A DNA stretch of 64,000 bases from Candidula unifasciata (Eukaryota; Mollusca; Gastropoda; Stylommatophora; Geomitridae). A program made the translations under genes and the position numbers. The stretch covers positions 621,106-685,105 of the forward strand of contig CAJHNH020008543.1 of NCBI GenBank assembly GCA_905116865.2. The letters run 5' to 3'. The notes under the pieces were generated by a model. It worked only from the letters and a program-made list of their open reading frames with translations, was not told the origin of the DNA and did no database searches. This document shows positions 1 through 64,000 of this stretch, piece after piece. Positions within the stretch are counted from its first letter, which is position 1, and each line of letters opens with the position of its first letter.

Positions 1-290
1 GCTTGTATATCGACTGGAATATTGGTGTCTTCACGTAGTGGTTATTTGGTCTGCCGTACATCGACTGAATACTGGTGTCTTCCCACACTGGATATTTGTT
101 GTCTATACTTCACATGGATGCTGGAGTCCTCTCACAGTTTATATGTTATATGTATATACATAGGCTGGAAGCTTGAATTCACACACTGTATATTTGGTTT
201 GTGTATGCATTGAATAGACACTGGCCTTTTAATACAGCGTATATAAAAACTGAATAAGTTAGTTTTCTCACATTAAACATTTAGTCTGTT
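1..290. repeat. Decayed ~55-60-bp tandem repeat upstream of SLC6
   Basis: About five units share the pattern CGACTG-AATA-TGGTGTCTTC followed by CACTGGATATTTGGTCTG, with growing divergence downstream. Confidence 0.55.
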
Positions 291-370
291 TATTTAACGA
301 CTGAATCCTTGAGTGACATTTAAAAGTGTGCCCATATAAACATTGGAGACATTGTTGTTAGTGTCGAGAC

Positions 371-376
371 TATAAA
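371..376 (+). promoter_or_regulatory. TATA-box-like motif upstream of SLC6 exon 1
   Basis: TATAAA lies 33 bp before the start codon at 404. If it is used with normal spacing, transcription starts near 396-404 and the 5' UTR is only a few bases. An upstream start is equally possible, since AT-rich animal DNA carries many chance TATA motifs. Confidence 0.25.
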
Positions 377-403
377 GCTGTCGTCTGCTCAACTTACACA
401 GCC

Positions 404-21937
<21,534 letters not shown>

Positions 21938-22229
21938 CTAGGGACAACAATTCTCCTGCTTTTAAACAAAATTGAATTGTCATTCGTAAACATTCCTGTT
22001 TGTGCATATATTTCCATTACATAAATACACTGTATCAATCTGCACTTTAAAAAAAAAAATGTACATCTTGAACAGTTGGCAATATTCTTTTTTTTTTTAA
22101 CATTAAAAATACTAATTTCCCAAGTGCAAGAGTTTGCAGCCTCAGAATATCAGTTATTTCTCTCCAAATAATAACACTCTTGTTCAGAAGGAGATAAGTA
22201 ATAGGAAGGACATAGGTTTAGGCTTAGAC

Positions 22230-22375
22230 AACGGATCAACATCATAGCACAAGGGGTCCGTTCTACTTCTAACTCAGACCTGAGTCCGTAGCAGCACCGG
22301 CAAGGATCCTGAAATACTTTGGGTAGACTTTAAACTCTAAATTATGCCCGCGCAGCGCCATTAGGCTACTCTTTT
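22230..22375 (+). repeat. Dispersed repeat, family E
   Basis: Second copy of the 16495-16720 repeat, about 300 bp after the SLC6 stop codon. Confidence 0.65.
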
Positions 22376-23750
22376 TTATTAGAGGGACACAAAAGTTTCA
22401 AGCAACAACCAGTGGAGTAGGTACAGGTAATAATTTGCTATACATTAAATGGCAACAGTGTACATTATATATCTTATGAACAAACACTATTTTCCAATTA
22501 AATACATAGGGTTAAACAGAATACTATTTATCCTGTGCTATCCTAGCCAGATATAACATTTTAAAACGGATATTAATCCAGGCCAGTAATACACAGTTTG
22601 GAGAGAATATTAGTCCTGGCAATGGGGTGTGCAAAGAGATTTTTTGTCAGCTTTGCCTAATATTTGTATTAAATGTATACATTTTATATGAATGTGCATG
22701 TCTTTAATTTCTCGTTGCTGCAGAAATAATATTTCTTTTGAAGCAGAAGTAATGTGCGACATTAATGATTTTCAGTGTTCATTAGCTGACAACTCACTCC
22801 ACATTTTAAGGAAATTATCATCATTAAATGCTGATTTTTCTTGTACACCAATGCTCAAGTTAACTAGGAGTAGCATTCATTATGGTTGTGGCCATTTGTA
22901 ATGATTTCTTCATTGAAACAAAGTATAAAATTAGCGTGAGAAATTTCAAACCAGATAGAAAGTGAAAACATTACCCAGGAAACTAAATTAGTGACCCCAC
23001 CTGATGTTAGTACCATCTAGCAAAGTAGCAGCAGTGGTAGCATAGTAAGTAGTTCATTCACTTACCACACCATAGTGCTGGTTCAATACAACAATAGTTA
23101 TTGATAAGCATAGCCCTAGAATTAATAGGGCTGGTTAGCTGTCAGTTATGTATAGCCATTTTAGCGCAAGAAAAAGATTTTTTTTTAAGCAAAAATTATT
23201 TGTCATATTTACAGAAGCAATCACAGTAGACAAAGGTAGCCTTCATCGGCAGAACAATTATGAGAAACAAGACACACCAGACACAAAATAAAATGATTCT
23301 AAAATGAATGCATTGCAGTTTTAAAATATTATGTAAACAAATATACGAAAATAAACATAAATGACAGAATTATATAAAGTGTGTGATACCTACGTGGACC
23401 AATCAATATGCATTTTATAATGCCTTTTTCAATGTTTAAATGGAACATTAACATAATATTACCTTTCTACGGTAAAATAAAACTGACTGTATAAAGTGTG
23501 ACAAGTTCTGGCATTTTTTACGAGATTTTCATGTCGGTTATTTTTTTTTAAATCCATTGTCACATAACCAGATCATGCATAAACTGTAATACAAACAAAA
23601 AATAACCACCAGCAAATAAACCAAAAGCCAGGCAGTTCCTGGTGGTCTGGTGTCTGATTTATGGCTGTGGAGTCATAAAGATACCAATTAGACATTTGTC
23701 CCTACAAACCAGTGACACACAAATCTTGTATATAAATATTATTAATCATT
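22376..23750. other. AT-rich intergenic stretch, no gene seen
   Basis: Apart from the tRNA-like head at 23028, only AT-rich unique sequence. Part may be SLC6 3' UTR. Confidence 0.5.
23028..23090 (+). mobile_element. tRNA-derived SINE head
   Basis: GTGGTAGCATAGTAAGTAGT (A-box-like) and GTGCTGGTTCAATAC (B-box-like), spaced as in a tRNA. Confidence 0.45.
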
Positions 23751-23754
23751 ATCG

Positions 23755-23990
23755 TCATTGTCCTGTTGTGTCATTAGATGTCACATAGGGCTGGTTGTCT
23801 ATTCCTCCATTCCTTTCTATCCTTTGCAATCTCTTTAACATCTTGGAAAGAATCCAGTCCAGCACCTTTGGCCTCTCTCGTCAGTGTTCACCTCAGTGTT
23901 TGTTTTGGACGTCCTTGCTTTCTAAATTCATTAACTTATGATTTGAGTGCCTAACTTGTATTTCTCTGCTGGGTTCTTTTCAGAATGTAT
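23755..23990 (-). mobile_element. LINE 3'-end fragment downstream of the SLC6 gene
   Basis: Minus strand reads RKQGRPKQTLR, stop, TLTREAKGAGLDSFQDVKE, IAKDRKEWRNRQPALCD. The AKDRxxWR motif is the common LINE C-terminus. Confidence 0.7.
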
Positions 23991-24039
23991 CCAATATAGC
24001 ACTATCTAACGTTAGAGTCCTCCCCTCGTGGGATGCAAC

Positions 24040-24225
24040 TTTTTGTTATTTTGAAGCCCCCACCCTGGCTTATGGCAGGGGCCCTGAATATGGCCAGGCC
24101 CTAAATATGGCCTAGCCTAATGGCTGAAAGGGCTTTCTGGAACCTCATCCGCATGGTGGCACTTTGTGTCACCGGGTTTTTATTGCTTGTGTGATGTCCT
24201 GGTGGAGTACAACTACCTACCTACC
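24040..24225 (+). repeat. Dispersed repeat, family D
   Basis: AAGCCCCCACCCTGGC, GGGCCCTGAATATGGCC, GGTGGCACTTTGTGTCACCG and GTGATGTCCTGGTGGAG recur at 58400-58580 and 61980-62160 (minus). Confidence 0.75.
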
Positions 24226-26820
24226 TACCTAGCACCATCTTCTTTGTCTTATAACTGCTGTGCAAACATTTCTGATTTCTTAAGCCCCACTTGAATTCAT
24301 CTATTTTATGTTCAAGATTTTCAGATACTTATTTTGAAATGCATTTAACTTTTGTTTCATGTCATTACTGGTTCTTCAACTTTCACTGGCAAATGTTAAA
24401 ACTGAAATACAATTTTTACATTTGTGTTTATTTATTGCTTTGGTTTGAAGGTCATGCTCTATCTGCAGCTATTTGCCTAGATGAAATCCCTCCAATTCTC
24501 TGGGTCAGCAAGGAAGCCCAGAACCTCTGCCTCAGCTGCAAAGCTAATGTCTCACACTCCATTACAGGTCTCATTCCTTCATTATATACTTGTTGTTTCC
24601 ATCATGATGCTGTTTATTTCAAAGCTTCCATTGGTTGTTTTTTTTCCTTTCTTTTTTGCATGAATGCTTCAATCCCGTCAGTGCTGTTTTATACATATTT
24701 TCTACTGCCTTATTGGTTTCCCTTCTGTTTATTTATGTTTCCTAGGGAACCATTTGATTCTAATAAATGTACAATTACCTGCCTATGCATTTGTAGTTTT
24801 ACTGCTTATTTCAGATTTTACTACAAGTAACATTTGTTACCGTTAGTGTCATTGTATTGGTAACTATTACAGTTATCAAGACAAATTTGTCAATATTATT
24901 TTTAGCCAGACATTTTCATATTGTCATGATTAGTATGTTTTTGGAACATCTGTCTTTTGTTGTTAGGAAAATTCATGAACAGAACAAGAACAGAACTATT
25001 TGTTTCACATTGTTCTGAGTGTTAACAATAACCGCTGATGAATATTTATATCACACCCCGGTCCTCCAGGTTAGGGGAGATGAAGCATGGGGCCGATACC
25101 CATACCTTTGTAAAATCCTGTTTTAGTATAAATCATATATCTAAGCCTCAAATTCAGACAAATGGAGGCAGGAGATATCTGTAGCAATGAACCTAAAGGG
25201 CTGGGAAAGCTGAAGAAGAGAAAGTTGAAGATATGTATATCACTGTCAGATAGATTTTAGAAACAGTGTATGCTTTTTTGGAATGTATAATTGCAAACAA
25301 CAGAACATATAAATAAATAAATGAGAGAGATGGACCAAGTATCTTTGAACACTTTCGACCCCAGAGAGTCAGAAAGCAAGGCAATTTAAAAAATGCTGTA
25401 AAGTCAGTTAGAGTAACAAAGTAATAATTTTTTCAAGTCACATACAAATTAGAGTACTATAACTTTCTAAAGTCGGGTAACAAATAAAGTGATAAGTTTA
25501 TTTAGTCAGAAGTAGAGTTTTATCAAACCAAGAATGGCAACTGAATTAATTAATAGCAATAACCAAAATACAGATGTTAAGATTAAAGATCAGTACAACC
25601 ATGAATACTTAGCCTAATCAGATTTCAATGAGCCACCTTTATGTACTGTTGTATATTTTGTTTCTTAAAACAGTCGCTGGGTTAGGTTTAAGTTAGTCTC
25701 CCAAAACAAAGTAGGTCAGGTTTCATTCACAAGTTTGTTGGGCTAGTCTACTTTCGTGTAGGTTACGGGTGTGCCACACTGTTGTTTGCTCTCTGTTTTT
25801 TCTTTTTTAATTTTCGTTTTTATTCCCAGAAAGAGAATGCCTGTGACATAAGTTGCTGCACTCTCTTTGAGGGTTGCGTTAGACCCAATTTGTCCATGTT
25901 TTTGGAGTGTTAAAAGCGCTGGCCATCTAAAATATACAACACATGATATCAACAGCATTGTGGAACACCCCTTGTGCTAAGGCGACAGGTTCAAAAACTA
26001 CCAATCAGAAGTGAGCTAGTGTGTATATGGGCAGTCCGTGGGGAGACTAATGTTAGTTTTATACAGTAGCTGATATAAGCTATGATAATTTAACAATGGC
26101 TTGCATGTCCTTTATTGTTGTTGTTGTTGCATTAATGATGTCTCCTTTAAAAAATGCACCAATCCCTAGTGACTCCAGATCATATGAGCATGGCTCCATG
26201 CTAACTGGTCAGTACTGATAAAATCAAAAACTTGGATCAAGCTTTTACTGTCAAAATCTATACCATGATCTTTGCCCTCTGTTTTAAACTGGACATAGAA
26301 AACACATTTGCAGATTCCATGGGCCTGGAAATCATTGACACATATCAAACAGTGCCATTTTAATTTAGCTTTTTAACTGACAAACCATGTATTTTGTGTG
26401 TGTTTGCATTTGTATGTGTGTGGGACTTTGTGTTAATGCATGTGTGTGAGTCTGTATGTGCGCATACGTGCATATGTGATACTGACTGAACTATTCTGGA
26501 AAGTGTGCACATGACCATCAGCACTACATTGAAACAGACATAAAGACATGAATCAAATCATCTCATTAAATATATCAATGTAAAGACTGATCTCATCTTA
26601 ACATGCACTTAAGTTGTTGTAAATAAAATAAAAAATTTCATAAATAAACTATACAGACAACACGTTTTTGTTGGTGTTTTCTTTTAGCTTTATTTGTATC
26701 TCATCTCACAAAGTGCCAAAAGCAGGTATCCTACCTGTTAAAAATTACAAACTTGTGGCTATTAAAAAAATGTCTGCAGCCAACACTACACATCAGCCAG
26801 AAATTGCTCTTAAGGATAAA
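24226..26820. other. AT-rich intergenic stretch, mostly featureless
   Basis: A 179-codon open frame at 24291-24830 has no recognisable domain. One LINE terminus at 25150. No host exon seen. Confidence 0.5.
25150..25215 (+). mobile_element. LINE 3' terminus, same family as 45925-46182
   Basis: AGGAGATATCTGTAGCAATG then AACCTAAAGGGCTGGGAAAGC and TGAAGAAGAG match the terminal 60 bp of 45925-46182. Confidence 0.6.
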
Positions 26821-26935
26821 GGTTATTTGCGTATTCTTTAAAGGACATTGCAGAACTAACCCCAGCAGCCCCTGGTTGTTGTATGGTTTCTCTAGGCAAA
26901 TAACGTCCAGTAGTTTGCACACTAAAGAATAAAGA
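26820..26935 (-). mobile_element. tRNA-derived SINE (family C), 3' part
   Basis: Shares GGACATTGCAGAAC-AACCCCAGC and TTTCTCTAGGCAAATA with 11950-12160. Confidence 0.62.
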
Positions 26936-27244
26936 CATTTAAAATCTGGGAATATCTCGGGGGCAAGGTGTGTACAGGATTGAATCGCCGCTCACACTTT
27001 CCATTGCCACAAAAAAAATTTTTTTGTAACTATTTATTATTACTGCTTATTATTTATTACAAAAACACCTCTTGGTTTAGGCCTCAAATATAGGTAAAAG
27101 AACACTTGCTTACGCTACTTACAAGGAAACTGTAATGTGTGAAAGCTACCAATTGCGAGTGCTGCTGCACACTGCATTCACGAGGAGGAAAATATCAAGT
27201 GATACCCTCTCCAGTATAATTGTTACCTTCCAATGCTTACACAT

Positions 27245-27520
27245 GTCTTCTTCCTCTTCTTCGTGTTCACCACCTGTAAATTCTGGCCGAAAGTTCTGGT
27301 TGTTCATCCACTTTTGGACTACAGTGCTGTTCCAGAACCTGAGTGTTGCGTGTGAATCCATTTTACAAATATGACTCTGAAATATGCAGACTGCTGGTTC
27401 TTTGCCTATCAGGCAGATGCACTCCAACTTTAAAGGAAGCTCCCAATTAGTCGACTCTTACCACATGCTTCTAGGTAGGCAGTTGTTCTATCCTTGTTTT
27501 CCCTATAACAGGGCCCCGGA
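27245..27520 (-). mobile_element. GAA-tailed SINE, copy 5
   Basis: Minus orientation: CTTCTTCCTCTTCTTCGTGT tail, AAGTTCTGGTTGTTCATCCA, and GGGCCCCGG near the head. No clean target duplication seen. Confidence 0.8.
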
Positions 27521-27924
27521 AAAAACTGAATTGATCATACCTCAAATTTTCATTTTACTAGTTTCAAGTCACGAGGATCAATCGATTTACACCAGGTTTT
27601 ATCATCTTTGCCTGGGTCTATCTTTGCAGAACGGCTAACTGCCTGCCCTGGGCGTTAAAATTACGAACTCCATAGCCCTGCAAACGACATCGGCGCCCGG
27701 GTGGCTTGCTGGTCCGTCTATGGGCAACTGGGGTCACCGGTCAGAAAGGTGGTAAGGTCTAGTCATCACATCAACACTACAGGAGTCCTTTCATGGCTAC
27801 TTGGTGGCTAGAAAATAGCAGCAAACAAAGACTATAAGATAACCGATAGTCCCTCGAAACTGCCTGTGGCCCCCGCAATCCTTTCGAGCATCCGCTAATC
27901 CAGCCCTAGCCCAAATTTTTTACG

Positions 27925-28380
27925 ACACAGTAAGGCATACATTGGGGAAACTGGCAGGAAGCTAGCTGATCGTTTCCGAGAACACCTCTCTGATATTGAA
28001 AAGAAGACACTTAAAGCAATCTCTCTCCATTCTCTGACCACAGAGGTAAAGATGATATATCTGTCACAGCATTAAAATCTTGCTCTGGCGATCATACTAC
28101 ACGCCTCGCTTTGGAAAATCGCCGCATCCACAGCCTAGGGGTTCTTAGTCCAGGTGGTATCAATATCCAACATACCTTTATTTAAACAGTTTTACTCTTA
28201 TCACATTTTAAATATTAATTCTTTTCTTTTCTTTTATTTCATATTTTTACTTTATTCTATCTCTTATCAGTATCAGTTATGTATCATTAACATTTGTTAT
28301 TCTTTTATTCCCGCTATTATATTATATATTAAAAATATGACTTTTAATTTTTTTGCGACTATATTTTTTTTTAGCCACCG
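27925..28380 (+). mobile_element. Penelope-like element 3' end (GIY-YIG endonuclease C-terminus)
   Basis: Reads YIGETGRKLADRFREHLSDI then EKKTLKAISLHSL; after one frameshift DHRGKDDISVTALKSCSGDH, TTRLALENRRIHSLGVLSPG, GINIQHTFI and stop at 28185. The YIGETGR-L--RF-EHL block is the GIY-YIG nuclease motif of Penelope-like retroelements. AT-rich 3' sequence runs to the LINE boundary. Truncated and frameshifted. Confidence 0.8.
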
Positions 28381-28929
28381 TTGATTTTATTTTATTTCAT
28401 TTATTCCACATCATCATCATCATCATCATCATCAGGTGCCTTGCCGACTGGCGTGGGCGATCATGACTCTAATCTACGATCTTCTGCAGCATGTATCAGT
28501 TCGTGTGCGGACACACCTCTATGCCATGCAACAAGACTGTCAAGAATCTTCTCTCATTGTCTTCCTCTATCCCTCCTTCCACAGATCTTCCCAGTGGTCA
28601 CAACATGTTCTATTTTCCCTCTTCTCATAACGTGGCCAAAAAATGATGACTGTCTCCTTCTGATGTCTGTGATAAGTTGTCTTCGGGCTCCCGCCTCTTT
28701 CAAAACCTCTTGGTTGCTCTTTTTGGCTGTCCAGGGTATTGTAAGCATTCCTCTGTGAAACCACATCTCTGAGGCCTCAAGAAATTGTTTGGCTTACCTA
28801 CCGATTGTCCAGGATTCACAGCCATATGTTAAAACTGGATGTATGTAGCAAGCAATAATTCTTTTTCTAACTCTCAATGACAAGGAAATATTGCACAAGA
28901 TGTTCTTCATTTTATTAAATGCAGTTTTT

Positions 28930-29651
28930 GCCTGTCCTATTCTGTTTTTTTTTATCTCAGTTATGCATCTTCCATCTGATGTTATCCATGTGCCCAGATA
29001 CTTAAATTTCTGTACTTGTCCTAAAATAATACCATCGACCTTTATTACACATTGTGGAGTGCCTGGAAATGAGAAAGCTGATCAACTGGCAGGGGAAGGT
29101 GCGACAAACGTGCAGCCGGATGTACCAGTCGCATACCACCAAAAGAAAAGAATAATTAAATCGATCAGGAAACCATCAGCCCCAGCACAAGACGACTATT
29201 TTATTATGAACAGACCAGAACAAGTCATTATCCTCCGCCTCGGAACAGGGCACAACCAATTACGTAACCACATGTACACACAATTCAAGATAGGTGTATC
29301 AGCCATGTGCACCTGTGGAAATGTGCCCCAGGCAGCAGAGCATGTACTATAGGACTGCACCGAATTTGACACATTAAGGCAAACCTTTTGGCCAGAAAGA
29401 ACAACGGTGGAACGTAAACTCTATGGACCACTGAATGAACTAACAACGACAGTGAAATTTATACAAGAGACAAAACTGCTGATATAGACAATTTATTTCA
29501 GGCGAACGAAAGAAGAAGAAGAAGAAGAAGAAGCCTGTCCTATTCTGTTTCTTATCTCAGTTATGCATCTTCCATCTGTTGTTATCCATGTGCCCAGATA
29601 CTTAAATTTCTGTACTTGTCCTAAAACACACCATCGACTTTTATTACACAT
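28930..29651. repeat. ~120-bp direct duplication flanking a nested LINE insertion
   Basis: 28930-29052 and 29533-29651 both run from GCCTGTCCTATTCTG to TTATTACACAT with several substitutions and a small length difference. The insertion fills the space between them exactly. Confidence 0.85.
29053..29532 (+). mobile_element. RNase H-LINE 3' end nested in the RTE-like LINE
   Basis: Encodes HCGVPGNEKADQLAGEGATN, APAQDDYFIMNRPEQVIILR and the Cys/His-type MCTCGNVPQAAEHVL, then ends GGCGAACGAAAGAAGAAG and a (GAA)n tail. The same protein tail occurs on the other strand at 36222-37440. It is flanked by copies of about 120 bp of the host LINE (28930-29052 and 29533-29651). Confidence 0.88.
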
Positions 29652-31954
29652 TTAGGAATAATTTGTTTCTTTGATACCACCATTACTTCTGTCTTCTCAT
29701 TATTCAAACTGAGGCCCATTCTTCCATTTTCTAACACCACAATGTCTATAATTTCCTGTAGTTCTTTCTGACTTGTTGCTATCAAGACAGACAATTTTTG
29801 CTGTGTCATTAGCATAACGTGAATTGTTTATATTGTGCCCACCAACCACAGTTCTGGGCATATCAATTAAAGCTCTTATTATATATTCACTGTATATTGA
29901 AAACAAATCAGGTGATAGTACACATCCTTGTCGTACGCCCTTCTTTATGCTTTGCAATGTACCTTAACAGTTGTTAATTCTTATAGCTGCTGTTTGCTGC
30001 CAATACAAATTCTTTATTATTCGTAAATCTTTTCCATCAGTGTTTAATTTTTCTAACAGTTTGATTACTTCTTCATGCTTTACACAGTCAAATGCTTTTG
30101 TATAGTCTATGAAGCATAAGTACTAATCATTCTTTACTTCTATAGCTTTTTTTGACAACGTCCTTAGGATGTATATGGCATTGTTTGTACCTTTTCCTTT
30201 TACAAATCCACATTTTTTATCGCTTATTTCTGGTTCTTCTCATAATTATTCTCAGTAAAATCTTAGTCATAGCACTTCTTGTGCGTTGGTCTTCACATTT
30301 TAAAGTGCCGGGTTTCTTTGGCAGAGCTATAAATATGGATTTTAAAAGGTCATTTGGAATATACCCACTATTATAAATATCATTGAAAAGTTTAGTTATT
30401 TTTTCAGTTCCAAAATCTCCCAGTGCTTCGATTTCTTCCAGTGAGATGTTGTCTGGCCCGGGTGCTTTTCTTTTCTTCATTTGATGTATTGCATCCTCAA
30501 CTTCTGCAGTCATTATTGTTAGACCATCATTGTTGGTCTGCAGTTCTACATCTGGTCTATTATCATCATACAATTCCCCTATATACTCTGTCCATCTGCT
30601 AATTATATTACTATGTCCCAATAATAAGTCACCATCTTTTGATTTCAAACATCCAGTGCTGTTACGTGTCATCTTTCCTGTTAACATATTTATATGTTGG
30701 TACATGGAATGCGAGTCTTTCCTGTGATTTTCCCCAATCTCTGTACACATTTGATTCAGCCAGGCTTCTTTAGCTACTTTGCATTTGTTCACTATTTCTT
30801 TTTGTATTTTAGAGTATTCCTCTTCATAATTCTTTTTCTTCCTTCTTTCATCCATCAACTGCAGAATATCGGTTGACATCCATTTTTTTTTTGGCAACTC
30901 TATGGGTTGGTGGTTTTGTCTCTTTTTATGTCTGCTGAATTGACTCATGCAACATATCCCACTGTTCATCAATAGTCTGTATAATTTCCATTGCATTATA
31001 CCGGTTTTGTACAGTGACATTGTACTGTTTCTTAATTTCGTTATCCGTTCTAAGAATTCCTAAATTTAACTTGATGTTCTGTGGTGTTTTTCTAATGTTC
31101 TTTAGTTTTATTCTAATTTTTCCTACAACTGTAACATGGTCACTAAAGCAGTCTGCTCCTGGTCTAGTTTTTGCTTCCAAGTTCACAATCTTCGAGGATG
31201 GTGTTTAAACCAGGTGTTACCTATTATCATGCTGTGCGACTCAGCCCATGCTATTAATCTGTCACCTCTCACATTCTTTTCTCCTAGGCCATAGCCACCC
31301 GTTATTCCGTACACTTTTTCACTTCCTATTTTCGCGTTAAAATCTCCAAGTACCATTGTTACTTCACAATTTTTGCATTGATCAACAGTCATAAATGCGT
31401 CAATATCTTCCCCTGAACTATCTGCTGTTGGGGCATAAATCTGTACTAAGTTGATATCAAACGGTCTGCCACGAAGTTTTACTAATAGTACTCTATATGA
31501 TATTGTCCAAAATTCTTTCACAGTTTTTGAGTTATTTGGATCCAAAACAATACCAACTCCCTTGCTATATTCCTTCCCACCTGAGTAAATCATTCTGCGC
31601 TGATCTGAATACTGTTTCCCTGCTCCTGTTTATCGCATTTCACTAATTCCTAATATGTTGATGTTCATTTTCTTCATTTCCATCTTGATGTTATCCAGCT
31701 TTCCGTTTTGTGTTCTGACATTCCATGTACCAATGTTCAGGATGTTTCTACCATTTACTTTTTCTACAGTAGCTTGATGACGGTTGTGTATCACCCGTAG
31801 AACATAATGCTCCCTACCGGACGAGGTGATTCCACTGGAATACCCATTCACGTCGTTATCTGAATACGTATTATTTTGAGGCATGATTGATTAGGGATAA
31901 TACAGCGGTGGTTTCCTCTTGCTTCCGCCGGTTTGTATATGTTTTGACTCCAAT

Positions 31955-33440
<1,486 letters not shown>

Positions 33441-33479
33441 CGGGGGGGGGGGGGGGGGGGTTGTGGCGCCTCTTACGTG

Positions 33480-33790
33480 CTGATTGCCATGTCGTAGAGT
33501 TTTGAGGTATTTTATAGAGTTAGCTGTCCCACCAACTAACTCGCCTCCTGTCAATGACCATCACCTGTTTTGGTCCACGTCCACTTATTCAATATATTTG
33601 TGGCTAACCTCTTATTCCACATCACGTTTTTTAAAACGTTGCTAACGTCACCCCTTAGAGATCTGTATATTCTCCTCTCCTCGTTGTTACCTTTGTGTAG
33701 TTCACTTCATATTAAACAAAGGCTGCCCGGCCGAAACGTTACGTTATTTGTGTTGTTTTGTTCACGTTTTCTGCTTCCCCATTTGGCGGC
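33480..33790 (+). mobile_element. Possible Penelope-like terminal region with a hammerhead-like motif
   Basis: 33711-33742 reads ATTAAACAAAGGCTGCCCGG then CCGAAACGTTAC. A stem GGC-(TGCCCG)-GCC followed by GAAAC is the 3' half of a hammerhead ribozyme core, which Penelope-like elements carry; the CTGATGA half is not intact. No coding sequence is seen. Confidence 0.35.
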
Positions 33791-33974
33791 ATTTGGTTAA
33801 GCTTTTTATGTCAAATTCCCCTGGAATTCCCCCTCGGTTTTGTTTTCCTCCACAAGCCAACGTGGAACCTGGAACTAGCTCCATCAATGACACCCCCCTT
33901 CCCCCAATCTTCGCAAAAGATCTCTTCCCCCAAGAACCGAACCACACCGTCTGTGAGACGAATTTTGGTATTCT

Positions 33975-34160
33975 CCTAGAGCTTGTTTTGCGTGCACATT
34001 TATTTTACACATCTGACCTGTTTGTATACAGATTGTTGGTTCCTCGCCTCTCATGCAGAAGCACATCCCCAATTAGTCAACTTTTACGACGTGCTTGATA
34101 AGGGACAATGGGTCAATTCTTTGTTCTTTATAATGCAGCCCCTGAACCAACACTGGGGAT
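33975..34160 (-). mobile_element. GAA-tailed SINE, truncated copy
   Basis: Minus orientation; keeps the middle and head (TTGTATACAGATTGTTGGTT, CCAATTAGTCAACTTTTACG, CATGCAGAAG-type blocks), but lacks the GAA tail. Confidence 0.65.
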
Positions 34161-34169
34161 ACTGGAGAT

Positions 34170-34260
34170 CTAATAGCAAGTGGTCAAGCCGTTTGCCTCA
34201 CACTCTGATGGTCGTGGGTTCGTTCCACGGCTGCGTCCTTTAGTTCACTAGTGCAATTTT
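34170..34260 (+). mobile_element. tRNA-derived SINE head
   Basis: AGCAAGTGGTCAAGCCGTTT and GTCGTGGGTTCGTTCCACGG form A-box and B-box-like motifs. It abuts a truncated GAA-tailed SINE. Confidence 0.5.
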
Positions 34261-34529
34261 CATGGAGATCCCTGGTGATCGTTGCCGGGGCTACGTAGTT
34301 CGTGCTCTGCGTGGCGCTCTCGGCAGGCGTCTAGCCGTTCTGCGGCGAGAGACCGAGCCATATGGGATAAAACCCGGTGCAGTGAAGTCAATCCTGTCAA
34401 CTACCTTTTTTTTCAGCAGCCAATATTCATTGCGGAGACGGTACCTGATTGATTTATCCATAAAATAATTGACGGATTGAGCTTTTTTTGGAGAAGAATT
34501 AAACCCTACACCGGACCGAAGGAGGTAAA

Positions 34530-35675
34530 CAGGGTTGCCATATTGGCATTTTTTATGCCAGATTCCACAAATCTGACATATTTGAAATTTAACTGGCATA
34601 AGATAATAAACTGGCATATTTTGGCATATTTGGGTTTTTCCTGGCAATATAGACCTACAGTTAACATCTTTATTTCAGTTTGACTTTGTTGTGATGTCCT
34701 GGTACCGACTAACGGAGATTCGAGCCATTTCTTTTGTATTTGTTATCTTCCTAAACGGATCGTGACTACGATAAACCAAGGCCCTCTGTAATTTATGTTA
34801 ATCTACTAGAATAAATGCGGGATATAAAACCAAAACCCACCACTGATATCAAGTGATTCAGACTGTTCAGAAACTACTTGAGAACAGAAAATAGAGAGGA
34901 TATAGACCTAGTTCTATCTGTGATAGATTTTATTGCTTCTACCAAGGCCACGTCATTCAAAAAATGGAAAGCATCTTACAACATTGCAAGTATAATAGTT
35001 ACTTGAATAAACATACCCACGGCTCAAAAGATCTTCAGATGAAAATAGAGGCAGCATACCGTAAACTGTGTCAGTGCACTTATGCACCAAGAATTAGTAG
35101 CATTTCAAATCATAAAAAATCCGAATAACACAGGATGAAAACTCCGTCAAAAAGCCGGTCACCGCTTATTACAGCAGTGACTCCTAGGCAAAGTAATGAT
35201 AAAGTTAAAGGCAGCAGAGTTGCAACTTTCTGTAAGCATGACCAGCCATTGTGCAATACACACAACTGATTGTCTAAATGAAATCTTGAGAGCGCGTAGT
35301 CGGGGGAATACACTGGAGCACACACAGTTGCATAGAACTAAATGTTCATGCCTAATAAAAATTAAAAAAAAAAAAACGTTATATCGCCCGCACTTAAGGA
35401 TGACCTTACTGATGCTTTTCGGAACAAGAAAAAGTTCATCATTTTAGATGAGTTGCAAAGACTTTATCATAGCTAAGAAAATGGTTAAAGATTTTACATT
35501 TAAAAAGGTTTACGCTGTATCTTCCACTGGTTCCAGTGAGGATGACAGTGAAGAATTCAATCTAGAGCTTTTGATGTGAAGTGAGTACAATGTTATATTT
35601 TATTTGGCATTTTTCTGGCATATTTTTTGTAATGATTTGGCATAAAATAAAGTTTTTTTTTATCTGGCAACCCTG
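34530..35675 (+). mobile_element. hAT-type DNA transposon, non-autonomous, directly upstream of the SFT2D3-like gene
   Basis: Ends are inverted: CAGGGTTGCCA at 34530 and TGGCAACCCTG ending at 35675. The 8-bp target duplication GAGGTAAA is perfect at 34522-34529 and 35676-35683; 8 bp is the hAT length. Repeated TGGCAT/ATGCCA motifs near both ends look like subterminal transposase sites. The interior keeps a decayed reading frame (35133-35390) with SVSMTSHCAIHTTDCLNEI and LHRTKCSCLIK, a pattern I associate with hAT/ZBED-type transposase N-termini. The frame is broken by stops, so the element cannot move itself. Confidence 0.85.
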
Positions 35676-35718
35676 GAGGTAAAGTGAAAAGTCGAAGAGG
35701 TCGTCTGCTGGCAACAAC

Positions 35719-35916
35719 ATGGCTGACCTCAGTCAAAGTTTGAAGGATTACATGTCGCGCTCCAGTAGCAAGGAGGTTCCGTCCACATCCAAGTATTCAC
35801 TCCTCAGCCCTAATAAATGGTTCTCGTCTGGTGAGGACATAGAAGATAAGCCTCAGACTGAAGCTGCCAACGGCTGGTTTGTTGACGCCCAGTCGGACCC
35901 CTGTCTTCCTAGTCTG
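35719..35916 (+). CDS. SFT2D3: SFT2D3-like exon 1
   Basis: Starts at AACATGG and encodes MADLSQSLKDYMSRSSSKEV and the polar N-tail through SDPCLPSL. Donor GTAAAC, phase 0. MADL followed by a short amphipathic stretch is typical of SFT2D N-termini. Confidence 0.88.
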
Positions 35917-38900
35917 GTAAACATTTTGTTTGGTTTTTATTTGTATATAACTATAATAAAATAACAGATGCATACTTAGTGATTAGTGAGGGCTATCGTC
36001 ACATCACTAGGCAGATCCATAGGGGCCCCGATCTCCTCCTCGAAAGCTCTACAAGCATAAAATGACTGTTATCTACTGACTAATTAAACGTCTTGTCCCC
36101 TTGTTAAATTTTTCATTTCTTGTAGCTCCAGGTTGCACCCCTATGTCTATAAGGACAGGCATGAGTAAGAGTCGTTTCTTTTCGCTATTCGTCTTGGCGG
36201 TAAGTGCTATACATGACATTGATCTTCTTCTTCTTCTTTCGTTCGCCTGAAATAAGTTGTCTATATCAGCAATTTTGTATCTTGTATAAATTTCACTGTT
36301 GTTAATTCATTCAGTGGTCCATAGAGTTTACGTTCCACTGTTGTTCTTTCTGACCAAAAGGTTTGCCTTAATGTGTCACATTCGGTGCAATCCTGGAGTA
36401 CATGCTCTGCTGTCTGGGGCACCTTTCCACATGTGCACATGGCTGATACGCCTATCTTGAATTTTGTGTACATGTGTTTATGTAATCGGTTGTGCCCTGT
36501 TCTGAGGCAGAGGATAATGACTTGTTCTGATCTTTCCATAATAAAATAGTCGTCTTGTGCTGGGGCTGGTGGTTTCCTGATCGATTTAATGATTCTTTTC
36601 TTTTGGTGGGATGTGACTGGTACATCGGACTTCACTTTTGTCGCACCTTCTCCAGCCAGTTGATCAGCTTTCTCATTTCCAGGCACTCCATAATGTAATG
36701 ATATCCACTGCATTACAACTCTTCGCTGAAGGCTGAGTTGTGTCAGCAGTGTTTGCAATTCTGGTAGTCTCCTAGACTGGAGTGCTTCAAGTACTGATTT
36801 CACATCTGTCAGCATTACCACATACTGTGAGCCAAGATTGATATTTAGCAGTTTCTCTGTTGCTATCTTGATTGCCTGAGTTTCTGCATCATAGTTATGG
36901 CAGTACTTTCCGGTTGGTAAGCTGGACTTATCACTATACCATCTGGGAATTCTATGTACACTCCAGCCCCACCATTTCTAACTGCACTTTCTGTGGACCC
37001 ATATGTATAGACTCAGACCCATTGTTCTTGTGTGTATTCTTCATCAGTATAACTGAGGGTGGCCATTCTGCGTTGTACACTATCTTGTTCTTTCTTGTCA
37101 AATATTCCTTTAACATTTGTCTGGATTTGTACTGTTAGTTTGCATTTCTCTTTCCATGGGGTTTGTTCTGGAATACTGTTAAGTGGTTAACCAATTTCTG
37201 GAAGGTCAGCAGTTTGTCTACATATTCTTTTTGCTTGATGTATAAAGCTGCTTATTTTCAACCGTCCCAAGGCTAGGTTCTGAAATCTGGCATACTGAGG
37301 AACTTTTCAGTTGCAACTTTGTATCTCTGCGTTCTCTCAGTGCCTGTGTTTTCCCAGCTTTCTCCATTTCTATTATGGGGGTTGATTTTATCCCTCCTGT
37401 GATGACTCTGATGACTCTCCTTCTGTCCAACGCTAGACCAGCCATAGAAACTACAGTGTTTGCACAATAATCTGCACGCTTGCTGCCTTGAACACCTGCA
37501 TTACGGGGCACAAAAGTTGGTTAGACCTACCATTTGTGAAATGCTTAGTGTTACAATTCATTCTTGTCTCATTAACGCAGCCTAGATTTAAGTCATAAAG
37601 TAGGCACACTTTTGTGAACTCCTGAGTACACAGCCATGCTAATGCCCATGTTGCAGTCACAGTTTCCACAGCGAGGTTGCTGTCTGTACCAGCAAAGGCG
37701 TCCTTCATCTCCTTGTTGGTTCCCCCCATGATCTCACTGTGAATACTCATGTATTTCGCTTGCTCTGATTTACTGATCTATCTGTGTAATCTATGATATA
37801 ACTTCTGTTTTATGTTTTCATCAATCAACCTTCTGACTAAATTGTCTACTAAACCAGGAATCTGCTCTCTGCAGCTTCTATCCAGTGGGAAATGGACTGT
37901 AATCTCAATGTATAGAGCAGCAGGCATGGGTATCCATTCACTTTCAGAATTAACATCAGTAAGGCAGCAAATCTGTTAAATGGCATCCTCAGCATGACCC
38001 ATACCCATTCACAGTGGTCTTTTTAAAGTCTGTTCTATTTCAGTTTGAATAATTTATCATGAAGTGGGTGTCAGGTGTCTAGATAGGTTGATTGTGTTTT
38101 CTATTATAGGGAAATCCAAGAGGTATCACAAGGATTGATAGGGATGTCCCCAGTGCATCCAGTTCAGTAAAATTAGTATTACTTTAACTCTTTCAACCCC
38201 AAATGTGTGTTTGTTGAACTCCTTATTTTCCAGGTAGTTGTTGCTTTAATTAGTAAATTTTTAGATTTACAGGGACTGAAACAAATAACACTGTGGGACA
38301 ATGGAAACTGAATTAACAGTTGGGATATAATAGATAAAAACTAACTCTGAATGGACTACAAGGTGCTAATAAAAGTATATTAGATCAGGCACTTCCAGTA
38401 AATGTTCGGTGAGTTGCTTGGTAATGATACCACTGTAGTCGTAGTTGAGGTTTCAGCTTCGCTGCAGCCCGGTCACCCCCATACGTACTATGTTCCTGTG
38501 TCTGTGAAAATCAAATGAAGTGCGCCTCCCTGCCCAGTGCCTCACTAAAGATAACGGTTTAAAAACTTAGGTTACCTGCAGTTAAGGATCCAGACTACAG
38601 ATCTGATGCATTAACATTGCACCATGTATTGTCCATTCTACTCAAAGTTCCACTAGATTGATATTGAAAACTGAATAAAAAATTCACTGAACTGCGACTA
38701 GGATAAGGAAGCTCAAATGGGAGTGAGAGCAAAAACACGCACACAAACAAATGAACATTTTGTCCAACACCTTTGCCAGCGAGCAGTACAACAAGATTTT
38801 AGACTGAGTTTTGGTGTAGTGCATACATTGTTGATCATAGCTGCTCTGACTTCTCTCTCATTTTATATTTAATGATTACCATGGCAGATATACACACCAT

Positions 38901-41900
38901 TTGACTTCCGGTAAAAATGGACGCTAGGCGGGTGGACTGTTTAGAGCCGCGGCAAATTTTTTGCTTCTGCCGGACTGTAGCCGATGCAGTTTTGCTCCAT
39001 TTGTAGACTGGATATAGTTTCGTCGCCCAGTTTCTGAGTTGAATGCATGACGTGACACTGTGAGCTGCGGATTTCATTTGGAATGTTTTTTCGACTGTAA
39101 CCAACGTGGTGGTGTGAATTGTAAGTTCAGAAAATGGTGCGACGCCTGTCGTCACAATGTTGGTGGTGCCCGTATGTGATTAAAATTGATCGCGTGGGCA
39201 ACTGCTGATCTGTTGGTGACTGCTACCATCAATGATGAACTGCATTTCTAATGTCGGACTGTTTGTGTTAGCACTTCGGATGGCTACCGTATGCTTTATT
39301 GCAAGTGTATGCTAGATATGCTGAAACAGCGGTCTGTCAATCTTTCCACAAGGGACTGTGATAAACATTCTGTGTGTTTTTCGCTGGCACAGGAGCGGAG
39401 CAAAGATGGGGTGACCCGTTTGCTATGAAGCTGAAACTAAGACTACCAGACTACCATACACACCACTAATAATAGGCTGTCACAGAAGAAAAGGAAGCAC
39501 CTTCAGCCTAGAGTCGGAGTATTTTAATCACCTGAAACTTATCTCAATTAGCTATGTTTTATTTTTATGTTGATGCTTGCTTGAACATTATCTTTCCCCT
39601 CTAGTAGTTTTGATGATAAATCATTCATCCCACTATTACCATAGATGCTATAAAACAGTTTTGAATTAACATTTTTCTCATTTTTGTAACTTGTTAAACA
39701 TTTGTCTTTCATTTTTTTTTCTTTAGACAAAGAAACAAAGAATTTTAGGTTTTATTATCTGCTTGTTGATGGGGACCTTCTGTCTGAGTTTGGTAAGTTG
39801 AACCAACACTGTTGATGATATCTGTGACATAGTTTGTGCATTCACTTGTATGTTTGGAGAGGTGTGCACAGTGAGGCACACAAGCAACTGTGCCTATGAC
39901 TTCAGTTGTACTAATTTTTATCATGTAAATTTGTATGTTTTAGCATGAAGTACTTCAATTAAAAAATATCTTACACAATCAATCGCTCTCATTTAATGTC
40001 AGAAAGCGGGTGCTAAAATGTTACATAGAACCTATTCTACTGTATAGCAGCGAATCTTGGAATGTCAGTGAACAAATTAGGAACAATTTGGAAGCAGCAG
40101 AGATGTGGTTTCTGAGATGAATGTTACAAATACATTGGACTGCCAGAGTAACTAACAACAGTTGCTTGAAAGAAACTAATGAAAGTAAATCTCTATATAC
40201 AACAATAAGGAAGAGACAAACACTGTTCTTTGGCCACATAATAAGGAAAGAGACATAGGAGAACATCGTGACAACTGTAAAGATCAGTGGAAAAAAGGGG
40301 TAGAGGTAGATTAAGAGTGATAATGCTGGATGGACTAAAACGATGGCATGGAGGGATATCATCAAGAGAGCTGTTCCAGGCAACAAGGGATCATTATCTG
40401 TGGAGACGCATGAGCGCATACACCAGTTGGCAGGGCACATGATGATGATGACTTCAAGCCATGTTGAATCCATACAAAATTTTGTACACATACAAATTAT
40501 TTGTAAGATATTGAATACAGATATTTGCTTTAAATAAAGTTTCTGTAGTTGAATTATGGAACATGTTATTAAGATTCTTGTGTGGGTTTCAGGACCCTAT
40601 TTGTGGGATGGGGGGGGGGGGGTGTACCTACGGCCTTGCTAAGAAACATATTGTAAAAGGTGACACTAATTGCCAACTACCCTTTTAAGGGCCAGCACAG
40701 AAGAAGATGAGCATGCAGACTTTTACTTTATTTAGTTCATTTGAATGTGAGAATTATGTCTTTTTTAGGTCATTTGTATGTAAGAATTTTGTCTTATTAA
40801 GTTCATTTGTGTGTGATAATTTTTTTGTTTCTTTTAAATAGTTAATTTGTGTGTGAGAATTGTATCTGTGATGTTGTGTTATTTGTTGAGCATTTAGTGT
40901 GTAATGCTGTTGAAAGCAATATTGATAGTTGATCGTGTGCTGTGGTTGGTTGTTTCAGGCCTGCTTGTACCTTCCTATGCTAGTCCTCAAGGCCAGAAAG
41001 TTTGCCCTCTTATACTCACTGGGTAGTATATTCATCATCTCTAGGTAAGGATTATGTTTTTGAAAATTTCAACGGCAGAACTAAAGAAAAACAAGACACG
41101 AGACAGTGCTTCTTCTACTTATAATCCATACTGTGTGGCATTAGGACAGACACGAAAGTGCGAAAGACACCTCACAGGTTGCAAGAGGATGTAGAGAAGC
41201 TAGAAAGTTAGAAAAAGAAATAGTAGAAGAGTTAAGGAGTAGAAGGCTAAATGAGAATATTTTATGAGCGAAATTGGAGAGGATAAATAACCTGCTAGGT
41301 TTTGGAAACTTCACAGACAGATGCAAAGGAAAGATCGACCTATCACAACAAGCATTAAATATACTAATAATGGTATGCCAGTGACAACAAACAAAGAGAA
41401 AGGGAAGAGTTTTCCCCACTGTATTGGAAGCTGCCACTTAGACTATGCTTGTCAAGAACTTGTTCCCCCGTCCTACTGAATCTAGCTAATACTCAACACT
41501 CAAGGGAAAGGTCAGTTGGATATACAATTAGACATCACAGTTGGAGCTCCTTGCTTGCTTTTGAAGATGGGGACAAAGAACTTATGGTGGGAGTGTCCCA
41601 AGTGCTGTGATGTAGATTCTTAATTCAACATTCAACACTATAAGAGGAAAATTTGCTGACTGCTGTTGTAAGTATCATTGAAGCATTGCATCCTGTCTCC
41701 TTATATCCACTAGTAGGAATGCAGAGGTGCTGAACCACATGTGGTGGTGCACTGAGTGAGACCACAGCTTATGCTGGACAAGACCTGCCTAAACCTCTCC
41801 ATTGACATCCTAGAAACAGGTTCCCAGCTGGGGGCCTGGCCAACTCAGATAGGATCAGTGTTTTCTTTGGTTGGAGTGCATCTGTGTGAAAGCTGAGGAA

Positions 41901-43186
41901 CCGTTAGTGTGCACACAGATAAGCTAGATCTGTAAACAAGATGTGCATGCAGAACTCAAGTTTGGGAACAAGACCAAAGTCCAGAAGTTGACAAACAGCT
42001 GGAACTTTCCTCTGGAATTCATAGCCGTTGAATCTGAAGAAGAAGAAGAAGAAGAAACCCATCATTATCAGGTCTATAATTGTCTGTTTCACTTTGCAGT
42101 TTTGCTCTCTTGTGGGGTCCTGTGCACCACGTAAAACACCTGTTTTCTGTGGATCGTCTCCCTTTCACAGCAACCTACTTTGGGACCCTGTTTGCTACTG
42201 TATACTTCTCCATGTGGGTAAGTCAGATATGATTTTGTGTCGGCATCTGTGCCTGTTTGATTCCCTGTATACAGCCTCATTTTAGAGAATTAAAAAATAC
42301 ACCCACTGCCCCCAATAAGCATGTCATAAGAGGTAACTAATTAGGGGTGTTTTCTATCTAAGAAGCCAAGAACCAACAGTCTGCATACAAAGCCAAATCT
42401 GTAAAATGATTATGCACGCAAGACTCAAGTTCTGGAACAAGACTATGAAGTCCAGAAGTGGATGAACAATTAGAACTTTCCGCCGGAGTTTAAAACCTGT
42501 AAATGCTAAAAAGAAGAAGAAGACGAAGAGAGAGTCCGTTTATACCTAGAGGAATTATTCTGTGGGTTTATGGAGTAAAAACATATGAAGAACTAACCAA
42601 CATATGGTATAAAAGGTATGACCAAATAAAATCCACCTCACTGACTTTTTACAATGTATGAACTGTATATCAGCTGATGTAGAAAGCAAACAAGCCAAGC
42701 AGATTTAAAACAAAGACAACTATTGTGAGCATATGCTTTGGACTGTACAGAAACAGATCCCCAAACAATTACCATTACAGCTTTTATTGCCTGTATGGGA
42801 CCTGTGAAGCAAAGAAAAATAATACTATAACCTTGTGTATTAACCTTGCTTATCTGTTTCCTCATTTTCTCTTTATTTTTTTATTTTGTAGTTGTCCATT
42901 ATTTTCACTTTGACATGTATTATTTACTGATTTCTGCTGACCTTTCTCCCAGGTTCAGAGCACACTTTTCACAGTCATCTTTGCCCTGGCACAGGTCATC
43001 GCCTTGATCTGGTAAGTGAGGCAGCCTTATTCCACAGTTCCTCTTTCATCAGACCCAAAAGTGTTATGTTTCAACAAAGTGGCTTTATTGAATGTAGTCA
43101 TCAAAATGAAGTGGGCTGGGCACTTGTTGAGCAATACAAGCTAGTCCTTGCTTCAATCCCCAATGGCGGCTCAGTACAACCGGGGT

Positions 43187-43221
<35 letters not shown>

Positions 43222-46200
43222 CGCGCTCATTTTTCTGTCCAGAGTTATTACATTACAACACACGAACTCAGAGAGTTACTTTCCTTGCCGTTCATCCCTG
43301 GTCATGTCATAGGCTTTGTATTATGTTGCAGGGGTTTCATGCTTAGTCACTTTCTTTCTGGGCCCGACTTCGTCAATTGTTCTGTTATTACTAACGTACG
43401 GTTGTGTCATAGACCATACCACGTTCATGCCCCCCCCCCCCTTTTTTTTTTCCTCCCCCCAAAAAAACAACTGGGCTTTTGAAATTTAACTCTTTGAGTC
43501 CCAGAAGGGTTTAGCATTAGAGGCCCTAGGGGTGGTATTTGCAATTTTGAAATGTCACAAGTGAAACACATTGAAACAAACCATACTAATTCACCTGCCG
43601 TGCAACATGCACATAGTATATATCAAAGGGACCAGGGATTGGAGAGAAGTAATATTTGAATACTGCTACCCAAAAAAATTGTGTTAGTAGTTACTTATTA
43701 GTAAATAAACAGATGGTATGTTTAAAGAAATTAGTAAAAAGAAATTCAAAAATGTTCAAATTACTATCAATCAAACTCTAAATATATCCAGAATGAACAT
43801 GAACCCCTTAGTAATGTATAAATAAAATATAAACACAGTCTGTTCATTAAATCTTGTTCCAGAGAAATTTGTGATTTTGAGAAATGTTTTATCTAAATAT
43901 GAGACTTCTAAAGCCATAAATCTTGTTGGCATGCATGAAAAAGCCTGCTTGGAGGCCATATTGTTTTCACACAGACACTTTGTAACTCAGTAAAGCTCAC
44001 AACATGCTAAATTATATACTTTTAACCACGTATTTGAATATGCTTAATAGTCAACACGTGTGACACCAAACGCAGGAAACAGCAAATACCATTCAAAACT
44101 GCTGGTTTGCGTTGTTACACTGGCTGATGGTAAATTACAAAACTGAACATGTCTCGTGCCTATTGGTCACCTGGGTAGTAAGCAATTAGCAGGTGATGCA
44201 TTTCTTGGGTCTCAAAGAGTTCATGTTTCCAGTTAGGGTCTTGGAGAGCCACTTTGTTGGGGAAAAGAAGAGACTCTCTGCTCCGTAACATGCCTGTCGT
44301 AAAATGTAACTAATTAAGGTTGTGCTGAAATCATATGCATAACTGAGATAAGAAACAGAATAGGACAGGCAAAAACTGCATTTTATAAAATGAAGAACCC
44401 CCCGTGTGGGTTCCGGGGCCCCCATTATGGGGAAAACAAGAATAGACCCACTGCCTCCCCAAAAGCATGTTGTAAGAGTCAACTAATTGGGGAGTTTCCT
44501 TTGAAGTCGGAGTGCATCTGCCAGACAGGCAAGGAACCAACTGTCTGTATTCAAGAGAATGAGATCTATAAAACTGATGCACACGCAACGCTCAGGTTCT
44601 GGTGCAGGACTGCAGTTCAGTAGTGGACGAGCAAACCAGAACTTTCCGCCAGAGTGTACTGCTGGTGAACGCGAAGAAGAAGAAGAAGAAGAAGAAGAAG
44701 AAGAAAATCAAGAACATCTTGTGCTATATATCCTTGTCAATGAGAGTTAGAAAAAAAAGAATTCTTGCTTGCTACATACATCCAGTTTTAAAATATGGCT
44801 GTAAATCCTTAACAATCGCTAGGCAGGCCAAACAATTTCTTGAGGCCTCAGAAATGTGGTTTTACAGAAGAATGCTTAGAATACCTTGGACAGCTAAAAA
44901 GAGCAACCAAGAGGTTTTGAAAGAGGCGGGAGCCTGAAGACAATTTATAACAGACATCAGAACGAGAAGGAGACGGTCATCATTTTTCAGCCATGATATG
45001 TGAAGGGGGAAAATAGAACATGTTGTGACCACTGGAAAGATCTGTGGAAGGAGGGATAGAGGAAGACAACGAGAGAAGATTCTTGACAGTCTTGTTGCAT
45101 GGCATTGAGGTGTGTCAGCACACAAACTGATACATGCCTCAAAAGACCGTAGATTATGGAGAGGCATGATTGCCCATGCCAGTCGGCAAGGCACATGATG
45201 ATGATGGGCAGATATTGCTGTAAACCACAGCACAACATGCCAACAATATTTTTAACTTGAATTCAGAAGAAGAGAAACTTAAAAGTTCCACAGTGATTCC
45301 TAGAATACTGTGGATAAAGAAGAAGAAGAAAAATGCTGACAGCTTACAAGATTGGAACATGGATGAGCAGATGTTGTCTGTTGTAGCCACATGGCAGATC
45401 TCAGTGGCTTAGATAGAACTGTACTGGAGGCAGGTTAACTGGGAGGAGAAACAGGGTCTGACCGGCATGGAAGTGAACACATGACATTAAAGATACTCCC
45501 TCTGGGGAAAACAAAAATAGATCCACTGCCTGCCTTTTGTAAGAGTTGACTAATTTGGGAGCTTCTTCAAAGTCAGAGTACATATGCCTGAGAGGCAAGG
45601 TGCCAACAGTCTGCATGCAGATGAGTCAGATCTGTAAAACAGATGTGCATGCAACACTCAAGTTTCTGGAACAGGACTAGAGTCCAGAAGTGGATGAACA
45701 ACCAGAACTTTCTGTCATGGTGAACATGAAAAAGAAAGATTAAAGATAATTTTTGCAAGACAATGAATGAGGCAGAAGAACTAGTCAAAGATCAAGAATC
45801 TTTGTGCTGGTCACGTGTAGAGCATTCTACAGAAGACCTGACGTGAACAGAATTATTGCTGTGTTTGGTTTTGCAGAGCGTGAGCATATTTAATCATGAC
45901 CAGACTGTCAGATAGAACTCATGATCACTGGCATCATGAGAGCTAATAGACTGAAATAGCTGGGGCATACTGAAAGAATGTCAGAAGACAGAGGAGTAAA
46001 AACTGTATACACAAGGGAAATGAATGGTAGACCATGAAGACGATGGAGAGAAAATGTCCAGATAGACCTGCAAACACTTGGTGTCACCAACTGGAAAGAG
46101 AAGGCCAACCATAGAGATAAATGGAGGGGGTGATATCTGCAGCAATGAACCTCAAGGGCTCGGAATGCTGAAGAAGAAGAAGACTGTCAGCTAACAGTTT

Positions 46201-47080
46201 CTTCTTGGCATTCAGATCATCTTCATTATCTTTTGGATTGCCGGATCACATAAGCTTTCTTGTCTCTGCACAGATCTCTGTCAGTGGCATTCTGGGTGAA
46301 TTTTGTTGATGATATTTTTCCTGCCACCATCTTAGATTATCCAGTGTAATTTTATTTTGCTGCTTCTTTCTTTATAAACCACTTGGCCATCATCGTCATG
46401 TTTTCCAGTACCTCTTCTCTCATCAATTTATCAAAGAACACTCATTCTTTCTTTTAGTTGTTTTTAATATTATTGTTAGCTTTTCTAAGGCAGTTGTTAC
46501 AAGCAACTGTTAGTTGCTCTTTTATTTTCTTGATAATCATTTTATGTATTCTGTTATATGAACATAAAGTGCTTCATAAATAAAATGCAGATGAAGTATG
46601 AGAAATGACTTTTTGGCAGCACTGAATGTAAAAGGCGCCTGCATGCCCAGTTTGTGACACTTTAAATATAAAGTTTGTTAATTTGTTCTGGTTGTCCAAA
46701 GTATTCATAACATCCATCCCAGAAAGCACCTCCCCAGTCAGATCACAAGGTTATGATATATCTGTAGTCCTGTTGCCAGAACACAGTTAATTATTCTCTC
46801 CGAGTCTGCACCAGAGCCCTTGCACTTCTGCTTCACATCTGTAATCCCTGCAGTCTGCACACAGTTTTGTAGACATGTTAAACTATACACTGTTTAAAGC
46901 TATTGTTTTAGTAGTAGTGTCATGTGTAGTTGAGATTCTAAAGCAATGATTGTTGCAACCTTGTTGGTCTGCAGGTACATTGTCAGTTACATTCCAGGAG
47001 GACAGAGGGGACTCAAGTTCTTCACCAGCATATTCTATGCAGCAGCTTCTAAGACAGTAGGGAAGACTCTTCCCATGTAG
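35719..47080 (+). CDS. SFT2D3: SFT2-domain vesicle transport protein, SFT2D3-like (complete, six exons)
   Basis: Joining 35719-35916, 39727-39792, 40959-41044, 42100-42217, 42953-43011 and 46975-47080 gives 633 nt, a 210-aa protein. All introns are GT-AG and all phases agree. After a hydrophilic N-tail of about 66 aa come four hydrophobic helices: RILGFIICLLMGTFCLSLAC, the KARKFALLYSLGS-containing segment, the helix ending FATVYFSMW, and FTVIFALAQVIALIWYIVSY. The loop carries WGPVHHVKHLF and the end is SYIPGGQRG...KTLPM. RKFALL-SLGS fits SFT2D3 better than SFT2D1/2, and length matches (about 215 aa in vertebrates). SFT2 proteins are Golgi/endosome membrane proteins linked to fusion of retrograde vesicles (family knowledge). 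A hAT transposon ends just upstream and several SINE and LINE copies lie in its introns. Confidence 0.92.
36222..37440 (-). mobile_element. RNase H-LINE 3' end with GAA tail
   Basis: Minus strand: a thumb-like segment GGIKSTPIIEMEKAGKTQAL (37400-37330), a decayed linker, then RNase H with VVMLTDVKSVLEALQSRRLP, WISLHYGVPGNEKADQLAGE and AMCTCGKVPQTAEHVLQDC. Ends GGCGAACGAAAGAAGAAG. Lies in intron 1 of the SFT2D3-like gene, antisense. Confidence 0.87.
37440..37760 (-). mobile_element. Second RNase H LINE remnant
   Basis: Minus strand: SNLAVETVTATWALAWLCTQ, EFTKVCLLYDLN, and VPRNAGVQGSKRADYCANTV reading into the neighbouring element. RNase H-like and heavily decayed; it forms a composite with the fragment at 36222-37440. 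Confidence 0.6.
37770..39720. other. Intronic sequence of the SFT2D3-like gene, no exon
   Basis: Contains family-F repeat at 38405. 38880-39180 is richer in GC and CpG than its surroundings, but no coding or RNA signal is seen. Confidence 0.5.
38405..38535 (+). repeat. Dispersed repeat, family F
   Basis: GAGGTTTCAGCTTCGCTGCA, GGTCACCCCCATACGTACTA and AAATCAAATGAAGTGCGCCT match 49820-49925. Confidence 0.6.
39727..39792 (+). CDS. SFT2D3: SFT2D3-like exon 2
   Basis: 66-nt exon, acceptor TTCTTTAG, donor GTAAGT, phase 0 on both sides. Encodes TKKQRILGFIICLLMGTFCL, the first membrane helix. Confidence 0.9.
39950..40450 (+). mobile_element. RTE-like LINE 3' fragment
   Basis: Decayed frames read WNVSEQIRNNLEAAEMWFLR, MLQIHWTARVTNN, RQTLFFGHIIRK and LAGHMMMM, ending GGCACATGATGATGATG. 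Same family as 44325-45205 and 28395-31890. Confidence 0.75.
40575..40720 (+). mobile_element. GAA-tailed SINE, truncated and rearranged copy
   Basis: Head TTGTGTGGGTTTCAGGACCC then a G run and a shortened middle, ending CAGAAGAAGATG. In intron 2 of the SFT2D3-like gene. Confidence 0.55.
40959..41044 (+). CDS. SFT2D3: SFT2D3-like exon 3
   Basis: Acceptor GTTTCAG, donor GTAAGG, phase 2 out. Encodes ACLYLPMLVLKARKFALLYS and LGSIFIIS, including the family's conserved RKFALL/YSLGS block. Confidence 0.93.
41460..41650 (+). mobile_element. LINE C-terminal remnant
   Basis: Similar to 20088-20240: both have ACTCAACACTCAAGGGAAAG, a degenerate TACAATTAGACA block, and GATGGGGACAAAGAAC...AGTGTCCC...TGATGT. 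In intron 3 of the SFT2D3-like gene. Confidence 0.6.
41870..42055 (+). mobile_element. GAA-tailed SINE, 3' part
   Basis: From GGAGTGCATCTGTG to a (GAA)n tail; the head is missing. Its tail lies about 45 bp from SFT2D3-like exon 4. Confidence 0.75.
42100..42217 (+). CDS. SFT2D3: SFT2D3-like exon 4
   Basis: Acceptor ACTTTGCAG, donor GTAAGT. Encodes FALLWGPVHHVKHLFSVDRL and PFTATYFGTLFATVYFSMW. It starts only about 45 bp downstream of a GAA-tailed SINE end. Confidence 0.92.
42295..42525 (+). mobile_element. GAA-tailed SINE copy
   Basis: CACCCACTGCC...AAGCATGTCATAAGAG...AACCAACAGTCTGCATACA...GTTTAAAACCTGTAAATGC and an AAGAAGAAG tail. The first 40 bp of the head is missing. Confidence 0.78.
42953..43011 (+). 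CDS. SFT2D3: SFT2D3-like exon 5
   Basis: 59-nt exon, acceptor TTTCTCCCAG, donor GTAAGT. Encodes VQSTLFTVIFALAQVIALI and the first two bases of a Trp codon (phase 2). Confidence 0.92.
43187..43221. repeat. Poly(G) run of about 35
   Basis: An uninterrupted G run after GGGGTGG, in intron 5 of the SFT2D3-like gene. A similar run of about 27 is at 49090-49116. Length may be affected by sequencing error. Confidence 0.9.
44325..45205 (+). mobile_element. RTE-like LINE 3' fragment split by a SINE
   Basis: Begins RNRIGQAKTAFYKMKN, is cut at 44398, and continues at 44704 with NILCYISLSMRVRKKRILAC, YIHPVLKYGCKSLTIARQAK, EASEMWFYRRMLRIPWTAKK and IEHVVTTGKICGRRDRGRQ, ending GGCACATGATGATGATGG. Confidence 0.85.
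44399..44703 (+). mobile_element. GAA-tailed SINE copy nested in an RTE-like LINE
   Basis: Complete copy with nine GAA units. Flanks AAAATGAAGAAC (44387-44398) and AAAATCAAGAAC (44704-44715) differ at one base, and the LINE sequence is continuous across them. Confidence 0.9.
45496..45738 (+). mobile_element. GAA-tailed SINE copy, head deleted
   Basis: Starts at the internal TCTGGGGAAAACAA and ends GGTGAACATGAAAAAGAAAG. Perfect 10-bp duplication ATTAAAGATA at 45486-45495 and 45739-45748, so the head was already short on insertion. Confidence 0.85.
45925..46182 (+). mobile_element. LINE 3'-end fragment with GAA tail
   Basis: Reads RANRLK, stop, LGHTERMSEDRGVKTVYTRE, MNGRP, RRWRENVQIDLQTLGVTNWK, and ends GGGCTCGGAATGCTGAAGAAG. 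The last 60 bp recur at 25150-25215. Confidence 0.72.
46183..46974. other. End of SFT2D3-like intron 5, unique AT-rich sequence
   Basis: No repeat or exon recognised before the exon 6 acceptor. Confidence 0.5.
46975..47080 (+). CDS. SFT2D3: SFT2D3-like exon 6 and stop
   Basis: Acceptor GTCTGCAG. Encodes YIVSYIPGGQRGLKFFTS then IFYAAASKTVGKTLPM and TAG. W-Y-x-x-SYIP is the family's C-terminal motif. A possible polyadenylation signal ATTAAA is at 47936-47941; the 3' UTR end is not certain. Confidence 0.92.
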
Positions 47081-48207
47081 CTGCTGCTGCCGGTTGGTCC
47101 CTGACACAGCTATCCTGCTGTTGATGATGCTAGTGGATGGGCATACGGGAGCAAGTGTTCAGTGTATTCTATTAGCTGAGGAGACCATATATGCCATCCC
47201 AGTCCAAGTACTCTGTGTTGAGCAGATGATGAATGTTCTGATAGAAAATTTCACAGAGTAGGAGGTCAGAAAGAAAGGGGTAAGAGACAGAGAGGGAGAT
47301 AGAGGCAGGAGACAGACAATGGAAGATAGGGATGGGAGACAGGGAGAGCAAGAGAGAGGTGGGAGAAAGAGAGGGGCAAGAACCAGTGTGAGCTGAGACA
47401 TGTAAGAGACATTTCCAAAAGCTGTGATCCATGACTTACACAGATATCTTATATCTCAATTGTTTATTGTTGATAAAAACTAGCTGAAGGTGGGAGAAGT
47501 GTCAACATTTCATTCATTCATTCAACCTATTGTGCCATTATATAGGGCTTACATTCTGTCTTCCCCCCCCCCCCCCCCCTTCCCCATTTCATTCTGTCCT
47601 GTGCAGTCCATTTGAAATCGTGAATTGAATCCAGTTTTTGGCCTCTCTGCCTTATAACGGTTGTTACTAGGGATTTTCCAGTTATTAGGGATTGTCCAGA
47701 AATTTCTCTTATTTCTTCACCCATCTTGAATTCTTTCTATTTATCAGCATTTAATGGTTGACAAATTCTTTGTGTGTGTGTTATATTTTTAAAATTATTA
47801 TGTGGAAAAACTGCATATATTTTGTATTTGTTTTCTGTATATGAGAGAAAACAAGCTCACTGTACGTAATTCATATTGAATCTTTTATGTTTGTTATACA
47901 TTCCATATATGGATATATCATGTCTGGCTGGTTTTATTAAACAAACAAACCGTTTCCTTCTCTGTTGGCTGCTCCCTGAAGGCTTGTCACCATTGGGACT
48001 CAAAAAATGGCATCCTTGATACCAGTTCAACCTCCTAAGAAGTTATCATTGAGGAACCATTAATGGCTATACCAAGCACTAACCTGATGCCCACAGTGGA
48101 GAGGATGATGTTGCTTGTCGCATTTTTTTTCCCACAATTTGTACAAATCCTGACAAGATGACATTACTGCAGTTGATTGGTGTTCAGAAATGCTGTGTGT
48201 ATTTTCC
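47081..48207. other. Probable 3' UTR and downstream sequence of the SFT2D3-like gene
   Basis: Purine-rich GAGA stretch at 47270-47370, poly(C) at 47564-47579, candidate ATTAAA at 47936. No further gene. Confidence 0.4.
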
Positions 48208-48488
48208 CCCATGTGGGTTCCGGGGCCCCATTGTGGGGAAAACAAGACCCACTGCCTTCCCAGCAAGCATGTTGTAAGAGTAAACTAATTGGGGATTTCT
48301 TTCAAAGTCAGAGTGCATCTGCCTGAGAGACAGAGAGCCAACAGTCTGCATACACATAAGTCAGATCTGTGAAATGGATGTGCATGCAATACTCAGGTTC
48401 TGGAACAAGTCTCCAGTCCAGAGGTGGATGAACAACCAGAACTTTCCACTGAAGTTTACAGCCGGTGAACGTGAAGAAGAAGAAAAAG
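48208..48488 (+). mobile_element. GAA-tailed SINE copy downstream of the SFT2D3-like gene
   Basis: From CCCCCATGTGGGTTCCGGGG to GTGAACGTGAAGAAGAAG. Short flanking repeat TGTATTTT on both sides. Confidence 0.85.
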
Positions 48489-49470
48489 AGTATGTATTTT
48501 AGCAATCAATGCTGGCTTTGAGGGTTTTTTCAGGGGTTTGATGTCTTGTCATTGTTGCTGCAGCTGATGTTGATGATGATTATCTGGGGAGATTTCCACA
48601 GCTTCTCTCTCTGTTTACTTATGACCAAATGTCTGTTGGTTGTAATATGCACACTTCTAGCACCAACCAGAGCATGCCGTCACTTCTATACCTATTCCAA
48701 GTTTTGATGCTCTGGTGCATCAGGTCGTGCTGTCATTGTGACATCAAGTTGTGACAAAGCTTCCACCATTCATCTGTCACATACTTTCAGAACTTTGTTT
48801 AGTGCCTGGTAAGAAAGTTTGTTGGTGAACAAACATTAGACTGCGACCTAATGTATATAAAATACCTCAAATCTCCATGCCGTGTGCAAAACAGTGTCAC
48901 AGTTTCAACCACCTACAGTAGAATATTTACTTTATTGTGACACCATCATAAGATTTGCTGCCAATGTGCCTAGCATATACAGAAAAGGTATCATATAACT
49001 TTTGAAGGCAAGCTTCAGCTCCCTTACATTGACTTTAAACATATTCAGCTTTGCAACTGAAGGTGTGCAGTAAGAAAAATTTCAAGAAAGGGGGGGGGGG
49101 GGGGGGGGGGGGGGGGCTAGTGGAGACCACCATATCACTGTCCAGAGAAAAGATTTATTGACAGGTTTAAAGCTAGACTTTTTTGGGGTTTTGTTTCTTT
49201 CCTTCACCCACCCTCTTTTCCCTTTGTTTTTCAAAAAAACATTTGACTTGTCAAGTTCTGTGGGTTTTATATGGTAAACTTTGCTGTATTTCAGAAGATA
49301 ACCAGCCTGACAGATGTTATTTCTGTGTCAGGAGACAGAGGCAGGGGTTGAAGTTATAAACTCATTACAGCAAAGTTACACTAATTTGTTTCTCTTATCA
49401 GTGACTGTAAAATTTACCACATGCTAAAGAAATATAGTTGCTTGTTTCTTGTATTGCTTCCAAGTGTGCG
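48489..49470. other. Intergenic stretch with a G run, no gene seen
   Basis: G run at 49090-49116; the rest is unique. Confidence 0.5.
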
Positions 49471-49745
49471 TTTCGAGACTCTGTTTTGGGTGGGGGTAGA
49501 CCCATTGCTCCCCCCCTTTCCCCACCCCAAACAAGCATGTTGTAAGATAGGGATGTTTCCTTAAAAGTTGGTGTATGTCTGCCTACGAGGCGAAGAACTT
49601 ACAGTCTGCATACAGATAAGCCAGATCTGTCAAATGGATGTGCATGCAACACTCAGGTTCTGAAAAATGACTACAGTCCAGAAGTGGATAAACAACCAGA
49701 ACTTTCCTCCGGAATTTAAAGCTGATGAACACACAAAAAGAAGTA
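49470..49745 (+). mobile_element. GAA-tailed SINE copy, decayed
   Basis: Head changed by G/C runs; middle ACAGTCTGCATACAGATAAG and GTGGATAAACAACCAGAACT conserved; tail degraded to ACACACAAAAAGAAG. Confidence 0.75.
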
Positions 49746-49814
49746 TGACTAACGAATGTTGTGCCTTCTATACACCACTGCTGTTTTAGGGGTCATTACA
49801 TGGGAAGGACTCAG

Positions 49815-49925
49815 TCTCATCTGAAGTTGAGTCTAAGTCGAGGTTTCAATGTCACTTCAGTTGGGTCACCCCATACTTGCTCGGTTCCTCTGCCAGTGAA
49901 ATCAAATGAAATGTTCCTCACTGTC
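49815..49925 (+). repeat. Dispersed repeat, family F
   Basis: GAGGTTTCAATGTCACTTCA, GGGTCACCCCATACTTGCTC and AAATCAAATGAAATGTTCCT match 38405-38535. Confidence 0.6.
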
Positions 49926-50597
49926 TATTTGAAAAACTGGTGAACAAACAATTAATCCCGGCACAATCTAGAAATATGCACCCACAGCAAATGCAAAAGG
50001 CAGTTGCTAGAGACGCCAAAGACAACAGTCGCCACCAGAAATAGTTTGTCGTTGATGGAAGCAGTGGGTCATGAAAAGCTGGCTATACACCTGTAAAATT
50101 ATTACGTAAGGTATTTTGCCAGCTTAATCATAAACCGGCTACAGGCCATATTGAATACGGCGAAACAGCTCTTGTGGTTCTGCCTGGGAGAGAGGGAACG
50201 TGAGGTTTTAATCCTGTCTGTCCTACCTTGGCTTCTTCCAGTGCCTGTCTAGAGCAGAGATGGGTGGTCTTAACATTTGAATTCTCTCCTTACTACCTTT
50301 CTTGGCTTCTTCCTCTTGGTCTGGAGCAGATGCTGGGGATTGATCTCATGCTGTCCATACTACCAAAACCCGATTATAGTTAGAAAAGTGGTCCATTTAG
50401 TTGTTTTTTTTCCACCCTATCTTGGGGATTAGAAGATTTCATGGGGAGTTCCTAGGAAAGTTTGATAGTATAGGGGTGTTAGAGTGTGAAATGAACACAG
50501 ACTAACACCCCCACACCCCACATTAGACTTTCCCAAGAACTCCACATGAAATAGATGGGGTGAACTAAAAGGAAAAGTACAAGAAAATCTCTTTAAA

Positions 50598-50815
50598 TGG
50601 AGCTGGCGTGGTGTAGTGGCTGGACACTTTTACCTACAGATCCGAAGGTTCAAATCTGGACGGTGCCTGACTTTTTCAAAAATGACCTTGGCTTCCACCA
50701 ACTAAAATGGGTACCAGGTAAAAGCCCTGGGAAGTAAAGACGGCCAGCGTGATGCTGACCACCTCCCCCACCAAGAGTCGATTGGCTGCTTAAAATATAG
50801 GTCTTGGTCTAAATG
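50598..50815 (+). mobile_element. tRNA-derived SINE (family B)
   Basis: Head GGCGTGGTGTAGTGGCTGGA, B box GAAGGTTCAAATCTGG, core GGGTACCAGGTAAAAGCCCT and GCGTGATGCTGACCACC. Confidence 0.82.
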
Positions 50816-50877
50816 CTTATTACGCAGGAAGGCATGACAAAGGGTCCTTCACTGCTTTGTAATACTTCAAAATTCAT

Positions 50878-51420
50878 GGATGTTGGAATGTCTATCACTT
50901 ATCCATGGATGTTGGAATGTCTCTCACTTATCCATGGATGTTGGAATGTCTCTCACTTATCCATGGATGTTGGAATGTCTCTCACTTATCCATGGATGTT
51001 GGAATGTCTCTCACTTATCCATGGATGTTGGAATGTCTCTCACTTATCCATGGATGTTGGAATGTCTCTCACTTATCCATGGATGTTGGAATGTCTCTCA
51101 CTTATCCATGCATGTTGGAATGTCTCTCACTTATCCATGGATGTTGGAATATCTCTCACTTATCCATGGATGTTGGAATGTCTCTCACTTATCCATGGAT
51201 GTTGGAATGTCTCTCACTTATCCATGGATGTTGGAATATCTCTCACTTATCCATGGATGTTGGAATATCTCTCACTTATCCATGGATGTTGGAATGTCTC
51301 TCACTTATCCATGGATGTTGGAATGTCTCTCACTTATCCATTGATGTTGGAATGTCTCTCACTTATCCATGGATGTTGGAATGTCTCTCACTTATCCATG
51401 GATGTTGGAATATCTCTCAC
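50878..51420. repeat. 29-bp minisatellite open in all three forward frames
   Basis: About 18.7 copies of GGATGTTGGAATGTCTCTCA then CTTATCCAT. Units differ by single bases only. Since 29 is not a multiple of three and no unit holds a stop in any forward phase, three long overlapping frames arise. Confidence 0.97.
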
Positions 51421-51734
51421 AATTGTAGTAGCATGTTAGACAAAGGGAAGCCACCAGAAATATACAAGAAGTTTATTTTCACAGTGAGACACCATGACAG
51501 TTCAGACACGTTTTCTTACCATCCATTCTCACAACTTTGGTTTTCAAGTTACGCCGTCATTATTCACTGCAAACACTGTACACATACAATCATGACACAC
51601 AGCAAACAGAACAACAAAACAATGTTAATGGAAAGATGAACAGTAAAATTGTGTTCACAGCTTCAGCCCCTTGATGTAAAATAGTTGAAGTATTTATAAA
51701 CCTCACCCAAATGTGGGATGTAATTTTACGTTAT

Positions 51735-51895
51735 TTTAAATAAAGCCTCATCCGGTTGTAGTATGGCGTTCTAATATAACCTAACAGATGAATGGGGTTT
51801 CTCTGGGAACTTGTGCCCGGGTGATCCTCGTCCGAATGTAGGCACTTTGGTGTTGGTTGCTCATTGTACGGTCCCAGTGGTATTGAACGCCGTAC
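51735..51895 (+). repeat. Dispersed repeat, family D, divergent
   Basis: AATGGGGTTTCTCTGGGAAC, CCCGGGTGATCCTCGTCCG and GGCACTTTGGTG resemble family D, but the ends are lost. Confidence 0.4.
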
Positions 51896-52077
51896 ACACA
51901 CAAGTATTTACATTATTGTGACATAGGAATTATTGCCAGTGTTTTAGACACAAAACAAGACATTATTTGGTAAGACGGCAACTTTTTGAAGACGAGCTTC
52001 AACTGCCTTACACTGGCTGCTGCTCTCTTTAAGTATATGCATCCTGACAACTGAAGATGTAACAGGACACTTTCCCA

Positions 52078-52310
52078 CGTCTTCAGGCTTACTGGGCATA
52101 TAGGGCTAGACCTATATTTTATAGACCAATCGGCACTTGTTGGCTGATGTGGTCAACATCATGCTAGCCGCTTTTACTTCCCATGAAATTGCCTGGTACA
52201 GATTTAGGGCTGGGTCGACCTAGGAGTCAAGGTAATTTTTTAAGGGAAAAAAACGTCTGGCTCTTTAAGGACCTGATCTCACGACCTTGGGATACCCAGG
52301 CACGCGTAAA
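52078..52310 (-). mobile_element. tRNA-derived SINE (family B)
   Basis: Plus-strand text GGGCATATAGGGCTAGACCT and ATGTGGTCAACATCATGCTA marks the tail and core in reverse; the head at 52260-52310 is decayed. Confidence 0.78.
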
Positions 52311-52539
52311 CCAGCCTCATACAAATCTCCTGTTGACACCTCTTACGACATGCATGGTGGCTAGCATGGCTACTATTGTGCCTCCCATGTGGAACGTGGT
52401 ATCACACCAGTGGAATCAGATTAGAGTCGGATTATATAGGAGGATATGAAAGGGGCTGTAGAAGATCTGTAAAGATAAGATGGCTTGGCATGAGGACCTC
52501 TGCTTCTTTGCAGCGATTGGGGAGAAGAAGAGTTAAAGG

Positions 52540-52670
52540 ACTTGAAACTTAAATAAAAACCACACGGGAGAGAAAAGTTGGAAACAGGCGAACAAGAGGT
52601 AGACAGCGATCCGAGTGGGAGAAACTATAAGAGTTGGACAAACAGCAGTTTGAGAGAGTGAATAAAATTG
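52540..52670 (+). mobile_element. LINE 3'-end fragment related to 1085-1200
   Basis: Reads RKVGNRRTRGRQRSEWEKL, a stop, then ELDKQQFERV. Decayed. Confidence 0.5.
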
Positions 52671-53021
52671 ATGAGAAACCAAGAATGCTAGAAATCCATT
52701 GTATCTAACATTAAATGGGGTGGTGGCACCAGACTTATTTCTGTTGTTGAAGCTATCTAGTGGTAAGTTTGCCTTCATTCTTCTGCATCAGATTGTTGGC
52801 AGCCACTTGAGCGTTTCACGCCAAGAAGAGTAAAGACCACATCGACGCTATGTGTGCTAACTGTCGTAGCTTTGTGGAATAAACGCCAGAACACATCCAA
52901 TTATCTTTTCAGGTAGAACGATGACAAAGGACAAACATTGTTAAAACGTTGGAATCAACGTATAGTCTATGACATTTGTTTCTTCCTTTGTTTCATTGAA
53001 TGTCATCTGGAAAGCAGAGAG

Positions 53022-53027
53022 TTTATT
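53022..53027 (-). promoter_or_regulatory. Candidate polyadenylation signal of the 3CxxC gene
   Basis: AATAAA on the minus strand about 145 nt after the stop codon. Position is suitable; no transcript evidence. Confidence 0.4.
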
Positions 53028-53172
53028 AGGCCAGATTTTTGACACAAGTAAAGTCTTGGATTTACACTCAGTAAACTTCCGAATCACTTGATGGCATGGT
53101 GTGGTGGGTTATCCAGTTGTGTACCTTTACAGATGTCAACAACAACATAACAAAAAAATTTAGCTATATCTC

Positions 53173-53337
53173 TCAAGAAAACGTCCACTCCTCCTTACAC
53201 AGACCCTCCTTGCAGGCCTGGCACAGATCAGAGTTGTGCTGATTTCGCGGCTTGCCCTGTCGACGATCAATCCTCAGCAGCGGTCGCACAAATCCATAGA
53301 ACACTTGGCCCACTCGGTTGTAGACATTGCCCACTAC
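53173..53337 (-). CDS. 3CxxC protein exon 3 and stop
   Basis: Acceptor ACTTTCAG. Encodes VVGNVYNRVGQVFYGFVRPL through DLCQACKEGLCKEEWTFS and TGA. The last Cys cluster (CQAC...C) completes the zinc fold. The acceptor and first 16 bases of this exon lie inside unit zero of the neighbouring 48-bp repeat. Confidence 0.88.
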   Translation of the reverse strand, partial: VVGNVYNRVGQVFYGFVRPLLRIDRRQGKPRNQHNSDLCQACKEGLCKEEWTFS

Positions 53338-56337
53338 CTGAAAGTAGATGTAGATAATTACAGGCTCATGCAGACGTTGCCAGTTACGGGAAAGTAGATA
53401 CAAATCATTAGGCTACATGTTATTGTAGACATTGTCAACCATAAGAAAGTAGGTAACGATAATTACAGCTGTGGTAAATTTTGCCAACTACGGAAAAGTA
53501 GATAATTACATGCTGTTGTAAACATTGCCAACTACGAGAAAGTAGATGTAGATATTTTAAGATGTTATGGACAGAGAATGAAGTGGTTTGGCCATTTAGT
53601 AAGAATGTAACCGGATTAGATTGCCTATAAGGCCTTTTACAGTAAAACATCGGGAAGAAAGGCCAGAGGAAGACCCAGGAAAAAATGAATAGATGGAGTA
53701 GCTGAATACGGCCAGAAGATCCAGAAAACTGTCACTCAAATCACGCGAGAGGCACAAAACAAATATTTTAAACCACGACACTGGGCTGCAACCCGGTAAA
53801 AGTGAAGAAGACAATAGATAGATAGATGGACATGGCTAATTACGGGATAGCAGATGCAGATTACATCAAGGAAGATTGGCTAATAAACAGCATCCTGTCT
53901 CGGTAGCTGAAATATTTTGGTCATATCAACCGCCGCGACAAAGTGGAAACAATTATAGCAGAAGGCATGGTACCAGGAAGGAGAAGCAGGGGCCGACCGA
54001 CACGAAGATGGGCACAGGATATAAGTGACTCCTTGAGTATTAAAGTACACGAGGCAGGAGAACTGGCGAGAGAACGAGTTTCTTGCAGCAGACTGATGAA
54101 ATTGACATTCTGCAAATGACTTGCTACATGATGATGATGAGATGTAGATTTTTACATTGCCAACTACGTTAAAGTAGGTGTAGATAATTATATGCCGTTG
54201 TAGATGCTGCCTGCTGCGGGAAAGTATTTGTAGATAATTGGGGCCATTGTAGACTTAGCAAACTGTGAGAAAGTAGATGTTGCCTACTACGGGAAAATAG
54301 ATGTAGACAATTACAGCTGTTTTAGACATTGCCAACTACGGGGAAGTGGATGTAATAATCACAGCTGTTTTAGACATTGCCAACTACTGGGAAGTGGATG
54401 TAATAATTGCAGCTGTTTTAGACATTGCCAACTACTGGGAAGTGGATGTAATAATTGCAGCTGTTTTAGACATTGCCAACTACTGGGAAGTGGATGTAAT
54501 AATTGTAGCTGTTGTAGACATTGCCAACTACTGGGAAGTGGATGTAATAATTGCAGCTGTTGTAGACATTGCCAACTACTGGGAAGTGGATGTAATAATT
54601 GCAGCTGTTTTAGACATTGCCAACTATGGGGAAGTGGATGTAATAATTACAGCTGTTTTAGACATTGCCAACTACGGGGAAGTGGATGTAATAATCACAG
54701 CTGTTTTAGACATTGCCAACTACGGGGAAGTGGATGTAATAATTGCAGCTGTTGTAGACATTGCCAACTACGGGGAAGTGGATGTAATAATTGCAGCTGT
54801 TGTAGACATTGCCAACTACGGGGAAGTGGATGTAATAATTGCAGCTGTTTTAGACATTGCCAACTACTGGGAAGTGGATGTAATAATTGCAGCTGTTTTA
54901 GACATTGCCAACTATGGGGAAGTGGATGTAATAATTACAGCTGTTTTAGACATTGCCAACTACTGGGAAGTGGATGTAATAATTGCAGCTGTTTTAGACA
55001 TTGCCAACTACTGGGAAGTGGATGTAATAATCACAGCTGTTTTAGACATTGCCAACTACTGGGAAGTGGATGTAATAATTACAGCTGTTTTAGACATTGC
55101 CAACTACTGGGAAGTGGGTGTAATAATTACAGCTGTTTTAGACATTGCCAACTATGGGGAAGTGGATGTAATAATTGCAGCTGTTTTAGACATTGCCAAC
55201 TATGGGGAAGTGGATGTAATAATTGCAGCTGTTGTCGACATTACCTAAACCCAGAAAGTATATAGAAATCAATTACTTAGTTCCCTGTGTGAGTTCCGGG
55301 ACCCCATTTTGGGCAAAACAAGAATAGACCCACTGCCTCTTTAAAAAGCCGACTAAATAGGGATTTCCTTCGAAGTCGGAGTGCATCTGCTAAGAGGCAA
55401 TGAACTAACAATCTGCATACAAATAAGTCAGATTTGTTAAACGGATGTGCATACAACACTCAGGTTCTGGGACAAGTCTAAGAGGTGGATGAACAAGCAG
55501 AACTTTCCGCCGGAGTTTACAGCCGAGGAACTCCAAGAAGAAGAGGAAGAAGAAGATGAAGATTAGTTAGGTATGATTACCCTGTGATTCTGGTGATCGT
55601 GTGTCATGGCGAGGCATACTAACTCACACTTGTCAACATAGTAACGATGATCAGTTTTGATAACCACCAAGATGAGATCAGTGAAATCAAATACATAATC
55701 GATCATAAAACGACATGATGATGATGATGAAAAACAATGAGAAGAGTGACGACGATGATGACGCGAATCTGCCTGACCTTGATGACCTCCTCAGGATACC
55801 ACATGGCGTGTTGGTATCCCTGGCTCTGACATCGCTGGCATTGTTGTCCGTACAGCTTGAACATGACGTAGCCGCAGTTTATGTGGTAGTTCAAGTGGAA
55901 CCAGAAGATGACTCGCCCTTTCATCGACGTCCAACCGTGGCCACACTTCTAAAGACACGATCGCATCAGAGTAAGATATAAACATTGTGTGAAAAAATGG
56001 CGGGAAGGGGAGGGGGAATATTCCGGTGTCTTGCCTATTTTTCACCAATTTTTACTTTTTTTTTTTTTGGGTCGTCATATATTTCCACGTCCTTCTGTTG
56101 TTGCTTCTGTCACTCCTCTTTGTTTTCCGTGCCTATGGCTCTCAGATGAGAAAAGCACAGGCCTTTATGAAGACTGTTCTGCGTCGCATTTCTTCCACTC
56201 ATCCAGACAGATTGGTTTCGACCGGAATGCCAACTGGCCACATCAGGAAACGTATCCTTAATTCTCGAAAAATATGAATCTCTGTGCATCAACTTTGATG
56301 TTTTCCATATATTTTCTTCAGCCTTTTCTCTGCTTCA

Positions 56338-56407
<70 letters not shown>

Positions 56408-58168
56408 CCACCCCTCTCCCCCCTCTGTGTGTGTGTGTTTGTGTGCGGTCGTGCCTATGTGAGTACGTGTTTCAACTAACCTGTTGTCACATTATCCAGT
56501 GTATTTACTTGTGTCATGTTCATGTATTAACCCATAGATTGCTCACATATGACACAGGTAACTAATTCGCGTCCTTTAACAGGTTTAGTCAAGACCGCCT
56601 CACTGTTCACTGCACCCGTTGCTCTCAAGTTTTCACTGTCTGGTGGGCCCTCGTAAAGTCAGAGTGTGCACTTTGTCCAGGATGTCCGAGCGCTTGCAAG
56701 CCTGCATTTATTGCGGCGCAGTTGGATACTGATCTTTTCTCCGCCCAGCCGGAACAACTGTACCACTTCCTTCTGTAGTGCAGAGTTCTCGATTACTTCT
56801 CCAAGCTCATCAATCAAAGATATATATATATGCTTGACTGCTAATGCAATTTTGGTTCTTTATTAATATCTTACCCCAGATAACGTCACAGGACAGTCCA
56901 ACAATTTAGAGGGTGGTAAGACTGGGTTTACCGGCTTTCTGACCCCAAAACATCTAGAACTGGCCCTAAACTCTACCCACTCAACCCACGAGAGAGTGCA
57001 GCCTAGGTCCCACGAATGCTTGCAGTGTAGGTACCACGACTGCGTTCAGCCTATCTACCACCACCTGAAATATTAGACTGTCCCGTGACCTGTGGATTTC
57101 CCCTGTTTAAGGTAGGATATTAATAAAGCACCGACATGTCTCATAACTAGTGTTTTTAGTGTTTGTAGTTCTGTTGGTAGTATTAGTAGTATCAGCAGCA
57201 GCAATTGTAGTAGTTATAATAGACACAGCGATATTAGTAGTAAAAGAACCCTTTTCCACGCCTTAGATGTATTAGGCATATAGGGCTAGGCCTATATTTT
57301 ATAGACCAATCAGCACTCGGTGGGTAATGTGATCAACATCACACTGACCGTCTTTACTTCTCAGAATATTACCTGGTATCCATTATAGGCTGGGAGCCAA
57401 TGTTATTTTTGACCAAGTCCAGCTCCGTTCGGATTTGAACTCACGATCTTCGGATTCGCAGGATCCATAGCGTCTAGACGCTACAACAATTGTATAAAAA
57501 AGTAAAAGTAAAGGACCCTTTTCCACGCCTTTAGGCGTATAGGGCATATAGGGCTAGACCTATATTTTATAGACCAATCGGCCCAAGATGGGTGATGTGG
57601 TCAGCATCACGCCGGCCACCTTTACTTCCCAGGACTGCACCTGGTACCCACTCAAGGCTGGGTCGACCTGGGAGCCAAGGTCATTTTCGAAAATAGTCCG
57701 GATTCGCCAGGGAGCGAACCCACAACCTTCCGATCCGCGGCGAGCGTCTAGCCGCTCGGCCACGGACAACAATTGTATGGCTCCCAAAATTAGTAGTCTT
57801 GGAAGTATAAGGAGCAATACTAGCGGTAGTGTCGGTAGCAGCAGCAGCAGTAGTAGTAGTTGTAGTTGTTGTTGTTGTAGACGCAGCAATATTAGACGCT
57901 GATGGAAGCTAGCAACCGTAAAAGTATACGGCTCAATAGTGTGGCTGTAGTTGTTTATTAGCAACTGAAGCAGCGGTTGCAGCTGAAGACACAAACGACA
58001 AAAGGGATAAGAGAACAAACTCACCAGGCATGAGAACCTGACCTTGGCACTGTCCTTGAAGACCCGCCATCTGCCAGTGGGCTGGGATAATGTGGGCACC
58101 AGGTACCAGACGTGAGGGAAGTACTGGGCAAACAGGCGGTCAAACTCTCCGTGCCACACCAGCTCCAT
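53173..58168 (-). CDS. 3CxxC zinc-finger protein, receptor-transporting-protein-like (complete, three exons)
   Basis: Minus-strand exons 58168-58025, 55948-55778 and 53337-53173 join in phase 0 to a 159-aa protein with a TGA stop. Order of parts: MELVWHGEFDRLFAQYFPHV and an N-region resembling that of RTP proteins; FSCL-KCGHGWTS, where the first CxxC is built across the exon 1/2 junction; the strand RVIFWFHLNYHINCGYVMFK; LYGQQCQRC with the second CxxC; YPEEVIKVVGNVYNRVGQVF; and SDLCQACKEGLC with a third. This is the zf-3CxxC fold (Pfam 3CxxC) of receptor-transporting proteins, which in vertebrates help odorant and other GPCRs reach the surface; no C-terminal membrane anchor is seen here. A possible acceptor (GATGACAG) sits one base before the ATG, so a 5' UTR exon or a longer N-terminus cannot be excluded. 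Possible polyadenylation signal at 53022-53027. Confidence 0.88.
53322..53550. repeat. Decayed 48-bp units overlapping the exon 3 acceptor
   Basis: TAGACATTGCCCACTACCTG followed by AAAGTAGATGTA at 53322-53353 matches the array unit at 27 of 32 positions and contains the exon 3 splice junction. Three to four further decayed units follow before LINE debris at 53550. Confidence 0.82.
53550..53810 (+). mobile_element. LINE 3' fragment interrupting the 48-bp repeat region
   Basis: Reads RCYGQRMKWFGHLVRM, then RKARGRPRKK and HWAATR. The WFGHLVRM and GRPRKK motifs are LINE C-terminal. Confidence 0.68.
53880..54140 (+). mobile_element. Second LINE 3' fragment in the same intron, ATG tail
   Basis: Reads YFGHINRRDKVETIIAEGMV, PGRRSRGRPTRRWAQDISDS, ELARERVSCSRLMKLTF and ends ACATGATGATGATGAG. 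Confidence 0.72.
54145..55250. repeat. 48-bp minisatellite in intron 2 of the 3CxxC gene
   Basis: From 54346 on, about 19 nearly identical 48-bp units (GTGGATGTAATAATTGCAGC, TGTTTTAGACATTGCCAACT, ACTGGGAA). Earlier units at 54145-54345 are decayed. More decayed units at 53322-53550 reach into exon 3. Confidence 0.95.
55283..55560 (+). mobile_element. GAA-tailed SINE copy in intron 2 of the 3CxxC gene
   Basis: From CCCTGTGTGAGTTCCGGGAC to AACTCCAAGAAGAAGAGG. It lies between the end of the 48-bp repeat and exon 2. Possible one-mismatch flank ATTACTTAG/ATTAGTTAG. Confidence 0.82.
55778..55948 (-). CDS. 3CxxC protein exon 2
   Basis: Acceptor GTCTTTAG, donor GTCAGG; 171 nt, phase 0 on both sides. 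Encodes KCGHGWTSMKGRVIFWFHLN to HAMWYPEEVIK, holding the core beta strands and two of the zinc-binding Cys pairs. Confidence 0.9.
56341..56404. repeat. (CT)n microsatellite
   Basis: Pure CT in intron 1 of the 3CxxC gene. Confidence 0.96.
57245..57485 (-). mobile_element. tRNA-derived SINE (family B), first of two adjacent copies
   Basis: Tail CCTTTTCCACGCCTTAGATG and core in reverse; head ends near CGTCTAGACGCTACAAC. In intron 1 of the 3CxxC gene. Confidence 0.82.
57503..57775 (-). mobile_element. tRNA-derived SINE (family B), best-preserved copy
   Basis: Minus strand: GTGGCCGAGCGGCTAGACGC (A box, tRNA-Ser/Leu-like), GGTTGTGGGTTCGCTCCC (B box), core AGGTGGCCGGCGTGATGCTG, and a tail of ACTTTT repeats next to the first copy. 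Confidence 0.87.
58025..58168 (-). CDS. 3CxxC protein exon 1
   Basis: Encodes 48 codons from MELVWHGEFDRLF to AKVRFSCL and ends at a GTGAGT donor. The open frame continues past the donor into SINE sequence, but homology stops exactly at the splice site. Confidence 0.85.
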
Positions 58169-58207
58169 TCTGTCATCACAGAGAGTTACATAACATTGTT
58201 TATGCTG

Positions 58208-58260
58208 TTTATTTTATCATCATTATCATCATCATCATCATCATTATCATCATCATCAAA
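58208..58260. repeat. (CAT)n microsatellite
   Basis: ATCATCATTATCATC repeats about 40 bp upstream of 3CxxC exon 1; possibly a LINE (ATG)n tail. Confidence 0.85.
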
Positions 58261-58399
58261 ACTATCAGTGATTTTTTTTTAAACTGTCGGTATACCACAG
58301 TAGGCGGAACTGACACCCTTTCAGCCATTACTTGTTGTCGGCGCTACTGTAAAAGACACTTAGCGATGAGTACCGGTACTTTTTTATAAATACATTGTG

Positions 58400-58580
58400 G
58401 TGAGCTGATGATGATGCCGTTCAACCCCACCAGGACATCAAATCGAGCGATTAACATCCGGTGACCCAAAGTACCACCATGAGGATAGCCCGGGGACAGA
58501 TCCCAAAAACCCCGTTCAACCCATAGGTTGGGTTATATTAGGGCCCCCGGCAACCGCCAAGGTGGGGGTTTTAAACAACA
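58400..58580 (-). repeat. Dispersed repeat, family D
   Basis: Minus strand reads AACCCCCACCTTGGCGG through GGGCCCTAATATAACCCAAC and GGTGGTACTTTGGGTCACCG to TGATGTCCTGGTGGGGTTGA. Confidence 0.78.
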
Positions 58581-58832
58581 ACAAAAAGTGCGTCCGACTT
58601 TGGGACGCAGGTTTAGTACATAACCTATTGTGGTGATTACCGACAGCTATTTTTTTTTTCTAGAGAAAGAAAACATTAATATTATTACTACTATTATTAT
58701 TTAATATTATACTGTATTAGATTTATATTAATGCACACAGGAGAGATGGCAATTTAGAACATTAAACACTCAAAGAGGTTACAATCCGGAAAATCCCAGA
58801 TACCCTATTCAACCCTTAAAGAGGTTACAATC

Positions 58833-59208
58833 CGGTAAATCCCTGATTTTTTTTTTTTTTAAATTAATGAAACTGTAGTTTAATTTGTGAATACATCTCA
58901 TCGATAAAAACTGTGGACGCAGAGGGACTCAGTTCTTGTACAAGAAGGGGAATTCCAGTTTTAACTGTACGGCCTTATAAATCTGGAGCTGGCTTTGGTT
59001 GATCCCAAACACAGTCCTGGAACAATTCTCATGAAGAGACTGCAACGTTTCCCTGTCTGTCATCCTCACTTCAAGCAGGTCATACACTTCGATCAACTGC
59101 TACTGATACATGCTGACTCGTCCTTGCCCTGACAGGAACTGGGAACATTCCAGCAATTTGCCAAAAAGACTCATAAAGCTAGCAAAACTTTCTCGGTAAA
59201 TCCCTGAT
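58833..59208. repeat. 15-bp target-site duplications around the retrocopy
   Basis: CGGTAAATCCCTGAT is perfect at 58833-58847 and 59194-59208. The empty site reads through a short GGTTACAATCC repeat that also occurs at 58776-58795 and after 59220. Confidence 0.85.
58848..59193 (-). pseudogene. Processed retrocopy of an unidentified cDNA, with poly(A) and 15-bp target duplications
   Basis: Read on the minus strand, the segment encodes ...FASFMSLFGKLLECSQFLSG, a premature TAG (a CAG changed to TAG), QLIEVYDLLEVRMTDRETLQ, SLHENCSRTVFGINQSQLQ and KLEFPFLYKN before TGA. An untranslated stretch with ATTAAA follows, then a run of A's (T's at 58848-58860 on the plus strand). Both ends abut the same 15 bp, CGGTAAATCCCTGAT, at 58833-58847 and 59194-59208. 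This is a 5'-truncated mRNA copied in by LINE machinery. I do not recognise the parent gene; the helical C-terminus should identify it by search. It is dead: truncated, with an internal stop and no promoter. Confidence 0.85.
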
Positions 59209-59363
59209 ACCCTATTCAACCCTCAAAGAGGTTACAATCGGGACACCGATAACAGTTGCATTAATCAGGCTGGTGTAAATAACAGTCCTGTGAGGGTCTG
59301 ACAAGGATGATTCTCGACCATGGATTCGCCTGTTAGGTTTACTAGAAATGCAAAGTTAATTAG

Positions 59364-59910
59364 TTAGTTAGTTGGGTTATCCTCATTGCACTCCGGACAT
59401 GTCCATAGGTGCTCAGATCCTCCCCTCAGTATGAACCCCAACGTCCGATGGCTAATAGTACCAGTTCTATGTTGATTAACAAGTCTTCTGGCGTGTCTGG
59501 TGTGCGTCTCGTTTTTTGCTGTGCCGATCTTAATTCCCAAGTCTGCCATTCTGGCGAGTGATGTGGATTCACTGCCACCAAAGTCCTCTATCCTTCCCAT
59601 TTCTCTGAGGGTATTGATAATATCAGCATGATCCATAGGCTGACCGTCGGTAGTGATAGCGGATCCAGCCAACCTGTCAGCTCTTTCATTTCCATCGACG
59701 CCTGCGTCTCCCGGAACAAAAATAAAGGTGACTCCACGCACAGTGGACTTCTGTAATGATTCAAGCCATTGCCTTCGCACTGAACCTGCCTGAACCCTCC
59801 GGATCATACTCATTGAATCACTGAGTATGCATACACGGGTGTATTTTTGTGTTTCAAGCCAGGCAAACGCTTGCATCACTGCCATCACCTCCATCGTCAT
59901 GCTGCTGGTT
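59364..59910 (-). mobile_element. LINE RNase H and C-terminal fragment
   Basis: Minus strand, uninterrupted for 178 codons: MEVMAVMQAFAWLETQKYTR, VCILSDSMSMIRRVQAG, FIFVPGDAGVDGNERADRLA, and a C-terminal zinc knuckle HLWTCPECNEDNPTN. RNase H acidic residues E-D-D are visible; the first Asp lies upstream and is lost. Belongs to the I/R1-like group that carries RNase H. Confidence 0.85.
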
Positions 59911-61364
59911 GCAAAGGCTTCAATTCAAACACAAACAGATGTAGTCACATCTTTCATGGAAACACGGTTATATTAATTAAAGTGTCCAAGTTGTTTACGC
60001 TATACATGTTCTACGGTTACTTCACACAACCCACCGGTTCTCTTCACGCACCCACTACACCAGGGCTTGCGGGCCAGATCTGGGCAAGTAGCCTGTGGAT
60101 CAGTGCCAGATGTTTTCTATTTTTGATGTTCAGGTCTCTGGTCCGTGACTGACGATCCCCTTTTTCAAAAGTTGGCCCCCTCAGTAAACTTAGTTGTTAG
60201 CCCTGCAGAACATACACGTAGAAAACAGGCTTTGAGAAAGTGGCTCCAGAATCTTCTAAAGCCAGACTAAGCCGAGGATCGACAACACGTGACCAGATAA
60301 TCCGGCTACAACATCTCCCGCCGGGATCTGCTCGTATCTCCCGGGCAGCCCAGGCCTGGGCATCACACTTGGCGACCCTAGCAGGGGAAGCAATACTGTC
60401 GATTTAGGGGATCGTTTTTTCCATATTTGTTACCGCCCTTGTTCTGTCTATTAGTGTCGACTCGATGTGTCGCTGTCGCAGCCAGGGGCGGAACCAGGGC
60501 AGTAGGAAGTGGAAAGAGGAGGGGGAGAGAGGCTTAAGCACATTGAAGCCCCCATTATACTTTTCATATAGGGGTTAAGCTGCACCCCTCCCCCAAAACC
60601 ATGTATAGAGCTTGTCCTTCTAAATTTGATGTTCTAGTGTGTCGTTTCTATTCGCCACTCAGCCCATAATTTTATTCACTTAAATAAGACTTACGCATTT
60701 GAGCCATTTTCCCCCTCTAGAAATTTTGTAAGAGGTTCAGAATTACCCATCTCTAAATTGTCTTTGTCTGGGCTCCCCTGGGCTCAACGTGCACTTGTAT
60801 CTTTAAGTCTTTACACCAGGTCGTGCAAGTAACAGCAGGACACACAAACACACATTTCCGACTAAACGAGATCAGCTGAATGAATCCAACATGCTGGTTC
60901 CTGGTGGCAGACATGGCATCACAGAAGGACATCTCTGGTGTTACGGATTAAATCGTTTCTGTCGGATCTTCCATCCACGGCTACCCGGGGAGACATGCGC
61001 CATTTATCACCTGCTACCAGTGGACCTTTGACCTCCTTCGGTGCTGATGAAAATGTCCCCCCCCCCCTTTCCCCCTTCAGTTTTTAACTTAGCTGTTGCT
61101 TGTCATGTCTAAGTTTGTGAAAGTCTCATCATCACTATCACCATCATCGTCATCCTCTTCCATCACTCTATTCACGAGTGCTGCTTTTCAGAGATCCCTT
61201 TGAGTAGTCGCATCAGCTAAGGAGTTCAGTCTTGGTGAAACTCTCTGGGCATGCGGTAAGCAGCTCTGAGAGAGTCCCAGTCGTGCTGTGCAATTATTGT
61301 AAGTTATCCTCTGACCTTTAAACTGTTACAACATGGAAGGTAAATTATAGCGTTACTGGGGACA
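59911..61364. other. Intergenic stretch upstream of the 3CxxC gene, no gene seen
   Basis: Some GC-richer text at 60280-60380 and 60880-61040; no open frame or repeat recognised. It could hold the 3CxxC promoter and a 5' UTR exon. Confidence 0.4.
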
Positions 61365-61555
61365 TAGCAGCGTCCGTGGCTTAGGCGTTGCGAGTCCGAC
61401 TCGTAATTCCAAAGTACCACGATCGAAACCCATTGCTGACCACATTACCCATCTAGTGCCGATTGGTTTGTAAAAATATGGTTACTCTTTCCCATATGCC
61501 CGATACGCCTAAAGGCGGGAAACATGATATTTACTTATTTTACTTTACTTAGGGA
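61365..61555 (+). mobile_element. tRNA-derived SINE, mixed head and family-B tail
   Basis: Head CCGTGGCTTAGGCGTTGCGA and B box CGATCGAAACCC; tail CCCATATGCCCGATACGCCT then TTTACTTTACTT. The head is like that at 11950-12160. Confidence 0.75.
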
Positions 61556-61979
61556 CACACATTTACTTAAAGAAGCAGGTAGAATTCTACTGTAACCGTA
61601 TTGTGCCCCAGAGTAACTATTTTATAGGGCTGAGGTTTTTTTTTTTTTTTTTGCATTTGCTCCTGTTGCATTCGCATTCAAGTAAGTTACTCGTGCGACT
61701 CTGTGACTTAACGGTTAGTGAATGCAGTTAACAATGTTATGATTCTCGGTAACTTGAGTTCGTTCCCCGCGGTGGAAAGTATAAAAGGGAAACATTCTCG
61801 TGGTTTTCGGATGGAAGTACGAGAAGCGCACCGTGGAAGATATTGGTGCCTCACCACGTAATATTCCCAAAGACAACAATGGTATATTGTAGAAACCTTT
61901 ATTGTGGAGGCGGTACAGACAAGTTTTTAGTATTCTTAGACAGCATGAAGTTTTTATGATATATGTCTGTATGTAAGTT

Positions 61980-62160
61980 GTACAACACCAGGACATCACA
62001 CATAGCGATAAACACCCGGTGACACAAAGTGCCATCATGCGGATGAGGATCACCCGTGGGAATGTCCCGGAAACCCCGTCAGCTGTTAGGCCTTATTCCA
62101 GGCCCGGCTATATTTAGGGCCCCCGCCAAAAGACAGGGTGGGGCTTCAAGATAACTAAAA
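61980..62160 (-). repeat. Dispersed repeat, family D
   Basis: Minus strand: AAGCCCCACCCTGTCTTTTG, GGGCCCTAAATATAGCC, GGCACTTTGTGTCACCGGGT and TGATGTCCTGGTG. Confidence 0.78.
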
Positions 62161-62541
62161 TTGCATTCAACAATGGGATGAAGAGATTATCAACACGATA
62201 TACAGTGACTGTGTTAAATCATTGGGTGCAAGTTGTGCTGGTATCCAGAAATGTAATTATGTTTTTAAAAATTAGGCTCTGACAGTTAGTATTTTTCCTT
62301 TCCCGAAAAACCTAGGTAACACACGAGCTCCTTTTTGTATTCACTGACTATCACAGGTATCAAATCGGAAGCTGAAGTTTTAGCCAATACACTTATCATA
62401 TACAATATCACCCATCTGTCCCTCAAGCCCTGATTGGACAAGTTATTCAATGGAGCAATGGATACACAAAAGGCTCTTCTGTCACGACAAGCAGTCGGTG
62501 AGGGTCACTTCACATGAAAACTGGACTGGTCTGACACGCTT

Positions 62542-62545
<4 letters not shown>

Positions 62546-62606
<61 letters not shown>
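62546..62606. repeat. (CT)n microsatellite
   Basis: Pure CT followed by T15-16. Confidence 0.96.
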
Positions 62607-62614
<8 letters not shown>

Positions 62615-62636
62615 TTTTTTACTCTCTCGCTCGCAG

Positions 62637-63694
62637 TATCAGTAGTAGTAGAAGCAGCAGTATCAGTAGTAGTAGCATTAGCAGCAGCAGTAGTATAAGT
62701 AGTAGCAGAGCAGCAGTATCAGTATTAGTAGCAGAGCAGTAGTATCAGTATTAGTAGCAGAGCAGTAGTAGCAGTATCAGTATTAGTAGCAGAGCAGTAG
62801 TAGTAGCAGAGCAGCAGTATCAGTAGTAGTAGCAGAGCAGCAGTATCAGTAGTAGTAGCAGAGCAGTAGTAGCAGTATCAGTATTAGTAGCAGAGCAGTA
62901 TTAGTAGCAGAGCAGTATTAGTAGCAGAGCAGTATTAGTAGCAGAGCAGTATTAGTAGCAGAGCAGTAGCAGCAGTATCAGTATTAGTAGCAGAGCAGTA
63001 GCAGCAGTATCAGTATTAGTAGCAGAGCAGTATCAGTATTAGTAGCAGAGCAGTATTAGTAGCAGAGCAGTAGCAGCAGTATCAGTATTAGTAGCAGAGC
63101 AGTAGCAGCAGTATCAGTATTAGTAGCAGAGCAGTATTAGTAGCAGAGCAGTATTAGTAGCAGAGCAGTATTAGTAGCAGAGCAGTAGTAGTAGCAGAGC
63201 AGTAGTAGTAACAGAGCAGTAGCAGCAGTATCAGTATTAGTAGCAGAGCAGTAGTAGTAGCAGAGCAGTAGTAGTAGCAGAGCAGTAGCAGCAGTATCCG
63301 TATTAGTAGCAGAGCAGTAGTAGTAGCAGAGCAGTAGTAGCAGAGCAGTATTAGTAGCAGAGCAGTAGTAGTAGCAGAGCAGTAGTAGTAGCAGAGCAGT
63401 AGCAGCAGTATCAGTATTAGTAGCAGAGCAGTAGTAGTAGCAGAGCAGTAGTAGTAGCAGAGCAGTAGTAGTAGCAGAGTAGTAGCAGCAGTATCAGTAT
63501 TAGTAGCAGAGCAGTAGTAGTAGCAGAGCAGTAGCAGCAGTATCAGTATTAGTAGCAGAGCAGTATTAGTAGCAGAGCAGTATTAGTAGCAGAGCAGTAT
63601 TAGTAGCAGAGCAGTATTAGTAGCAGAGCAGTAGTAGTAGCAGAGCAGTAGTAGTAACATCAGCAGTAGTAGTAGTAATAGTAGCAGCAGCAAC

Positions 63695-63793
<99 letters not shown>

Positions 63794-63830
63794 TGTAGTT
63801 GTAGTAGTAGTAGTAGTAGTAGTATACGAG
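62637..63830. repeat. Complex AGT/AGC trinucleotide satellite
   Basis: Built from AGCAGAGCAGTAGTAGT, AGCAGAGCAGTATTAGT and GCAGCAGTATCAGTATTAGT blocks in changing order, ending in pure (AGT)n at about 63700-63825. Confidence 0.95.
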
Positions 63831-63834
63831 GAGG

Positions 63835-63960
63835 GGTAGGAGAATAATAATAATAAGAAGAAGAAGAAGAAGCAGGAGAAGAAGAAGGAAAAGAAGAGGA
63901 GGAGGACGACGACGAAAGCTGAAAAGGAGGAGCAGAAGATTATTATTTTAATGGAAATTA
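63835..63960. repeat. Purine-rich (GAA)/(GGA) stretch
   Basis: AATAATAATAAGAAGAAGAA then GGAGGAGGACGACGACG; low complexity next to the AGT array. Confidence 0.8.
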
Positions 63961-64000
63961 TGATTATGGTGATGTTGACAGTAGTGGTGGTAATGGTGAT

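Follow-up and report, generated by a model that had tools for sequence, protein, structure and literature searches.

The 3CxxC gene and the array in its second intron

The window, the whole 64,000-nucleotide stretch of Candidula unifasciata DNA analysed here, carries on its minus strand a gene of three exons whose second intron houses a 48-bp minisatellite (Table 1). Each exon holds a whole number of codons, both introns are bounded by GT and AG, and the frame is intact. Joined in frame, the three exons encode a 159-aa protein that matches Pfam PF13695 (Zn_ribbon_3CxxC) at 73.6 bits against a curated cut-off of 23. Intron 2, which houses the array, extends from 55777 to 53338 and is in phase 0. 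A protein search with the 3CxxC product returned 126 relatives, the best 120 of which were used; among the matches listed, the best named relatives are mostly molluscs, with two Bradybaena similaris proteins at the top, and the brachiopod Lingula is included. Upstream of the gene, the minus strand contains an open frame with an RNase H domain at 59364–59924 (PF00075, E 2.5e-07), which is probably part of a retroelement, and about 1.8 kb past the stop codon of the gene there is a 29-bp minisatellite at 50875–51420 (19 copies, 98%).

Table 1. Positions in the window of the 3CxxC gene and of the parts of the 48-bp array
Feature	Position	Strand	Remarks
Exon 1 of the 3CxxC gene	58025–58168	minus	144 bases; donor GTGAGT
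Exon 2 of the 3CxxC gene	55778–55948	minus	171 bases; acceptor CTTTAG, donor GTCAGG; equal length in the paralog
Exon 3 of the 3CxxC gene (last, with stop)	53173–53337	minus	165 bases; 88 homologs aligned across the border
Copy at the exon 3 border (putative seed)	53317–53366	minus	First 21 coding bases of exon 3 (53317–53337), true acceptor AG (53338–53339) and intron end
Four decayed units	53367–53562	minus	Starts 53367, 53422, 53471 and 53515; 12–31% from the decayed-unit consensus
First insert interrupting the array	53563–53822		Putative LINE debris, so named in the earlier annotation
Lone decayed unit between two unrelated inserts	53823–53870	minus	24/34, against a background maximum of 21/34
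Second insert	53871–54146		Contains the open frame 53907–54119
Four decayed units	54147–54318	minus	Starts 54147, 54197, 54246 (partial, overlaps the next) and 54270
Homogeneous core	54319–55230	minus	19 units of 48 bp; mean pairwise difference 4.6%; displaced CAG in 10 of 19
Decayed unit at the edge distal to exon 3	55231–55278	minus	24/34; 40% from the decayed-unit consensus

Tandem Repeats Finder reports a period of 48 with 20 copies and 95% matches over 54280–55242, and this range together with the 19 clean units of the core confirms the minisatellite that the first-pass annotation had placed at 54346–55250. The unit has thirty matches over 53317–55278, of which 29 are located within intron 2 and one is the start of exon 3 itself. 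Each unit joins 21 bases from the exon to 27 to 29 from the intron and thus spans the exon–intron boundary, and the authentic splice site stands at one end of the series, the exon copy being at 53317 and the next unit 50 bases away. Ten units are decayed, with a mean divergence of 25% from their own consensus; nine of them are found between exon 3 and the core, and one (55231) beyond it. From the exon outward, their divergences from that consensus are 31, 20, 21, 12, 37, 22, 24, 29 and 16%, followed by 40% beyond the core. Divergence shows no gradient with position and decayed units are found at either side of the core, which does not support the orderly series described before, in which old units at the exon lead to a young array. 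The weakest matches of the set are the units at 53823 and 55231, for which the background maximum was taken over 123,532 positions.

The array had also been described as split by LINE debris at 53550–54140. Inserted sequence is indeed present there, but not as a single stretch, since the unit at 53823 would divide it in two. The open frame in the second insert resembles the tail of a LINE reverse transcriptase and may be one; a Pfam search of one piece of the insert sequence gave no match. Two plus-strand frames stay open across the array over 54234–55265 (343 and 313 codons) because the 48-bp unit contains no stops in them, and these frames are easily misread as a repetitive protein. The window contains further tandem arrays, among them a larger minisatellite at 9538–11136 (43 bp, 37 copies, 94% matches) and an array of about 1.2 kb with 17-, 6- and 3-bp periods at 62633–63824.

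A paralog of the gene on another contig (C1072, 43000–52500) has the same three exons, of equal lengths, and the same intron positions. The paralog protein agrees with Bradybaena P0002 at 157 of 159 residues, whereas Bradybaena P0001 is matched by the window gene at 135 and by the paralog at 131 of 159 residues, a pattern from which the duplication probably predates the Bradybaena split. The paralog protein is also nearer to other molluscs than the window gene's is; Pomacea P0003, for instance, is matched by the paralog at 142 and by the window gene at 130 of 159 residues. The gene pair may stem from the whole-genome duplication of land snails, an event reported in the excerpted text of PMC12407731. 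Synonymous sites between the two genes are near saturation (dS about 2.5), and for this reason dating of the amplification by the paralog failed; at such a distance, the intron as it was before the amplification is not readable from the pair.

Likeness of the unit to the exon 3 border

The first-pass annotation had aligned the unit with 53322–53353 at 27 of 32 positions. The match is real and far above chance, but the count over the 19 core units is 26 of 32 in 14 of them and 25 in the remaining five, while the decayed unit at 53515 reaches 28 of 32. The 32-mer of the core consensus scores 26/32 at the exon border as compared with a maximum of 20/32 in the rest of the window (123,656 positions, both strands). 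When the stretch 53200–53365 was shuffled 2,000 times with its dinucleotides preserved and compared with the unit in any rotation, the maximum was 21 against an observed 27, and none of the 2,000 shuffles reached the observed value, so that the alignment is better than shuffled sequence gives. That the unit contains the exon 3 acceptor together with coding bases is likewise borne out; the exon–unit similarity begins at 53317 and not at 53322, and therefore 21 coding bases are included instead of the 16 first proposed. Of these 21 exonic bases, 19 agree with the core consensus and 20 with the best core units, whereas none of the 123,678 positions elsewhere in the window exceeds 15/21 against that consensus. 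Given that the core consensus scores 26 and 19 where the background peaks at 20/32 and 15/21, and given the result of the shuffles, a chance likeness of the array to the exon border is vanishingly improbable.

As a control, five further minisatellite arrays (8903, 9538, 17354, 40728 and 50875), picked from 34 tandem-repeat entries for the window, were scanned for copies outside their own arrays. The best outside match of the array at 40728 is 24/28 and equals the continuation of the array at its own edge. The 40-bp array at 17354–17569 gives 21/28 at its edge and 22/28 at 11814, some 5.5 kb off, the latter of which may be a chance match in A+T-rich sequence. The best outside matches of the arrays at 9538, 8903 and 50875 are 21/28, 16/20 and 19/28, respectively. 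Among seeds for these five arrays, none equals that of the 48-bp array in strength and extent, although the control is a weak one that compares sequence matches only. The same scan applied to the 48-bp array ranks the decayed units first, and the exon copy is absent among the 12 best matches listed.

A further explanation is that the unit belongs to a dispersed repeat or to the tail of a transposon, present at many places in the genome and overlapping the exon by chance. Intron 2 does carry other insertions (53563–53822 and 53871–54146), which would suit such an origin, but the unit holds coding sequence of its host gene, and the array query found a match at this locus only in the 1.34-Gb assembly (7,176 contigs; very common words skipped, one candidate scored). 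We consider a dispersed source barely credible.

The exonic half of the unit encodes VVGNVYN, and its conservation was counted in 88 gap-free homologs of the 120 fetched, 32 having been dropped for gaps at this place. Among the 88, V106 is kept in 86, N109 in 87, Y111 in 70 and N112 in 71, while G108 is kept in only 25; GNVYN is present in 18 of the 19 best homologs. Conservation of the peptide reaches beyond molluscs to amphioxus and arthropods. A second N[VIL]Y[NH] occurs in none of the best 120 of the 126 homologs, indicating that no repeat is translated into protein in this set. In the introns of the paralog, no units were found at E up to 1, the sole match being a weak one (E 0.45) in the start of the paralog's own exon 3, and the tandem repeats of the paralog stretch are of other kinds.

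The conserved peptide very likely predates the repeats. Since the peptide is conserved and the paralog has the same intron without repeats, the exon is very likely older than the repeats, and these two lines of evidence make it their most likely template. We strongly favor this direction, from exon to repeat.

Founder state, proposed history and splice signals

The consensus of the decayed units differs from the exon copy at 5 of 49 positions and from the core consensus at 5 of 48, while the exon copy and the core consensus differ at 9 of 48. At the place of the acceptor AG of the exon copy, the decayed-unit consensus has CC. Two of its five differences from the exon copy are thus this AG, and the change could run either way. 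Read in the opposite direction, an intronic minisatellite would have reached the exon, one of its units would have changed from CC to AG, and the acceptor would have moved into the repeat. Such an origin is highly improbable in our judgement, because the exonic half encodes a conserved peptide, which a random repeat would not provide, and because the paralog, whose introns gave no units, begins its exon 3 with the corresponding codon.

Under the preferred direction, from exon to repeat, the founder can be examined for its splice signal. As the first-pass annotation had noted, the acceptor AG is lost at its original place, where none of the 29 intronic units has it. In a star model with a founder that carried AG and with the divergences as measured, the probability that none of ten decayed units would keep it is 1.6e-4, with independent units and uniform rates assumed, and therefore the founder most likely lacked AG already. 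A 50-base duplicate of the exon copy, if spliced, would read VVGNVYNSL followed by a stop, and a 49-base duplicate, the length of the decayed consensus, would shift the frame; a working duplicate acceptor would for these reasons be harmful. Selection against a competing acceptor is a plausible reason for the lost AG, and we hold it with moderate confidence. The third base of codon 107 is T in 26 of the 29 intronic units (19/19 core and 7/10 decayed, the other three having A) and in the paralog, while it is G in the present exon. As judged from this single site, the units may record how the exon read at an earlier time, but the shared T may also be chance, given the near-saturated synonymous sites between the paralogs.

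The first-pass proposal that a genuine splice acceptor was amplified in tandem together with the start of its exon is supported. Our main reading, to which we assign a probability of about 0.9, is that a segment of acceptor plus exon start was tandemly duplicated into the intron, lost its AG early, and gave rise to an array with a homogenised core and decayed edges. In this course of events, a segment of about 48–50 bp, made up of 27 to 29 bases from the end of intron 2 and 21 from the start of exon 3, would have been duplicated into the intron; the founding copy of the intronic family would probably have lost the acceptor AG already, with CC in its stead; and the founder would have multiplied by slippage or unequal exchange, the latter being a mechanism of array growth known from minisatellites in general. 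The middle would then have been homogenised into the present core, and the units at both edges and around later insertions would have decayed.

Although AG is absent from its original place, 10 of the 19 core units read CTTCCCAG directly before TAG on the minus strand, which creates an acceptor-like site one base downstream. The core units with this displaced CAG start at 54367, 54415, 54463, 54511, 54559, 54847, 54943, 54991, 55039 and 55087, and the CAG sites themselves fall within 54387–55107. The TAG, at what were bases 2–4 of the exon, is retained in 23 of the 29 intronic units. Scored with approximate acceptor frequencies, the ten displaced sites reach 2.20–2.69, as compared with 3.77 for the true exon 3 acceptor and –0.24 for the true exon 2 acceptor; on the same approximate scale, the exon 3 and exon 2 acceptors of the paralog score 7.95 and 2.67, respectively. 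Of 124 AG sites in 53100–55790, four outscore the true acceptor by these frequencies, three of which lie in decayed units (54263, 54211 and 54284) and score 4.03–4.87. The earlier view that the repeats would not act as decoy acceptors holds for the original place of the AG only and is not supported in view of the displaced sites of the core and the three sites in decayed units.

Since intron 2 is in phase 0, exon 2 joined to any of the ten displaced sites would have TAG as its next codon, and the predicted protein would be without the third CxxC pair. No further donor would be needed for such a product, because exon 3 is the last exon. It could be added to the main reading that the displaced acceptors are used at times, so that the protein stops directly or shortly past exon 2 and the level of the full-length form is tuned. 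The number of displaced sites and their scores relative to the true acceptor, together with the higher scores of the three sites in decayed units, favor units that are active in splicing, whereas the scores derive from approximate frequencies, and excerpts of PMC3087553 report amphioxus mirages, repeats that span an intron–exon boundary, with AG/GT in many units and without interference with regular splicing. We regard this addition as unlikely. A stricter form of it, in which the array grew only after the loss of AG, acceptors were then regenerated one base off-register (10/19), and the copy number sets the rate at which an immediate stop replaces the last zinc-binding exon, appears rather improbable.

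Relation to minisatellites, mirages and intron gain

Ordinary intronic minisatellites share with the snail array their head-to-tail units, a homogeneous core and diverged edges. The origin of a minisatellite is seldom traceable, and the source of its unit is usually not known. Unlike in these arrays, the origin of the unit is readable here: the founding sequence still occupies its original position, under coding constraint, which makes the direction of copying, the state of the founder, and the loss and regain of splice signals legible. The main value of the locus is as a clear case of a minisatellite whose source can still be read.

Tandem repeats across an intron–exon boundary were named mirages in amphioxus Adh3, a name for which PMC3087553 cites Cañestro 2002, and according to excerpts of the same paper they were also found in globin genes. 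In amphioxus BflGb6, the repeated piece consists of an intron's 3' end plus the beginning of exon 2, and BflGb9 is also listed (PMC3087553, excerpts). Excerpts of PMC3902484 give TnC as a further amphioxus mirage and liken duplications in amphioxus PGBD5 to mirages. The snail array resembles the amphioxus mirages in that its unit spans the intron–exon boundary and the authentic gene copy stands at one end (PMC3087553 and PMC3902484, in part). It resembles BflGb6 in particular in that the repeated piece joins an intron's 3' end to the beginning of the exon that follows, and in that the interior of the cluster is homogenised with the boundary units excluded (PMC3087553, in part).

The differences concern the number, the length and the splice signals of the units. 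There are 29 intronic unit matches of about 48 bp in the snail array, whereas two haplotypes of BflGb6 are described with 3 and 6 units of 150–160 bp in excerpts of PMC3087553. By comparison with that gene as excerpted there, the units of the snail array are more numerous, shorter and more diverged, and its edge units are strongly decayed. AG is kept in its original place by 0 of 29 units, and 10 of the 19 core units have a displaced CAG. Amphioxus repeats, by contrast, carry AG/GT in many cases though not in every one; as far as excerpts of PMC3087553 describe it, retention of AG/GT in amphioxus mirages is a usual and not a strict feature. The host also differs, a mollusc gene here as against amphioxus for mirages so far, which is a matter of range and not of structure.

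In searches of open-licence full texts, no molluscan mirage was seen. The snail array is a well-resolved minisatellite of the mirage type, far outside the cephalochordates, and it extends mirages from reports confined to amphioxus, as excerpted from PMC3087553 and PMC3902484, to a land snail. The case points to a route of broader occurrence by which introns could acquire repeats and spare splice sites.

Rogers, and likewise Gao and Lynch, have put forward the tandem duplication of AG/GT proto-splice sites as a way in which introns are gained, as cited in excerpts of PMC3087553. Like the process outlined in these excerpts, the history proposed for the snail array would begin with the duplication of a segment that contains a splice site. 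In contrast to it, no new intron arises at the snail locus, and the copies lie inside an intron that is also present in the paralog.
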